Below are positions 1 through 64,000 of a stretch of 64,000 bases of DNA, piece by piece (position 1 is the first letter of the stretch; each line of letters opens with the position of its first letter). This stretch comes from Lutimaribacter saemankumensis (GTDB lineage: Bacteria > Pseudomonadota > Alphaproteobacteria > Rhodobacterales > Rhodobacteraceae). The notes beneath the pieces were generated by a model. That model was not told the origin of the DNA, did not search any database, and saw only the letters and a list, made by a program, of their open reading frames with translations. The stretch is taken from NCBI RefSeq assembly GCF_900100005.1, contig NZ_FNEB01000001.1, positions 496,001-560,000 on the forward strand. The letters are read 5' to 3'. Made by a program: the position numbers and the translations under genes.

Positions 1-2
1 CG

Positions 3-830
3 CAATTCCTTGACCCCGAGATGTTCGAAGGCGAACCGCTGCCGCTGCCGCCCGTGCGCCCCAGCCCGCTGCTGTTCCGGCTCTACGAGGCGGTGGGCGA
101 ACCGCTGCCCACCAACACCCTGCCCCGCGCCTTTGCCATGGGGGACTTGCGCAGCACGGTCGGCTGGAAGGCCGAGCTGGTTGCCGCGGAACGGCTGGCG
201 CGCACCGGCGCGCTGCCGGTGAACCGGCTGCTCGGCATCTATTCCGAGCGGTTGCCAGCGGCCTCGGGCGGTATCTGGGACCGTGTCGAGGCGATCCAGC
301 GCTTTGACACCGCGATGCGGACCGGCGATCCCGGCGCGGTTGCGCGCGCGCTGCCGGGCGCGTGGCGGGCGATGCGGGCGGCCCGGCTCGAAGTGCCGTT
401 TGCCGAACTTTACGGGGCCGAACTGATGCGGCTGCCGCTGACCGGCACCGCCGCGGCGCTGGCTTACGACGTAGCCTTGCTGGGCCCGGCCTATGAAAAC
501 GCCGCGATGACGCGCGGCAGCGCTATACCGGCGCGCGCCTTTGCGACCGGCGTTGCGCGTGGCGCGCCTCCGGCCCCCGGCAACGACGCGTTGCGCGTGG
601 CCATTTCCCGTGCCTTCGAAAGCGCAACGCCCCCGCGTGAAATCGCAGATCTGATCGACACAGGCCGCCTGGGAGAGGCGATCCTGTCGGCCATCGCGCT
701 GTACGAGCATGGCAACACCGGCGATGTTGCAGCGCTTGAAAAGGCGTTGTCGGCGTTCCGCGCCATGGGGCTAGAGGACACGGCGCGACGCGCCTCGCTT
801 CAGTTACTGCTATTGGGAACGCGGGGCTGA
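3..830 (+). CDS. Unknown protein, C-terminal part (5' end outside window)
   Basis: The reading frame is open to the left edge of the window, so this is the C-terminal part (at least 275 residues) of a longer protein; the first in-frame ATG at 21 is probably internal. I do not recognise the family. The visible part is Ala/Leu/Arg-rich and looks all-helical, with no signal peptide, membrane segment or cysteine motif. Codon third positions are strongly GC, as in the neighbours, which supports real coding. It ends two bases before the xerD start, so the two genes are probably co-transcribed and translationally coupled. No function is proposed. Confidence 0.7.
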   Translation, partial: QFLDPEMFEGEPLPLPPVRPSPLLFRLYEAVGEPLPTNTLPRAFAMGDLRSTVGWKAELVAAERLARTGALPVNRLLGIYSERLPAASGGIWDRVEAIQRFDTAMRTGDPGAVARALPGAWRAMRAARLEVPFAELYGAELMRLPLTGTAAALAYDVALLGPAYENAAMTRGSAIPARAFATGVARGAPPAPGNDALRVAISRAFESATPPREIADLIDTGRLGEAILSAIALYEHGNTGDVAALEKALSAFRAMGLEDTARRASLQLLLLGTRG

Positions 831-832
831 GC

Positions 833-1759
833 ATGAACGATCACCAGTGGATTTCCGCCTTTCTCGAAGCGGCCGCCGCCGAACAGGGGGCCGCAACGAA
901 CACGCAACTGGCCTATGGGCGCGACCTGCGTGATTTTGCCGACTGGTTGGCCGGCAAAGGCAAGGGTTTTGACGGCGCGCGGCGCGAGGACGTGGAAAGC
1001 TATCTGTTGCATTGCGACGCGCAGGGCCTTGCGAAATCGACCCGCGCGCGGCGGCTTTCGGCGATCAAGCAGCTTTACCGCTTTGCCTTTGAAGAAGGCT
1101 GGCGGGGCGACAATCCGGCGATCCAGATCTCGGGGCCAGGCCGCGACAAGCGGCTGCCAAAGACCCTGAGCGAGGAAGAGGTCGACCGCCTGCTCCAGTC
1201 CGCGCGCAGCGTGGGCCGCAGCACCGAGGAAAGGGTGCGCAACACCTGCCTGATGGAGCTGCTCTATGCCACCGGCATGCGGGTGACCGAGCTGGTATCC
1301 CTGCCCGTTTCCGCCGCAAGGGGCGATCCGCGCATGTTGCTGGTCATGGGGAAAGGCGGCAAGGAACGGCTGGTTCCGCTGTCGCCACCGGCGCGTGAGG
1401 CGCTGGCAGACTGGCTGGCCCTGCGCGACGAAACCGAAGAGCGCGCCCGCGAAAAGGGCGCGGCACCGTCGCGTTTCCTGTTCCCGTCGCGCGGCAAGCT
1501 GGGCCACCTGACACGGCATCGGTTCTACATGCTGATAAAAGAGCTTGCCGTGGCGTCGGGCGTCAGCCCCGGCAAGGTGACGCCGCACACCTTGCGGCAT
1601 GCCTTTGCCACGCACCTTCTGGCCAACGGTGCCGACCTGCGCGCGATCCAGACGCTGCTGGGCCATGCCGACGTGGCGACCACGGAAATCTACACCCATG
1701 TTCTGGAAGAGCGCCTGCGCGACCTGGTGCTGGATCACCACCCATTGGCGCGCGACTGA
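833..1759 (+). CDS. xerD: Tyrosine recombinase XerD
   Basis: Site-specific recombinase that, with a partner Xer protein, resolves chromosome dimers at dif at the division septum. The 308-residue length fits the family. An N-terminal SAM-like core-binding domain occupies about residues 5-90 and the catalytic domain about 110-300. The full catalytic set is visible: R150 (in TGMRVTEL), K174 (GKGGKER), H252 and R255 (HTLRHAFATHLL), H278 (LGHAD) and the nucleophile Y287 (EIYTHV). The C-terminus (DHHPLARD) resembles XerD more than XerC, but the XerC/XerD split is not certain from one sequence. It starts two bases after the preceding stop, consistent with coupling. Confidence 0.93.
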   Translation: MNDHQWISAFLEAAAAEQGAATNTQLAYGRDLRDFADWLAGKGKGFDGARREDVESYLLHCDAQGLAKSTRARRLSAIKQLYRFAFEEGWRGDNPAIQISGPGRDKRLPKTLSEEEVDRLLQSARSVGRSTEERVRNTCLMELLYATGMRVTELVSLPVSAARGDPRMLLVMGKGGKERLVPLSPPAREALADWLALRDETEERAREKGAAPSRFLFPSRGKLGHLTRHRFYMLIKELAVASGVSPGKVTPHTLRHAFATHLLANGADLRAIQTLLGHADVATTEIYTHVLEERLRDLVLDHHPLARD

Positions 1760-1826
1760 GCCAACCCCTTGATCCAAATGGCGGCAGTCCCCATAAGTCA
1801 TCTATCTTTCACAGAACAGAACCCAA

Positions 1827-3140
1827 ATGACCCCCGAGGCCACCGCCCCAATGCTTGACGCCGCTTTCTGGATCACCGCCGGCGCGATCCTGTTTCTGCT
1901 TGTCCTGTCCGGTTTCTTTTCCGGCTCCGAAACCGCGCTGACTGCCGCCAGCCGGGGCAAGCTGCGCGCACAGGCCGACAAGGGATCGCGCGGGGCCGAA
2001 CGCGCGCTGCAGATCACCGAGGACAACGAGCGCCTTATCGGCTCGGTCCTGTTGGGCAACAACCTGGTGAATATCCTGGCCGCGTCGCTGGCGACCGCCC
2101 TGTTCACAAGGGTCTTTGGCGAATCCGGCGTGGCGCTGGCCACGTTGGTGATGACGCTTCTGGTGCTGATCTTCGCCGAGGTTCTGCCGAAAACCTACGC
2201 CATCACCAACGCCGAGGCTGCCGCCAGCCTGGTGTCGCGGCCGATCCAGTTCGTCGTGACCGTGTTTGCCCCGGTCGTGTCGGCCGTGCGCTGGTTCGTG
2301 CGCGGCGTTCTGCGCGTGTTCGGCGTGCGCACCGATCCCGACAGCCAGATCCTTGCCGTGCGCGAGGAAATCGCCGGCGCCTTGTATCTGGGCCATTCCG
2401 AAGGCGTGGTGGAAAAGGAAGACCGCGACCGCATCCTGGGCGCGCTGGACCTAGGCGAACGCGCGGTCGAGGAAATCATGCTCCACCGCTCGAACATCGA
2501 GATGATCGACGCAGATACCGACCCCGAAGAGCTGCTGCGCCAGTGTCTCGAAAGTTCGCACACACGGCTGCCCGTCTTCAAGGACGACCCCGACAACATC
2601 GTGGGTGTCGTGCATGCCAAGGATTTGCTGCGCGCCATGCACAAGCTGATGTTCGGGCCGGATGCCTCGGCCAAGGGGTTGGCGGATTTCAACATTCTCG
2701 ACGTGGCAATGGCGCCGTACTTCGTGCCCGACACCACGACGCTGGACGACCAGATGCGCCAGTTCCTGCGCCGCCGGACGCATTTCGCGCTGGTGGTCGA
2801 TGAATATGGCAGCCTCGAAGGTCTGATCACGCTCGAAGACATCCTTGAGGAAATCGTGGGCGAAATCACCGACGAGTTCGACCCCGACGCCGATCACCCG
2901 ATCCAGAGATCCAAGGACAACCAGTTCCTTGTCGAAGGGGCCATGACCATCCGCGACCTCAACCGCGCGACCGACTGGTCGCTGCCCGACGACGAGGCGA
3001 ACACCGTGGCCGGGCTTGTCATCCACGAGGCCCAGATGATCCCCGAAGTGGGCCAGGTGTTTTCCTTCCACGGGTTCCGCTTCGAGGTGACGGGCCGTGA
3101 CGGCAACCGGATCACAAAGCTGAAAATCCGCCCGCTCTGA
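1827..3140 (+). CDS. CNNM/CBS-domain transporter-like protein (HlyC/CorC family)
   Basis: Inner-membrane protein of the CNNM (DUF21) - CBS pair - CorC/HlyC architecture, a family linked to magnesium and cobalt homeostasis and often misnamed hemolysin. About four hydrophobic segments lie in residues 8-160, including the conserved GSETALTAASRGKL region. A cytosolic CBS pair follows at about 215-340 and the CorC/HlyC domain at about 350-437. Length (437) is typical. The start at 1827 has only a weak ribosome-binding site; an in-frame ATG at 1851 is an alternative. It sits 67 bases after xerD in the same direction. The transported ion cannot be read from the sequence. Confidence 0.88.
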   Translation: MTPEATAPMLDAAFWITAGAILFLLVLSGFFSGSETALTAASRGKLRAQADKGSRGAERALQITEDNERLIGSVLLGNNLVNILAASLATALFTRVFGESGVALATLVMTLLVLIFAEVLPKTYAITNAEAAASLVSRPIQFVVTVFAPVVSAVRWFVRGVLRVFGVRTDPDSQILAVREEIAGALYLGHSEGVVEKEDRDRILGALDLGERAVEEIMLHRSNIEMIDADTDPEELLRQCLESSHTRLPVFKDDPDNIVGVVHAKDLLRAMHKLMFGPDASAKGLADFNILDVAMAPYFVPDTTTLDDQMRQFLRRRTHFALVVDEYGSLEGLITLEDILEEIVGEITDEFDPDADHPIQRSKDNQFLVEGAMTIRDLNRATDWSLPDDEANTVAGLVIHEAQMIPEVGQVFSFHGFRFEVTGRDGNRITKLKIRPL

Positions 3141-3234
3141 CGGTGTCACGGGCGGTCACGTTCGCGTTTCGGCAGTTGCCAGCATGGCCTTGCTTGAACG
3201 AGCATGGGCGGAGCAATTGACCCGGAGACGCCCC

Positions 3235-3687
3235 ATGGCCCCTACCCGCCGCCTTGTCCTGACCTCGCTTGCCCTGCTTCCCGTGATCGCCGCGTTGCCC
3301 GCCCGCGCCGAGACGCCGCGCATCTTTCAGAAAGACGGCTTGGCGCTCGGGGGGACCGATCCGGTCAGCTATTTCCGCGACGGCGCCCCCGCCAAGGGCC
3401 GCGCCGAACACAGCCTTGACTGGAACGGGGCGACCTGGCGCTTTGCCAGTGCCGAAAACAAGGCCGTTTTTGCAGCCGACCCGGACCGCTACGCCCCACA
3501 ATTCGGCGGCTATTGCGCCTATCGCGCTGCCAGCGGCTATGCCGCGCCCACCGTGGCCGACGCCTGGACGATCGTGGATGGCAGGCTCTACCTGAACTAT
3601 TCAAGGGGCGTGCGCGGGAAATGGGAAAAGGACATTCCCGGAAACATCTCGAAGGCGGAAACCAACTGGCCCGGCATTATCGAGTGA
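3235..3687 (+). CDS. YHS domain-containing exported protein
   Basis: A 150-residue exported protein. The chosen ATG has a GGAG ribosome-binding site and is followed at once by a signal peptide (MAPTRRLVLTSLALLPV, cleavage near PARA-ET); the upstream in-frame ATG at 3184 would bury it. The mature part holds a YHS-type module (GTDPVSYF, then an FGGYCAYRAASG region), a small fold often tied to metal binding, and matches a common periplasmic YHS family of alphaproteobacteria. The specific role is unknown. It converges on the DUF2189 gene with only 10 bases between them. Confidence 0.82.
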   Translation: MAPTRRLVLTSLALLPVIAALPARAETPRIFQKDGLALGGTDPVSYFRDGAPAKGRAEHSLDWNGATWRFASAENKAVFAADPDRYAPQFGGYCAYRAASGYAAPTVADAWTIVDGRLYLNYSRGVRGKWEKDIPGNISKAETNWPGIIE

Positions 3688-3697
3688 CGGCAAGCCT

Positions 3698-4498
3698 TCA
3701 GGCCGGTTGCAGCGCGCTTTCTTCGCCTCCCGCCGCAACGATCTGATCATAGAGATGCCATGTCGCGTGCCCGAAAAGCGGCAGCACGATGAACAGCCCG
3801 AGGAACCACGGCACCATCGCGACGAAGGTGGTAACGGCGATGAACGCCCCCCAGGCCAGCATCGGAACAGGGTTGGCCAGAACGGTCTGGAAACTGGTGA
3901 TCATCGCGGTGACGAAATCCACCTCGCGGTCCAGAAGAAGCGGCAGCGAAATCACTGTGATCATGTAAAGCAGCAGCGCAAACAGCGCGCCCACCACCGT
4001 GCCGACACCCAGCATCGCCAGCCCTTCGGTGGTCAGGTAGACCTCATAGGAACTGGACACGTTGGTCATGGTCGAAAACCCCATGAACAGGGCAAAGATC
4101 ATGTGCGCGATGAAGAACCAGAACAGGAACATGAACAGCACGATCGCGCAGATCGACGGCAATTGCCGCTTGGACTGCGTCGCGATCACGCCGAAGATCT
4201 GATAAAGGTCCAGCGCCCGGCCGCGGGCCAGCCTGCGGCTGACCTCGTAAAGTCCGACGGCGGCAAACGGTCCGACCAGCGGAAACCCGACCGCGGCGAA
4301 TACCAGCCAATAGCTTTTCCCGGTGGCCCAGGTGATCAGAGCAAAGACAAGCCCCACCAGCACATAGACCAGCGCAAAGATGAAGCCGAACCCGGGCGCG
4401 CGTTTCAGGTCGCGCCAACCCCGCCTGAGCGCCTCGGCCAGCATGGCGAATGTCACCTGCCCGAGCTGCGGCACGCCAAGTTGCGGCTCCTGTCCCAT
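3698..4498 (-). CDS. DUF2189 family integral membrane protein
   Basis: A 266-residue membrane protein matching the DUF2189 family as I recall it. The N-terminus is soluble (about 35 residues, with GWRDLKRAPG), followed by about six hydrophobic helices: two at about 37-85, one at 118-140, one around 160-180, and two near 205-250. Polar loops contain REVDFVTAMITSFQTVLANP, a region I associate with this family. No catalytic motif is visible and the function is unknown. It is convergent with the YHS gene and 67 bases from the end of the amidase gene on the same strand. Confidence 0.8.
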   Translation of the reverse strand: MGQEPQLGVPQLGQVTFAMLAEALRRGWRDLKRAPGFGFIFALVYVLVGLVFALITWATGKSYWLVFAAVGFPLVGPFAAVGLYEVSRRLARGRALDLYQIFGVIATQSKRQLPSICAIVLFMFLFWFFIAHMIFALFMGFSTMTNVSSSYEVYLTTEGLAMLGVGTVVGALFALLLYMITVISLPLLLDREVDFVTAMITSFQTVLANPVPMLAWGAFIAVTTFVAMVPWFLGLFIVLPLFGHATWHLYDQIVAAGGEESALQPA

Positions 4499-4565
4499 GA
4501 TCTCCCCCCGGCCATTTATGCGGTTTTGGGGATATGTGAGCGGGAAACGCCGCCCAAATCAAGCG

Positions 4566-5978
4566 TCAGGACAATTTCGGCGGGTGATTTCCCGGCCAGT
4601 CGGTGGCCTCGTGATAGGCTTGCGCCAGTTGCAGCAGCCCCAGATCGTCCCCGTGCCGCCCGAAAAGCTGCACACCGCCCGGCAGGCCGTTCGCGCCGAA
4701 GCCTGCCGGCAGGTTCACGCAGGGCAGACCGATCAGGCTGACCGGCACCACCACCTCCATCCAGCGGTGATAGGTGTCCATCCCGGTATCGTTGATGCGG
4801 TGCGGGCGTTCCCAATCTGCCGGGAACGGCCAGACCTGCGCAGAAGGCAGAACCAGTGCGTCGTAGCTGTCGAACAGCGCGGCCGCGCGGCGATACCATT
4901 CGGACCGGATCAGCGACAGGCGCTGTATCTCGGTGGCTGCCAGCGCGCGCCCGGTTTCGATTTCCCAGATTGCATCCGGTTTCAGCCGCGCGCGCGTCTC
5001 GGGGTTCTGGTACAGCGGATCGAGCCGCCCGGCATTGGCGAATGCGCGCAGGCCCAGCCAGCTGTCCCAGATCTGCGCCGCCTCGATCGGCGGGGCCACG
5101 GGTTCGACGATCGCCCCCAGTTCCTCGAACATGCGCAGGGCCGCTTCGGACAGGTCCAGTATCCCCGGCTCCATCTCGTAGGCGCCGCCCCAGTCGCCAA
5201 GCCAACCGATGCGGCGTCCCTTGATTCCAGCGGAGATCGCATCAAGGAAATTTTCCTTGGGCAAACCGAAGGGTTGGCGCGGATCGGGGCCGGCCTGCAC
5301 CTCGAGCAGCGCAGCCAGATCGCGCGGGTTCCGCGCCATCGGGCCGCTGGTGGCCAGCGGATGCAGGAACATCTCGCCCAGCGGCTCGCCCGGCACACGG
5401 CCCCAACTGGGGCGCATGCCATAGACATTGTTCCAGCCCGCCGGGTTGCGCAAACTGCCCATCATGTCCGACCCGTCCGCAACCGACAGCATCCGCGTGG
5501 CCAGCGCCGCCGCCGCACCGCCTGACGACCCGCCCGCGCTGCGGTCGGCCGAATAAGGGTTCCGCGTGGTGCCGTGCACCGGATTGAACGTATGGCTGCC
5601 CAGGCCGAATTCGGGCGTGTTCGTCTTGCCGATGAACACCGCACCGGCCGCGCGCATCCGCGCGACCATCAGGTCGTCCGACTTGGCGGGTGTATCGGGC
5701 ATCGCGGGCGAGCCGAACGACGTGCGAAAGCCCGCCACGTTCGCCAGATCCTTGACGGCGATGGGAATGCCGTGCAGCCAGCCCTTGCGCGGGCTGTCAT
5801 CGGCCGCGCGCGCCGCATCCAGCAGCGCGTCCGGCGCCCCCAGCGATACGACCGCATTCACCGCCGGATTCACGGCGGCGATCCGGTCGAGCGTGGCCTG
5901 CATCAACTCGACCGCGCTGATTTCGCGCCGTTCCAGCATGCCCGACAATTCGAGCGCGGTTTTTTCGGTCAGTTCCAT
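4566..5978 (-). CDS. Amidase signature (AS) family hydrolase
   Basis: Cytosolic 470-residue hydrolase of the amidase signature family, cleaving C-N amide bonds. The Ser-cisSer-Lys triad is visible as K76 (IAVKDLANV), S151 (GGSSGGAAAALA) and S175 (MGSLRNPA), with the usual 24-residue gap between the serines. The start at 5978 has a clear GGGAGGG ribosome-binding site; the frame stays open upstream for 111 more codons, but that part is the shadow of hflX. The gene lies just downstream of hflX on the same strand. The acceptor (indoleacetamide, aryl amide, peptide amide or other) cannot be assigned. A GatA role is unlikely because no gatB or gatC is adjacent. Confidence 0.88.
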   Translation of the reverse strand: MELTEKTALELSGMLERREISAVELMQATLDRIAAVNPAVNAVVSLGAPDALLDAARAADDSPRKGWLHGIPIAVKDLANVAGFRTSFGSPAMPDTPAKSDDLMVARMRAAGAVFIGKTNTPEFGLGSHTFNPVHGTTRNPYSADRSAGGSSGGAAAALATRMLSVADGSDMMGSLRNPAGWNNVYGMRPSWGRVPGEPLGEMFLHPLATSGPMARNPRDLAALLEVQAGPDPRQPFGLPKENFLDAISAGIKGRRIGWLGDWGGAYEMEPGILDLSEAALRMFEELGAIVEPVAPPIEAAQIWDSWLGLRAFANAGRLDPLYQNPETRARLKPDAIWEIETGRALAATEIQRLSLIRSEWYRRAAALFDSYDALVLPSAQVWPFPADWERPHRINDTGMDTYHRWMEVVVPVSLIGLPCVNLPAGFGANGLPGGVQLFGRHGDDLGLLQLAQAYHEATDWPGNHPPKLS

Positions 5979-6001
5979 GCGCGGCCCTCCCTTGCCTTGC
6001 A

Positions 6002-7276
6002 TCACATTTCGCGGAATCGGTGTTCCTGCCGGTCCGTCCAGCGCACAAGCAGATCGAACCCGTCCTCGCCCTGCTCTTCGCTTTCGACAACACCCTGTTC
6101 GTGCAGCCACGCGCGCTTGCGCCCATCGGCAAAGGACAGGTGCAAGCGCGTTTCGTGGCGTTCCGAGGCCAGTTGACGGGCGACCTCTGCCAGGAACGGC
6201 TCCAACCCCGCGCCGGTAAGCGCGGATATGGCGAACACGCCTTCCTTGCGCTCGGCTGCTGTGCGCATCGCCTCGGCCTCGGCGGGCGGAAGGCGGTCGA
6301 TCTTGTTCCACAGCTCGATCAGGGGCACAGCCTTGTCCACGCCGAGCGAGGCCATGATCTCTTCGACATCCTGCGCCTGCGCCTCGGTTTCGGGGTGGCT
6401 GATGTCACGCACATGCACGATCAGGTCGGCCGCCAGCACCTCTTCCAGCGTGGCGCGGAAAGCGGCCACAAGTTCGGTGGGCAGGTCGCTGATGAACCCC
6501 ACGGTGTCCGACAGGATCACTTCGGGTCCGCCGCCGGGCAGCTTGACCGCGCGCATCGTCGGGTCGAGCGTGGCGAACAACATGTCCTTCGCCATCACTT
6601 CGGCCCCGGTCAGGCGGTTGAACAGCGTCGATTTGCCCGCGTTGGTATAGCCCACCAATGCCACGATGGGATACGGCACCTTGGCGCGCGCCTTGCGGTG
6701 CAGGTCGCGCGTCTTGACCACCTTGTCCAGTTGACGGCGCAGGCGCACCAGCTGTTCGTCGATGGCGCGGCGGTCGGCCTCGATCTGGGTTTCACCCGGA
6801 CCGCCGACAAATCCCAGACCGCCACGCTGGCGTTCCAGGTGCGTCCAGGCACGGACCAGCCGCGTGCGCTGATAGGACAGCGCGGCCATCTCGACCTGCA
6901 GCACACCCTCGCGGGTGGCAGCGCGGTCGCTGAAAATCTCGAGGATCAGGCCCGTCCGGTCCAGCAGCTTGACGCCCCAGGCCTTTTCAAGGTTGCGCTG
7001 CTGGATCGGGGACACCGGGCCGTCGACCAGAACCAGCTCGATCTCGTTGGCCTTGAACCGGTCTTTCAGCTCTTCGATCTTGCCCTTGCCGAACAACGGC
7101 CCGGCCTGCGGGCGCTGCAGGGGCACGATTTCCGATCCGGCAACCACAAGTCCGGGCATGGCCGCGGCCAGCGAAACGGCCTCTTCCAGCGCGAAACGGG
7201 CCGGGCGCCTGTCGCGGTCGGATTTTATATCGGGATGGAGCACCCATGCACGGGTCGGCTCCTGATCATGCTCCAT
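6002..7276 (-). CDS. hflX: Ribosome-associated GTPase HflX
   Basis: GTPase that splits stalled or hibernating 70S ribosomes, notably under heat stress. The N-terminal HflX domain occupies about residues 20-195, with the glycine-rich GPLFGKGKIEEL stretch and the RGGLGFVGGPGE linker. The G domain follows, with G1 (GYTNAGKST), G3 (DTVGFISDLP) and G4 (NKID). Length (424) is typical. The ATG at 7276 overlaps the hfq stop by one base (TGATG), so translation is coupled; a TTG one codon upstream is a less likely start. The hfq-hflX pair is conserved across proteobacteria. Confidence 0.96.
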   Translation of the reverse strand: MEHDQEPTRAWVLHPDIKSDRDRRPARFALEEAVSLAAAMPGLVVAGSEIVPLQRPQAGPLFGKGKIEELKDRFKANEIELVLVDGPVSPIQQRNLEKAWGVKLLDRTGLILEIFSDRAATREGVLQVEMAALSYQRTRLVRAWTHLERQRGGLGFVGGPGETQIEADRRAIDEQLVRLRRQLDKVVKTRDLHRKARAKVPYPIVALVGYTNAGKSTLFNRLTGAEVMAKDMLFATLDPTMRAVKLPGGGPEVILSDTVGFISDLPTELVAAFRATLEEVLAADLIVHVRDISHPETEAQAQDVEEIMASLGVDKAVPLIELWNKIDRLPPAEAEAMRTAAERKEGVFAISALTGAGLEPFLAEVARQLASERHETRLHLSFADGRKRAWLHEQGVVESEEQGEDGFDLLVRWTDRQEHRFREM

Positions 7277-7515
7277 CAATTGGAGTCGTCACCATCATAG
7301 AGGTTGATCGGCTGCGAGGGCATGATCGTCGAGATCGCGTGCTTGTAGACAAGCTGGCTTTGACCGTCGCGACGCAGAAGCACGCAGAAATTGTCGAACC
7401 ACGTGATAACGCCCTGCAATTTGACGCCGTTGATCAAAAAGATCGTCACCGGGATCTTGGTCTTCCGCGTGTGATTAAGGAATGCGTCCTGAAGATTCTG
7501 TTTGTCGGAAGCCAT
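7276..7515 (-). CDS. hfq: RNA chaperone Hfq
   Basis: Hexameric Sm-like RNA chaperone that pairs small RNAs with mRNAs. At 79 residues it has the short C-terminus typical of Rhodobacterales. The Sm1 region ([15 protein letters not shown]) and the Sm2 signature (YKHAIS) are intact. The start follows the canonical [14 protein letters not shown]-terminus. It is the first gene of an hfq-hflX unit, with a separate promoter likely in the 130 bases between it and trkH. Its presence bears on the candidate small RNAs near 51 kb. Confidence 0.97.
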
Positions 7516-7608
7516 GAAGTAACCTTTGTTCTTGCGCATGCCGCGGACCGGCATCCTCCCCCAGTTCGGGATCGAGTATGTCCTGCCGTAAGCCGAGTTT
7601 CCAGCCCC

Positions 7609-7637
7609 AAAATCAAACCTTTGGGTGCGCGCGTCAA
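7609..7637 (-). promoter_or_regulatory. Possible promoter of hfq-hflX
   Basis: On the minus strand, a good -35 box TTGACG (7637-7632) is followed after 16-17 bases by an A/T-rich stretch (TGATTT or GATTTT). In Rhodobacterales a strong TTGAC box with a weak -10 is common. It lies about 95-120 bases upstream of hfq. This is a pattern judgement only. Confidence 0.3.
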
Positions 7638-7645
7638 GCCTCGCG

Positions 7646-9157
7646 TCACCGGCGCAAGAGATCGCTGGTGACAAGCGCGATGATCGCAAGCGTCTCGAGC
7701 CGGCCCAGAACCATGCCCGCGCAAAATACCAGCTTGGCCGATATCGCCATGTCAGCCAGCGCAATCGGCGTGTCCGCCGCAAGCGTGACAAGCGGGCCGG
7801 TGGTGCTGAGCGCGGCGATGGTCAGAACCAGCGCCTGTTCCAGATCGCCCACGATCCATGCCAGCACCAGCGTGAACACCGTGACCGAAATGGCGAAAAG
7901 CATGAAAAAAATCCATGCAATGTATGCCCCCTGACGGCGCAACCGGCGGCTGCCCGCGCCCGCACGTCCCACCGACGACGGATGCACAAGGCGTTCCATC
8001 TCGCGCAAGCCCTGCAGGTAGAGCGCCCAGACCCGCAGCAGCTTGACCCCGCCCGCGGTGGTCGCGACCCCGCCACCGATCATGGCGATCCCGAGAAAAA
8101 TCAATCCCGGAGTCTGCAAGCCCGACCAGTCCTGCGCCGCGGCCCAGTCGGCACTTTCGAACCCCGTCGTGGTCAACACCGACAGGATGGTGAACACGCC
8201 ACCCCAGAGCGCCCGCAGCGCCTGCGCGAAATCCTGCACCTCGTCGAACTCGTACGCCCCGCTCCAGTGACGCAGGAACAGCACCAGCGGCAGAACGGCG
8301 ACCAGCACCAGCCCAAGGCGAAATTCGGAATCGCGCAGCACGCTGACCTTGGCGCCCACCAGCGTGTCGCCAGAAAACGTGACCCGCGACAAGGCGAACA
8401 GCATGAAAAGCGCCATCACGATCTCGCCGCCCAGACCCGAGCTTGACCCCTCGATGCCGCCGACCGGGGAAATCCCGCTTGTCGCCATGACCGACATGGC
8501 GTGGCTGATCGCGACCAGCGGCCGGTCGCCACCCACCAGCAGCATGATCCACAAGGCCAGCGTCAGCCCGGCATAGATCGGCGTAAGGTGCCACGCCACG
8601 CGCAGGATGCGGCGCTGCGGATCGGCCTGCCCCATCGGGCCGCCGGCTTCGGCCTGGCCCGGTTCGCCGCTGGCCGTCACTTCGAACCCGCCCAGGCTGA
8701 GCGGGGCCAGGATCGCCGCGGCGGCGACCCACATCAGCAGGCCGCCCATCCAGCCCACCAGCGCACGCCACAGATGCAGGCTGGGCGACAGCCGCTCGGG
8801 CGAGAACAGCGACGCGCCGGTTGTGGTCAGGCTCGAAACCATCTCGACATAGGCATTGAGAAAACTGGTCGTGCGCAGCGCCTCGTGAAAGGGCACGGCA
8901 AGCATCGCCGGCAGCACGATGAACCCCGAAAGCAACGCAAGCAGGTTCATCATCTCGTCGCGCCGGTGACTCCGGCTGCCGCGCGCCACGGCAATCAGCA
9001 CCGTCAGGATCAGAAGCAGCGTGCCCGAATAGAAAAACGCACGCGCCTCGTCTTCGGTATCCAGCGCAAGGGCATGCAGGGACGGCACATACATCGCAAG
9101 CCCGCTGATCCCCATCATCAGCAGGAACAAGGGTTGTTGTGCGATCCGCGCCCGCAT
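7646..9157 (-). CDS. trkH: Potassium uptake protein TrkH
   Basis: Membrane-embedded potassium-translocating subunit of the Trk system, 503 residues. The four pseudo-repeats of the selectivity filter are visible: [31 protein letters not shown] and [11 protein letters not shown]. About ten to twelve hydrophobic segments are spread along the chain. It follows trkA by three bases on the same strand, so the transporter and its gating subunit form one unit. The window gives no sign of which ions other than potassium may pass. Confidence 0.94.
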
Positions 9158-9160
9158 GCG

Positions 9161-10537
9161 TCAGAAGAAGTCGATCGAGACCTGCAACAGCCGCTCGACC
9201 TCGGGCACGTCGCTGGCCATGGAAAAGATCGTGATGACATCGCCTTCGTCGATGCGAAGGCTTCCGGTCGGCTTCACCAGCTTAGAGCCCTTCTGGACCA
9301 TGCCGATAAGCACGCCTTCGGGGAACTCGATCTCGCCGATCTTGCGCCCCGCAATGGGCGATGTCGAAAGCACCTCGGCTTCGATCACCTCGGCCTCGGC
9401 ATCGCCGATGGAGTAAACCCCGCGCACGCGGCCATGCCGGATGTGGCGCAGGATGGAGCTGACCGTCGTCGCGCGCGGGTTGATATAGGCGTCGATACCC
9501 AGCGGCGACATCAGCGGAACCATCGTCGGATCGTTGACCAGAACGATCGCCATCGGGCAGCCTTCGGCCTTTGCGCGCACAGCCGCCAGCATGTTCGTCT
9601 TGTCGTCGTCGGTCACGCACAGGACAGCATCCGCACGGTCGATATTGGCCTCTTTCAGCAGCGCGCTGTCCAGCCCGTCGCCGTTCAGCACGATGGTGCG
9701 TTCCAGCCGGTCGGCGGCGCGTTCGGCCACCGCGCGGCTTTTCTCGATCACCTTGACGCGGACGCGTTCGGCGCGCTCTTCCAGGCGGGTGGCCACGGCC
9801 AGGCCGACGTTTCCGCCGCCCACCAGCACGACGCGCTCCTGCTTTTTCAGGGACTTGCCGAAAATCTCCAACGTGCGCGGCACGTCCTCGTTTACGGCCA
9901 CGACATAGCAATCGTCGCCCACGAAAAGCTGGTCATTGGGTTCAGGGGCGAAAAGCGTGCCCTCGCGGCGCACACCCACGACGATGGCGCGGAGCGTCGA
10001 AAACAGGTCGGTCAACTGCCGCAGAGGCGTATTCACCACAGGGCAATCATGTTCGATCGTGATGCCCAGCAACTGCGCCTTGCCGTCGTGGAACACTTCG
10101 GTGTCGAACGCCGAAGGCGATCCCAGGCGTTGCAGCGCGGCCTCGGCCACCTCGCGTTCGGGGCTGATCACCACGTCGATCGGCATGTGATCGCGGCGGT
10201 AGAGATCGGAATAGATCGCCGTCAGGTAGGATTGCGCCCGCAGGCGCGCGATCTTTCGCGGAACCGAAAAGACCGAATGCGCCACCTGGCAGGTGACCAT
10301 GTTGACCTCGTCGGAATGGGTGGCGGCGATCACCATGTCGGCATCGCGCGCACCCGCACGATCCAGCACGTCAGGATAGCTTGCGAACCCGGCAATCCCC
10401 TGCACGTCCAAAGCGTCGGTGGCCCGGCGCACAAGATCGGCATTGCTGTCGACAACCGTCACGTCGTTGCGTTCGCCCGAGAGGTGCCGCGCGATCTGCC
10501 AGCCGACCTGCCCTGCCCCGCAGATGATGACTTTCAT
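9161..10537 (-). CDS. trkA: Trk system potassium transporter TrkA
   Basis: Cytosolic nucleotide-binding gating subunit of the Trk potassium uptake system, 458 residues. It has two RCK units. The first nucleotide fold starts at the N-terminus (GAGQVGWQIARHL) and is followed by a TrkA_C domain; the second starts near residue 233 (GGGNVGLAVATRLEE), again followed by a TrkA_C domain ending in TIFSMASDVPEVE. NAD(H) or ATP binding in the folds controls the pore. It lies directly upstream of trkH and divergent from the lipoprotein gene at 10654. Confidence 0.95.
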   Translation of the reverse strand: MKVIICGAGQVGWQIARHLSGERNDVTVVDSNADLVRRATDALDVQGIAGFASYPDVLDRAGARDADMVIAATHSDEVNMVTCQVAHSVFSVPRKIARLRAQSYLTAIYSDLYRRDHMPIDVVISPEREVAEAALQRLGSPSAFDTEVFHDGKAQLLGITIEHDCPVVNTPLRQLTDLFSTLRAIVVGVRREGTLFAPEPNDQLFVGDDCYVVAVNEDVPRTLEIFGKSLKKQERVVLVGGGNVGLAVATRLEERAERVRVKVIEKSRAVAERAADRLERTIVLNGDGLDSALLKEANIDRADAVLCVTDDDKTNMLAAVRAKAEGCPMAIVLVNDPTMVPLMSPLGIDAYINPRATTVSSILRHIRHGRVRGVYSIGDAEAEVIEAEVLSTSPIAGRKIGEIEFPEGVLIGMVQKGSKLVKPTGSLRIDEGDVITIFSMASDVPEVERLLQVSIDFF

Positions 10538-10653
10538 AGGTATTCGTTCCCATGTCTCGAGGGATTTGGATGGCAGATGCGTCCCTTGGGGTCAATTGAA
10601 TTGTCATGACCGCCCGCATTGGGCAGACTGGATGCGCAAACCGGAGACACACG

Positions 10654-11133
10654 ATGCCCGTCCGCGCCACCCACGCCGCATTCGCCGTGACCGCGATCCT
10701 TGTCGCGGCCTGCGCACCCATGAATATCTGGTACAAGCCCGGCGCAACGGTCGCCGCGGCAGAGGATCGGTTGCTGTCCTGCCGCGTCGAAGCTGCAAAG
10801 GACGTCCCCGTCAGCACCCAGGTGCGGCGCACCCCTGTCAGCATCGTGCCAAGGCGGATCTGCGATTCATCCGGCAAGAACTGCCGCGTGTTCTATGAAC
10901 GCATCGGCGGCGAGGTGATCGTCTATGACGCCAACGACTCGCTGCGCGACCAGGTCGTTGCGCGCTGCATGCGCCAGGACGGCTACACGCCGGTCAGCCT
11001 TCCGGTATGCTCGGACGGTGTGCGGCAGGCAGCCCCGCCCGGACGCACCACGGTCTTGCCCCGCCTTGCGGAAAACTCCTGCGTGATCCGCAATCGCGAC
11101 GGCACCTGGCAGATCGTGACGCCGGCGCAGTAA
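10654..11133 (+). CDS. Putative lipoprotein of unknown function
   Basis: A 159-residue protein starting with a lipoprotein-type signal (THAAFAVTAILVAAC; lipobox V-A-A-C, Cys near position 21). The start at 10654 has a GGAGA ribosome-binding site 6 bases upstream; an ATG at 10606 in the same frame lacks one. The mature part holds several cysteines (SCRVEA, CDSSGKNC, RCMRQDGY, VCSDG, SCVIRNRDG), suggesting periplasmic disulfides. It is inserted, on the opposite strand, between the ntrX end and trkA. I do not recognise the family; the MRQDGY stretch recalls small outer-membrane lipoproteins of this order. Confidence 0.75.
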   Translation: MPVRATHAAFAVTAILVAACAPMNIWYKPGATVAAAEDRLLSCRVEAAKDVPVSTQVRRTPVSIVPRRICDSSGKNCRVFYERIGGEVIVYDANDSLRDQVVARCMRQDGYTPVSLPVCSDGVRQAAPPGRTTVLPRLAENSCVIRNRDGTWQIVTPAQ

Positions 11134-11144
11134 CCGCCCGGCAA

Positions 11145-12557
11145 TCAGCCCTCGACCTCTTCCTCGTCGCTGATCTGGGCCACGCGCGCACCGGCCTTGT
11201 TCGTCGTCACGACATTCAGGCTTTTCAGTTTGCGGTGCAGCGCGCTGCGCTCCATTCCGACGAAATTGGCGGTGCGGCTGATATTGCCCCCGAAACGGTT
11301 GATCTGGGTCAGCAGGTATTCGCGCTCGAACGCCTCGCGGGCTTCGCGCAGGGGCATTGTGGCCAGCGTGCCGGAAATCACGACCCGACCGTCCTCGGCC
11401 CCTTTTTCCTCTTCGCTGGGCAATTCGCGCGCGTCGATCTCGCCGGTGCCGTCACCGAGGATCAGCACCCGCTCGATCAGGTTCTTCAACTGGCGCACGT
11501 TGCCAGGCCAGATCATCGTCTGCATCAGCGCCACCGCGTCCTCGCTCAGTTCGCGCAGCGGCAGGCCCTGGGTCTGGTGGAAATTCTCGATGAAATGGCG
11601 GGCCAGTTCGGGGATGTCTTCGCGGCGCTCTTCGAGGCTGGGCACCTCGATCGGCACGACGTTCAGCCGATGATACAGCTCCTGCCGGAAATTGCCGGCC
11701 GCGATCTCGTTTTCCAGGTTGCGGTTGGTCGACGAAATCACCCGCATGTCGACCCGCACCTTGTCGGACCCGCCCACGCGGGTGAATTGCTGGTCGACCA
11801 GCACGCGCAGGATCTTGGATTGCGTGCCAAGCGGCATGTCGGCCACCTCGTCGAAATAGACGACACCGCCATGTGCCTGCTCCAGCAGGCCCGGCTCGAT
11901 CCCGCGATCGGGCGTTTCGCGCCCGAACAGCACCTCTTCCATGCGCTCGGCGTCGATGCTGGCGCAGCCGACCGTCACGAACGGGCCGGACGCCCGGTTG
12001 GAATTGGCGTGGACATAGCGGGCCGCAACCTCCTTGCCCGCCCCGGCCGGGCCGGTCAGCATAACGCGGCCGTTGGATTTCGTCACCTTGTCCAACTGGC
12101 TGATCAGCGCACGGAAGGCCTGCGAACTGCCGACCATTTCGGCCGCGCCGGTATCCTTGCGCTTGAGCGCCGTATTCTCGCGCCGCAGACGGCTGGTTTC
12201 CATCGCGCGCCGGATCACCACCAGAAGCTGGTCGATATTGAACGGCTTTTCGATGAAGTCATAGGCACCCTGCTTGATCGCGGCGACGGCGATTTCGATG
12301 TTGCCATGCCCCGAGATGATGATGATCGGAACATCGGGATTGTCACGCTTGACGGTCTTGAGGATGTCGATCCCGTCCATCCGGCTGTCCTTGAGCCATA
12401 TATCGAGGATCAAAAGCGCCGGCGGTTCGGCGTTGATCTCTTTCATCGCGTCGTCGGAATTGCCTGCTAGCCGCGTGGTATAGCCCTCGTCCTCCAGGAT
12501 ATCCGAGATCAGCTCGCGGATGTCGCGCTCATCATCGACAATCAGAATATCGCTCAT
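11145..12557 (-). CDS. ntrX: Response regulator NtrX
   Basis: Partner regulator of the NtrY kinase, acting in nitrogen and redox/envelope control in alphaproteobacteria, 470 residues. The receiver domain (1-120) has phospho-acceptor D52 (LILDIWLKD). The AAA+ domain has Walker A at 169-176 (GPAGAGKE) and Walker B (VVYFDEVAD) near 240. A FIS-type helix-turn-helix sits at the C-terminus (NISRTANFVGMERSALHRKL). The sigma-54 contact loop GAFTGA is absent: after EVLFG the chain runs RETPDRGIEPG. The start at 12557 has a GAGG site and lies 7 bases after the ntrY stop, in one operon with ntrB, ntrC and ntrY. Confidence 0.94.
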   Translation of the reverse strand: MSDILIVDDERDIRELISDILEDEGYTTRLAGNSDDAMKEINAEPPALLILDIWLKDSRMDGIDILKTVKRDNPDVPIIIISGHGNIEIAVAAIKQGAYDFIEKPFNIDQLLVVIRRAMETSRLRRENTALKRKDTGAAEMVGSSQAFRALISQLDKVTKSNGRVMLTGPAGAGKEVAARYVHANSNRASGPFVTVGCASIDAERMEEVLFGRETPDRGIEPGLLEQAHGGVVYFDEVADMPLGTQSKILRVLVDQQFTRVGGSDKVRVDMRVISSTNRNLENEIAAGNFRQELYHRLNVVPIEVPSLEERREDIPELARHFIENFHQTQGLPLRELSEDAVALMQTMIWPGNVRQLKNLIERVLILGDGTGEIDARELPSEEEKGAEDGRVVISGTLATMPLREAREAFEREYLLTQINRFGGNISRTANFVGMERSALHRKLKSLNVVTTNKAGARVAQISDEEEVEG

Positions 12558-12564
12558 AACGTCC

Positions 12565-14823
12565 TCACTTGTTGTCTTGCGCCGCGGCAAGCGCCGCCGG
12601 CGTCAGCGGAAGGCAAATGACCGCCATCGCCCCCTGATGCGCGCCGTCGTGGAATGGCGGCGCATCTTCCAGGGCGAGTGTCCCGCCGTGCTCTTCTATG
12701 ATTTTCTTGACGATGGGCAGGCCAAGGCCCGTGCCCTCTTCGCGGGTGGTGACATAAGGCTCGAACAGGCGCGCCCTGTCTTCGGGCAGTCCGATGCCAT
12801 TATCCATGATGCGGATTTCGGCGTGACCGTCATCCTTAACTGCGGTGACGCGGATTTCCGGCCGGTAATCTTCGGGTGCCCCTTTTTCGCGCAGGCTCTG
12901 GGTCGCTTCGCCGGCGTTCTTTATCAGGTTGGTCAGCGCCTGGCCGATCATGGTGGCGTCAAGCTCGGCCATCAGCGCGTCCTTGGGCAGGTCGTCGGAA
13001 ATCACCACGTCGGGTTGCCCGGCCTGCTGCAACAGCACCGCATCCCGCAGGATCGCGGTCACGCTTTCGGGTTTGCGGTCGGGTTCGGGCATGCGCGCGA
13101 ATTTCGAAAACTCATCGACGATACGGCGCAGGTCGTTGGTCTGGCGCACGATCACCTCGGTCAGCTGATCCAGACTTTCGGCCTGTTCCGGCTCCAGCTG
13201 GCGGCCGAACTTGCGCTTGATGCGCTCGGCCGACAACTGGATCGGGGTCAGCGGGTTCTTGATCTCGTGCGCGATCCGCCGCGCGACATCGCCCCAGGCC
13301 GCCATGCGCTGCGCGGCAACGAGGTTCGTCACGTCGTCGAACGCCACCACGAACCCCTCGCGTTTGCCATCGGCATTGCGCCGGGTCGACACCCGCACAA
13401 GCAGGTTTTCAAGCCGTCCGCCGCGGCTGACCTTGATCTCTTCCTGCGCCGTTTCGGCCTGACCGCTTTTCACCTTGTCGAACAGCGGTCCGAATTCCGG
13501 CACGGCAACCGCCAGCGCCAGCGATTGCTGATCCTCCTGCCAGTCCAGCAGGCGTTCGGCCGAACGGTTGACGAAGGTCACGCGCCCCTTCGCATCGACC
13601 CCGACCACGCCCGACGTGACCGAGCTGAGCACCGAGTCGAACAGCCGCCGCCGCCGCTCGATCGCCTTGGTATTGTCGAGCAGCGTATCGCGCTGACCCT
13701 TGAGCTGCCGGGTCATCTGGTTGAAATACCGGCCCAGCATGGCGATTTCGTCATCGCCTTCTTCCTCGATGACCTGGACATCCAGGTCGCCCTCGCCCAC
13801 GCGCTGCGCCGCGCCCGTCAGGCGGCCCACGGGGCGGCTCAACCGTTCTGCGAACCAAAGGCCCAGCCAGACCGCGGCAAGGATAAGCAGAACCGCAAAT
13901 CCGAGATACAGAACCGCAAAATCGAAAAGCCGCCGGCCCCGTTCGCTTTCCTGCTGCTGATAGAACCGCGCGGTTTCCTGGGTCTCATCCAGCAGCGCCA
14001 GCAGATCGCCATCCACCGTCCGGCTGATGTAAAGGAACCGGTCGGCGAACCCGCGCAGCGGCACGAGCGCGCGAAATTCGTTGATCGGCCAATCCGGGAT
14101 AAGCAGGATGCCGTCCTGGCGCGCCTGCGCAAACATCTGCGGCGTGGGTTGTTCATAGTCGAACAGATAGGACCGCTGTCCGCGCGCCTGCAATCCACCC
14201 TTGCCGTCGATCACGTAAGCCTCTTTCAGGCCCCGCTGAATCAGGCTTTGCCCCTCGCTCAACACGACGCGCAGATCCCCGTCCGAGGTGAACCCCGTTG
14301 CGCGCTGGCGCTGGGTGATGAACCGCGCCAGCAAAAGCGCGTCGTCGTTCAGGTCTTTGCGCTCTTCCTCGTCATAGGATTGCGCCGCGGCGAGCGACGC
14401 CCCCACCACCTGCCGGACGCGTTCGGAAAACCATGTCTCAAGCCCGACATTGATCGTCAGCATGGCGAAGACCGCGACCGTCACCGTGGGCAGCAGCGCC
14501 ATCAGCGCGAACACCCCTGTCAGCCGCAAATGCAGGCGCGAGCCTTCGGAATGCGCCCGCCGCGCCGCGACCAGCGCCACGACGCGCTGCAGCACCAGCG
14601 CAGCCAGCAGCAGCACATAGACGAGATCGGCCATCAGAACGAGGCGCAGCGACAGCGACGACGCGCCACGATCCAGCGGCCCGAGAACGGTAAACGTGGC
14701 AAGGGCGAGAACCGGCCCCAGCAGCACCAGCCCCAACGTCAGCATCGTCTGCACACGTCGCTGACGCCGCAGGCGCACCAGCCTGTCCCAGCCGAAACCT
14801 CTGTGCCGTGCCCTTGTGGTCAC
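12565..14823 (-). CDS. ntrY: Sensor histidine kinase NtrY
   Basis: Membrane-bound sensor kinase paired with NtrX. Several hydrophobic segments lie near the N-terminus, flanking a periplasmic region, with another before a HAMP linker (RLSRPVGRLTGAAQRVGEGDL). A PAS domain follows, then the HisKA H-box ([20 protein letters not shown]) and a GHKL ATPase domain (LIKNAGEA, DNGIGLPED, GTGLGLPIVKKI). I chose a GTG start at 14823 (VTTRARHRGFGWDRL) because a run of six Gs sits upstream and homologues start near here; the frame extends to an ATG at 14880 and a GTG at 14907. It lies between ntrC and ntrX in the same operon. Confidence 0.9.
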   Translation of the reverse strand: MTTRARHRGFGWDRLVRLRRQRRVQTMLTLGLVLLGPVLALATFTVLGPLDRGASSLSLRLVLMADLVYVLLLAALVLQRVVALVAARRAHSEGSRLHLRLTGVFALMALLPTVTVAVFAMLTINVGLETWFSERVRQVVGASLAAAQSYDEEERKDLNDDALLLARFITQRQRATGFTSDGDLRVVLSEGQSLIQRGLKEAYVIDGKGGLQARGQRSYLFDYEQPTPQMFAQARQDGILLIPDWPINEFRALVPLRGFADRFLYISRTVDGDLLALLDETQETARFYQQQESERGRRLFDFAVLYLGFAVLLILAAVWLGLWFAERLSRPVGRLTGAAQRVGEGDLDVQVIEEEGDDEIAMLGRYFNQMTRQLKGQRDTLLDNTKAIERRRRLFDSVLSSVTSGVVGVDAKGRVTFVNRSAERLLDWQEDQQSLALAVAVPEFGPLFDKVKSGQAETAQEEIKVSRGGRLENLLVRVSTRRNADGKREGFVVAFDDVTNLVAAQRMAAWGDVARRIAHEIKNPLTPIQLSAERIKRKFGRQLEPEQAESLDQLTEVIVRQTNDLRRIVDEFSKFARMPEPDRKPESVTAILRDAVLLQQAGQPDVVISDDLPKDALMAELDATMIGQALTNLIKNAGEATQSLREKGAPEDYRPEIRVTAVKDDGHAEIRIMDNGIGLPEDRARLFEPYVTTREEGTGLGLPIVKKIIEEHGGTLALEDAPPFHDGAHQGAMAVICLPLTPAALAAAQDNK

Positions 14824-14922
14824 GCACACCCCCCGAAAAGATGCGCCCCGTAGGAGCGAAACCGCGATATGTTGTGGCATATATCGGCCCTGCGGCCCGA
14901 ATGCCACGCAGATGTTGCGGTT

Positions 14923-16302
14923 TTACATCAATTTGCGACGGCGTGTCACGGAAATATCCAGATCGGTGATCTTCTTGCGCAACGTATTGCGGTTGATCCC
15001 CAGAAGATCGGCGCATTTTGCCTGGTTACCGCCTGTCGCCTCGAGCGCGATTTCGATCAGAGGCGTCTCCATCTCTCGCAGGATGCGACCATAGAGCCCG
15101 GGCGGAGGCAGCATGTTCCCGTGCAGATCGAAATACCGGCGAAGATGCCGGCCGATGCTGGCCGACAGGTTGTCCGCCTCTCCCACACCCCCCAGAACGG
15201 GTTCGACTTCGGGCTGGCTTCCCAGCACGCCCTCGACCTCGGTTCGGCTGATTTCATCGGCGCGGCTGGTCAGGACAAGGCGGCGGATCGCGTTCTCCAA
15301 CTGCCGCACATTGCCCGGCCAGCTATAGGCCCGCATAAGTTCCAGCGCGTCGGCGGACAATCGCCGCGAAACGCCGGTGTCGCGCTCGGCACGCATCAGG
15401 AAATGCTCTGCAAGCAGAGGAATGTCATCGACCCGTTCGCGCAAGGCCGGCACGTCGATCGTTGCACCGCCGATGCGGTAGAACAGATCCTGACGCATGC
15501 GGCCATTCTCCATCGCCGCGTTCAGATTGCCCTGACTGGTCGCCATGAAACGCGGCACATGATCGCCGGGGGTGTCCATCATCCGCACGATGCGCGCCTG
15601 CGCATCCATGTCCAGATCGCCCAATTCATCGAACAGCAGCGTGCCGCCCTTGACCCGCGCCAGCACGCGCGCCGGCCCTTCGAGATCGGACAGGTCGGAG
15701 GCCGTCACCGTCACGAACGGCAGCGTGCGGCGGTCGGAAAAATCGTGGATCGCCCGCGCGATCAGCGACTTGCCCGTCCCGGATTCGCCGGTGATCAGCA
15801 CCGGCAGATCGGTGTTCATCACCCGCGCGACCAGACGGTAGAGCGTCTGCATCGCAGGCGTACGCCCGACAAGCGGCAGATCTTCGGGGCGTTCCAGCTC
15901 GGCCGGGTCTTCGGTCGTGCGAGCAGGCGCCACGCGGCGGCGCGCCTCAAGCGCGCGGGCCGTGCGCTTCATCAGGTCCGGCAGGTCGAACGGCTTGGGC
16001 AGGTAATCGTAAGCTTCGGCCTCGGCCGCCTGGATCGCCGTCATGATCGTGTTCTGCGCAGATATCACGATCACCGGCAGGCCCGGACGATCCTGCGCGA
16101 TTTTCGGCAGCATTTCCAGACCGTTACCATCCGGCATCATCACGTCCGATATCACCACGTCGCCCTTGCCCTCGCCCACCCAGCGCATCAGCGTGGTCAG
16201 CGACGACGTGGCGTGCACCTTGCAGCCCGCCCGTGTCAGAGCCTGTGTCAGGACCGTTCGGATCGTACGATCGTCATCGGCAACAAGAACGGTTCCGTCC
16301 AT
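14923..16302 (-). CDS. ntrC: Nitrogen regulation response regulator NtrC (GAFTGA-less)
   Basis: Transcription activator of nitrogen-limitation genes, 459 residues. Receiver domain 1-120 with D53 ([10 protein letters not shown]); AAA+ domain with Walker A 172-179 (GESGTGKS) and Walker B 225-229 (DELGD); FIS-type DNA-binding helix-turn-helix 415-450 ([20 protein letters not shown]). About 25-30 residues are missing between FVTVTASDL (near 200) and KGGTLLFDE (near 222), exactly where other family members carry ELFGHEKGAFTGA. Loss of this loop is known for Rhodobacter capsulatus NtrC, which works with sigma-70 polymerase. The start overlaps the ntrB stop by one base (TAATG). Confidence 0.95.
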
Positions 16303-17378
16303 TACTCGGTCTCCTTTTCATCCATTGGCGCGCGTGGCAGCGAAATGCGGAACACCGTGCGCCCGGGCACGGAATTCACCGAAATCCATCCGTCATGGTC
16401 GCTGATGATCTTGCTTACCAACGCAAGTCCCAGCCCGGTGCCGTTTTCACGGCCCGAAACGAAAGGATCGAAAATGTCGCCCCTGATATCTTCGGGCAGG
16501 CCGGGGCCGTCATCGATCACCTCGATCTGCAGCGGCAGCGAATGTCCCGTCCCGTCGCTGCGCCGCAGGCGGAACGAGTGCTCGAAGAAGGTGCGCAGCG
16601 TGATCGTGCCACCATCCTTGCCCGCGGCCTCTGACGCGTTCTTCAGAAGGTTCAGGACCACCTGCAGCAACTGGTCCGGGTCGGCATGTGCCAGCGGAAG
16701 CGACGGGTCATATTGTTCGACGATCTTCATATGAGCGCCGAAACCCAACTGCGCCGAACGGCGCGCGCGGTCCAGCACGTCGTGCAGGTTGACCGGTTTG
16801 CGATGCGGCGCGGACAGGTTGCCGAATTGCTCGACTTGTTCCAGCAGCTTCACGATACGCCGGGTTTCGTTGACGATAAGATCCGTTAATTCAAGGTCTT
16901 CCGGCCCGAGGTTCATGCTGATCAGCTGCGCCGCGCCAGTGATTCCCGCCAGCGGGTTCTTGATCTCGTGCGCCAGCATCTCGGCCATGCCGATGGCCGA
17001 TTTCGCCGCGGATTTCACCGAATGGCTCTGGGTCATGCGCCCGGCCAATTCCCGCGGCGCAATCAGGAACAGCATATGTCCCGGATGGCCCTGCAACGGC
17101 GCGATCTGAAGGTTGCATTGCAGCGGCGGGCGGTCCCCTGTCCCGACATCGACGTCATTCACGAAAAGCGGCGTGCCTTCGACACGGGCCCGTGCGAATG
17201 CCTCTTCCAGCGGCGCATCGACCGCCAGCCTGTCCCAGACCGGCTGACCGCGCGCGGATTTCGCCGAGGTATTGAGGAACCCCTCGGCCGCCGGGTTGAT
17301 GTCGGCGATCAGATCATCGACGTCGACCAGCAGCGCCGGCACGGGCAACGAACTCCAAAGTGCGCTGTCGCTCATCAT
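16302..17378 (-). CDS. ntrB: Nitrogen sensor histidine kinase NtrB
   Basis: Soluble kinase/phosphatase that controls NtrC under PII signalling, 358 residues from the chosen ATG. An N-terminal PAS domain (about 5-115) is followed by the H-box ([19 protein letters not shown]), a DHp helix pair and the ATP domain ([33 protein letters not shown]). No membrane segment is present, as expected. The start at 17378 overlaps the dusB stop by 4 bases (ATGA), giving translational coupling; a GTG at 17387 is a possible longer start. Second gene of the dusB-ntrBCYX operon. Confidence 0.95.
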
Positions 17379-18355
17379 GCCGCGCACCTTTCGGTCTGAT
17401 CGGCATCCGGCAGCATGCGGATCACCTCGGACGGGTCGCGGCTTGTCAGGATGCGGCGGCGCAGGTCTGCGGATGTTCCAAGGTCATCCATGTACCACCC
17501 CAGGTGCTTGCGCGCGACGCGCAAACCCAGGTCATGCCCATAGAACGTCAACATCGACTCGTAATGCCTTGTTATCATGTCAATAAGCTTGCAGCCTGTT
17601 GGCACCTGAGGTGCCGCGCCCTGGCCCAGCTCATGGGCTATTTGCGCCAGCATCCAGGGCCGCCCCTGCGCCCCGCGTCCGACCATGACGCCATCGGCCC
17701 CCGATTGTGCCAGCGCCTCACGCGCGGTCGCCGCATCGGTGATATCGCCATTGGCCACGACCGGGATCGATACGGCCTCTTTCACCGCGCGGATTCGCGC
17801 CCAATCCGCGCGCCCCTTGTAGAATTGACAGCGCGTGCGCCCGTGAATGACGACCATGCGCACCCCGGCGCCCTCTGCGCGGCGGGCAAGATCCGGCGCA
17901 TTCAGGCTGTCGTCATCCCAGCCCAGCCGGGTTTTCAGCGTCACCGGCACGTCGACCGCCCCCGCAACGGCCTCGATCAGGCGCAACGCATGATCCAGGT
18001 CGCGCATCAGGGCCGAACCAGACATGCCGCCGACCACCTTTTTCGCGGGGCAGCCCATGTTGATGTCGATCACCCGCGCGCCGTTCGCGGCGACCATGCG
18101 CGCCGCTTCGGCCATCCAGCGCGGATCGCGCCCGGCAAGCTGCACCGAGGTGTTTTCCACCCCGAATCCAAGCTCGGCCCGGTCGCGCACGCCTGGCTTG
18201 GCCTCGACCATTTCCTGGCTGGCGACCATCTCGCTCACGACCAGCCCCGCGCCGAACGAGGACACGAGTTCGCGGAACGGCAAATCCGTGATTCCCGCAA
18301 GCGGCGCCAGCAAAACCGGCGGATTTATCTTTCGATCGTCGAGGGTCAGAACCAT
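17375..18355 (-). CDS. dusB: tRNA-dihydrouridine synthase DusB (NifR3)
   Basis: FMN enzyme that reduces uridines in the tRNA D-loop, 326 residues. The TIM-barrel Dus fold is recognisable from [12 protein letters not shown] at the N-terminus, the catalytic cysteine in NMGCPAKK (near 102), [11 protein letters not shown] and a phosphate/FMN-binding end ([16 protein letters not shown]). In this lineage the gene heads the nitrogen regulatory operon and was first named nifR3. The promoter probably lies in the 183-base gap shared with ispDF, where a possible NtrC dyad is seen. It is coupled to ntrB by an ATGA overlap. Confidence 0.95.
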
Positions 18356-18448
18356 GTGCCTAAACCTTGTGCACTTTCATCTAGCTATAGCAGGGACCGG
18401 GATATCACAATAAAACCGGGGCTCTTTTTAACACCATCAGGCGTGTTC

Positions 18449-18463
18449 GCCTATTTTTTAAGC
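18449..18463. promoter_or_regulatory. Dyad GCCTA-N5-TAAGC, candidate NtrC site
   Basis: Inverted repeat with 5-bp arms (one mismatch) around a T-tract, in the divergent region between dusB-ntrBCYX and ispDF. It matches 14 of 15 bases of the perfect dyad upstream of amtB at 20668. Placed about 95 bases from the dusB start and 76 bases from the ispDF start. Autoregulation of the ntr operon is inferred from this sharing only. Confidence 0.45.
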
Positions 18464-18538
18464 ACAGCCTACCGGTCGATCTGTCCGATTGCCCTCCAGT
18501 CGTCAAGCGCCTATTCAAAGACGCAAGGAGTGCCCGAG

Positions 18539-19672
18539 ATGAGAACCGCAGCCCTGATCGTCGCCGCCGGACGCGGCACCCGTGCCGGGGGCGACCTGCC
18601 CAAGCAGTGGCAGATCGTGGCAGGGCACAGCGTGGCCGAGTGGACCCTCGCGGCCTTTGAAAACCACAGCGGCATCGATCGCGTATTGCTGGTCATTCAC
18701 CCTGACGATGCGGCGCATGTGCCCGCGGGGGTGGACTGGGTTGCCGGTGGCGCGACGCGCGATGCCTCGGTCCGGGCCGGCCTCGAAGCGCTGACCGCGC
18801 ATGACATCGACAGGGTGCTGATCCATGACGTCGCCCGCGCCTGCGTCGATACAGCGGTCATCGATGCGGTTCTCGATGCCCTCGACCACTCGGACGGCGC
18901 GGCGCCCGGCCTTGCGGTTACCGACGCGCTCTGGCGGGGTGACGCGCATGTCACCGGAACCGAACCGCGCGACGGCCTGTTCCGCGCGCAGACGCCGCAG
19001 GGCTTTCGGTTCGACGCGATCCTTGCCGCGCATCGCGCGCATCCGGGCGGTGCCGCCGACGATGTCGAAGTCGCCCGCGCGGCGGGTCTTGCGGTTGCGA
19101 TCACCCAAGGCTCCGAGGACAATATCAAGATCACGCAACCGCGCGATTTCGCCCGCGCCGCGGCGATACTGAAAGGACGACAGATGACAGCCCCCGATAT
19201 CCGGCTTGGAAACGGCTATGACGTGCACCGCTTCGGGCCCGGCGACCATGTGGTTCTGTGCGGCGTGCATGTGCCCCATGACCAGGCGCTTGAGGGCCAT
19301 TCGGACGCGGATGTCGGCATGCACGCGATCACCGACGCGATTTACGGCGCATTGGCGATGGGCGATATCGGCCGGCACTTCCCGCCCAGCGATCCGCAAT
19401 GGAAAGGCGCGGAAAGCCACATCTTCCTGCGCCACGCGGTCGCCATGGCACAAGAGCAGGGTTTTGCGATTTCCAATATCGACTGCACGCTGGTCTGCGA
19501 ACGCCCCAAGATCGGCCCGCATGCCGTTGCCATGCAGGCCGCGCTGTCCGACATCACCGGGATCGAGGCAGGCCGAATCTCGGTCAAGGCCACCACGTCC
19601 GAGCGGTTAGGCTTTACCGGCCGCGAGGAAGGCATCGCCGCAATCGCAACTGCAACACTGGTGAAATCATGA
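18539..19672 (+). CDS. ispDF: Bifunctional IspD/IspF enzyme (MEP isoprenoid pathway)
   Basis: Fusion of two non-consecutive steps of the MEP isoprenoid pathway, 377 residues. Residues 1 to about 213 are IspD, 2-C-methyl-D-erythritol 4-phosphate cytidylyltransferase, with the [16 protein letters not shown] nucleotide loop and HDVARACV. Residues about 218-377 are IspF, the 2,4-cyclodiphosphate synthase, with metal-binding GYDVHRF and the [13 protein letters not shown] motif, plus [17 protein letters not shown]. The ATG has an AAGGAG site with 8-base spacing. The IspDF fusion is common in alphaproteobacteria. The stop overlaps the pgpA start (ATGA). Confidence 0.95.
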
Positions 19673-20166
19673 AGCTGTCACGCGCCGTTTCCATCTTTTT
19701 CGGGGCCGGTCTGCTGCGCCCCGCCCCCGGCACATGGGGCTCGGCCGTGGCGGTGGCGCTGGGGCTGCTGATCCACGGCATCGGGCACTTCCCGCTTTTG
19801 GCGGCCGCGACGCTTGCGGCAATCGGCTGGGGGGTCTGGGCCTGCGAGGTCGAACTGTTCGAGAAACCCGGCCAGGATCCGTCGGAAATCGTCATCGACG
19901 AGGTGGCCGGCCAGTGGGTTGCGCTTCTGTTCCCGTCCTTCGGGTTCTGGCTGATGGGGCTGGACAGCTGGAATTTCCCTTACCCGGGCTGGCTCGCCGC
20001 GTTTGTCTTTTTCCGCCTGTTCGACATCTGGAAGCCCTGGCTGGTCGGCCGCGCCGACCGCCGGCACGATGCCACCGGCGTGATGCTGGACGATCTGTGG
20101 GCCGGTGTCTTCGCGGGCGTCGCCACGATGATCGCCGCCGGGCTGAGCCACGGATTGCTGATGTGA
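19669..20166 (+). CDS. pgpA: Phosphatidylglycerophosphatase A
   Basis: Inner-membrane phosphatase converting phosphatidylglycerophosphate to phosphatidylglycerol, 165 residues. The family motif set is visible: [12 protein letters not shown] near the N-terminus, [17 protein letters not shown] in the middle and [11 protein letters not shown] before the C-terminus, with about four hydrophobic segments. The start overlaps the ispDF stop by 4 bases and its stop overlaps the next start (GTGA), so the three genes are read as one coupled unit. Confidence 0.95.
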
Positions 20167-20648
20167 GCCTGCCCGCCGACATACTTGCGGCCTACAGGGC
20201 GCGCGGCTGGATGATCGCCACGGCCGAATCCTGCACCGGCGGCATGGTCAGCGCCGCGATCACGGACATCCCCGGATCCTCGGACGTGTTCGAACGCGGG
20301 TTCGTGACCTACACCAACGATGCCAAAGAGCAGATGCTGGGCGTCGAGCGCGCCACGCTGGCCGCCCACGGCGCCGTCAGCGAAGAGGTCGCGCGCGAAA
20401 TGGCCGAAGGCGCGCTGTGGCGGTCGAACGCACAAGTGGCCGTCGCCATCACCGGCATTGCGGGGCCCGGCGGATCGGACCACAAGCCCGAGGGCCGTGT
20501 CTGTTTCGGCCTTGCCATCGAAGGTGAACTGACCGTGACCGAAACGGTCGAATTCGGCGCACTCGGCCGCGCCGAAGTGCGGAAATCCGCCCGCGACCAC
20601 GCGCTGAACCTGCTCTTTCAGGCCGCACAACAAGCGCCCGAAAAATAA
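20163..20648 (+). CDS. pncC: Nicotinamide-nucleotide amidohydrolase PncC (CinA C-terminal domain)
   Basis: A 161-residue stand-alone CinA C-terminal domain that deamidates nicotinamide mononucleotide in pyridine nucleotide salvage. The hallmark TAESCTGG motif lies near residue 20, with GFVTYTNDAKEQMLGV, VAVAITGIAGPGG and KPEGRVCFGLA following. The GTG start at 20163 overlaps the pgpA stop (GTGA); no better start exists before the motif. Last gene of the ispDF-pgpA-pncC unit. The stop is followed by the amtB promoter region. Confidence 0.93.
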   Translation: MSLPADILAAYRARGWMIATAESCTGGMVSAAITDIPGSSDVFERGFVTYTNDAKEQMLGVERATLAAHGAVSEEVAREMAEGALWRSNAQVAVAITGIAGPGGSDHKPEGRVCFGLAIEGELTVTETVEFGALGRAEVRKSARDHALNLLFQAAQQAPEK

Positions 20649-20667
20649 TCCAAGGCATGACTTTTCA

Positions 20668-20682
20668 GCCTATTTTTTAGGC
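20668..20682. promoter_or_regulatory. Perfect dyad GCCTA-N5-TAGGC, candidate NtrC site of amtB
   Basis: Perfect 5-bp inverted repeat separated by a T-tract, 116-130 bases upstream of the amtB start. A near-copy lies in the dusB-ntrBCYX promoter region at 18449. The position, symmetry and shared occurrence at two nitrogen-regulated promoters suggest an NtrC operator. Confidence 0.55.
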
Positions 20683-20685
20683 GTT

Positions 20686-20707
20686 GCGATTATTGCACGA
20701 TAATTGC
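20686..20707. promoter_or_regulatory. Second dyad upstream of amtB (GCGATTAT-N6-ATAATTGC)
   Basis: Imperfect inverted repeat with 8-bp arms (one mismatch) and a 6-base centre TGCACG, three bases downstream of the first dyad. It may be a second operator or overlap the core promoter; no clear -35/-10 pair was fixed. Confidence 0.35.
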
Positions 20708-20797
20708 GCACCCATATCGGGTTTTGCCGCTTTCCTTGGCGAACTTGGTGCGCTTCATCCCCGCCAAAGCGAAAAATCGCACGGGAAGGGGAAATCA

Positions 20798-21976
20798 ATG
20801 AACGCAGCCGATACAGCCTGGATCATCGTCGCCACGGCGCTGGTCCTATTCATGACATTGCCGGGGCTTGCCCTGTTCTATGGCGGGCTTGTGCGCGCCC
20901 GCAACGTGCTGAGCGTCTTCATGCACTGCTACGCCATCGCCTGCCTTATGAGCGTGCTGTGGTTTGCCCTGGGCTATTCGATCGCCTTTGGCGACGGCGG
21001 CGCCTATTGGGGCGGCCTGGGCAAGATGTTCCTGGGCGGGATCGATGCCGGCACGCTGTCGGGCAGCCTGCCCGAGGTGCTGTTCTTCGCCTTCCAGATG
21101 ACATTCGCGATCATCACGCCGGCCCTGATCGTCGGCGCCTATGTAGAGCGGATCGGGTTCGGCTTCGTCCTGCTGTTTTCTGGCCTTTGGATGCTGCTGT
21201 GCTACGCGCCGGTCACCCATTGGATCTGGGGCGGCGGGTTCCTGGCAGATGGCGGCATTTTCGGTGAAACCGGTGTACGCGACTTCGCAGGCGGCATCGT
21301 CGTCCATGAAACCGCGGGCCTCGCTGCCCTGGTGCTGGCCGTGATGCTGGGCGCACGCAAGAATGCGACCACACCGCCGCACAACCCCGGTTATGTGATG
21401 ATCGGGGCGGCGATGCTGTGGGTCGGCTGGTTCGGCTTCAACGGCGGCAGCCAGCTTGCCGCGGATGGCGGCGCGGCGATGGCGCTGACCGTTACGCATA
21501 TTTCGGCCGCGACGGCCTCGCTGACCTGGGCTTTGTGGGAACGGATCAAGTTCGGAAAGGCGTCGCTTGTGGGCATGGTAACGGGCACGATCGCGGGCCT
21601 TGCCTCAATCACGCCGGCCAGCGGCTTTGTTGGCCCGGTCGAGGCGCTGATCATCGGCGCAGTGGCAGGCATCCTGTGCCAGGAAGCGGTGGTGATGATC
21701 CGCGAACGGCTGAAGATCGACGATACACTGGATGTCTTTGCCGTGCATGGCGTCGGGGGCATCTTCGGTACGATCATGATCGCAGCGTTCGGTGCGGGTA
21801 GTTGGGCCGCGCAGTTGGGCAGCCTTGCCATCGTCGGGGCCTATACGCTGGTCGTTACCGTGGTTCTGGCCAAGCTGGTCAGCCTCGTTACCCCGCTGCG
21901 CGTGGATGTGGAAACCGAGCATAACGGGCTCGATATCTCGGTGCATGGCGAACGCGCCTACGACCACAGCTCGTGA
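20798..21976 (+). CDS. amtB: Ammonium transporter AmtB
   Basis: Inner-membrane ammonium channel, 392 residues with about eleven hydrophobic helices. The key pore residues are present: the twin histidines H170 (GGIVVHETAGLAAL) and H317 (DVFAVHGVGG), and the recruiting aspartate near 162. The start at 20798 has a GGAAGGGGAAATC site; the upstream ATG at 20684 lies in the promoter region. No signal peptide is evident before the first helix. There is no glnK next to it. Two dyads lie upstream, and a strong terminator follows the stop. Confidence 0.95.
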   Translation: MNAADTAWIIVATALVLFMTLPGLALFYGGLVRARNVLSVFMHCYAIACLMSVLWFALGYSIAFGDGGAYWGGLGKMFLGGIDAGTLSGSLPEVLFFAFQMTFAIITPALIVGAYVERIGFGFVLLFSGLWMLLCYAPVTHWIWGGGFLADGGIFGETGVRDFAGGIVVHETAGLAALVLAVMLGARKNATTPPHNPGYVMIGAAMLWVGWFGFNGGSQLAADGGAAMALTVTHISAATASLTWALWERIKFGKASLVGMVTGTIAGLASITPASGFVGPVEALIIGAVAGILCQEAVVMIRERLKIDDTLDVFAVHGVGGIFGTIMIAAFGAGSWAAQLGSLAIVGAYTLVVTVVLAKLVSLVTPLRVDVETEHNGLDISVHGERAYDHSS

Positions 21977-21998
21977 ACTGCCGCACATCCGGCACAAG

Positions 21999-22025
21999 GG
22001 CCCGCCGCAACCCGGCGGGCCTTTT
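21999..22025 (+). terminator. Rho-independent terminator of amtB
   Basis: Perfect 9-bp stem GGCCCGCCG/CGGCGGGCC with a CAACC loop, followed by TTTT, 22 bases after the amtB stop. The FAD oxidoreductase gene ends just beyond on the other strand. Confidence 0.85.
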
Positions 22026-22030
22026 CCATG

Positions 22031-23290
22031 TCAGAACCGCGCACCCAGCCCGTGCAGCAACCGCGCGCCGGTTTCGTAATAGAGCCCCCGCAGCGCCGTC
22101 CAGCTTTCGTCATGGCGATCGACCGGGGCCAGCGGCAGGCCGCTTTCATCGCCCGACAGCAGCGCGCGCGCCGCGGCGCGGCCCAGAACCGTGCCCGGTG
22201 CGATACCCCGCCCCGAATAGCCAAAGACCGCCAGACCACCCGGTCCGATACGCAGGATTTTCGGGATCTTGTCATCGCTCATCCCGATCCGGCCCGACCA
22301 GAAATACGCAAGGCTGGCCCCGGCGGCCTGCGGAAACAGCCGCGCAAGCGCCCGCTCCGCCCAAGCCTTGTGCAGCCCCACCGCGTCGGGCTTGCCCATC
22401 GCGCCAAGGATCATCCGCCCCGCGGCGTCCTTGCGATAGGATGTCATCACAAGTCCAGTGTCCCAGGCCCCTTCGCCCTGCGGCAGGATCGAGCCGGCGA
22501 TATTCGACGACAGCGGAACGGTGGCCATCTGGAAGAAATGCACCGGCGTCATCGGCGGCAGGTCAGCCCCTTTCGTCTCGCGGTGATAGGCGTTCGTCGC
22601 CATCAGTAATGCGCCTGCCCGAACACGACCGCCCGCGAAATCGACCTGCCAGCCGGTTCCTTCGCGCCGGATGGTCGACACCGGCGCCCCTTCGACGATC
22701 CGGGCGCCCAGCCCGGCCGCCGCACGCGCCAGGCCACGGACATAGCCCATCGGCTGCACCGTTCCCGCGCGCGCGTCGTGCAAGGCACCGTGGATGCCCG
22801 CGCTGCCCAGCCGGCCCCGCGCGGTCTCTGGATCAAGCAGGGTCACGGGCGCATTGCGGGCCGCCTGCTGGCGGTGCCTTTCGCGCAGATCGGCAAACCC
22901 TTTCGGGGCATGGGCACAATGCAACGTGCCCGCCTGCACCGCCTCGCAGGCGATGCCGTACCGTTCGATCAGCTCGAACACCTCGCCGGGCCCTGCCGCC
23001 AGCGCAGCGTTGAGCCGCTCACCCGGCCCCTGCCCCATGGCCTGTTCCACCTCGTCCGGCGGCAGCCATAACCCCGCGTTCACCAAACCGACATTGCGCC
23101 CCGACCCGCCATGACCCACGCGCTCGGCCTCGAGCACGATAACGCTGGCGCCGGCCTGCGCGGCCTCAAGCGCGGCGGAGCAGCCGGTGAACCCGCCGCC
23201 GATCACCACGAGGTCGGCCCCGTGATCGCCCGACAAGGCGGCCGGCTCGACGGTTTCGGTGCAGCTTGCCTCCCAAAGGTTGCCGGTCAT
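22031..23290 (-). CDS. FAD-dependent oxidoreductase (DAO family)
   Basis: A 419-residue flavoprotein of the D-amino-acid oxidase/glycine oxidase-like fold. The dinucleotide-binding motif is VVIGGGFTGCSAALEAAQAG near residue 30, followed by E/R-rich LEAERVGHGGSGRNVGLVNAG, in the style of gamma-glutamylputrescine oxidase relatives. The C-terminal half has RIGMSDDKIP and FGYSGRGIAPGTVLGRAAA, the FAD-contacting end. The start at 23290 overlaps the stop of the E1 gene by 4 bases (ATGA), so the two are translationally coupled. The substrate, probably an amine or amino acid, is not decidable from sequence. Confidence 0.85.
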   Translation of the reverse strand: MTGNLWEASCTETVEPAALSGDHGADLVVIGGGFTGCSAALEAAQAGASVIVLEAERVGHGGSGRNVGLVNAGLWLPPDEVEQAMGQGPGERLNAALAAGPGEVFELIERYGIACEAVQAGTLHCAHAPKGFADLRERHRQQAARNAPVTLLDPETARGRLGSAGIHGALHDARAGTVQPMGYVRGLARAAAGLGARIVEGAPVSTIRREGTGWQVDFAGGRVRAGALLMATNAYHRETKGADLPPMTPVHFFQMATVPLSSNIAGSILPQGEGAWDTGLVMTSYRKDAAGRMILGAMGKPDAVGLHKAWAERALARLFPQAAGASLAYFWSGRIGMSDDKIPKILRIGPGGLAVFGYSGRGIAPGTVLGRAAARALLSGDESGLPLAPVDRHDESWTALRGLYYETGARLLHGLGARF

Positions 23291-25476
23291 GCGCAAATCT
23301 CCTTCGCGGCGGCCAGGATTCCATCTGCCGAAGGCAGCGTCGCGGCATAGGCCGGACCCGTGGCGATAAAGCAATCTTCGGCGGTGACCCGGCGGGCATC
23401 CGGGCGGCCATGCTCCAGCATCAGCGCCATCAGCGCCTCGGACTGGCTGCCGCTGCGACGGCATTCATCCACGATCAGCACGCGCGCGCAGCCTTCGACC
23501 GCCGCCATGATCGCCGCCGGATCGAGCGGCGCCAGCCAGCGCAGGTCGATCACCCGCGCGTTCACGCCTTGATCCGCCAGCCGCGCCTGCGCCTGGCGCG
23601 ACAGGTAGTGTCCATTGCCATAGGTCACGATGGCCAGGTCCGCACCATCGCCATGAATGCCCAGATCGCCGGGCGCGATCTCGATCCCCTGATCGGGATA
23701 GTGCGTCAGCCAGCCGCCATCGCCCTCGGCCAGCAGGTCGCGCATCGGATAGAGCGCGATGGGCTCCACCATCACCACGACGCGCCCGTCCTCGCGCGCC
23801 ATGCGAACGGCGGCGCGGTGCATCGCAACGGCGTCCGCCCCGGTGCTGGGGCAGCCGATCACGATGCCCGGGATGTCGCGCAGAACCGCCAGCGAATTGT
23901 CGTTGTGGAAATGCCCGCCGAACCCGCGCTGATAGCCAAGCCCCGCGATCCGCAGCACCATCGGGTTGGCATATTGGCCATTGCTGAAAAACGGCAATGT
24001 CGCGGCCTCGCCGCGCAACTGGTCCTCGGCATTGTGCAGATAGGCCAGGAACTGGATTTCCGGCATCGGGATGAACCCCTGCTGTGCCATGCCGATGGAA
24101 AGGCCCAGGATCGATTGCTCGTCCAGCAGCGTGTCGATCACCCGCCCCGGCCCGAACCGCGCCTGCAGCCCCTTTGTGATGCCGTAAACGCCGCCCTTTT
24201 TGCCCACATCCTCGCCCGCCATCACAAGCGACGGGGTTTCCAGCATCAGGTCTGCCAGCCCGAGGTTCAAAAGCTTGTTCATCGGCTGCGGATCGTCCAG
24301 CGCCCGCATATCCGCCGCGCCGAACATCTCGGCCCGCAGTGCCGGATCAGGCCCGTTCAGGCGCGGCACGTCGCGTTTCGGCGGGATGAGCGAGGCCGCC
24401 ACCTGCGCCGCATCCCCAAGCTTTGGCCGCGACACCGCCATTTCGGCCAATGCCTCGGTTTCCGCCCAGATACCCGTGTAGATATCCAGCACCCCCTGCG
24501 CGTCCGCCACGCCCTCGGCGATCAGCCGCGCGGCGCTGTGGATCAGCGGATCGTTGGCCTCTTGCCCGGCGATCTCGTCCTTGGGGCGGTAACTGGCTTC
24601 GACATCCGCGCCGGCATGGCCGTACAGCCGCACGCAGGTCATGTGCAGCACCGCCGGCCTCCGCCGCTTGCGCACCCAGTCGGCGGCATCTTTCGCGGTG
24701 CGGTAGGTGTCGACGATATCCAGCCCGTCGCAGGTGAAATATGCCACCCCCGCACGCGATTTCAGGCTATCCGCCACCCAGCCTTTCGGCGTTTTGACCG
24801 AGATGCCGATGCCGTTATCCTCGCACACGAACAGCAGCGGCAACGGCGTGCCCTGGTAGGTCGTCCAGCCCGCCGTGTTCAACGCCCCCTGCGCCGTGGA
24901 ATGGTTGAGCGACGCATCCCCAAACGAACACATCACCACCGAATCCGCCGGCCATTCCGCCACTTCGGGCGGCATGCGGCGGCTCATCCCGATGGCAAAG
25001 GCCGCACCCACCGCCTTTGGCAGGTGACTGGCGATGGTCGAGGTCTGCGGAGGAATATTGAGCGCCTTCGACCCCAGCACCTTGTGACGCCCGCCGCTGG
25101 TCGGATCGTCGGACGAGGCAGTAAAGCTGAGCAGCATGTCCCATAGCGGCGTCTGCCCCGGCACCTGGCCCGCGCGCGCGATCTGGAACGCGGCATCGCG
25201 GTAATGCAGAAAGGCCGGATCGCTTACCCGCAGGGCATGGGCGATGGCGGCGTTGCCTTCGTGGCCCGACGATCCGATCGTGTAGAACCCCTGGCCCTTG
25301 GATTGCAGCACCCGCGCGACGCGGTCGAGCTGCCGGCTGGTGACCTGCGCCCGGAAAAGCGCCAGCAGGTCGTCCGCGCCAAGCCCCGCATCGGCGGCGC
25401 GTCCCGTCACATCGGGCAGGTCGCCGTCCTTCACCCTGCGCAGAAACGCCTCGTGCACACGCGTCGCCGGATCCAT
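23287..25476 (-). CDS. Fused alpha-beta E1 of a 2-oxoacid dehydrogenase (TPP enzyme)
   Basis: A 729-residue thiamine-diphosphate enzyme in which the E1-alpha half (about 1-370) and E1-beta half (about 400-729) are one polypeptide. The alpha half has the TPP-binding GDASLN...EDNGIGI pattern and a SSGHEGNAAIAHAL region; the beta half begins MNKLLNLGLADLM and continues with AGEDVGKKGGVYG and FNDNS/HFHNDNS-type residues. Branched-chain or acetoin-type E1 is the nearest class. No E2 or E3 gene is nearby. The start at 25476 has a GAAAGAGG site. It is coupled to the FAD oxidoreductase downstream and separated from gcdH by a terminator. Confidence 0.85.
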   Translation of the reverse strand: MDPATRVHEAFLRRVKDGDLPDVTGRAADAGLGADDLLALFRAQVTSRQLDRVARVLQSKGQGFYTIGSSGHEGNAAIAHALRVSDPAFLHYRDAAFQIARAGQVPGQTPLWDMLLSFTASSDDPTSGGRHKVLGSKALNIPPQTSTIASHLPKAVGAAFAIGMSRRMPPEVAEWPADSVVMCSFGDASLNHSTAQGALNTAGWTTYQGTPLPLLFVCEDNGIGISVKTPKGWVADSLKSRAGVAYFTCDGLDIVDTYRTAKDAADWVRKRRRPAVLHMTCVRLYGHAGADVEASYRPKDEIAGQEANDPLIHSAARLIAEGVADAQGVLDIYTGIWAETEALAEMAVSRPKLGDAAQVAASLIPPKRDVPRLNGPDPALRAEMFGAADMRALDDPQPMNKLLNLGLADLMLETPSLVMAGEDVGKKGGVYGITKGLQARFGPGRVIDTLLDEQSILGLSIGMAQQGFIPMPEIQFLAYLHNAEDQLRGEAATLPFFSNGQYANPMVLRIAGLGYQRGFGGHFHNDNSLAVLRDIPGIVIGCPSTGADAVAMHRAAVRMAREDGRVVVMVEPIALYPMRDLLAEGDGGWLTHYPDQGIEIAPGDLGIHGDGADLAIVTYGNGHYLSRQAQARLADQGVNARVIDLRWLAPLDPAAIMAAVEGCARVLIVDECRRSGSQSEALMALMLEHGRPDARRVTAEDCFIATGPAYAATLPSADGILAAAKEICA

Positions 25477-25552
25477 CGCTTGCCTCTTTCCCTGTGGTCC
25501 CGGTCCCCGTGATACGCGCCTTCGCGCCGCCGTTCCACCGGTCTTTGAAACG

Positions 25553-25580
25553 AAAAAGGCCGCCCCTGAACGGGACGGCC
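25553..25580 (-). terminator. Rho-independent terminator of gcdH
   Basis: On the minus strand, stem GGCCGTCCC/GGGGCGGCC (one G-U pair) with a GTTCA loop, followed by TTTTT, 23 bases after the gcdH stop. It implies a separate promoter for the E1-oxidoreductase pair in 25477-25552. Confidence 0.8.
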
Positions 25581-25602
25581 CTGACACGTCATGATCCGCG
25601 GA

Positions 25603-26826
<1,224 letters not shown>

Positions 26827-26930
26827 GTCGATCTCCTATTCGCGTGCTTTATGCATTTTTCTTGTAATACCATGCGTGAACCGTCATGAATATCGCGTTT
26901 TCCGCATCATTAGATGAGGTTTTGGAATAC

Positions 26931-27842
26931 ATGCTTGCGCCGCGCCGCTACCTGCCCTCGCTCGCCGCGCTCCGCGCGCTCGAGGCGCTCGACCGGCTTG
27001 GCAGCGCCACGGCAGCCGCGGCCGAACTGAACCTGACCCAAAGCGCCGTCAGCCGGCAATTGCAGGGACTCGAGGATCAGCTTGGCGTGCAATTGATCCG
27101 GCGCAGCGGTCGCCGGATGCACCTGACCGCCGCCGCCAGCGACTACGTGGCCGAGGTGCGCGCCGCCCTGCAGCAGATCACACAGGCCGGCCTGCGCCTG
27201 CATGCCACGCCCCAGGGCGCGGGCAGCGTCAGCCTTGCGATCCTGCCGACCTTCGGGATGCGATGGCTCGTGCCCCGCCTGCCCGAATTCACCCGCCGCC
27301 ACCCCGAGGTGACGGTGAACCTGTCCACCTGCCTGCGTGGCGTGAACTTCGACGCGGAACCTTATGACGCAGCGATCTTTTTCGGGGAAACGCCGCCAGC
27401 GGACTGCCACGCGCTGCGCCTGCGCACCGAAAGCGTGATCGCGGTCTGCGCCCCCGAATTGCTGTCCGGCAGCGAACTTGCGGCCGCGCAGGACATCCTC
27501 TCGCTGCCGCTTCTGCACATACAGACGCGCCCGGATGCCTGGGCCGAATGGCTCGCGCATCACGGCATTGCCGCTCGCGGGCAGTCGGGCATGGTCTATG
27601 ACCAGTTCAACACCATCACCCAGGCCGCGCTGCACGGCTTGGGCGTCGCGCTCCTGCCCGACTACCTTGCGGAACAGGATCTCGCCACGGGCCGCCTGAT
27701 CCCGGCCTGGGGCGGCGCGGTGGAAAGCGCGGGCGCCTATCACCTTGTCTGGCCGAAGGCGCGCGCCGCCAGCCCGGCACTGATCGCCTTCCGCGACTGG
27801 ATGGCCACCCAGGCAGAAGACGGCGACTCGCTGCCACGCTGA
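26931..27842 (+). CDS. LysR family regulator divergent from gcdH
   Basis: A 303-residue LysR-type regulator. The N-terminal helix-turn-helix (LPSLAALRALEALDRLGSATAAAAELNLTQSAVSRQLQGLE) is followed by a substrate-binding domain of the GcvA-like type. I chose the ATG at 26931 because the family N-terminus starts with this PRRYLPSL stretch; an earlier ATG at 26886 adds 15 residues without a better ribosome site. LysR genes divergent from gcdH, often called gcdR, control glutarate use in other proteobacteria. The 104-base gap should hold its operator; no clear T-N11-A box was fixed. Confidence 0.88.
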   Translation: MLAPRRYLPSLAALRALEALDRLGSATAAAAELNLTQSAVSRQLQGLEDQLGVQLIRRSGRRMHLTAAASDYVAEVRAALQQITQAGLRLHATPQGAGSVSLAILPTFGMRWLVPRLPEFTRRHPEVTVNLSTCLRGVNFDAEPYDAAIFFGETPPADCHALRLRTESVIAVCAPELLSGSELAAAQDILSLPLLHIQTRPDAWAEWLAHHGIAARGQSGMVYDQFNTITQAALHGLGVALLPDYLAEQDLATGRLIPAWGGAVESAGAYHLVWPKARAASPALIAFRDWMATQAEDGDSLPR

Positions 27843-27889
27843 CGCGCAACGCCGCTGTTTTCTCTTTCCCGAAATATCCCGGGGGTGAA

Positions 27890-27953
27890 TTGGGCCAACG
27901 GCCCAAGAGGGGGCAGCGCCCCCTGCCCGGTCGGATCGGCATCGCCGATCCGA
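27890..27953. terminator. Cluster of three hairpins between convergent genes
   Basis: Three adjacent perfect inverted repeats fill the gap between the convergent lysR and phoB genes: TTGGGCC-AAC-GGCCCAA (27890-27906), GGGGGC-AGC-GCCCCC (27909-27923) and TCGGATCGGC-ATC-GCCGATCCGA (27931-27953). None has a T-tract. The arrangement suggests a bidirectional transcription barrier or an mRNA 3'-end stabiliser. A similar string is familiar from roseobacter intergenic DNA. Confidence 0.55.
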
Positions 27954-27959
27954 AACGGC

Positions 27960-28649
27960 CTATCCCAGCGCGTATCCCGCGCCGCGCACAGTGCGAAGGG
28001 GATCGGTGCCGCCATGGCGTGTCAGCGCCTTGCGCAGCCGGCCGATATGCACGTCCACGGTGCGGGTGTCGACATAGATGTCGCGCCCCCAGACCCGGTC
28101 CAGCAACTGTTCGCGGCTCCAGACGCGGCCGGGCTTCTCCATGAAGGTCGACAGCAGGCGGAACTCGGTCGGCCCCAGCTTCAACGCCTCGCCCCCACGC
28201 GTCACCCGGTGAGTTTCGGAATCCAGGACGATATCCTCGTATTCCAGCCGCAGCCCCGCCGCCGCCGGACGCGTGCGGCGCAGTTGCGCGCGCACCCGCG
28301 CCATCAGTTCGACCACCGAATAGGGTTTGACCACGTAATCATCCGCCCCGGTTTCAAGGCCGCGCACGCGGTCGACCTCTTCGGAGCGCGCCGACAGCAT
28401 GATGATCGGCACCGCACGGGTTTCGGGGCGCAGCTTCAGCCGCCGGCATACCTCGATCCCCGACAGGTTCGGCATCATCCAGTCCAGCACGATGATATCC
28501 GGCTGCTCTTCGTCCACGAGGATCAGCGCGTCCTCGCCATTGTCGGCGCTGGTGACGCGGAACCCTTCGGCCTCGAGGTTATAGGCCAGCACTTCGCGCT
28601 GCGCGGGCTCGTCCTCGACAAGCAGGACGGTGGGCTGGTCGGCTGCCAT
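27960..28649 (-). CDS. phoB: Phosphate regulon response regulator PhoB
   Basis: Activator that binds Pho boxes when phosphorylated by PhoR, 229 residues. The receiver domain (about 5-120) has the acidic pocket VEDEPAQRE, the acceptor aspartate in IIVLDWMMPNLSG (near 55) and K in VVKPYSV. The C-terminal OmpR-type winged helix (about 130-229) has LGPTEFRLLSTFMEKPGRVWSREQLLDRVWG and a recognition helix in TVDVHIGRLRKAL. It is the last gene of the phosphate operon, 6 bases after phoU, with a GAGGGA ribosome site. Confidence 0.96.
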   Translation of the reverse strand: MAADQPTVLLVEDEPAQREVLAYNLEAEGFRVTSADNGEDALILVDEEQPDIIVLDWMMPNLSGIEVCRRLKLRPETRAVPIIMLSARSEEVDRVRGLETGADDYVVKPYSVVELMARVRAQLRRTRPAAAGLRLEYEDIVLDSETHRVTRGGEALKLGPTEFRLLSTFMEKPGRVWSREQLLDRVWGRDIYVDTRTVDVHIGRLRKALTRHGGTDPLRTVRGAGYALG

Positions 28650-28655
28650 GGCAGG

Positions 28656-29384
28656 TTATCCCTCGTCCTCGGTCTCGTCAAAACCGTCCAGCATGGAATC
28701 CACCTTGGGGCGGTTTTCCTCGGGCATCTCGCCGGTCACCAGGTACACCGTCTGCTCTGCGATGGCGGTCACGTGGTCGCCCATCCGTTCGGTGTTCTTG
28801 GCGATGAAATGCAGATGCATGCAGGCGGTGATGTTGCGCGGATCTTCCATCATGAAGGTCAGGAATTCGCGGAACAGCGCGTTGTACATCTGGTCGACAT
28901 CGGCATCGCGGTTGATCACGTCCTGCGCCAGTTCGGCATCGCGCTGGATATAGGCGTCCAGCGCATCCTTCAGCATCAGCTGCACCTCGCGCGCCATCCG
29001 CCGCAGCGCCGAATGCGCCCCGTTGATCGGCGGCATCTGCACCAGCACCCCGGTGCGCTTGGCCATGTTCTTGGCATAGTCGCCGATCCGTTCGAGGTTG
29101 CCCGAGATCTTCATCACGCTCAGCACCACGCGCAGGTCGATCGCGGTGGGGGCCCGCAACGCGATGACGCGGGCGGCGTCCTCGTTGATCATCTCTTCCA
29201 GCCCGTCGATGGCGCGGTCGCCCTTGCGGACCTTGTCGGCCAGTTCCTCGTCGCGTTCCTCGAGCGACCGGGCCGCCTCCAGGATCGCCTCTTCGACCAG
29301 TCCGCCCATCTTCAGGATCTTGGCCTGGATCGCCTCCAGGTCGCGGTCGAAGGCCGAAACGATATGTTCCTTGCTGTCGTGCAT
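28656..29384 (-). CDS. phoU: Phosphate signalling protein PhoU
   Basis: Helical adaptor between the Pst transporter and PhoR that restrains the regulon when phosphate is ample, 242 residues. Two three-helix PhoU repeats are visible; each holds a metal-binding acidic helix: ERIGDYAKNMAKR in the first and ERMGDHVTAIAEQ in the second. The acidic tail FDETEDEG is normal. It lies between pstB and phoB; GAGGGAGAAACG precedes the ATG. Confidence 0.96.
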   Translation of the reverse strand: MHDSKEHIVSAFDRDLEAIQAKILKMGGLVEEAILEAARSLEERDEELADKVRKGDRAIDGLEEMINEDAARVIALRAPTAIDLRVVLSVMKISGNLERIGDYAKNMAKRTGVLVQMPPINGAHSALRRMAREVQLMLKDALDAYIQRDAELAQDVINRDADVDQMYNALFREFLTFMMEDPRNITACMHLHFIAKNTERMGDHVTAIAEQTVYLVTGEMPEENRPKVDSMLDGFDETEDEG

Positions 29385-29397
29385 CTTCGTTTCTCCC

Positions 29398-30195
29398 TCA
29401 GCCGATCCGGCCGGTGATGTAGCTTTCGGTGCGGGGATCTTCGGGGTTGGTGAAGATCTGGCTGGTGTCGCCGAACTCCACCAGGTTGCCCAGGTGGAAG
29501 AAGGCGGTTTTCTGGCTGACGCGTGCGGCCTGCTGCATCGAGTGGGTGACGATCACCACGGAATAGTTCTGCCGAAGCTCGTCGATCAGTTCCTCGACCT
29601 GCGCAGTCGCGATCGGGTCGAGCGCCGAACAGGGTTCGTCCATCAACAGAACCTCGGGTTCGGTCGCGACGGCCCGCGCGATGCAAAGCCGCTGCTGCTG
29701 ACCGCCCGACAGCCCCGTGCCGGGGGCGTCCAGACGGTCCTTGACCTCGTCCCAGATCGCACCGCGGCGCAGGGCGCGCTCGACGATCTCGTCCAGCTCG
29801 GCCTTGTTGCGGGCCATGCCGTGAATCCGGGGACCGTAGGCGATGTTGTCGTAGATCGACTTGGGAAACGGGTTGGGTTTCTGGAACACCATGCCCACCT
29901 TGGCGCGTAGCTGCACCGGGTCGACCTTGGGGTCATAGATGTCTTCGCCGTCCAGCTCGATCCGGCCCTCGACCCGGCAGATGTCGATGGTGTCGTTCAT
30001 CCGGTTCAGGCAGCGCAGGAACGTCGACTTGCCGCAGCCCGACGGCCCGATGAAGGCGGTCACTGTCTTGTCGGCGATATCCACGTCGACATCCTTGATC
30101 GCATGGGTGTCGCCGTAATAGACCTGCACGTTGCGGGCCGAAATCTTGGTCTCTGTCTGCTGCACGCTCTGCTCCGTGTTGACTGCGTCGTACAT
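29398..30195 (-). CDS. pstB: Phosphate ABC transporter ATP-binding protein PstB
   Basis: ATPase of the high-affinity phosphate importer, 265 residues. Walker [11 protein letters not shown]-loop [21 protein letters not shown], signature [14 protein letters not shown], Walker [14 protein letters not shown] and the switch histidine in [14 protein letters not shown] are all intact. The N-terminal [13 protein letters not shown] leads into the fold as usual. It lies 18 bases after pstA and 13 before phoU. Confidence 0.97.
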
Positions 30196-30213
30196 AGCGA
30201 TTTCCCTTGTCTC

Positions 30214-31575
30214 TTACCACCGACGCTCGAAACGGCGGCGCAGAAGGATGGCGATGATGTTCATGGTCATCAGGAACACCAGCAGGATGATGATGCCGCC
30301 CCACGCCCGCTCGTAATAGGCGGGATCGGCGCGCTTGGCCCATTCGTAGATTTGCGCTGGCATGGCCGAGTTCGGATCAACGAAACCGCCGGCCAGCCCG
30401 TCGGGATAGTTGGTGGCGATGTAGCCCACCATGCCGATCAGCAGCAGCGGCGCGGTTTCCCCGAGCGCCTGCGCCAACCCGATGATGGTGCCGGTCAGGA
30501 TGCCGGGCATCGCCAGCGGCAGCACATGATGAAAGACCGACTGCATCTTCGATGCACCCACACCCAGCGCCGCGTCGCGGATCGAGGGCGGCACCGCCTT
30601 GAGAGAGGCGCGCGTCGAGATGATGATCGTGGGCAGCGTCATCAGCGTCAGCACGAGCCCGCCCACCAGCGGCGCGGATTGCGGCAGGTGCATGAACTGG
30701 ATGAACACCGCAAGGCCCAGGATACCGAACACGATGGAAGGCACCGCCGCGAGGTTGGAAATGTTCACCTCGATGATGTCGGTCAGGCGGTTCTTGGGGG
30801 CGAATTCTTCAAGGTAGATCGAGGCCGCGACGCCAATCGGCAGCGACAGCGCCAGAACCACCAGCATCATGAAGAACGACCCCAGCATCGATACGCCCAG
30901 CCCCGCCTGTTCCGGGCGGCTTTCGGATGCGTCGGCCCCCGTGATGAAGCTCAGGTTGAAGCCCTTGGCGATCACCCCCGCCTCGCGCAGCGCATCGACA
31001 AGATCCAGATGTTCGGCGTCGATGTTCTTATCCCGCGCCACCGCTTCGCGGGTCACGCGGCCTTTCAGATAGCCGTCAACGCGGCTTGCCGCGAGCAGCC
31101 GGAACTCGACCGTCTGGCCGATCAGGTCGGGGTTGGCGATCACTTCGTCGCGCACGATGGCGGCGGCCGAGGCCGAGATCAGCGCCTTCATGTCCTTGGC
31201 ACTGTCGAGCGGCGTCTCGACGCCCAGTTCCTGCACCTTGTCAAAGAGGGCCTGCTGGATCAGCGGCGTGTAGCCGAAGGTCGACACCTTCTTGATGTCC
31301 TCGATGTCACGCTCGCCCTTCTTGTCGAGCTTTGCGGGGTCCAGATAGACCTGCGCGGAAATGAAGGTTTGCTGGAACGCGCCCACACCGTTGGACAAGA
31401 TGGTCGTCAGCAGCACCACCAGGAACACAAGCCCGATCACCACGGCCGAAAGGCCGTAGATCCTGAACCGCGCCTCGGCGGCGTTGCGCTTTTTGGTGCG
31501 CGCGTCCAGGACGTGAAGGCTGCCCTTTGCAGGCGTCATGTCGGACGGGGCCGGCGTGTTGGCTGCGTCGGTCAT
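30214..31575 (-). CDS. pstA: Phosphate ABC transporter permease PstA
   Basis: One of the two membrane subunits of the phosphate importer. At 453 residues it is about 150 longer than the enteric protein. The extra N-terminal part, after one membrane helix near 45-70, is a periplasmic domain of the DUF3333 type seen in alphaproteobacterial PstA. The C-terminal half holds the permease core (GVAASIYLEEF, the coupling-loop region LGVGASKMQSVFHHVLPLAMPGILTG). The start overlaps the pstC stop by 4 bases (ATGA). Confidence 0.95.
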   Translation of the reverse strand: MTDAANTPAPSDMTPAKGSLHVLDARTKKRNAAEARFRIYGLSAVVIGLVFLVVLLTTILSNGVGAFQQTFISAQVYLDPAKLDKKGERDIEDIKKVSTFGYTPLIQQALFDKVQELGVETPLDSAKDMKALISASAAAIVRDEVIANPDLIGQTVEFRLLAASRVDGYLKGRVTREAVARDKNIDAEHLDLVDALREAGVIAKGFNLSFITGADASESRPEQAGLGVSMLGSFFMMLVVLALSLPIGVAASIYLEEFAPKNRLTDIIEVNISNLAAVPSIVFGILGLAVFIQFMHLPQSAPLVGGLVLTLMTLPTIIISTRASLKAVPPSIRDAALGVGASKMQSVFHHVLPLAMPGILTGTIIGLAQALGETAPLLLIGMVGYIATNYPDGLAGGFVDPNSAMPAQIYEWAKRADPAYYERAWGGIIILLVFLMTMNIIAILLRRRFERRW

Positions 31576-33035
31576 TCGTACTGCTCCCGGTATTTGCGCA
31601 CGATGTAGAGCGCCAGGACGTTCAGCCCCAGCGTCACGATGAACAGCGTCATCCCCAGCGCGAAGGCCACCAGCGCTTCGGGGCTGGCGAAATCGGCATC
31701 GCCGGTCAGCTGGCTCACGATCTTGGCGGTGACGGTGGTCATGGCGTCAAAGGGGTTCAGGCTCAGCCGCGCGGCGGCCCCTGCCCCCAGAACCACGATC
31801 ATGGTTTCGCCGATGGCACGGCTGGCGGCCAGCAAGATCGCGCCCACGATCCCCGGCAGTGCCGCGGGCAGAACCACCTGGCGGATGGTTTCCGATCTGG
31901 TCGCGCCCAGCCCGTAAGACCCGTCGCGCATCGCCTGCGGCACCGCGTTGATGATGTCGTCGGACAGCGAAGACACGAACGGGATCAGCATGATCCCCAT
32001 CACCACGCCTGCGGTCATGACCGCCGTGCCCGCCTGCATCCAGCCAAGCCCCTCGTCCCCGAAGATACCCAGCAACAGCGGACCGACGGTCAGCAACGCG
32101 AACAGGCCGTAGACGATGGTCGGGATCCCGGCTAGCACCTCGAGCAGCGGCTTTGCGACGGCCCGCACCTTGGGCCCGGCATATTCCGACAGGTAAATCG
32201 CTGCGAACAGCCCGATGGGGACGGCCACCGCCAGTGCGATCAGCGAAATGTAGAACGTGCCCCACAAAAGCGGCAGGATGCCCAGCTCCGATCCGCCGCC
32301 GAAACTCGGCGACCAGGTCAGCCCGAAAAAGAAGTCCGCTGCCGGGTAAAGACGAAAGAACTCGATGGTATTGAAAACAAGGCTCAGCACGATGCCGATC
32401 GTCGTCAGGATCGCAATCGACGCCGCCCCGAGAAGAAGCGCCCGGATACCCGACTCCACCACGTTGCGGGCCCGGAAATCGGCGCGCGTGCGGCGCATGG
32501 CGAAAACGAACCCGCCGATGGCCGCCAGCAGGACGACAAGGGTCATCCAGAAACGCCCGGTCGCCGTCAAACCGCGATAGGACTGGGCGGCGTTCAGGAT
32601 CTCCGGGCTGACTTCGGACCCGAGCGCAACGCCAACCGCGCCCAGCCGGTCGCGCAACCCGTCAAGATCGATGGTCGACGATTGCGCCTCTTCCGGGGTC
32701 ATGCCGCCCGACGCCACGGCCGCATCCAGACCTTCGGCCACGCGGCGGACGTCGCTCATCACCAGATCCAGCGTCGTGTCCTCGGCAACAGCGCCTTCCG
32801 GCAACCCGCCCGAAACCGAGCCGTTCACCATGACCGGTTGCACCAGAAGCCACACCACCATGATCGCAAAGGCCGGAACCAGCACCATCAGCGCAACATG
32901 CCAGCCATAATAGGCCGGCAGCGAATGAAGGTTGCGGATATTGCCACCGCCCGATGAAAGGGCGCGCGCGCGTCCGGTCACGTAGCCAATTGCAGCCAGC
33001 GCAAGGACGATGAGGGCAAGCCAGAAAACGGGCAT
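31572..33035 (-). CDS. pstC: Phosphate ABC transporter permease PstC
   Basis: Second membrane subunit of the phosphate importer, 487 residues, again longer than the enteric form. Extra N-terminal helices (about 1-25 and 50-72) and a soluble loop precede the core. The core has FAAIYLSEYAGPKVRAVAKPLLEVLAGIPTIVYG and the coupling segment LGATRSETIRQVVLPAALPGIVGA. A GGAG site lies 6 bases before the ATG. A strong hairpin separates it from pstS, which should lower its expression relative to the binding protein. Confidence 0.95.
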   Translation of the reverse strand: MPVFWLALIVLALAAIGYVTGRARALSSGGGNIRNLHSLPAYYGWHVALMVLVPAFAIMVVWLLVQPVMVNGSVSGGLPEGAVAEDTTLDLVMSDVRRVAEGLDAAVASGGMTPEEAQSSTIDLDGLRDRLGAVGVALGSEVSPEILNAAQSYRGLTATGRFWMTLVVLLAAIGGFVFAMRRTRADFRARNVVESGIRALLLGAASIAILTTIGIVLSLVFNTIEFFRLYPAADFFFGLTWSPSFGGGSELGILPLLWGTFYISLIALAVAVPIGLFAAIYLSEYAGPKVRAVAKPLLEVLAGIPTIVYGLFALLTVGPLLLGIFGDEGLGWMQAGTAVMTAGVVMGIMLIPFVSSLSDDIINAVPQAMRDGSYGLGATRSETIRQVVLPAALPGIVGAILLAASRAIGETMIVVLGAGAAARLSLNPFDAMTTVTAKIVSQLTGDADFASPEALVAFALGMTLFIVTLGLNVLALYIVRKYREQYE

Positions 33036-33061
33036 GTGGGCTCCGATTGAGGGGAAATAAC

Positions 33062-33098
33062 CAAAAAGGAAGCGCAGGGCGGCGGAACGCCGCCCTGC
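33062..33098 (-). terminator. Attenuator hairpin between pstS and pstC
   Basis: Perfect 11-bp stem GCAGGGCGGCG/CGCCGCCCTGC with a 3-base loop, 9 bases after the pstS stop. On the minus strand it is followed by GCTTCCTTTTTGG, a weak T-tract. A partial terminator or 3'-end stabiliser would explain high PstS relative to membrane subunits. Confidence 0.7.
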
Positions 33099-33107
33099 AA
33101 CAGCGGC

Positions 33108-34145
33108 TTACATGCTGCCGCCCATGGTCTTTTCGTCAGCCACGACGGCCTGGGTGTCGGCCAGTTCGGGGTCGGACACCAGGCCGTATTCGGCCAGCGG
33201 GCCATCGGGGCCGGCGATTTCGTCGGAAACGAAGAATTCCGCATATTCCTTCAGGCCGGGGATCACGCCGATATGAGCCTTCTTGATGTAGAAGAACAGC
33301 GGGCGCGACACAGGGTATTCACCCGAAGCGATGCTTTCCGTCGAAGGCGCAACATCCGACATCGTCGCCACTTTCAGCTTGTCGGTGTTGTTTTCATAGA
33401 ATGCCAGGCCGAACACGCCCACGCCATTTGCGTTCGAGTCGATCCGCGCAAGCGTTTCGGTATAGTCGCCGTCGATGTCGACCGACTTGCCATCGGTGCG
33501 TACTGCGATGCAGGCGTCTTCGGCGTCGTCTTCGGACATGCCGGCGTCGATCATGGCCTGGAAGGCACCGGTGACTTCACAGCCGACCGCCAGGACCTTT
33601 TCTTCGAACACTTCACGCGTGCCGTGCTTGGTGCCGGGGATGAATGCGGCGATTTCCACGTCGGGAAGGTCGGCGTTGAACTCGGCCCAGGTGTTGTAGG
33701 GGTTGTCGACCAGCGCACCGTCCTTCAGCACCTTCGGCGCCAGGGCGTTGTAGAGGTCGGCGGGCTCGAACGCGGTAAAGGCCGGGCCGTTCAGCTGGCT
33801 GGCGAACACGATCCCGTCATAGCCGATGCGCACTTCGATGATGTCGGTCACACCGCTTTCCGCGCAGGCCTTGATTTCCTTTTCACGGATGGCGCGCGAT
33901 GCGTTGGCGATGTCGATGGTGTTTTCGCCCACGCCCTCGCAGAAACGCTTGAGGCCAGCCGACGAGCCGCCCGATTCCACGACTGGTGTCGGGAAGTCGA
34001 AGTTTTCACCGAAGGCTTCTGCCACGATCGAGGCATAGGGCAGCACGGTCGAAGAACCGGCAACCTGGACATTGTCGCGTGCATAGGCGGCCGAGGCCGA
34101 CACGGCGGCGATGGCCAGTGCGGAGGCGGTCAGTTTCAGGGTCAT
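33108..34145 (-). CDS. pstS: Phosphate-binding periplasmic protein PstS
   Basis: High-affinity phosphate receptor of the Pst importer, 345 residues. The signal peptide is MTLKLTASALAIAAVSASAAYA. The mature chain begins RDNVQVAGSSTVLPY, the conserved phosphate-loop start, and has SGGSSAGLKRFCEG with the second phosphate contact. The AGGAG site 8 bases before 34145 fixes the start; the longer in-frame ATG at 34184 would add 13 residues before the signal. The Pho-box array lies about 70-110 bases upstream. Confidence 0.95.
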   Translation of the reverse strand: MTLKLTASALAIAAVSASAAYARDNVQVAGSSTVLPYASIVAEAFGENFDFPTPVVESGGSSAGLKRFCEGVGENTIDIANASRAIREKEIKACAESGVTDIIEVRIGYDGIVFASQLNGPAFTAFEPADLYNALAPKVLKDGALVDNPYNTWAEFNADLPDVEIAAFIPGTKHGTREVFEEKVLAVGCEVTGAFQAMIDAGMSEDDAEDACIAVRTDGKSVDIDGDYTETLARIDSNANGVGVFGLAFYENNTDKLKVATMSDVAPSTESIASGEYPVSRPLFFYIKKAHIGVIPGLKEYAEFFVSDEIAGPDGPLAEYGLVSDPELADTQAVVADEKTMGGSM

Positions 34146-34216
34146 GGATAAGCTCCTGTCTGGGGTTTTCCCGATCATCCCCACGATGATCTTGCGGGCC
34201 GTGCTACGCTTGGCGT

Positions 34217-34256
34217 GCTGACCTTTTGTGACAGTTGCGTAACAGTTTTATGACAG
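34217..34256 (-). promoter_or_regulatory. Pho-box array (four direct repeats) upstream of pstS
   Basis: On the minus strand the repeats are CTGTCAT, CTGTTAC, CTGTCAC and GGTCAGC, starting every 11 bases with A-rich spacers. That is two adjacent PhoB boxes in standard phase. The array faces pstS and leads the pst operon. Confidence 0.88.
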
Positions 34257-34343
34257 CGGGAGGCCTTGGCAAGAACTAACACTAACCAACTGATTCAAAG
34301 GCATTGTTTTTTCCCGCTTTTGAACCGTTGGCGATACGGCAGC

Positions 34344-35381
34344 TCAGCTGGCGACCGGCAATATGACCGAAAACCGGCTGCCCTGCCCCGGTTCGCTCTC
34401 GATTCGAAGCCGTCCGCGGTGGCGATTCACGATATGCTTCACGATAGCGAGGCCCAGCCCCGTCCCGCCCATCTCGCGCGAGCGGTGGCTGTCCACACGG
34501 TAGAACCGCTCGGTCAGGCGCGGAATATGAAGCGGATCGATCCCCGGCCCGCTATCCGATACCGTCACGCGCACGGCCGGCCCCCGCAGGCCAAGCCCCT
34601 CGGACGGCCCGTCCAGCCGCAAGCCGACCCGCGCGCCATGACCGCCATACTTGATCGCATTCTCGATCAGGTTGGTCAGAACCTGGCGCAACTGGTCGGC
34701 ATCCCCCGGCACCATCACCGGCCCTTCGGGCAGGTCTTCGTCAAAGGTGATCGCGTTCTTTTCGGCCATATGTGCCAGCGATCGGCGGGTCGAGCGCACG
34801 ATTTCTGCGACGTCCACCCTGTCATCGGGGCGCATCCGCTCCTGAGCCTCGACATGCGACAGCGACAGCAGGTCGCGCACCAGCCGGTTCATCCGGTCGG
34901 CCTCGCGCGCCATGATGCCAAGGAACCGCTCACGCGCGCCCGCGTCGTCACGCGCAGGCCCCTGAAGCGTTTCGATGAAGCCCAAAAGCGCGGTCAGCGG
35001 CGTGCGCAGCTCATGACTGACATTGGCGACGAAATCCCGCCGCATCTGCCCGGCCTGTTCGAGATGGGTCACATCCTCGAATACGGCAAGCACCCCGGTC
35101 AGCCCGGCGATATCCAAAAAGGCGCAGCTGACCTTGTAGGTCACGTCCTGCTGCCCGTCATTGGTCAGATACCGGGTTTCCTGCGCGGCGCGCGCCCGGC
35201 GGCAGTTCTCGATCGCGTCCAGAACGGACGGCTGGCGCACCACGGTGATCAGGTGCCGGCCCGTCAATGTCTCGCCGAAAAGCGGCGCGCTCAGCGCATT
35301 GGCGGCAAGGATGCGGTCATCGCCCGACACCAGCAACGCCGCATGCGGCACCGCCGCGACAATCTGGGCGGCATCGCTCAT
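34344..35381 (-). CDS. phoR: Phosphate regulon sensor kinase PhoR (no membrane segment)
   Basis: Histidine kinase of the phosphate regulon, 345 residues. A PAS domain starts within the first ten residues (VAAVPHAALLVSGDDRILAAN), followed by the H-box (FVANVSHELRTPLTALLGFIETL) and the ATPase domain (LIENAIKYGG, DSGPGIDPLHIP, ERFYRVD, GTGLGLAIVKHI). Unlike enteric PhoR it shows no N-terminal membrane helix. It starts with an ATGA overlap on the PLP enzyme gene and lies upstream of pstS, with the Pho-box array between them. Confidence 0.9.
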   Translation of the reverse strand: MSDAAQIVAAVPHAALLVSGDDRILAANALSAPLFGETLTGRHLITVVRQPSVLDAIENCRRARAAQETRYLTNDGQQDVTYKVSCAFLDIAGLTGVLAVFEDVTHLEQAGQMRRDFVANVSHELRTPLTALLGFIETLQGPARDDAGARERFLGIMAREADRMNRLVRDLLSLSHVEAQERMRPDDRVDVAEIVRSTRRSLAHMAEKNAITFDEDLPEGPVMVPGDADQLRQVLTNLIENAIKYGGHGARVGLRLDGPSEGLGLRGPAVRVTVSDSGPGIDPLHIPRLTERFYRVDSHRSREMGGTGLGLAIVKHIVNRHRGRLRIESEPGQGSRFSVILPVAS

Positions 35382-36562
35382 GCGGTTTCGGCCGCCGCGA
35401 CCGCACGGCTGAACACATCGGCCAGCGCATCGCTGTCCTCGAGGCCCACGGACACGCGGAAAAAGCCCTCGCTGATGCCGATGGCGGCGCGCGCCTCGGG
35501 CGTCAGCGCCCGGTGCGAGCTTGACGCCGGATGCGACAGCGTGGTGCCCACATCCCCCAGCGTGGGCGCAAAGGCGATGCCCTCGGCAGCGGCGGCAAAG
35601 GCATTGGCCGCCTCACGCCCGCCATGCAGTTCGAACGACAGCATGTTGCAGCCCCGGTTGCCCAGCACCGCGCGGGCGCGCGCCGCGTCAGGATGATCTC
35701 CGCGCATCGGGTAAAGCACCCGCTTGACCCCGGCCAGCGTGCCAAGGTGATCGGCCAGCCGCGCGGCGTTCTGCTCGGCGCGGTCGAACCGCAGGTCGAA
35801 CGTCGCAAGCCCGCGCTCGGCCAGCCAGCAATCGAACGGGCTGGGTGTCATGCCCGTTGTCACCGCGAAGTCGTAGATCGCCTTTTGCAGCCCCGCATCG
35901 CGCGCCACTGCATATCCCAGCGTCACGTCCGAATGCCCGGCAAGCAGCTTGGTCACCGAATGGATCACGATATCCGCGCCGTGATCGAACGGCCGGTAGG
36001 CGCGCGGCGTGGTGAACGTGTTGTCGACCACCAGCAAAACGCCCTTCTCGCGCGCGACCCGGGCGATCCCCTCCATGTCGGCGACACGCAGCGTGGGGTT
36101 CGAAACCACCTCGACCAGGATCATCCGCGTTTCCGGCCGGATCGCCGCCGCGATGGCCGCGGCATCGCAGGGATCGGCAAGCGTGGTCGTGATGCCCATC
36201 CGCGGCAAGTCCTGCGTCATCAGCCGCAGCGACCGTCCATAAAGCTGATCCCCGCCCACGACGTGATCCCCGGCCTTGAGGATGCCCAGCATAACAGCCG
36301 TCACAGCCGCCATGCCCGAGCCCAGCACCAACCCGCCGTCCTCGCCCTCCAGCGCGTCGATCCGGCGCGCCAGAACCTCGGCGTTGGGATGGCCTTCGCG
36401 GGCATAGGTGTACCCCTCGACGCGGCCCTCGTATTGCGCATCCAGCGCATCGGGCGTCTCCGAGGCATAGACCACCGACGGCATGATCGGCGTCACCACC
36501 GGCCAGCTTGCGCTACCGGGAAGCCCCTCGGGGCGGATCAGGGTTTTATGGTCCTTGGACAT
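35378..36562 (-). CDS. Cys/Met metabolism PLP-dependent enzyme
   Basis: Trans-sulfuration family PLP enzyme, 394 residues. Visible: YAREGHPNAEVLARRIDALEGEDGGLVLGSGMAA, the PLP-aspartate region VDNTFTTPRAYRPFDHGADIVIHSVTKLLAGHSDV with the Schiff-base lysine in SVTKLLAGH, and SHPASSSHRALTPE at the C-terminus. Candidates are cystathionine gamma-synthase, cystathionine beta-lyase, methionine gamma-lyase or O-acetylhomoserine sulfhydrylase; these cannot be separated by eye. AAAGGAAA precedes the ATG. The stop overlaps the phoR start by 4 bases, an unusual partnership. No SAM riboswitch was recognised upstream. Confidence 0.88.
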   Translation of the reverse strand: MSKDHKTLIRPEGLPGSASWPVVTPIMPSVVYASETPDALDAQYEGRVEGYTYAREGHPNAEVLARRIDALEGEDGGLVLGSGMAAVTAVMLGILKAGDHVVGGDQLYGRSLRLMTQDLPRMGITTTLADPCDAAAIAAAIRPETRMILVEVVSNPTLRVADMEGIARVAREKGVLLVVDNTFTTPRAYRPFDHGADIVIHSVTKLLAGHSDVTLGYAVARDAGLQKAIYDFAVTTGMTPSPFDCWLAERGLATFDLRFDRAEQNAARLADHLGTLAGVKRVLYPMRGDHPDAARARAVLGNRGCNMLSFELHGGREAANAFAAAAEGIAFAPTLGDVGTTLSHPASSSHRALTPEARAAIGISEGFFRVSVGLEDSDALADVFSRAVAAAETA

Positions 36563-36589
36563 GCGCGTTTCCTTTCTGCGCCACTCACT

Positions 36590-36620
36590 TCATCTTGCCG
36601 AAAATACTCCCGCCGGAGGC
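36590..36620. repeat. Roseobacter-type intergenic motif (GGCGGGAGTATTTT)
   Basis: On the minus strand the stretch reads GCCTCCGGCGGGAGTATTTT then CGGCAAGATGAA, in the 127-base gap between the gamma-carbonic anhydrase and PLP genes. I recall this string as recurring in intergenic regions of many Rhodobacterales. Only one copy is in this window. Its role is not established by this sequence. Confidence 0.4.
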
Positions 36621-36689
36621 GGCCGCACGGGTTTTCCGCAAGGAAACTCCCGTGCAAATCCTGCGCGCGCGCCAGCGCGCACGATTCAA

Positions 36690-37211
36690 TCAGACAGGTT
36701 TCAGGCCCGCGCGGAACCGGCGCATGTTATCCTGGTAATGCACAGCCGAGGCCCGCAGCATCGCTTCGGCCTTGCCGTCCAGCTCGCGCACGACCTTGCC
36801 GGGGCTGCCCATCACCAGGCTGTTGTCCGGGATTTCCTTGCCCTCAGTGACCAGCGCGCCCGCGCCGATCAGGCAATTGCGGCCGATCTTCGCCCCGTTC
36901 AGCACGGTGGCCCCCATGCCGATCAGGCTGTTTTCTCCGATCGTGCAGCCGTGCAGCATCGCCTTGTGGCCGATCGTGCAGCCGGCGCCGATCAGCAGCG
37001 GAAAGCCCATGTCGGTGTGCATCACCGTGTTTTCCTGCACGTTCGTGCCGGCCCCGATGCGGATTTCCTCGTTGTCGCCGCGCAACGTGGCGCCGAACCA
37101 GACGCTTGCGCCCGGCTCCAGCACGACACGGCCGATCACGTTCGCATCCGCCGCGACCCAGGTATCCTCGGCGATTTCGGGGCTCACCCCGTCAAGCGCA
37201 TAGATCGTCAT
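36690..37211 (-). CDS. Gamma-class carbonic anhydrase family protein
   Basis: Left-handed parallel beta-helix protein with hexapeptide repeats, 173 residues, forming trimers with metal sites between subunits. Residues for the zinc site appear in [11 protein letters not shown] and [12 protein letters not shown]. It is close to the YrdA/CaiE-type gamma-carbonic anhydrase homologues, many of which lack proven anhydrase activity. The start at 37211 is one base after the gmk stop, and the AGGAGG site lies inside the end of gmk, so expression is coupled. Confidence 0.88.
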
Positions 37212-37212
37212 G

Positions 37213-37857
37213 TCATTCCACCTCCTGAAATTCCTGCTGCAGCTTGCGCACATGTTCCACCAGGCCCGGCTGCTGCAACCGTTTCAGCCGGGTGGCGGTG
37301 ACGATGGTCTGCAGATCGGCGAATGTGCGCTCCAGGTCGTCATTGACCAGCACATAGTCATACGACCCCCAATGGCTGATCTCGTCCCAGCTTTTTTGCA
37401 TCCGCTTTGCGATCACCTCGGGCGTGTCCTGCCCCCGGCTGATCAGGCGGCGGCGCAGCTCCGCGATCGAGGGCGGCAGGATGAAGATCGACAGCGTGTG
37501 AGGCCCGAGGGCCGAATTGACGATCTGCTGCGCGCCCTGCCAGTCGATATCGAACAACACGTCACGCCCGGAATTGATCGCCTCTTCGACGGGCGCCCGC
37601 GGGCTGCCGTAGAAATTGCCGAACACATGGGCGTGTTCCAGCATCCCGTCCTGCGCGACCTGGCGCTTGAACTCCTCTTCGCTCAGGAAATGATAATCGG
37701 TGCCATCCGCCTCGCCGGGGCGCGGGGTGCGCGTGGTGGCCGAAACCGAGAAACTCAGGCTCGGATCCCACTCCAGCAGGCGCCGCGACAGGGTGGATTT
37801 GCCCGCACCCGAAGGTGACGAAAGGATGATCAGTAGGCCGCGCCTCGGTGTCGTCAT
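37213..37857 (-). CDS. gmk: Guanylate kinase
   Basis: Converts GMP and ATP to GDP and ADP, 214 residues. P-loop [10 protein letters not shown], the GMP-binding [23 protein letters not shown], and the lid/adenine region [11 protein letters not shown] and [19 protein letters not shown] are intact. The ATG at 37857 has GGAG 8 bases upstream; a GTG at 37866 that overlaps the yicC stop is the alternative. It is part of a yicC-gmk unit, a pairing common in bacteria. Confidence 0.95.
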
Positions 37858-37862
37858 CGGCT

Positions 37863-38753
37863 TCACTCCACGTTCTGGACCTGCTCGCGCATCTGGTCGA
37901 TCACCGTTTTCAGGTCCAGCCCGATCCGCGTCAACTCGGTATTCTGCGACTTCGAGCAGAGCGTATTCGCCTCGCGATTGAACTCCTGCATCAGGAAATC
38001 CAGCTTGCGCCCCACAGGCCCGTCCGTGTCCAGCAATTCGCGCGCGGCGTCCACATGGGCACGCAGGCGGTCCAGCTCTTCGGTGATGTCCGATTTGACC
38101 GCGATCAGCGCCAGTTCCTGCGCGATGCGCTGCGGGTCGGCATCCTCGGCCACGCCCATCACCCGCGCAAGCGACGCCTGCAGCGCCTCGGCCATGTCGC
38201 CGCGGCGCGCCTCGGCGGCCTGCGTGGCCGCAGCGGTCAGACGCGCGATTTCATCGAGCTGCCCACCCAGTATTGCAGCCAAAGCCGCGCCTTCGCTGGC
38301 CCGCATCTGCAGGAACGCCTCCAGCACGGGTTCGAAATCCTTCATCAGCGCGGCTTTCAACCCGGCCGCCTCGTCTTCGGGCGCCGAGGTTTCCAGAACG
38401 CCACGCAGGCCCAGGATGTCGGCCGCCGATGTCGGGCTGAGCGACAGGCCCTCGTGCTTTGCGCGCGCTTCGACCCGCGCCAGCGCCGACAGGACCGCCC
38501 CCAGCGCCGCCTCGTTGACGGATTGCCCGGCTTCACCTTCTTCGCGCGTGACCCGCAGGTTCAGCGTGACGGACCCGCGCGCCAGTGCCTTGCCCAGCCG
38601 CGCACGCAGCGCCGCCTCGAGCCCTTCGATCCAGTCGGGCATCCGCGCCCGGATATCGAGCCCCTTGGCGTTCACGCTGCGCAGTTCCCACGCCCAGCTG
38701 TGTTGCGATGTGCCGCCCTTGGCTGCGGCGAAGGCGGTCATGGATCTGATCAC
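37863..38753 (-). CDS. yicC: YicC family endoribonuclease
   Basis: A 296-residue protein of the YicC/YloC family, recently recognised as endoribonucleases that act on small RNAs and other transcripts. The N-terminal domain starts [13 protein letters not shown] and has [19 protein letters not shown]; the C-terminal DUF1732 part ends with the family signature [25 protein letters not shown]. It is the first gene of the yicC-gmk-carbonic anhydrase run and is divergent from the PAS protein gene, with a 213-base shared promoter region. Confidence 0.94.
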
Positions 38754-38966
38754 CTGCGATCTCCCGTCATGGAATGCAGCCGTTGCCTACGCGCAATGCC
38801 GCCCGGGGGCAAGCGTAACGCCTGCCGCCCGGCCGTGCGAGGGTTAACCAAACCCTCCGAATTATGGCGCAAATCGGTTCAAATCGCTTAGGTTTACAGT
38901 CCGGTAACCTCGGTTGCCCTACGTTTAGCAAAGATTAACCGCGCCACGGGGCGCTGGAGGCTCAAG

Positions 38967-39650
38967 ATGACCGACACCCCTGATACCGCATATCGAAACC
39001 CTGCCACCGCACGGGTGACATCGCTGCACAAGGCGCGTCCGAACACCGATGCCGGAATGACGCCGCGCCTGTCCCAGGTCGAAGCATACTGGAACGCGCT
39101 GTGCCACGCGGGCGTTCCGCCGAAACGGGCGCAAATCGACCCGCGCGGGATCGAAACGGCGCTGGAATATGCCTTCATCGCGGAAAGGATCGCCCAGGGT
39201 GAGGCGCGATTGCGTGTGGCGGGGTCACATCTGTCGGACCTCATGGGAATGGAGATGCGAGGCATGCCACTCTCGTCGTTGTTTCTGCCCGCATCGCGTA
39301 GGGGTTTGTCCAATTCCATTGCGGCAATGTTCGACACCCCCGCCATCCTGCGCCTGCGTCTTTCCGGCGAAACCGGCCTTGGCAAGCCGGCCCTGCGGGC
39401 ACACGCGCTCTTGCTGCCTTTGCGCGGCGACGACGGTGCCGTCAACCGCGCCCTTGGGTGCCTTGTCAGCGATGGCGCGATCGGGCGCTGCCCGCGCCGT
39501 TTCGCAATCGACGCAACGGACATCCGCCCTGCGTTCGCGCAGCCCGCTGAGCTTGCAAGTCAACCTGCCCGCGGCCTTGCCGAACCGGTCGTCCCGTTTC
39601 GACGCCCGCCTCATGACAAGGCACATCTGCGCCTTGTCACAAGCGACTGA
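38967..39650 (+). CDS. PAS domain-containing protein (PAS_5 type)
   Basis: A 227-residue protein with a PAS-like domain at about 38-165 (VEAYWNALCHAGVPPKRAQIDPRGIETALEYAFIAERIAQGEARLRVAG), matching the PAS_5 family common in alphaproteobacteria. No kinase, cyclase or DNA-binding output domain follows; the C-terminus (about 175-227) looks disordered, ending PFRRPPHDKAHLRLVTSD. A GGAGG site precedes the ATG. The ligand and partner are unknown. Confidence 0.83.
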   Translation: MTDTPDTAYRNPATARVTSLHKARPNTDAGMTPRLSQVEAYWNALCHAGVPPKRAQIDPRGIETALEYAFIAERIAQGEARLRVAGSHLSDLMGMEMRGMPLSSLFLPASRRGLSNSIAAMFDTPAILRLRLSGETGLGKPALRAHALLLPLRGDDGAVNRALGCLVSDGAIGRCPRRFAIDATDIRPAFAQPAELASQPARGLAEPVVPFRRPPHDKAHLRLVTSD

Positions 39651-39653
39651 AGT

Positions 39654-39684
39654 AAAACGAAAAGGGGCGCCGTGGCGGCGCCCC
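39654..39684 (-). terminator. Rho-independent terminator of the DAHP synthase gene
   Basis: Stem GGGGCGCCG/CGGCGCCCC (9 bp, loop 3). On the minus strand it is followed by TTTTCGTTTT, just after the DAHP synthase stop. It lies a few bases beyond the PAS gene stop on the other strand. Confidence 0.82.
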
Positions 39685-39709
39685 TGTCATGCTCGAATTG
39701 CCCGCCGGA

Positions 39710-41077
39710 TCAGCCCGCGGCAACGGCCCTTGCATCGCGCAGGGACGACAGTTCTTCGGCCACGAGGAACGCAAGTTCCAGCGACTGGCTGGCGTTCAGG
39801 CGCGGGTCGCATGCGGTGTGATAGCGGTCCGACAGGTTCTCTTCGGTGACGGCGCGGACGCCGCCCGTGCATTCGGTCACGTCCTGGCCGGTCATTTCGA
39901 AATGCACGCCACCGGGGATCGTGCCTTCGGACCGGTGCACGGCAAAGAATTCCTGCACTTCGCGCAGGACCGCGTCGAACGGACGGGTCTTGAACCCGGT
40001 GGCCGATTTGATCGTGTTGCCGTGCATCGGGTCGCAGACCCAAAGCACGTTGGCGCCTTCCTTGCGCACGGTGTCGACCAGTCGCGGCAGATGCTCGGCC
40101 ACGTTGCCGGCACCGAACCGTGCGATCAGCGTCAGCCGGCCGTTTTCGTTGTCCGGGTTCAGCTTGGCCATCAGCACCTTGAGGTCTTCGGCGGTCATGC
40201 TCGGGCCGCACTTCAAACCGATCGGGTTCAGCACACCCCGGCAGAATTCCACATGCGCACCGTCGGGCTGGCGCGTGCGGTCGCCGATCCAGACCATGTG
40301 GCCAGACCCGGCCAGCCACTTGCCGCTGGTGGAATCGAGCCGCGTCAGCGCCTCTTCGTATTCCAGCAGCAGCGCCTCGTGGCTGGTGTAGAAATCCACC
40401 GTCTGCAGCGCATGGTTCTGATCGGACGTGATACCCGCAGCCGTCATGAAATCGAGCGTGTCGCTGATGCGGTTGGCCATGTCGCGGTATTTCTCGGCCT
40501 TTTCGCCCTCGGTAAAGCCCAGCGTCCACTGGTGCACCTGATGCACGTCGGCATAGCCACCCGTCGAGAACGCGCGCAACAGGTTCAGCGTGGCCGCCGC
40601 CTGCGTGTAGGCCTGCAGCATCTTGCGCGGGTCGGGGATACGGGCCTCGGGCGTGAAATCAAGCTCGTTGATGATGTCACCGCGATAGCTTGGCAGTTCC
40701 ACGCCATCGACCACTTCGGTCGGCGCCGAACGCGGCTTGGCGAACTGGCCCGCCATGCGGCCCACCTTGACCACGGGAACCTTGGCGCCATAGGTCAGCA
40801 CCATCGCCATCTGCAGCATCACCTTGAACGTGTCGCGGATCGCGTTCGCGCTGAACTGATCGAATGCTTCGGCACAATCGCCGCCCTGCAGCAGAAATGC
40901 CTTGCCCTGTGCCGCTTCGCCCAACGCCCGCTTGAGCTTGCGCGCCTCGCCCGCGAAAACGAGCGGCGGATACTTCGACAACTGGGCCTCGACGGTTTCC
41001 AGCGCCTCCTGATCCGTGTAATCGGGCATCTGAACCCGCGGCTTCTTGCGCCAATCGGTCTTTTGCCACTCGCTCAT
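39710..41077 (-). CDS. aroG: Class II 3-deoxy-7-phosphoheptulonate synthase
   Basis: First step of the shikimate pathway, joining phosphoenolpyruvate and erythrose 4-phosphate. Residues 1-455 match the plant-type class II enzyme: [12 protein letters not shown] near the start, [12 protein letters not shown] with the metal-ligand cysteine, the [16 protein letters not shown] active-site stretch, KCGPSMT and the VCDPMHGNT metal site. The start at 41077 has a GGAGAA site; the frame stays open 42 codons further upstream, into the promoter. It is divergent from the GlxA-type regulator. Confidence 0.95.
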
Positions 41078-41244
41078 CTGACTTCTCCGGTATGCAAGTT
41101 CTGCGTGAGTGGCCTCTATACAAAAGCCACGGGCCGGTGACCATATAAGAATCACGACGCCACCTGACGATTCCGTCCCCTGCCCCTTGATCCTGTCTGC
41201 CAAAGCGGGCTAACTGCCCGACAACATTCGCGCGCGGGAAGAAA

Positions 41245-42249
41245 ATGTCTGCCAAAACGCCACCGCAAAACACCGTGCCAACGCCCGTGACAAAACGGCG
41301 TTTCGTCTTTGTTTTGCTGGATAACTTCACCTTGCTCAGCTTTGCATCGGCGCTGGAATGCCTGCGCATCGCCAATCGCATGATCGGGCAGCAGGCCTAT
41401 GAATGGAAACTGATCGGCGAAGGTGGCGAAACCGCAAGCTGTTCGGCAGGCACGGAATTCAAGCTGGACGACGACCTGATCGAACTGTCGCGCGACGACA
41501 CCGTTCTGGTTTGTGGCGGCATCAACGTACAAAAAGCGACGACAAAACGCATGCTCAGCTGGCTGCGCCGCGAGGCACGCAAGGGCCTGCGCCTGGGCGG
41601 GCTGTGCACCGCGGCCTACACGCTGGCGCGGGCCGGGCTTCTGGATGGCAAGCGCGCGACGATCCACTGGGAAAACCAGGACAGCTTCGCTGAGGAGTTC
41701 GACGAGGTCACGCTGACCAAGTCGGTCTTTGTGATCGATGGCAACCGGATGACGACCGCCGGCGGGACGTCCTCGATCGACCTTATGCTGAAGCTGGTGG
41801 CCGACGATCATGGTGAGGAAATCGCCAATCTGGTGGCCGACCAGCAGATCTATTCCTCGATCCGCACCGACCAGGACACCCAGCGCCTGAGTGTTCCCAC
41901 GCGTATCGGCGTACGCCACCCCAAGCTGAGCCAGGTGATCCAGAAGATGGAACAGAATATCGAGGAGCCGATCAGCCCCTCGATCCTGGCAAAAGAGGTC
42001 GGCATGTCGACCCGGCAGTTGGAACGGCTTTTCCGGCGCTACCTCAACCGCAGCCCCAAGCGCTATTACATGGAATTGCGGCTGCAGAAGGCCCGCAACC
42101 TGCTGATGCAGACCGACATGAGCGTGATCAACGTGGCGTTGGCGTGCGGCTTTGCCTCGCCCTCTCATTTCTCGAAATGCTACCGGGCGCATTACAACAC
42201 CACCCCCTACCGCGAACGCGGAAGCCAGGGCGCGCGTCTGTCGATCTGA
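41245..42249 (+). CDS. GlxA family AraC-type transcriptional regulator
   Basis: A 334-residue regulator joining an N-terminal DJ-1/PfpI-like domain (about 18-185; FVFVLLDNFTLLSFASALECLRIANRM, VLVCGGINV, GLCTAAYTLARAGLLDG) to a C-terminal AraC double helix-turn-helix (about 230-325; PSILAKEVGMSTRQLERLFRRYL and VALACGFASPSHFSKCYRAHYN). Family members such as GbdR, CdhR and ArgR sense amino acids or quaternary amines. Divergent from the DAHP synthase gene with 167 bases between; whether it controls that gene is open. Confidence 0.9.
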   Translation: MSAKTPPQNTVPTPVTKRRFVFVLLDNFTLLSFASALECLRIANRMIGQQAYEWKLIGEGGETASCSAGTEFKLDDDLIELSRDDTVLVCGGINVQKATTKRMLSWLRREARKGLRLGGLCTAAYTLARAGLLDGKRATIHWENQDSFAEEFDEVTLTKSVFVIDGNRMTTAGGTSSIDLMLKLVADDHGEEIANLVADQQIYSSIRTDQDTQRLSVPTRIGVRHPKLSQVIQKMEQNIEEPISPSILAKEVGMSTRQLERLFRRYLNRSPKRYYMELRLQKARNLLMQTDMSVINVALACGFASPSHFSKCYRAHYNTTPYRERGSQGARLSI

Positions 42250-42283
42250 AACCCGCGCGGTTTGGCGTCGAAAGCGCGCGGTT

Positions 42284-43387
42284 TCAGCGCGCCGGCGTCA
42301 GGCGGTAGATCGCACCGTTGGCTTCCGAGATCATCCAGATCGATCCGTCGGGCGCCTCGCGCAGGTCGCGGACGCGCAGCGTCGCGTTGCCCTCGATCCG
42401 CTCGATTTCGCGCAGGGGTGAACCGGACAGGCGGCTGATCATGTCGAACTTGAGCGAGCCGACCAGGAAATCCCCTTTCCAATCCGGCCAGAGCTTGCCC
42501 GAATAGATCACCATCCCCGAAGGCGCGATCGACGGATCCCAGTAGAATTCCGGCTGCTCCATACCAGGCTTGGCGGTGCCTTCGCCGATCTTTGCGCCGG
42601 AATAGTGCCGGCCGTAGGAGATCACCGGCCAGCCATAATTGCGCCCCTTGCGTATCAGGTTCACCTCGTCGCCCCCGCGCGCGCCGTGGGCATTGGTCCA
42701 CAGACGGCCCCGTCCATCGAGCGCCATGCCCTGCGGGTTGCGGTGCCCCCATGTCCAGATTTCCGGCCGTGCGCCGTCACGGCCGACCAACGGATTGTCG
42801 GCGGGCACGCTGCCGTCGCGGTTGATGCGGATGATGCTGCCATTGTGACGCCCGACATCCTGCGCCGAAGGCCGGTCGCCGCGATCCCCGATCGACAGGA
42901 AGATCCGTCCATCGGGCCCTTCGACCAGCCGCCCGCCGAAATGCCGCCCACCCGAACTGCCCGGCGCCATTTCGAACAGGCGCCGAACGTCCTGCAAACG
43001 CGTCCCGTCGGCGCTGAGCGTGCCTGCGCTGATCGCCGTGCCCGCACCGCCCGGCTGGCGGGCGGCGTGCGAGAACAGAACCTCGAGCGTGGTCGCGAAA
43101 TCGCGCGGGATCAGCACGTCCAGCAAACCGCCCTGCCCGATTTCGACCAGATCGCCAGGCAAGCCGGCCACTTCGTCCCTGCTGCCATCGGCCCGCAAAT
43201 GCCACAGCGTTCCGCCGCGTTCGGTCACGAGCACACCGCCATCTGGCAGGAACCCGAGCGACCAGGGGGCAAAAAACCCATCGGCCACCAGATCGGCCTG
43301 GATCGGCCCGCCGCGACTGTCGAGACGCTCGGCCCAGGCGGGCACGGCAAGACAAATAGACAGGGCGACAAGCGCGGCACGAAACAT
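42284..43387 (-). CDS. PQQ-dependent sugar dehydrogenase (GSDH family), exported
   Basis: A 367-residue periplasmic beta-propeller enzyme of the soluble aldose sugar dehydrogenase family. The signal peptide is MFRAALVALSICLAVPAWA; the ATG at 43387 has a GGAGGAG site. The propeller shows family marks: FFAPWSLGFLPDGGVLVTERGG, GRIFLSIGDRGDRP, WTWGHRNPQGMALDGRGRLW, GARGGDEVNLIRKGRNYGWP and SGMVIYSGKLWPDWKGDFLVGSL. PQQ is bound in the central tunnel in characterised members. The sugar substrate is not known. Confidence 0.9.
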   Translation of the reverse strand: MFRAALVALSICLAVPAWAERLDSRGGPIQADLVADGFFAPWSLGFLPDGGVLVTERGGTLWHLRADGSRDEVAGLPGDLVEIGQGGLLDVLIPRDFATTLEVLFSHAARQPGGAGTAISAGTLSADGTRLQDVRRLFEMAPGSSGGRHFGGRLVEGPDGRIFLSIGDRGDRPSAQDVGRHNGSIIRINRDGSVPADNPLVGRDGARPEIWTWGHRNPQGMALDGRGRLWTNAHGARGGDEVNLIRKGRNYGWPVISYGRHYSGAKIGEGTAKPGMEQPEFYWDPSIAPSGMVIYSGKLWPDWKGDFLVGSLKFDMISRLSGSPLREIERIEGNATLRVRDLREAPDGSIWMISEANGAIYRLTPAR

Positions 43388-43429
43388 GCAACTCCTCCGA
43401 CAGACTGCGAGTTTCATATTAAGATGGAA

Positions 43430-43472
43430 TGCCGCAGGCCCGGGACAACCCCGGTGCGTTTGCGTTGCGGCA
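43430..43472. other. Nested inverted repeat in a divergent promoter region
   Basis: Outer arms TGCCGCA (43430-43436) and TGCGGCA (43466-43472) enclose an inner stem CCGGG-ACAAC-CCCGG (43440-43454). It lies between the divergent sugar dehydrogenase gene and the small secreted-protein gene at 43554. There is no T-tract. It could be a structured leader or an operator; nothing ties it to a known riboswitch class. Confidence 0.35.
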
Positions 43473-43553
43473 GGATTACCGAAACGCCTTTTCTTTTCAA
43501 ATTTGTCGGAATAGGCTCCGAAACGGACCTAAGTTCCAACGGGGAGTCGAGGA

Positions 43554-43781
43554 ATGAAAACACTGATTCTGGCGGTGACCGCCGCGCTTGGCACATTGCG
43601 GGCCGGCGCAGCGCAGTCCGACCGGACCGGTATTCCGTCACCGGGTGACCTCATGCGCCAATCGGCGCGGTCGCTTCGTTCCCTTCTGTCGCCAGCGCCG
43701 CGCCCTATTCCGGTGCCGGTGCGAGCCGCACGCCGGGGCGACGACTATCCGGTCAAACGGAACAAGGGTTACAAAATCTGA
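43554..43781 (+). CDS. Small putative secreted protein
   Basis: A 75-residue ORF with a likely signal peptide (MKTLILAVTAALGTLRAGA-AQ) and a short basic, proline-rich mature part (RPIPVPVRAARRGDDYPVKRNKGYK). A GGGGAG site lies about 10 bases upstream of the ATG. GC-rich third positions support coding. It is 95 bases upstream of the ABC transporter binding-protein gene on the same strand. No family is recognised, and it could be a chance ORF. Confidence 0.5.
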   Translation: MKTLILAVTAALGTLRAGAAQSDRTGIPSPGDLMRQSARSLRSLLSPAPRPIPVPVRAARRGDDYPVKRNKGYKI

Positions 43782-43875
43782 GCAAATGAAACGGAAGGCG
43801 CCGGGATAACGGCCACCCTGTCCGTTCAGCATGGCCGCGTTACAGTAGGGCCAAACCAACCAAGGGAGTAAACCA

Positions 43876-45057
43876 ATGAAGAAATTTCTGACCGCGACCG
43901 CAGCCGTGGCGCTGATGGCGTCGGGCGCTGCCGCCGAAGAGGTCAAGATCGGCATCCTGCAGGGCTTTACCGGCCCGACGGAATCGCTGGTCGGCCCGAT
44001 GGCCTCGGCAATGGAAATGGCGATCGAAGAGGTGAACGCGAGCGGCAAGTTCATGAACGGCATGACCGTCGTTCCGGTCCGCGGCGACTCGACCTGCATC
44101 GACGCATCGGCCGGCACCGCAGCCGCCGAACGTGCGATCACCGCCGATGGCGTCAAAGGCATCGTGGGCGGCACCTGTTCGGGTGTGACCGGTGCGATCC
44201 TGGCCAACGTGGCCGTGCCGAACGGCATCGTGATGATCTCGCCCTCGGCCACCAGCCCCGCGCTGACCACCGCCGAAGACAACGGCCTGTTCTTCCGCAC
44301 CGCTCCGTCGGATGCGCGCCAGGGCGAAGTCATGGCCAACATCCTGCTGGATGACGGCGTGAAATCGGTTGCCGTGACCTATACCAACAACGACTACGGC
44401 AAGGGTCTGGCAGATGCGTTCGCCGCCGCCTACACCGACAAAGGTGGCGAAGTGACGATCTCGGCCGCACACGAAGACGGCAAGGCAGACTATTCGGCCG
44501 AAGTCGCCTCACTGGCAGCCGCCGGCGGCGAAGTGCTGGTTGTCGCGGGTTATCTTGACCAGGGTGGCGCGGGCATCATCCGCTCGGCACTCGACACTGG
44601 CGCGTTCGATCGTTTCCACCTGCCTGACGGCATGGTCGGCCAGTCGCTGTCGGATGCGTTCGGCACCGAGATCGAAGGCTCCAAGGGTCAGGCTCCGGGC
44701 TCCAACAGCGACGGCACCAAGATCTTCCAGGACATGGGTGCCGACAAGTTCGACAGCCAGTCGCCCTATACCGCCGAAGGTTATGACGCGGCAGCTCTGA
44801 TCATGCTGGCCATGCAGGCCGCCGGTTCGACCGATCCCAACGTCTACAAGGACAAGGTGGAAATGGTCGCCAACGCTCCGGGCGAAAAGATCAACCCCGG
44901 TGAGCTGGGCAAGGCACTGGAAATCCTGGCCAATGGCGGGGATGTCGACCTGGTCGGCGCCACCGGCGTCGAGCTGATCGGCCCGGGCGAAGCCGCCGGC
45001 AGCTACCGCGTTGTGGAAATCAAGGACGGCAAGTTCGTAACCGTCGAATACCGCTAA
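43876..45057 (+). CDS. Branched-chain-type ABC transporter substrate-binding protein
   Basis: A 393-residue periplasmic receptor of the LivJ/LivK class (periplasmic-binding fold type I). The signal peptide is MKKFLTATAAVALMASGAAA. The mature part has KIGILQGFTGPTESLVGPMASAMEMAIEEVNASGK, VVPVRGDSTCIDASAG, IVGGTCSGVTGAILA and VAVTYTNNDYGKGLADAFAAAY. The start has an AGGGAG site. It heads the five-gene importer; a hairpin follows it. A leucine/isoleucine/valine substrate is the default guess, but this class also takes amides and other amino acids. Confidence 0.88.
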   Translation: MKKFLTATAAVALMASGAAAEEVKIGILQGFTGPTESLVGPMASAMEMAIEEVNASGKFMNGMTVVPVRGDSTCIDASAGTAAAERAITADGVKGIVGGTCSGVTGAILANVAVPNGIVMISPSATSPALTTAEDNGLFFRTAPSDARQGEVMANILLDDGVKSVAVTYTNNDYGKGLADAFAAAYTDKGGEVTISAAHEDGKADYSAEVASLAAAGGEVLVVAGYLDQGGAGIIRSALDTGAFDRFHLPDGMVGQSLSDAFGTEIEGSKGQAPGSNSDGTKIFQDMGADKFDSQSPYTAEGYDAAALIMLAMQAAGSTDPNVYKDKVEMVANAPGEKINPGELGKALEILANGGDVDLVGATGVELIGPGEAAGSYRVVEIKDGKFVTVEYR

Positions 45058-45074
45058 ATCGGCAAATACGCGAC

Positions 45075-45103
45075 GCCGCGCCCCGGCCAGACCGGGGCGC
45101 GGC
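45075..45103 (+). terminator. Hairpin between binding-protein and ATPase genes
   Basis: Perfect 12-bp stem GCCGCGCCCCGG/CCGGGGCGCGGC with a 5-base loop, 17 bases after the binding-protein stop. There is no T-tract, so it is more likely a 3'-end stabiliser or attenuator than a full stop. Confidence 0.65.
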
Positions 45104-45142
45104 ATTCTGCATCCGCAATCGCACGATTATCCCGGGGGACAT

Positions 45143-45943
45143 ATGGGACAGATGATCGTCGTCGAGGACGTGCACAAGCATTTCGGCGGGTTTCATGCCG
45201 TCGATGGCGCGTCGCTTGAAATCGCCGAAGGGTCGATCACCGGGCTGATCGGGCCGAACGGCGCAGGCAAGACCACCCTTTTCAACGTGATCGCCGGCGT
45301 TCTGCCGCCGACATCGGGCCGCATAACCATGCAGGGCGAGGACATCACCGGCCTGCCCCCGCACGAGCTGTTCCACAAGGGCCTGCTGCGCACCTTCCAG
45401 ATCGCGCACGAATTCCATTCGATGAGCTGCCGGGAAAACCTGATGATGGTGCCGGGCAACCAGTCGGGCGAACGGCTGTGGGACACCTGGTTCGGCCGCA
45501 AGCGCATCGCTGACGAAGAACGCGCCTTGCGCGCCAAGGCCGACGAGGTTCTTGAATTCCTGACCATCAGCCACCTGGCCGATCACAAGGCGGGCCAGGT
45601 GTCGGGCGGGCAGAAAAAGCTTCTGGAACTGGGCCGTACGATGATGGTCGATGCCAAGATCGTTTTCCTGGACGAGGTCGGCGCCGGCGTGAACCGGACG
45701 CTTCTGAACACGATCGGGGATGCGATCATCCAGCTCAACAAGGAGCGCGGATATACATTCGTCGTGATCGAACACGACATGGATTTCATCGAAAAGCTTT
45801 GCGATCCGGTGATCTGCATGGCCGAAGGCAAGGTTCTGGCCGAAGGTACGCTGGCCGAGATCAAGGCAAACGAGCACGTGATCGAGGCCTACCTGGGCAC
45901 GGGGCTGAAAAACAAGGACAAGCTGGAAGAAACCGGGGCGTAA
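45143..45943 (+). CDS. livG: Branched-chain ABC transporter ATP-binding protein (LivG type)
   Basis: A 266-residue ATPase of the LivG class. Walker A GPNGAGKTT, Q-loop LRTFQIAHEFHSMSCRENLM, signature VSGGQKKLLELGR, switch histidine VIEHDMDF and the end VIEAYLG are all typical. The Walker B reads FLDEVGAGVN, where most LivG have DEPxAGMN; the catalytic glutamate is kept. It lies 85 bases after the binding-protein gene and 94 bases before livF. Confidence 0.93.
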   Translation: MGQMIVVEDVHKHFGGFHAVDGASLEIAEGSITGLIGPNGAGKTTLFNVIAGVLPPTSGRITMQGEDITGLPPHELFHKGLLRTFQIAHEFHSMSCRENLMMVPGNQSGERLWDTWFGRKRIADEERALRAKADEVLEFLTISHLADHKAGQVSGGQKKLLELGRTMMVDAKIVFLDEVGAGVNRTLLNTIGDAIIQLNKERGYTFVVIEHDMDFIEKLCDPVICMAEGKVLAEGTLAEIKANEHVIEAYLGTGLKNKDKLEETGA

Positions 45944-46037
45944 ACGGGGCGCGTGCCGCAGGCACGCCCGCCCCAGCATGGCGGGGCAACCCCGCACCCG
46001 CAAGAAAATTCCGGCAACAAGAAGACGGGGGACGGCA

Positions 46038-46865
46038 ATGGGTGACAACCCGTACCAGAACGATCGCGGCAACAAGGACCGCTCGATCACCAAGACCCAC
46101 GGGGTTGGCTCGACGCCGACGCGCAAGGGGGGCAAGGCCACACCGGTCGACGGCGACACGCCCTTTCTGATCGGCGAGGCGATGACCGGCGGCTATGGCA
46201 AGGGCCCCGACATCCTGCACGATTGCACCATCGCGGTGAACGCGGGCGAGATCGCGGTGATCGTCGGGCCGAACGGCGCGGGCAAATCGACCGCGATGAA
46301 GGCCGTTTTCGGGATGCTGGACGTGCGCCAGGGCCGGGTTCTGCTGGATGGTGAGGACATCACCGCGCTCAGCCCCCAGGACCGGGTGCAAAAGGGCATG
46401 GGCTTCGTGCCGCAGACCAACAACATCTTCACCTCGATGACGGTCGAAGAGAACCTGGAAATGGGCGCCTTCATCCGCCGCGACGACATCCGCGACACGA
46501 TGGAACAGGTCTATGAGCTGTTTCCGATCCTGCGCGACAAGCGCCGCCAGGCGGCGGGCGAATTGTCGGGCGGGCAGCGTCAGCAGGTTGCCGTGGGCCG
46601 CGCGCTGATGACCAAGCCCAAGGTATTGATGCTGGACGAACCGACGGCAGGCGTCAGCCCCATCGTGATGGACGAATTGTTCGACCGCATCATCGAGGTC
46701 AGCCGCACCGGACTGCCGATCCTGATGGTCGAACAGAACGCCCGCCAGGCGCTGGCCATCGCGGACAAGGGATACGTTCTGGTGCAGGGCGCGAACGCCT
46801 ATACGGGCACCGGCAAAGAGCTGCTGGCCGATCCCGAAGTGCGCAAATCCTTCTTGGGGGGCTGA
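46038..46865 (+). CDS. livF: Branched-chain ABC transporter ATP-binding protein (LivF type, N-terminal extension)
   Basis: ATPase of the LivF class, 275 residues. Walker A GPNGAGKST, Q-loop GFVPQTNNIFTSMTVEENLEMG, signature LSGGQRQQVAVGRA, Walker B LMLDEPTAGVSP and H-loop MVEQNAR are intact. The first 45 residues (MGDNPYQNDRGNKDRSITKTH and a Gly/Thr/Lys-rich stretch) are hydrophilic and are not part of the usual fold. The ATG at 46038 has a GGGGGA site and no closer start exists. It ends 4 bases before livH. Confidence 0.92.
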   Translation: MGDNPYQNDRGNKDRSITKTHGVGSTPTRKGGKATPVDGDTPFLIGEAMTGGYGKGPDILHDCTIAVNAGEIAVIVGPNGAGKSTAMKAVFGMLDVRQGRVLLDGEDITALSPQDRVQKGMGFVPQTNNIFTSMTVEENLEMGAFIRRDDIRDTMEQVYELFPILRDKRRQAAGELSGGQRQQVAVGRALMTKPKVLMLDEPTAGVSPIVMDELFDRIIEVSRTGLPILMVEQNARQALAIADKGYVLVQGANAYTGTGKELLADPEVRKSFLGG

Positions 46866-46869
46866 GGTG

Positions 46870-47880
46870 ATGGATATTCTCAACGCAATCGTGGCGCTGT
46901 CCAATTTCGTGCTGATCCCCGCAATTGCCTATGGCAGCCAGCTGGCGCTGGGGGCGCTTGGGGTCACGCTGATCTACGGCATCCTGCGCTTTTCCAACTT
47001 TGCCCATGGCGACACAATGGCGTTCGGAACCATGGCGACCATCCTGTTCACATGGGCCCTGCAATCCGCCGGAGTCAGTTTCGGCCCGTTGCCGACGGCC
47101 CTTCTGGCCCTGCCATTCGGCATTGCGGCCTGTGTGCTTGCGGTGCTGGCAACCGACCGCGTGGTTTACAAGTTCTACCGCGAGGTAAAGGCAAAGCCGA
47201 TCATCCTGGTGATGGCCTCGCTTGGCGTGATGTTCATCTTCAACGGCATCGTGCGCTTCATCATCGGGCCCGATGAACAGCGATTTGCGGATGGCGAACG
47301 GTTCATTATCACCGCCCGAGAATTCCGCGAGATGACCGGCCTGCAGGAAGGTCTGGCGCTGAAATCGACGCAGGGCATCACCGTGGTCACGGCCGTGATC
47401 GTCGTGGCCCTGTTGTTCTGGTTCCTAAACCGCACGCGCACGGGCAAATCCATGCGCGCCTATTCCGACAACGAGGATCTGGCGCTGCTGTCGGGCATCA
47501 ACCCCGAACGCGTCGTGCTGGTGACCTGGCTGATCGTGGCCGCGCTGGCGACCATAGCAGGGGTTCTTTACGGCCTGGACAAGAGCTTCAAGCCATTCAC
47601 CTATTTCCAACTTCTGCTGCCGATTTTCGCCAGCGCCATCGTCGGCGGGCTGGGCAGCCCTCTGGGTGCGATCGCGGGCGGTTTCGTGATCGCCTTTTCC
47701 GAGGTCTTCGTGACTTACGCCTGGAAAAAGGTGCTGGGCTACATGCTGCCTGAATCGCTCGAACCGTCGGGCCTCGTGCAGTTGCTGAGCACGGACTACA
47801 AATTCGCCGTCAGCTTTGCGATCCTGCTGATCGTTCTGCTGTTCAAACCCACCGGTCTCTTCAAGGGGAAAGCGGTATGA
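46870..47880 (+). CDS. livH: Branched-chain ABC transporter permease (LivH type)
   Basis: Membrane subunit with about eight helices, 336 residues. The family start GSQLALGALGVTLIYGILRFSNFAHGD and the coupling region SMRAYSDNEDLALLSGINPERV are clear. A GTG at 46867 immediately precedes the ATG; I prefer the ATG because of the G-run spacing. The stop overlaps the livM start by 4 bases. Confidence 0.93.
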   Translation: MDILNAIVALSNFVLIPAIAYGSQLALGALGVTLIYGILRFSNFAHGDTMAFGTMATILFTWALQSAGVSFGPLPTALLALPFGIAACVLAVLATDRVVYKFYREVKAKPIILVMASLGVMFIFNGIVRFIIGPDEQRFADGERFIITAREFREMTGLQEGLALKSTQGITVVTAVIVVALLFWFLNRTRTGKSMRAYSDNEDLALLSGINPERVVLVTWLIVAALATIAGVLYGLDKSFKPFTYFQLLLPIFASAIVGGLGSPLGAIAGGFVIAFSEVFVTYAWKKVLGYMLPESLEPSGLVQLLSTDYKFAVSFAILLIVLLFKPTGLFKGKAV

Positions 47881-49181
47881 GCGACAAGGTCAAGACAATC
47901 GGGCTATTCGCCCTTGTGGCGGTGCTGATCATCGGGACCGGCTTTGTTCAAAGCTGGAACTCGGCGTTGCTGATCCTGAACCTGGGACTGATCAGTGCGG
48001 TCATGGCGCTGGGTGTGAACCTGCAATGGGGCTTTGCCGGGCTTTTCAACGTCGGGATCATGGGCTTTGTCGCACTTGGCGGCCTGGCCGCCGTCATCGT
48101 GGCGATGCCCCCAACCAACGAAGCCTGGGCCGCGGGCGGCATACGGGTGCTATTGGGCCTTTTGCTGGGCGCAGCCACCATCGTCGGCACGATCCTGACC
48201 TACAAGGCCATGGCGCCGGGCAAGATCAGGAACATCACGCTGATCGGTGTCCTGCTGGTGGGCTTTTTCGTCTTCCGCACGGTCTTTGACGGTGGTGTCG
48301 AAGCCATCGAGGCCGTGAACCCGTCCGTCAGCGGCTATCTTGGCGGGCTCGGCCTGCCGGTGCTGATCGCCTGGCCCATTGGCGGTCTGCTGGCAGCCGG
48401 CGCGGCATGGATCATCGGCAAGACGGCGCTGGGTCTGCGAAGCGACTACTTGGCGATTGCCACGCTGGGCATTGCCGAGATCGTGATCGCGGTCCTGAAG
48501 AACGAGGACTGGCTGAGCCGGGGCGTCAAGAACGTGATCGGCCTGCCCCGCCCCGTGCCATACGAGATCGACCTGCAGAACGATCCCGCCTTTGTCGAAC
48601 GGGCCATCAACCTTGGCGTCGATCCGGTCACGGCCTCGACGCTTTATGTAAAGCTGGCCTACTCGGCGCTTTTCGCGGTGGTTCTGATCGTTCTACTGAT
48701 CCTGGCGCAGCGCGCGCTGCACAGCCCCTGGGGCCGGATGATGCGCGCCATCCGCGACAACGAGGTTGCGGCCGAGGCGATGGGCAAGGACGTGACGGCC
48801 CGTCACCTGCAGATCTTTGTGCTCGGCTCGGCCATCTGCGGCATCGCGGGCGCGATGATGACCACGCTGGACGGGCAACTTGTGCCGACCAGCTATCAGC
48901 CGCTGCGCTTTACCTTCCTTGTATGGGTGATGGTGATCGTCGGCGGGTCGGGCAACAACCTTGGGGCCGTGTTGGGCGGGTTCCTGATCTGGTTCCTGTG
49001 GGTGCAGGTCGAACCGATCGGCCTGTGGCTGATGCAGACCCTGACAAGCGGGATGTCCGAAGGCTACTGGCTGCGCGACCACATGCTGGAAGGCGCCGCG
49101 CATATGCGGCTGTTCACCATGGGTCTGATCCTTCTGCTGGTGCTGCGGTTCAGCCCACGGGGCCTGCTGCCCGAAAAGTAG
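47877..49181 (+). CDS. livM: Branched-chain ABC transporter permease (LivM type)
   Basis: Second membrane subunit of the importer, 434 residues and about ten helices. It has QWGFAGLFNVGIMGFVALGG, LRSDYLAIATLGIAEIV and the coupling region MMRAIRDNEVAAEAMGKDVTARHLQIFVLGSAICG. A middle insertion near residues 85-170 makes it longer than many LivM. The ATGA overlap with livH ensures coupled synthesis. A terminator follows 25 bases after the stop. Confidence 0.93.
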   Translation: MSDKVKTIGLFALVAVLIIGTGFVQSWNSALLILNLGLISAVMALGVNLQWGFAGLFNVGIMGFVALGGLAAVIVAMPPTNEAWAAGGIRVLLGLLLGAATIVGTILTYKAMAPGKIRNITLIGVLLVGFFVFRTVFDGGVEAIEAVNPSVSGYLGGLGLPVLIAWPIGGLLAAGAAWIIGKTALGLRSDYLAIATLGIAEIVIAVLKNEDWLSRGVKNVIGLPRPVPYEIDLQNDPAFVERAINLGVDPVTASTLYVKLAYSALFAVVLIVLLILAQRALHSPWGRMMRAIRDNEVAAEAMGKDVTARHLQIFVLGSAICGIAGAMMTTLDGQLVPTSYQPLRFTFLVWVMVIVGGSGNNLGAVLGGFLIWFLWVQVEPIGLWLMQTLTSGMSEGYWLRDHMLEGAAHMRLFTMGLILLLVLRFSPRGLLPEK

Positions 49182-49206
49182 ACGCCCCAAGGACAGGACG
49201 AACAAA

Positions 49207-49240
49207 GGGCGGGGCCGCGAGGCGCCCGCCCTTTTCTTTT
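49207..49240 (+). terminator. Rho-independent terminator of the Liv-type operon
   Basis: Stem GGGCGGG/CCCGCCC with further G-C pairs inside, followed by TTTTCTTTT, 25 bases after livM. The HerA-like gene ends beyond it on the other strand. Confidence 0.82.
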
Positions 49241-49283
49241 CCATCCGCTGTCAGGCGGGCGTCCGTTGCGCCCGAGCTGGCGA

Positions 49284-50879
49284 TCAGCGCGACTTGAACA
49301 GCCCGCCCAGGATGCCGCGCACGATCCGGCGGCCCGTGGTGCCGCGCAATTCCTTGACCAGCGCCTTGCCGAGCGCCTCGCCCAGCGTGTCGCCCCGGCT
49401 GTTGCTGCGCGTCGAGCGGCTGGAGGACCGCCCGACCCGGTCGGCGGTATAACGGCGGCCGGCGTTGAACTCTCGCAGGGTGACGTCCTCGGCCTCTTCT
49501 TCGGCGGCTTCGGCTTCAGCCGCGGCGCGGGCGGCCTCTTCTGCGCGGCGCGCGAGGATTTCGGCGGCCGAATCCCGGTCCACCCGCGTTTCATACTTGC
49601 CTTTGAGCGTGCTGGCGTCGATGACAGCCCGGCGTTCCGGCCCGGAGAGCGGCCCGAGGCGGGATGCTGGTGGGCGGATCAGCGTGCGTTCGACCATGCC
49701 GGGCACGCCTTTTTTCTGCAGCATCGAGGTGACGGCCTCGCCTACGCCGACCTGCATGATCGCCTCTTCGGTGTCGAAGCGCGGGTTGTCGCGATAGGTT
49801 TCGGCGGCCATGCGCAATTCCTTGCGGTCCTTGGCCGTGAAGGCGCGCAGCGCATGCTGCACGCGGTTGCCCAACTGGCCGAGGATATCCTCGGGCACGT
49901 CCGCGGGGTTCTGGGTAATGAAATACACGCCCACCCCCTTGGACCGGATCAGACGCGCGACCTGTTCGACCTTGTCGACCAGCGCCTTGGGCGCGTCGTC
50001 GAACAGCAGATGCGCCTCGTCGAAGAAGAAGACCAGCTTGGGCTTGTCGGGATCGCCCACTTCGGGAAGTTCCTCGAACAGCTCGGACAGAAGCCACAGA
50101 AGGAACGTCGCATAAAGGCGCGGGCTGCCCATCAGCCGGTCGGCGGCAAGGATGTTGATCATGCCCCGCCCGTCGGCATCGGTGCGCATCAGGTCGGCCA
50201 GTTCCAACGCGGGTTCGCCAAAGAAATCCGCCCCGCCCTGGTTTTCCAGCACCAGCAACCTGCGCTGGATCGCGCCGACCGACTGGACGGAGATATTGCC
50301 ATAGCGCAGCGACAGATCCTCGCGGTTCTCGCCCACCCAGACCAGCAGCGCCTGCAGGTCTTCGAGATCGAGAAGCGGCATGCCCTGCTCGTCGGCCAGG
50401 CGGAAGGCGATGTTCAGGATACCCTCCTGCGCCTCTGACAGTTCCAGCAGACGCGACAGCAGGAGCGGCCCCATATCGGCCACCGTCGTGCGGATCGGGT
50501 GGCCCTGCTCACCGAACAGATCCCAGAACGTGACGGGAAACCGGTCATAGGTGAAATCGTCGAACCCGATCTTGGCGTTGCGCTCCATGAAGGGCGCATG
50601 CAGCTTGCCGGCCGGATCGCCCGCCACGGCAAGCCCTGAAAGATCGCCCTTCACGTCCGACAGGATCACCGGAACGCCCGCCGCGGAAAACCCTTCCGCC
50701 AGGATCTGCAGCGTGACGGTCTTGCCCGTCCCCGTCGCCCCGGCCACAAGCCCGTGACGGTTTGCATATCCCAGCGCGAGATACTGCTTTTCGCCGTAAT
50801 TCTCGCCACCGCCACCAATGAAAATACCGTTTTCCACGCGACCAGCCCCTTTCGACCACAACCGTTCGGACCCGACCAT
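49284..50879 (-). CDS. HerA-like ATPase, DUF853 (YjgR family)
   Basis: A 531-residue P-loop ATPase of the FtsK/HerA superfamily. Walker A GATGTGKT (47-54), [13 protein letters not shown], Walker [18 protein letters not shown], and the Q/arginine-finger segment [30 protein letters not shown] are visible. The C-terminus has an Ala/Glu-rich helix followed by a basic Ser/Arg linker and [13 protein letters not shown]. The function of YjgR proteins is not established; DNA or protein translocation is assumed from the fold. A GTG at 50837 with an AAGGGG site is an alternative start. No NurA nuclease gene is adjacent. Confidence 0.9.
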
Positions 50880-50884
50880 ACAAT

Positions 50885-50996
50885 CTTAACCCCACCATGC
50901 CAGAGTGAATTGCGCCCGTTGCCACATGTCCACTTTCGGCGCGGGCCGACTTCCTCCCTGTCAGACTGGCCGCATCCTTCGGGATGCGGCTTTTTT
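50885..50996 (+). ncRNA. Candidate short transcript ending in a UUCG terminator
   Basis: A plus-strand interval of about 110 bases ends in a classic terminator, but no plus-strand gene lies upstream: the neighbour is the 5' end of the HerA-like gene on the minus strand. A TACAAT box sits at 50879-50884, without a good -35. It contains CTTCCTCCCTG, an unpaired pyrimidine stretch. Start and reality are uncertain. Confidence 0.3.
50969..50996 (+). terminator. Strong terminator with UUCG tetraloop
   Basis: Stem GCCGCATCC/GGATGCGGC closed by TTCG and followed by TTTTTT. It has no annotated gene upstream in its direction. Confidence 0.85.
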
Positions 50997-51096
50997 CAGC
51001 ATCTGCGACATGTGCCGGCGGTTGTCGGCCGGCCGCTGCGCAAATTGTGATCTATTGGCTGTTGACCGGACGGGGGAAACATCCTAGCGTCCGATC

Positions 51097-51166
51097 AATG
51101 ACTAAGTCGGCCAGTCCGACGGGGAGTGAAAAACAAGGAAAAAGAGGCCTTTCGGGCCTCTTTTTT
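51097..51166 (+). ncRNA. Candidate small RNA, about 70 nt
   Basis: The TTGACC-N17-TAGCGT promoter (51062-51090) would start transcription near 51097 and the terminator ends it near 51166. The RNA would have a 5' hairpin GTCGG-CCAGT-CCGAC (51106-51120), a single-stranded purine-rich GGGGAGTG...AAGGAAA stretch, and a U-tailed terminator, the form of an Hfq-dependent small RNA. Nothing shows that it is expressed. Confidence 0.4.
51141..51166. terminator. Bidirectional terminator
   Basis: Stem AAAGAGGCC/GGCCTCTTT with a 5-base loop; TTTTTT follows on the plus strand and TTTTTCC on the minus strand. It lies 137 bases before ialB. Confidence 0.85.
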
Positions 51167-51302
51167 CATGTGGACGGTTCGCCCTGCGCCTTGGCGGAAT
51201 TTCGCACGCACACTTGGGCTTGCGGCGATTTCGCGCCTGACAAGCCCCGCGCGTCATGCTAAGCCGCGCCCAACGATTTGTGACACGAAAAACGGGGATA
51301 CC

Positions 51303-51956
51303 ATGCCCAGACTGCTTTCCACGCTTTCCATTATCGCGCTTCTTTCCACGCCGCTTGCCGCAATCGCACAGCAGACCGGCACGCAGGAAGGTGACGCCGC
51401 GCAATCCGAAGAGAACCCGCAATCCGTCGTCGGGGCCGAAGCGGCGCAGCAGGGCGGCGAACTTCAGATGGGCGAGAACATCCAGGATCCGAACGCGCCC
51501 GGCACGCCCTACCTGCGCGAGATGGTCGATGACTGGGCGATGGAATGCATCCGCGTTCCCGAAGGCCAGGAAGAGCCATGTCAATTGTTCCAGTCGCTGG
51601 CAGATGCGAATGGCAACACCGTTTCGAACGTGCGGATCTTCAAGCTTCCCGAAGGCCAGCGCGCTGTTGCCGGCGCCCTGGTTGCCGTGCCTCTGGAAAC
51701 GCTGCTGACCGCGCAGTTGACGATCCGTGTGGATGGCGGACAGGCCAAACGGTATCCCTTCGCCGTTTGCGACCCGCTGGGGTGTTACGCGCGCATCGGC
51801 TTTACTGCCGAAGACATCAGCGCGTTCAAGCGCGGCGCAAAGGCTACCGTCAGCCTGACGCCCTTTGTCACACCGGACAAACCGCTGGAGCTGGACATGT
51901 CGCTCAAGGGCTTTACCGCTGCATTCGACATGGCGACGGTCACCGCCGCCAACTGA
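51303..51956 (+). CDS. Invasion-associated locus B (IalB) family protein
   Basis: A 217-residue exported protein. The signal peptide is MPRLLSTLSIIALLSTPLAAIA; upstream in-frame starts lie in the intergenic region. After an acidic Gln/Glu-rich linker (about 23-65) comes the IalB domain (about 70-215): REMVDDWAMECIRVPEGQEEPCQLFQSL with paired cysteines, LPEGQRAVAGALVAVPLETLL, YPFAVCDPLGCYARIGFTAEDISAFKRG. In Bartonella IalB is linked to erythrocyte entry; in free-living relatives the role is unknown and probably envelope-related. A perfect terminator follows. Confidence 0.88.
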   Translation: MPRLLSTLSIIALLSTPLAAIAQQTGTQEGDAAQSEENPQSVVGAEAAQQGGELQMGENIQDPNAPGTPYLREMVDDWAMECIRVPEGQEEPCQLFQSLADANGNTVSNVRIFKLPEGQRAVAGALVAVPLETLLTAQLTIRVDGGQAKRYPFAVCDPLGCYARIGFTAEDISAFKRGAKATVSLTPFVTPDKPLELDMSLKGFTAAFDMATVTAAN

Positions 51957-51981
51957 TCCTATCGGCGATACCCGCACGACA

Positions 51982-52011
51982 GGCCCGGATGCCGCAGCAT
52001 CCGGGCCTTTT
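51982..52011 (+). terminator. Rho-independent terminator of ialB
   Basis: Perfect 11-bp stem GGCCCGGATGC/GCATCCGGGCC with a CGCA loop and TTTT, 25 bases after the ialB stop. Its end touches the stop codon of the convergent gene. Confidence 0.85.
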
Positions 52012-52790
52012 CATATCCGCCCGCGCCCAGCCGCAAGGATCAGCCGCAGCCGCGATCCTGCCTCGGACAGATCCATCGCCCCCGCAGAAACACGCGCCGG
52101 ATCTTTCGCCACAGCGCGCAGGATCGGCGCGGATTTCCATGCCGGCAACAGCGCTGCGCGGGACGCGCGCGGCAAGGCGGTCTGCGTCTTGCGCGCCTGA
52201 CCCAAGCGGTCAAGGGCGCGGCGCGCAAGCCCGGCCACCGCCTCGGGGCGGCCATCCACCAGCGGCACCCGGCCCGCCGCCTCGAGCGCGGGGATCGCGC
52301 GGAACCAGGCGACAAGACCATGCGCAAAACCGATATCGCGAACGGTCTGTTCGGCTGCGTCCGGTGCGCCAAGGGCGCGCGCCGCGACCCACATCAGCCC
52401 GCCCGCGGTATCGTCCAGGAACGTGTCGAACGCGGCGGCATCCTCGAACGGATCGCGGTAGATATCCCAGCGCCGCGCAAGAACCAGCCGGTCCAGAACG
52501 GCGCAGGCAGGATCGTCCAGGATCGCCGACAGAGGGCTGACGACCTCGTGCCGGCGGGGCGTGTCGCCGCGCGCGATCTCGTCCAGCGCATCGCGCCACC
52601 ATTGCAGGCGCATTTCGGCGATCATCGGCTCTTGCGTAACCCAGGGCGCGCGGCTTACCTCGACATTGAAGGCATATAACGGGAACAGCACGTCGCGCGC
52701 GGCCGGCGGGGCCGCCATGGCGGCCATGAACCGTTCCATATCGCCCCGTTCGACAAGGCCCGCACAAGCGTTGAGGTCGTCAGAGATCAC
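52011..52790 (-). CDS. Squalene/phytoene synthase family protein (non-canonical)
   Basis: A 259-residue all-helical protein of the isoprenoid-synthase fold. It has RDVLFPLYAFNVEVSRAPWVTQEPMIAEMRLQWWRDALDEI, as in the NDUFAF6-like branch, and FLDDTAGGLMWVAARALG. It lacks the usual pair of DxxxD metal motifs, so true phytoene synthesis is doubtful. The start is a GTG at 52790 (TTG at 52793 also possible), lying inside the end of the upstream hydrolase gene, so expression depends on it. Mitochondrial NDUFAF6 helps complex I assembly; a similar role is only a guess here. Confidence 0.78.
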   Translation of the reverse strand: MISDDLNACAGLVERGDMERFMAAMAAPPAARDVLFPLYAFNVEVSRAPWVTQEPMIAEMRLQWWRDALDEIARGDTPRRHEVVSPLSAILDDPACAVLDRLVLARRWDIYRDPFEDAAAFDTFLDDTAGGLMWVAARALGAPDAAEQTVRDIGFAHGLVAWFRAIPALEAAGRVPLVDGRPEAVAGLARRALDRLGQARKTQTALPRASRAALLPAWKSAPILRAVAKDPARVSAGAMDLSEAGSRLRLILAAGRGRI

Positions 52791-53766
52791 CAAGAAAGTC
52801 CCGTATCAGCGTTTCGGTGCGCGGATCGTCCACCACGTCCAGATGCCCCGCACCCGGCAGCACATGGTAGCGCCCCTTCGCGGTCGCGCCAGACATCAGC
52901 GGCTCGTACCCTTCGGCGACAAAGCTTTCGTCCGCTTGGCCGGCGATCAGCAGGAATGGCGGCAAGGACGCGACGTCGGCAAGATAATCGCGCCGGGGCG
53001 CGTAGGATTGGTTGAGCCGCCAGCTATAGGCTGTGGTCGCGGTGTGCCCAAGCGGGCCGTCCAGAACCGTGCGCGGCATCGCGAACTGGATCACCGTCAG
53101 GTGATCCAGCGCATGAATCCCCACTGCGTTCAGCATCGAAAGGCCGATGACGCGGCGCGTCAGCGGATGCGCCCAGCCACCGGAATTGGGCCGTGTCACG
53201 GGCGCGTCGTATTGCAGAAACGGCGCCAGCAGGATCGCGGCGTCGATCTTCGCGCCATGCGGTCCGCCGGCAAACCGCACCACCAGCCCGCCACCCGAGG
53301 AATGCCCCAACAGCACCACCTTGCGGCCGGCGGCATCGCCGATGATGTGCGCAAGATCATCCTCTAACTGGCCGATATACCCCACGTCGCCGCGGCGTTC
53401 CGGGTCCGCGCCATGGCCGCGCAGCGTGACGGCGCGCAACTCGGCAACGTCGCTCAGCGACCAGGCCAGCCGGTCGAACTGCGCACCGTGCCACCCGGAC
53501 CCATGCACGAGGATGACCAGCGGCTTGGTGGCATCGCCCTCGCCCGCATAGGTGATGGGATGCGCGTAGCAGTCGGGGGTGGTGACAGTGCCCCGGCGCA
53601 GCCCGGCCTCGCCCGATGACGCCGTGCGGCCGGCGATCAGCTTGCCAAAATCGAGGGACTTGCCCTGCGGCAGGGCACCCGGGCGCTGTGACACGATCAG
53701 TCCCAGGGCAATCGCAAGATAGACCGCACAGGATACCGCGACAAAGATCAGCACCTTACCCAGCAT
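52780..53766 (-). CDS. Alpha/beta hydrolase, membrane-anchored
   Basis: A 328-residue serine hydrolase. One N-terminal hydrophobic helix (MLGKVLIFVAVSCAVYLAIALGLIV) anchors it. The hydrolase fold shows LVILVHGSGWHG (oxyanion), the nucleophile in LLGHSSGGG, the acid in IAGQADESF and the base in LPGAGHLDVV. The closest class is monoglyceride lipase/lysophospholipase-like. The start at 53766 precedes the helix; the frame extends upstream into the cimA end. It overlaps the phytoene-synthase-like gene by 11 bases. Confidence 0.87.
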   Translation of the reverse strand: MLGKVLIFVAVSCAVYLAIALGLIVSQRPGALPQGKSLDFGKLIAGRTASSGEAGLRRGTVTTPDCYAHPITYAGEGDATKPLVILVHGSGWHGAQFDRLAWSLSDVAELRAVTLRGHGADPERRGDVGYIGQLEDDLAHIIGDAAGRKVVLLGHSSGGGLVVRFAGGPHGAKIDAAILLAPFLQYDAPVTRPNSGGWAHPLTRRVIGLSMLNAVGIHALDHLTVIQFAMPRTVLDGPLGHTATTAYSWRLNQSYAPRRDYLADVASLPPFLLIAGQADESFVAEGYEPLMSGATAKGRYHVLPGAGHLDVVDDPRTETLIRDFLGDL

Positions 53767-53788
53767 CGCGATCCCCTGCCCGCATGGC

Positions 53789-55405
53789 CTAGGCCCCGGT
53801 TTCGCGCAACAGCTTCCAGACGATCGCGTCCAGCAGGGCGTCAAAGGATGCATCGACGATGTTGGGGCTGACGCCAACCGTCGACCAGCGCCGACCGGCG
53901 CTGTCTTCGCTGTCGATGATCACGCGCGTCACGGCGTCGGTGCCGCCTTGGGTGATACGCACCTTGAAATCGACAAGCCGCATATCCGCGATCAGGTCGG
54001 AATAGCGCCCCAGATCCTTGGCAAGCGCGCGCGCCAGTGCGTTAACCGGGCCGCGGTCGCTGCCCGCCTCGTCCAGCGATTCACTGACCGACAGTTTCTT
54101 TTCGCCGTCGACCTTCACCACCACGACCGCTTCGGACAGGCTGACCATGCGGTTGTACTTGTTCTTGCGCCGCTCGACCGTGACCTTGTAGCGCTTGACC
54201 TCGAAATACTCGGGCAACTGCCCCAGCTCGCCCCGCGCCAGCAACTCGAATGACGCCTGCGCGCTGTCATAGGTGTATCCCTGCGCTTCGCGGTCCTTGA
54301 CGATATCGAGGATGCGGGCCAGCGCGGGGCTGTCCTTTGGCACCTCGATCCCGGCCTCGGACAGGCGGCGGCGCAGGTTCGACTGGCCCGCCTGGTTCGA
54401 CATCGGCACGATGCGCGCGTTGCCCACAAGGGCGGGGTCGATATGTTCGTAGGTGCTGGGATCTTTCAGGATCGCACTGGCATGCAGCCCGGCCTTGTGC
54501 GCAAAGGCGCTGGCGCCGACATAGGGCGCCTGGCGCAGCGGCACGCGGTTCAGGATGTCGTCAAGCTGCCGGCTGATCCGTGTCAGGCCCTGCAGAGCCT
54601 CGGGCGTGATGCCGGTGTCATAGCGGCTGGCATAGGGTTCCTTGAGCAGCAGCGTCGGGATCAGCGTGGTCAGGTTGGCATTGCCGCAGCGTTCGCCCAG
54701 ACCATTCAGCGTGCCCTGGATCTGCCGCGCACCCGCATCGACCGCCGCCAGCGAACAGGCAACCGCGTTTTCGGTGTCGTTGTGGCAATGGATGCCCAGC
54801 CGGTCGCCGGGGATGCCGGCGGCGATCACATCGGCGGTGATGCGGCCCACCTCGTCGGGCAGCGTGCCGCCGTTGGTGTCGCACAGCACGATCCAGCGCG
54901 CACCGGACGTCAGCGCGGAATTGAGGCAATCCAGCGCATAGTCCGGGTTGGCCTTCCAGCCGTCAAAGAAATGCTCGGCGTCGAACAGCGCCTCGCGCCC
55001 CTGGCCCACCACATGCGCGACGCTGGCGCGGATGCTTTCGAGGTTTTCCTCCAGCGTGATGCCAAGCGCAGTGGTGACGTGAAAATCATGCGTCTTGCCG
55101 ACAAGGCAGACGGCGGGCGTGCCCGCGTTCAGCACGGCGGCCAGCACATCGTCGTTTTCCGCCGACCGGCCCGCGCGCTTGGTCATGCCGAAGGCGGTGA
55201 ACCGCGCGCGCGTGTCGGGCCGGGCATCGAAAAACGCGCTGTCGGTGGGGTTCGCACCGGGCCAGCCGCCTTCGATGTAATCGACCCCCAAGGCATCCAG
55301 CGAGGCCGCGATCTTGATCTTTTCGGCGGTCGAGAACTGCACACCCTGCGTCTGCTGCCCGTCGCGCAGCGTGGTGTCGTAGATGTAGAGGCGATCGCGG
55401 GTCAT
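53789..55405 (-). CDS. cimA: (R)-citramalate synthase
   Basis: Condenses pyruvate and acetyl-CoA to citramalate, the entry to the threonine-independent isoleucine route. At 538 residues it is the CimA/LeuA-like architecture: a TIM barrel with YDTTLRDGQQTQGVQFS at the start, ALGVDYIEGGWPGANPTD, the metal-binding GIHCHNDTENAVACSLAAVDAGARQIQGTLNGLGERCGNANL, then linker and C-terminal LeuA-dimer allosteric domain (about 400-530). GGAGG precedes the ATG. CimA of this type often replaces threonine deaminase flux. Confidence 0.92.
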   Translation of the reverse strand: MTRDRLYIYDTTLRDGQQTQGVQFSTAEKIKIAASLDALGVDYIEGGWPGANPTDSAFFDARPDTRARFTAFGMTKRAGRSAENDDVLAAVLNAGTPAVCLVGKTHDFHVTTALGITLEENLESIRASVAHVVGQGREALFDAEHFFDGWKANPDYALDCLNSALTSGARWIVLCDTNGGTLPDEVGRITADVIAAGIPGDRLGIHCHNDTENAVACSLAAVDAGARQIQGTLNGLGERCGNANLTTLIPTLLLKEPYASRYDTGITPEALQGLTRISRQLDDILNRVPLRQAPYVGASAFAHKAGLHASAILKDPSTYEHIDPALVGNARIVPMSNQAGQSNLRRRLSEAGIEVPKDSPALARILDIVKDREAQGYTYDSAQASFELLARGELGQLPEYFEVKRYKVTVERRKNKYNRMVSLSEAVVVVKVDGEKKLSVSESLDEAGSDRGPVNALARALAKDLGRYSDLIADMRLVDFKVRITQGGTDAVTRVIIDSEDSAGRRWSTVGVSPNIVDASFDALLDAIVWKLLRETGA

Positions 55406-55475
55406 GCCTGAACCTCCGGGTTGGAGAGGTCAAAGCCCGGGGCGCTTGCGGCCCTCTGATCAGCAAGGGAAACCA

Positions 55476-56873
55476 TCACAGCAGCCCCTCCAGCTTGGCC
55501 GGGTCGAAATCCGGGCCGGGCACCAGATCGACCCCATCCTTGGACATGCGCACCTCAACACCCGCGGCCAGAAGCGCGGATTTCATCGCGTCGACCTGGC
55601 CGAAATCCTTGGTCGCCATCGCGTCGGCCCGCGCCGACGCCAACCTTTCGGCGAGCGCCGCGAGGTCCGCCGCGGGAACCGAGGCCCAATCCGGCACATC
55701 ACCGCCCATGAACCCGAGAAACTGCAGACTGTGACGAAGGGTTGTCGCGTCATCGGCCAGTGAAAGCTGGTGCAATTCCGCGATGGCCTGCGCGGTGTTC
55801 AGATCATCCGAAAGCGCCGCGACGACGCCTTGATAGGGTGCGCCGTTACCGATCGCGGTGGCGGCCTGTGCATACCACTTCCGCAGCGTCCGTTCCGCCT
55901 CTTCCCGCTTCTTCTCGGTCCAGTCCATCGGTTTGCGGTAATGCGTGGACAGCATGACGAAGCGGATCACCTCGCCCGGCACGCCCTGGTCCAGCAGGTC
56001 GCGCACGGTAAAGAAGTTGCCCAGGCTCTTGGACATCTTCTTGCCCTCGACCTGCAGCATCTCGTTATGCAACCAGAACCGCGCGAACCCGCCCTCGGGA
56101 TGGGCGCAGCAGCTTTGCGCGATCTCGTTCTCGTGGTGCGGGAACTGCAGGTCGATCCCGCCGCCGTGGATGTCGAACGTCTCGCCCAGCAGCTCATAGG
56201 CCATGGCCGAGCATTCGATATGCCAGCCCGGACGCCCCCGGCCCCAGGGGCTGTCCCAGCCCGGCAGGTCGTCCGAAGACGGTTTCCACAGCACGAAATC
56301 CATCGGGTTGCGCTTGTAGGGCGCGACCTCGACCCGCGCGCCGGCGATCATGTCATCGACCGACCGGCCCGACAGCTTGCCGTAGTCGCGGTAGCTGTCG
56401 ACCGAGAACAGCACATGGCCCTCGGCGGCATAGGCGTGGCCCTTTGCGATCAGATCTTCGATCATGGCGATCATCGCGCCGATCCATTGCGTCGCGCGCG
56501 GCTCGCGGTCGGGCCGCAGGGTGCGGAGCTCGCACATGTCAGCGTGATACCAGGCAATGGTTTCCTCGGTCCGTTCGGCGATCAGCTCTTCCAGCGTTCC
56601 CTTGGCGCCAGCCTCTTTCCGGGCCAGCGCGGTGGCGTTGATCTTGTCGTCCACGTCGGTGAAATTGCGCACGTAGGTGACGTGATCCGGCCCATATACA
56701 TGGCGCAACAGGCGGTAGAGCACGTCGAACACGATCACCGGGCGTGCATTGCCCAGATGCGCGCGGTCATAGACCGTTGGCCCGCAGACATACATGCGCA
56801 CATTGTCGGGGTCGATCGGCTGGAACCGCTCTTTCTGGCGGGTTTTCGTGTTGTAGAGCCGGATTTCGGTCAT
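55476..56873 (-). CDS. cysS: Cysteinyl-tRNA synthetase
   Basis: Charges tRNA-Cys, 465 residues. The HIGH-type motif is AHLGNAR (38-44), and KMSKS is at 279-283. Zinc ligands fit C30 (YVCGPTVYD), C221 (WHIECSAMA), H246 and E250 ([11 protein letters not shown]). The start at 56873 has GAGG 6 bases upstream; a frame-open extension adds only four codons. A Cys-rich leader ORF ends 83 bases upstream. cimA follows downstream, 70 bases away, and may share the transcript. Confidence 0.96.
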
Positions 56874-56886
56874 GTCTGTCCTCACA

Positions 56887-56949
56887 CGCGGGCGTCCGCG
56901 GCGGGCTTAGCAACTTCGATGCGCAAGGGAAAGAAGGAACGGCCCGCCG
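56887..56949 (-). promoter_or_regulatory. Competing hairpins in the cysS leader
   Basis: In the minus-strand RNA, an 8-bp stem pairs CGGCGGGC (56949-56942), just after the leader stop, with GCCCGCCG (56906-56899). A local stem CGCGG-ACGC-CCGCG (56900-56887) uses part of the same arm and ends next to the cysS ribosome site (GAGG, 56883-56880). A ribosome paused on the leader would mask the first arm. There is no U-tract. Confidence 0.4.
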
Positions 56950-56956
56950 AGATATC

Positions 56957-57010
56957 TCAGCAGGTAATGCAGATGCAGATGATGCAGGTGCCGTTCATGG
57001 GACGTGACAT
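56957..57010 (-). CDS. Cysteine-rich leader peptide upstream of cysS
   Basis: A 17-codon ORF encoding MSRPMNGTCIICICITC, with four Cys codons (all TGC) among the last nine residues, directly before a TGA stop. A CAGGGG ribosome site lies about 5 bases before the ATG. It precedes cysS on the same strand by 83 bases. The layout is that of attenuation leader peptides, where ribosome stalling at codons of the relevant amino acid alters downstream RNA folding. The link to cysteine is inferred from composition and the downstream gene. Confidence 0.68.
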   Translation of the reverse strand: MSRPMNGTCIICICITC

Positions 57011-57094
57011 TACGCCCCTGCCCGGCCCTTGCCAAGCGGAATCGACGCGGCCATGGTCGGCACGGAATTTGATCAAACCGAAAGGGGCCGTGCC

Positions 57095-58267
57095 ATGAAA
57101 CTGTCGAGCAGGATCACAGGAATGGTCGGCGCCGAGGGCGACGGCTGGGACTTGTTCTTCAAGGCGCGCGCGATGGTGGATGCGGGCGAACCGGTTGTCG
57201 AACTGACGATTGGCGAACATGACATCCGCACCGATCCGTCGATCCTGGCCGCGATGGATCGCGCGGCCCGCGGCGGTCACACCGGTTACGCGATGATGGC
57301 GGGCACCGACGAATTGCGCGATGCGGTGGCCGCCCGCGTGCAGGCGCGCACCGGCGTCGAAACGACCCGCGCCAACGTGCTGATCACCCCCGGCGGGCAA
57401 TCGGCGCTGTTCGCCGCGCATCACGCCGTTTGCGACGAGGGCGACCGCGCCCTGTTCATCGACCCCTATTACGCCACCTACCCCGGCACCATCCGCGGCG
57501 TGGGCGCAAGGCCCGTTGCCGTGGCCGCCCATGCCGAGGACGCGTTCCAGCCCCGCGCCGCCGATCTGGCCGCGGCCGCACCGGGCGCGAAAAGCCTGCT
57601 GGTCAACACACCCAACAATCCGACCGGCGCGGTCTATTCGCGCGCAACGCTCGACGGGATCGCGCAGGTCTGCCTGGACCACGACCTGTGGCTCATTTCC
57701 GACGAGGTCTACGACACCCAGGTCTGGGACGGCGCCCATGTCAGCCCGCGCGCCCTGCCCGGCATGGCCGACCGCACGCTCGTCGTCGGCTCGATGTCGA
57801 AAAGCCATGCCATGACGGGCAGCCGCATCGGCTGGCTGGTCGGGCCCGCGCCGGCGATCCGCTATCTCGCCAACCTTGCCATCCACACCACCTATGGCGT
57901 GCCCGGTTTCATCCAGGATGCCGCCCTTTTCGCCCTGAACGAAGGTGCCGGGCTGGAACGTGAGATCGCCGCCCCCTTTGCCCGCAGACGGGCCATCGCG
58001 CTGGACGTTCTGGGCCGGCAGAACGCGATCCGCGCGCTGCCGCCGCAGGGCGCGATGTACATGATGCTGGATATCCGCGCCACGGGCCTGAGCGGGATCG
58101 AGTTCGCCGAAAAGCTGCTCGACACCCACAAGATCGCGGTGATGCCCGGCGAAAGTTTCGGCCGCGCGCCGGCGGGTCATATCCGCGTCGCGCTGACGGT
58201 CGAGGACGCGCGCTTTGCCGAGGCGTTCCAGACGCTGGTCGACATGGCAGGCGACCTGGCGCGATAG
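57095..58267 (+). CDS. Class I/II PLP-dependent aminotransferase
   Basis: A 390-residue fold-type I aminotransferase. Visible: LTIGEHDIRTDPSILAAMDRAARGGHTGYA, TPGGQSALFAAHHA, the NTPNNPTGAVYSR asparagine motif, ISDEVYDTQVWDG and the PLP lysine in SMSKSHAMTGSRIGW, with the substrate arginine in HIRVALTVED. It is closest to the aspartate/aromatic or arginine-pyruvate class; the donor is not known. The ATG at 57095 has an AAAGGGG site. It is divergent from the cysS leader with 84 bases between. Confidence 0.88.
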   Translation: MKLSSRITGMVGAEGDGWDLFFKARAMVDAGEPVVELTIGEHDIRTDPSILAAMDRAARGGHTGYAMMAGTDELRDAVAARVQARTGVETTRANVLITPGGQSALFAAHHAVCDEGDRALFIDPYYATYPGTIRGVGARPVAVAAHAEDAFQPRAADLAAAAPGAKSLLVNTPNNPTGAVYSRATLDGIAQVCLDHDLWLISDEVYDTQVWDGAHVSPRALPGMADRTLVVGSMSKSHAMTGSRIGWLVGPAPAIRYLANLAIHTTYGVPGFIQDAALFALNEGAGLEREIAAPFARRRAIALDVLGRQNAIRALPPQGAMYMMLDIRATGLSGIEFAEKLLDTHKIAVMPGESFGRAPAGHIRVALTVEDARFAEAFQTLVDMAGDLAR

Positions 58268-58278
58268 CGCCCGGCCGG

Positions 58279-59010
58279 TCAGTCGAGAAGCCAGGAAAAG
58301 GCGCGGTGCAACTCGTCGGTGCCGCCCTCGCGATACCAGCGCCCATGGGCCAGGATCACGCGCGTCGGCGCCCAGTCGATCATGCGCTGGACCTGTGCGC
58401 GCAACTGGTCCGTGTGCCCGGCAAAGCTGGCGCGCATGTCGCGCGGCATCGCCCCCGGTTCGCTGACCCCACCCAGCCATGCCAGCGGCCGAAACCACCA
58501 GGGCAGCTTCGCGGGTTCGAAATTCTCGATCAGGTCGGTCAGGATCAGCGTGTCGGACGCGCGGTGAAAGAACACCACCTCGCGATGGAGCCGACTGCCC
58601 TCTACGATCATCTGGTCGATCTGCCCGGCCCACTCTGGCGGCGCGTCCTGCGTCAGGTCATGGTCGATGCGGATATCCACCCCGTGCGAGGCCGCGCGCC
58701 CGGCCACGCCAGGCGCCGCCCAGACATGCGCATCCGGCAACGCCGCCTGCCAGTCGGCGACATAGGCGTAATGGATCCAGTTCGGAGCGATCAGATGGCG
58801 GATCGGGCCGAGCGCCTCGATCTTCTGCTGCAAGTCACGCGACCAACGGGTGGGCGAATGCAGCCAGATATCGCCGTTCTCCAGACGCACGATGGTGGCG
58901 CGGGTGGAAAACGGCATCTTGTAAAAGCGGATGATCGGCCCATCCACCACCCAGATGTCCCGCGCCACGGGCTTGGGCTCATCGAGCGGCGGATAGGTCG
59001 GGTCGCTCAT
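58279..59010 (-). CDS. DUF4336 domain-containing protein
   Basis: A 243-residue protein of the DUF4336 family, whose fold resembles metallo-beta-lactamases. Seen: PVARDIWVVDGPIIRFYKMPFSTRATIVRLENGDIWLHSPTRW, LGPIRHLIAPNWIHYAYVADW and DTLILTDLIENF. The HxHxDH metal motif of true beta-lactamase-fold enzymes is not present in standard form, although HLIAPNWIHY and ILAHGRW may serve. The start overlaps the stop of the upstream cyclophilin (ATGA). No activity is known. Confidence 0.82.
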   Translation of the reverse strand: MSDPTYPPLDEPKPVARDIWVVDGPIIRFYKMPFSTRATIVRLENGDIWLHSPTRWSRDLQQKIEALGPIRHLIAPNWIHYAYVADWQAALPDAHVWAAPGVAGRAASHGVDIRIDHDLTQDAPPEWAGQIDQMIVEGSRLHREVVFFHRASDTLILTDLIENFEPAKLPWWFRPLAWLGGVSEPGAMPRDMRASFAGHTDQLRAQVQRMIDWAPTRVILAHGRWYREGGTDELHRAFSWLLD

Positions 59011-59552
59011 TCGGTGACGGTGACCTTTTTCATCACGTCGGGCTGGCCGATCACAGCGCCGTTGCGGCCCTTGCCGCGCTTGATGGCGTCCACCACGTCC
59101 ATCCCTTCGGTCACGCGGCCGACGACCGTATATTGACCGTTCAGGAAATAGCCTTCGTCGAACATGATGAAGAACTGGCTGTTGGCGCTGTCGGGGTCTT
59201 GCGACCGGGCCATGCCCACCACCCCGCGATCGAACGGCACGTCCGAGAATTCGGCCTTGAGGTCGGGCTTGCCCGACCCGCCCATTCCGGCCATGCGCAT
59301 GTCTTCACCGATCCTGCCGAACTTCACGTCGCCGGTCTGCGCCATGAAACCGTCGATCACGCGGTGAAACACCACCCCGTCATACGCGCCCTCGGCGGCC
59401 AGTGCCGCAATCCTTTCGGCATGGGCCGGCGCCACGTCCTCCAGCAGGTCGATGACGATGGTGCCGTTTGCCTCGCCCTCGACCTCGATTTCGATGCCCG
59501 TCGCGGCGGCGGGCGTCGCCAGCAGCGCCAGCGCGAATGCAAGTTTACGCAT
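59007..59552 (-). CDS. Peptidyl-prolyl cis-trans isomerase (cyclophilin), exported
   Basis: A 181-residue cyclophilin with a signal peptide ([19 protein letters not shown]), hence periplasmic. The core motif [17 protein letters not shown] and [37 protein letters not shown] are intact. It overlaps the upstream cytosolic cyclophilin by 8 bases and DUF4336 by 4 bases: the three genes form one coupled set that would make matched cytosolic and periplasmic prolyl isomerases. Confidence 0.94.
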
Positions 59553-60051
59553 CGGCGGCCACCTTGACCGAGATCATGCGGTCGGGGCTTGCCGGCGGCT
59601 CGCCGCGGGTGATCGCATCGACATGTTCCATCCCTGCAATAACGCGGCCATAGACGGTGTATTGGCCGTTCAGGAAATGGTTGTCCTTGAAGTTGATGAA
59701 GAACTGGCTGTTGGCCGAATTCGGGTTGGCCGAGCGTGCCGCGCCCAGTGTGCCGCGATCGTGCGGCAGTTTGGAAAACTCGGCCGGCAGGTCCGGCAGG
59801 TCCGACCCGCCGGTCCCCGCGCGCGCCGGGTTCCAGCCGTTTTCCATGTTGGCATGGGCCACGTCGCCCGTCTGCGCCATGAACCCGTCGATCACCCGGT
59901 GAAAGGCCACGTTGTCATACTGGCCCGAACGCGCCAGTTCCTTCATGCGCTCGCAGTGCTTCGGTGCCACGTCGGGCAGCAATTCGATGGTGACGGTACC
60001 ACCCTTCAATTCCATCAGGATGGTGTTTTCGGGGTCCTTGATCTCGGCCAT
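59545..60051 (-). CDS. Peptidyl-prolyl cis-trans isomerase (cyclophilin), cytosolic
   Basis: A 168-residue cyclophilin without signal peptide. The motif [26 protein letters not shown] and [38 protein letters not shown] are intact. The start at 60051 has an AGGAG site; the long open frame upstream (to 61971) is a shadow of pgk and fba. It is divergent from pgk. The pair with the exported paralogue looks like an old tandem duplication. Confidence 0.94.
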
Positions 60052-60070
60052 ATGGCGCTCCTTTTCAGAT

Positions 60071-60082
60071 GTTTGCGCAAAC
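60071..60082. promoter_or_regulatory. Palindrome GTTTGCGCAAAC upstream of pgk
   Basis: Perfect 12-bp palindrome centred on CG, 98 bases before the pgk ATG and 19 bases before the cyclophilin start on the other strand. LacI-family operators have this form. In this order a LacI-type regulator of central carbon metabolism (CceR) is known, but the match to its motif was not checked. Confidence 0.4.
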
Positions 60083-60117
60083 CTAGGCGCGCGCGCCGGG
60101 AAAGCCAAGCGCAGAGG

Positions 60118-60146
60118 TTGACGGCTGCGCGGCATCACGCCATGAG
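60118..60146 (+). promoter_or_regulatory. Possible pgk promoter
   Basis: TTGACG (60118-60123) is followed after 17 bases by CATGAG. It is 35 bases upstream of the pgk start. The -35 is good and the -10 poor. Confidence 0.3.
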
Positions 60147-60180
60147 AACCCGCAAACAACCGGTACGAGGGATTGCGATC

Positions 60181-61371
<1,191 letters not shown>

Positions 61372-61458
61372 GTACCGTAAAACATCAAGCATATTTGCAT
61401 CACCCGCACCGCTGGCGTATTCACATGCGGGCATAAATTTGAAGAAGAATAGGGACAT

Positions 61459-62355
61459 ATGACCATGAACGCGGCACAGGCAGAGCAAATTCGCAAAGGT
61501 CAGGGCTTTATCGCGGCACTGGACCAGTCGGGCGGATCGACGCCCAAGGCGCTGCGGCTTTATGGCGTGTCCGAAGATGCCTATGACGGTGACGAACAGA
61601 TGTTCGATCTCGTCCACGAAATGCGCACCCGCATCGCCAAGGCGCCCGCCTTTACCGGCGACAAGGTGATCGGCGCGATCCTGTTCGAAATGACCATGGA
61701 CCGCGACATGGACGGCATGCCCACACCGCAATTCATGTGGGAAAAGCGGGGTGTCGTGCCGTTTCTGAAAGTTGACAAGGGGCTCGACGACGAACGCGAC
61801 GGCGTACAACTGATGAAACCGATGCCCGATCTCGACGCGCTGCTGACGCGGGCGGTTGCGGCCGGCATTTTCGGCACCAAGATGCGCTCGGTCATCAACG
61901 CGGCATCGGCCCCCGGAATCCGCGCCGTGGTGGCACAGCAATTCGACATAGGCCGCCAGATCCTGGCGCATGGGCTGGTGCCGATCATCGAACCCGAGGT
62001 GACGATCTCGATCGCGGACAAGGCCGAGGCCGAAGATATCCTTCTGAACGATATTGGCGCCTATCTGGATGCGCTGCCCGAGGACGCGCAGGTGATGCTG
62101 AAACTGACCCTGCCCGAACAGCCGAACCTATACAAACCGCTGGTCGAGCATCCGCGCGTGATGCGTGTCGTCGCGCTGTCGGGCGGCTATAGCCGCGACG
62201 AGGCCAACGCCCGCCTGGCCCAGAACACCGGCATGATTGCCAGCTTCAGCCGCGCCCTGACCGAGGGTCTGAGCGCGCAGCAGTCCGACGAGGAATTCAA
62301 CGCCACTATCGCGGCAGCCATCGACGGCATCTACGACGCATCGGTCGCGGGCTGA
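61459..62355 (+). CDS. fba: Class I fructose-bisphosphate aldolase
   Basis: Cleaves or forms fructose 1,6-bisphosphate, 298 residues. It is the short bacterial class I type, using a lysine Schiff base and no metal: GFIAALDQSGGSTPKALRLYG at the start, VVPFLKVDKGLDDE, FGTKMRSVI, PIIEPEVTIS and the probable Schiff-base K215 in VMLKLTLPEQPNLY. GGYSRDEANARL is the phosphate-loop region. It probably shares the pgk transcript or has its own weak promoter in the gap. Convergent with the LysR gene after 9 bases. Confidence 0.94.
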   Translation: MTMNAAQAEQIRKGQGFIAALDQSGGSTPKALRLYGVSEDAYDGDEQMFDLVHEMRTRIAKAPAFTGDKVIGAILFEMTMDRDMDGMPTPQFMWEKRGVVPFLKVDKGLDDERDGVQLMKPMPDLDALLTRAVAAGIFGTKMRSVINAASAPGIRAVVAQQFDIGRQILAHGLVPIIEPEVTISIADKAEAEDILLNDIGAYLDALPEDAQVMLKLTLPEQPNLYKPLVEHPRVMRVVALSGGYSRDEANARLAQNTGMIASFSRALTEGLSAQQSDEEFNATIAAAIDGIYDASVAG

Positions 62356-62364
62356 TACCCGGCA

Positions 62365-63315
62365 TTATCCTGCGCCGCGGTCCTGCAGGACACGGCCCTT
62401 GTAGGCCGATGCCACGACGTGATCGGCCGCGGCAAGGAACTGCTCGATCAGGCGCGGCCGTCCAAGGCTGCGCCGCCACGCCGCCCCAACCGTGCGGTAA
62501 AGCCCGGCCCTGAACGGCACGACGACCACGTCACCATCGCTATGCGACAACTCGGACCGGGCATAAAGCGCCGGCAAAAGCGTCGCACCCATATTCATCG
62601 CCACCATCTGCCGCAGGGCATCGAGGCTCGTGCCCTCGTATTCGCCGCGCATCCGCGCGCCGGTGTCCCGGCACAGCGCCGCAACCTGGCCATGCAAGGC
62701 AAAGGACGGGTCCAACGCCAGCAGATCGACGCCCGACAGATCCGCATGATCGAGTTTTGCCTTCGCGGCCAACGGGTGGTCGGCCGCGACCGCCAGCAGC
62801 AGCGGTTCGCGATAAAGCCTTCGCACGCTGAGATCGGCCGCCGCCAACGGCAATTGCGTGACGATCACGTCATGCCGACCGGCCAGCAAATCCTCGACTA
62901 CATCGCGGGGCGGACCGTCGCGGGCCGCCAGTTTCAGATCGGGATGCGCCTCGTGCAGGTATTTGACCACGCCCGGCAGCATGTAAGGCCCGATCGTCGG
63001 GGTCGACCCCAGCCGCAGCGTACCCAACATACCCGATTGCAGCGACCGCGCCAGGCTGGTCATATCCTCGGTGCGCGACAGGATTTCGCGCGCGTGCCGC
63101 AACACTTCACGCCCGCCGGGCGTCAGGATGATGCCGCCGCGCCGCCGTTCGACAAGGCGCAGGCGCAACACCTCCTCCAACGCCGAGATTTGCAGGCTGA
63201 GCGATGGCTGGCTGATCCCGATCTTTTCCGCCGCGCGCCGATACTGGCCGCTATCGGCCAGCGCCACAAAATACCGCAACTGGCGCATCGAAGGCAGGTC
63301 GGCTTGCAGCGTCAT
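62365..63315 (-). CDS. LysR family transcriptional regulator
   Basis: A 316-residue LysR regulator. The helix-turn-helix is MRQLRYFVALADSGQYRRAAEKIGISQPSLS-type, and the effector domain (about 100-305) is of the OxyR/CbbR-like class: GTLRLGSTPTIGPYMLP, LLAGRHDVIVTQLPL, DLLALDPSFALHGQVAALC. The ATG at 63315 is two bases from a palindrome, ATAG-N7-CTAT; the in-frame ATG at 63288 would place the site 30 bases upstream. Divergent from the DUF465 gene, which it probably controls. Confidence 0.88.
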   Translation of the reverse strand: MTLQADLPSMRQLRYFVALADSGQYRRAAEKIGISQPSLSLQISALEEVLRLRLVERRRGGIILTPGGREVLRHAREILSRTEDMTSLARSLQSGMLGTLRLGSTPTIGPYMLPGVVKYLHEAHPDLKLAARDGPPRDVVEDLLAGRHDVIVTQLPLAAADLSVRRLYREPLLLAVAADHPLAAKAKLDHADLSGVDLLALDPSFALHGQVAALCRDTGARMRGEYEGTSLDALRQMVAMNMGATLLPALYARSELSHSDGDVVVVPFRAGLYRTVGAAWRRSLGRPRLIEQFLAAADHVVASAYKGRVLQDRGAG

Positions 63316-63317
63316 TT

Positions 63318-63332
63318 ATAGGAAAATCCTAT
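63318..63332. promoter_or_regulatory. OxyR-type palindrome ATAG-N7-CTAT
   Basis: A 15-bp site reading ATAGGAAAATCCTAT, a perfect inverted repeat with the ATAG-N7-CTAT half-site form of OxyR-class LysR operators. It lies in the short gap between the divergent LysR and DUF465 genes, adjacent to the LysR start. Autoregulation and control of the DUF465 gene are inferred. Confidence 0.6.
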
Positions 63333-63418
63333 GGATAAAAGATGAAGCTTTGGCTGAATATTTGCATTCCGCCTGCCCATATCAACCTTGCAAGTCGCCA
63401 ACGATTAGGGAGGTCGCG

Positions 63419-63673
63419 ATGAAAACCAAGGTTCTTGAGCGCGTGGCATCGGTTTCGGCACGGGTCAACGCCCTGAAAAACCGCAAATCCAAGCTTGAAG
63501 GCGAAATCGCCGCCGAAGAAGGGCGCCCCGCCCCCGACACTTTGCGGCTGCGCCACCTCAAGGCGCGCAAGCTGCTGATCCGCGATCAGCTTGCCCGCTA
63601 CGAAGGTGTGCTGCGCACGCTCCGGCCGCTGGCGGGTCACGTCGCCGCAAGGCAAAAGGGCGCAACGGGATAA
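63419..63673 (+). CDS. DUF465 (YdcH-type) small protein
   Basis: An 84-residue, highly basic, coiled-coil-prone protein (VNALKNRKSKLEGEIAAEEGRPAPDTLRLRHLKARKLLIRDQLARYEGVL). The heptad-like pattern and the LKARKLLIRDQL end match DUF465/YdcH. A GGGAGG site precedes the ATG. The last codons include the heptamer A AAG GGC (63655-63661); a -1 shift there would fuse it to the next coding stretch. Function unknown; it is divergent from a LysR gene. Confidence 0.75.
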   Translation: MKTKVLERVASVSARVNALKNRKSKLEGEIAAEEGRPAPDTLRLRHLKARKLLIRDQLARYEGVLRTLRPLAGHVAARQKGATG

Positions 63674-63837
63674 GGCCGGACGATTACGCCCGCGCGGCGG
63701 CGCTGTTCCAGAGCCGCGACATCGACGAATTGTTCGAAGCTCTGACCGAGGATGCGCCGAACGGCCGCGCCGAACCGGACAAGCGGATCACGCGACTGCC
63801 GCCGCGCCTGCGGGTGATCGACGGCGGCAGGGCCTGA
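63674..63837 (+). other. Coding-like stretch without a start codon
   Basis: Reads PDDYARAAALFQSRDIDELFEALTEDAPN then a short basic tail to a TGA at 63835. Third positions are GC-rich, as for genes nearby. No ATG, GTG or TTG lies in frame between the preceding in-frame stop at 63496 and this stretch, apart from a TTG inside it. It is in the -1 frame relative to the DUF465 gene, just past that gene's stop, so it may be a frameshift extension or a gene broken by a point change. Confidence 0.5.
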
Positions 63838-63854
63838 ACGCCGGTTACGGGCAG

Positions 63855-64000
63855 TCAGGCCAGCCGCGCAAGGATTCCGTCGATATCTATGCCCGATACC
63901 GCGCCCGGCACATGGCCACGTTGCCCGTCCAGCCGCGTGGCGATGAACCCCTCGGCAACGGGGGTGTTTTCCAGCTCCAGCAGGAAAGCCGCGGCCAACA
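63855..64000 (-). CDS. C-terminal end of a protein cut by the window edge (AidB-like acyl-CoA dehydrogenase?)
   Basis: The last 48 codons of a minus-strand gene that continues past the window. The end reads AAAFLLELENTPVAEGFIAT, then a short tail finishing IDGILARLA. The AEGFIATRLDG region recalls the C-terminus of AidB-type acyl-CoA dehydrogenases, which are DNA-alkylation-response flavoproteins. This is a weak resemblance only. Confidence 0.45.
   Translation of the reverse strand, partial: LAAAFLLELENTPVAEGFIATRLDGQRGHVPGAVSGIDIDGILARLA

Follow-up and report, generated by a model that had tools for sequence, protein, structure and literature searches.

The window analyzed here (64,000 nt from Lutimaribacter saemankumensis) carries, on its reverse strand, the genes cysS and cimA, which are separated by 70 nt and between which no terminator was found. 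A short reading frame rich in Cys codons and a putative promoter precede cysS:

53789-55405, reverse strand: cimA, citramalate synthase of isoleucine biosynthesis (TIGR00977, 600.7 bits, cut-off 450)
55476-56873, reverse strand: cysS, cysteine--tRNA ligase (TIGR00435, 418.8 bits, cut-off 340)
56879-56883, reverse strand: Shine-Dalgarno (SD) sequence GAGGA of cysS, read from the sequence
56957-56998, reverse strand: leader ORF of 13 codons, MNGTCIICICITC, followed by TGA; predicted to be leaderless, with transcription expected to start on the A of its AUG or no more than a few nt away
57007-57012, reverse strand: putative -10 element TAATGT, at the -10 position in relatives, holding the start codon of the initial annotation
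57030-57035, reverse strand: putative -35 element TTGGCA of the leader promoter, supported by a TTG peak at -36 to -34 in 143 ATG-anchored relatives

The initial annotation, made from the window sequence, had described a 17-codon ORF with a ribosome-binding site of its own. The longer ORF (MSRPMNGTCIICICITC) is indeed present on the reverse strand, ends at 56957, has four TGC codons among its last nine and stops 83 bases before the cysS ATG (56873). However, the ATG with which it opens (57010) falls within the -10 box and is replaced by ACG in L082, a genome from the same genus, whereas the second ATG (56998) is the start kept across relatives, which reduces the leader to 13 codons with Cys at positions 5, 8, 10 and 13 and no tandem pair. 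When the 143 relatives were aligned on the leader ATG alone, TA-rich -10 bases appeared at -13 to -11 and C occupied -1 in 85%. In 127 of the 143, 6-8 nt separated the end of the -10 element from the leader ATG, as is usual when transcription begins with the A of the AUG; in the window, the spacer between -35 and -10 is 17 nt. SD-like 4-mers preceded the leader ATG in just 16 of 143 relatives and were thus rarer than in shuffled sequences (23.4), which does not bear out a ribosome site for the leader; the SD of cysS was present in 95 of 110 relatives. From the promoter spacing and the lack of a leader SD we infer a leaderless mRNA beginning at or near the leader AUG. A comparable arrangement is found in the alphaproteobacterial trpLE(G) attenuator (rnTrpL/peTrpL) of Sinorhizobium meliloti, where the RNA begins at the ATG of a 14-amino-acid leader (PMC7298713), although that system senses Trp and differs in its operon and its pairing arms.

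The initial annotation had suggested comparing the region upstream of cysS across many Rhodobacterales, and here the ORF, its Cys codons and the pairing arms proved to be conserved. Upstream regions (n = 192) were scored for Cys and Ile among the last nine codons of an ORF; a score of at least 5 was reached in 165 of them, compared with 1.4% of Markov sequences, and with one genome per genus the leader was found before cysS in 101 of 110 Rhodobacteraceae genera. It has 13 or 14 codons in 90% of cases and lies at a median distance of 87 nt from cysS. The best-conserved feature of its Ile/Cys run is a core Cys codon, which encodes Cys in 134 of 143 non-redundant leaders (TGC 115, TGT 19). Between one and five Cys codons occur per leader, and 102 of the 143 have a tandem pair, mostly near codons 9-10.

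Ile codons are enriched to a similar degree. The base composition of codons 4 to n-2 predicts 80.8 Ile and 46.3 Cys codons there; 509 (6.3-fold) and 339 (7.3-fold) were observed, while Leu (0.15-fold), Val (0.18-fold), Phe (0.13-fold), Tyr (0.03-fold) and Lys were depleted. On this composition we rejected the view of the Ile codons as mere AU-rich filler. Between nearest pairs of leaders the most frequent replacement was a Cys-Ile exchange, despite the two or more base changes that it needs, although some of these exchanges may be register shifts. A codon-position test based on third-base bias was uninformative because this exchange alters the first two bases. An NCC NGC pattern in the last two codons is explained by a hairpin described below (P2). 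The leader ORF is thus rich in codons for the amino acids that the downstream genes serve, as in attenuators of the trp and his type, and its translation is predicted. The third-from-end Ile codon (56966-56968 in the window) is ATT in 147 of 163 leaders, and the other Ile codons mix ATT and ATC.

Leader presence also followed the linkage of cysS with cimA. In all 86 genera with both genes on one contig, cimA lay downstream of cysS on the same strand, and 80 of the 86 had the leader; of the six scored as lacking it, two carried degenerate Cys leaders. Where cimA was absent or far away, the leader was missing from seven of eight well-assembled genomes and altered in the eighth, with cysS retained; genomes with contig breaks soon after cysS (e.g., G185, G161, G071 and G150) were left out of this comparison. 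The difference (80/86 linked vs. 0-1/8 unlinked) corresponds to p of about 1e-6 if kinship is ignored, and well-supported branches of the cysS tree force at least three changes of the unlinked label, so that the unlinked genomes are not one clade. The eighth genome (L265, G108) has no cimA. Some 90 nt before its cysS, an atypical ORF rich in Cys (MDWICCLCRA) includes a single Ile codon and may be a leader that retains Cys sensing but has lost Ile sensing. One further genome (G105) has an Ile-containing leader, with no cimA found in its fragmented assembly.

Two stems and a U-rich tract lie within and directly downstream of the leader ORF:

56990-56996, reverse strand: P1 5' arm GAACGGC (leader nt 3-9, from the last base of the AUG through codon 3), from the swapped-arm test and covariation
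56943-56964, reverse strand: P2 hairpin CCUGCUGAG-AUAU-CUCGGCGGG, spanning the stop codon and the two codons before it, from pairing and covariation
56937-56943, reverse strand: P1 3' arm GCCGTTC, just after the stop-codon hairpin, from the swapped-arm test and covariation
56925-56936, reverse strand: U-rich tract CUUCUUUCCCUU after P1, a candidate intrinsic termination site, from the U content in relatives

A perfect complement of leader nt 3-8 was present in 44 of 91 genera, compared with 21.4 +/- 3.2 when arms were swapped between species. Double-sided changes in P1 occurred in 66 cells, compared with 33.6 +/- 4.6 in shuffles (63 loci, of which almost none had been used to train the covariance model, in an alignment fitted to the structure). 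P1 is imperfect in many species, with only about 61-64% of its cells paired; in P2, 91% of cells are paired and the loop-closing pair covaries. P1 encloses the Cys codons, and P2 holds the last Cys codon only. The minimum-energy fold of the window sequence contains both stems (z -2.77). Owing to register shifts of the P1 3' arm, RNAalifold returned no structure on a MAFFT alignment, and swapped-arm tests and the covariance model were used in its place; a helix search across the entire upstream segment had a high background. The initial annotation had seen no U-tract and had consequently placed control at translation or Rho. A U-rich tract does follow P1 across relatives (40-54% U over its first seven bases, G-poor), although it is interrupted by C, with about 5 U in 12, is weak in the window (CUUCUUUCCCUU) and was not recognized as a classical terminator by pattern scan. 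Since a covarying stem adjoins this tract, an intrinsic terminator formed by the two is plausible, and translational or Rho control need not be invoked.

Two further pairings involve the stretch between the U-rich tract and cysS:

56942-56948, reverse strand: P3 5' arm GGCGGGC, shared with the P2 3' arm, from covariation
56900-56906, reverse strand: P3 3' arm GCCCGCC (arm D), ahead of the cysS ribosome site, from covariation and masked folding
56883-56903, reverse strand: P4 hairpin adjoining the cysS SD, from the minimum-energy fold of the window sequence only

P3 is the pairing that the initial annotation had drawn between CGGCGGGC, which begins 7 bases past the leader stop, and GCCCGCCG near the cysS ribosome site. 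The complementarity is there, as is the second hairpin that had been noted beside this site (P4). The helix is real in that it covaries: the pair flanking its core (base 5' of GCGGG and base 3' of CCCGC) is G-C in 44 cases, C-G in 41 and a clash (G-G or C-C) in 17. It is, however, an alternative partner of the stronger hairpin over the stop codon, with which it competes, and its 3' arm, which transcription reaches only beyond the U-rich tract, cannot act before termination. A block just before the cysS ribosome site (AAGTTGCTAAGCCCGC, 56900-56916) is kept in several genomes from which the leader has been lost (L004, L043, L061, L264 and L265) and may have a second role, e.g., as a promoter or processing site.

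Model folds were used to follow these arms under a translating ribosome. In transcripts ending at the U-rich tract with no ribosome, P1 and P2 formed with probabilities of 0.80 and 0.73. Masking a ribosome footprint at codon 8 removed P1 and left P2, while masking at codon 10 removed both and allowed P3 to form (mean probability 0.61; window 0.85); P3 formed once leader nt from about 12 to 41 were masked. These folds imply that stalling anywhere in the Ile/Cys run would spoil the terminator. Predicted opening of the cysS SD differed little from one state to the next (0.37 to 0.42 on average; 0.29 to 0.44 in the window).

Taken together, these sequence comparisons lead us to favor, with some reservation, a ribosome-mediated transcription attenuator ahead of the cysS-cimA operon that reads the charging of both tRNA-Cys and tRNA-Ile. 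The leader, with 13-14 codons that are mostly Ile and Cys, would have the transcription start at its AUG or immediately beside it and would be translated without an SD of its own. Once the leader has been read through and the ribosome is gone, its first codons would pair with the arm past the stop-codon hairpin, and P1 stacked on P2 would form a terminator-like structure directly before the U-rich tract, where transcription would stop. With charged tRNA-Cys or tRNA-Ile in short supply, a ribosome waiting in the Ile/Cys run would cover an arm of P1 or P2, the terminator would not form, and cysS and cimA would be transcribed; the freed P2 arm could then pair with the downstream arm as P3. The idea of the initial annotation that a Cys-codon leader forms a ribosome-dependent switch on cysS is well supported by conservation in its cysteine part, but it had missed the Ile codons and the downstream cimA; likewise, its coordinates for the ORF and the stem stood, while the ribosome site, the 17 codons and the absence of a U-tract did not. 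Leaders that read several tRNAs are familiar from the enterobacterial thr (Thr/Ile) and ilv (Ile/Val/Leu) biosynthetic operons; those amino acids share a pathway, whereas the metabolism of Cys is separate from that of Ile and the targets here include a synthetase gene. If the dual reading is true, a tiny leader would use the supply of two unrelated charged tRNAs to tie isoleucine synthesis to that of cysteinyl-tRNA. It would also give a reason for the lasting linkage of cysS and cimA in a large group of marine and soil bacteria, and would offer a minimal model for the attenuation of leaderless mRNAs.

A device of this kind could instead read cysteine only, as Brewer et al. proposed (PMC8632094), with stalling at Cys codons controlling cysS and the Ile codons being a side effect, e.g., of a need for an unstructured loop. 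The published model, the position of cysS as first gene of the operon, the core Cys codon as the best-conserved feature of the run and the low G and C content of ATT and ATC all fit this explanation. We nevertheless consider it unlikely, though still a serious candidate: the 6.3-fold excess of Ile stands against the depletion of the equally AU-rich Phe, Tyr, Leu and Lys codons, and a Cys-only device would not predict loss of the leader where cimA is lost or unlinked and cysS remains. The linkage to cimA would also be left unexplained if the cysS ribosome site alone were controlled. Stalling might free the P2 3' arm for P3 and so open that site or alter Rho access, as P3 covaries and forms with a ribosome placed late in the leader in model folds, the U-rich tract is interrupted by C, and mycobacterial Cys leaders also lack terminators (PMC1262725). 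Against this, the P1 arm borders the U-rich tract across relatives, and the small change in predicted SD opening leads us to rank control by translation alone lower; the explanation as a whole appears rather improbable.

The tandem Cys pairs in 102 of 143 leaders could also be taken to mean that the nascent peptide is the sensor, of thiol, metal or redox state, in place of tRNA charging. Yet the number of Cys varies from 1 to 5, Leu and Val are rare although they would be hydrophobic substitutes for Ile, and the genes controlled are an aminoacyl-tRNA synthetase and an Ile-pathway gene, all of which makes a peptide sensor very unlikely. Short ORFs are common, but the occurrence of this one in 101 of 110 genera, compared with 1.4% in Markov controls, and its covarying stems leave practically no room for a chance ORF without function.

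A Cys leader before cysS is itself already known in Rhodobacterales, contrary to the novelty assumed in the initial annotation: the element is uORFC-8-2, a motif with 145 examples found only upstream of cysS in this order and proposed in silico as a candidate for ribosome-mediated attenuation by cysteine through an intrinsic terminator (Brewer et al., 2021, PMC8632094). Its description comprises an AUG, a tandem pair of Cys codons (usually at positions 14-15), two prominent stems, of which the first contains the Cys codons, and a U run (PMC8632094). The short Cys-codon uORF of the window likewise lies directly upstream of cysS in a member of the Rhodobacterales. It lacks a tandem Cys pair, which "usually" marks as a majority trait and not a strict one, and by its position, gene and conserved relatives we still assign it to uORFC-8-2. 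The published text has Cys only, whereas the leaders here also have Ile codons and cimA, and tandem Cys codons lie near codons 9-10 in our relatives. What is new is the likely dual Cys/Ile input to cysS-cimA, the predicted leaderless start and the anatomy of the P1, P2 and P3 arms, along with a relative in Hyphomicrobiales, and the proposed mechanism would, if true, give the published motif a testable function. The name uORFC-8-2 was not found in other papers of the literature searched, no Rfam family exists for the element, and the literature search turned up no expression, transcription-start, termination or ribosome data for it, no Rhodobacter transcript data naming cysS and no Cys/Ile leader. 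Leader ORFs with runs of Cys codons near their stop are also known from cys/cbs operons of mycobacteria and other actinobacteria (PMC1262725); unlike the present leader, they precede cysteine biosynthesis genes and have no conserved terminator hairpin, aminoacyl-tRNA synthetase or Ile.

In a sample of the class, a covariance model (R1) gave 4 matches in 289 genomes, all of them within the family of the window. This understates the range of the element, since R1 misses diverged leaders in Hyphomicrobiales: a pattern search recovered leaders in 21 genomes of one family of that order, and their promoter geometry and arms resemble those described above. All 21 contain two or more Ile codons, and 20 contain one or more Cys codons (just one in most, while one leader has none). 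In three of four Hyphomicrobiales regions cimA follows a short way after cysS, with at most one small gene in between, and in the fourth this is likely. The published exclusive range in Rhodobacterales therefore appears too narrow. Leader-like ORFs with Ile and Cys codons also precede cysS in single members of other alphaproteobacterial families (L207, L210, L216 and L229; e.g., MSNAHTIFICPIICR), which suggests a still wider range. In its fullest form, with one leaderless 13-codon leader integrating tRNA-Cys and tRNA-Ile charging over cysS-cimA in at least two alphaproteobacterial orders and with the start codon placed in the terminator stem, we lean only slightly toward accepting the proposal.

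Within the genome of the window, a covariance model search found no second copy of the leader (next matches at E 5.9 and 9.8). Elsewhere in the window, at 50927-50997 on the forward strand, overlapping sub-threshold matches to the sRNA families SorX and SorY were observed (26.4 and 27.7 bits; E 0.006 and 0.02).
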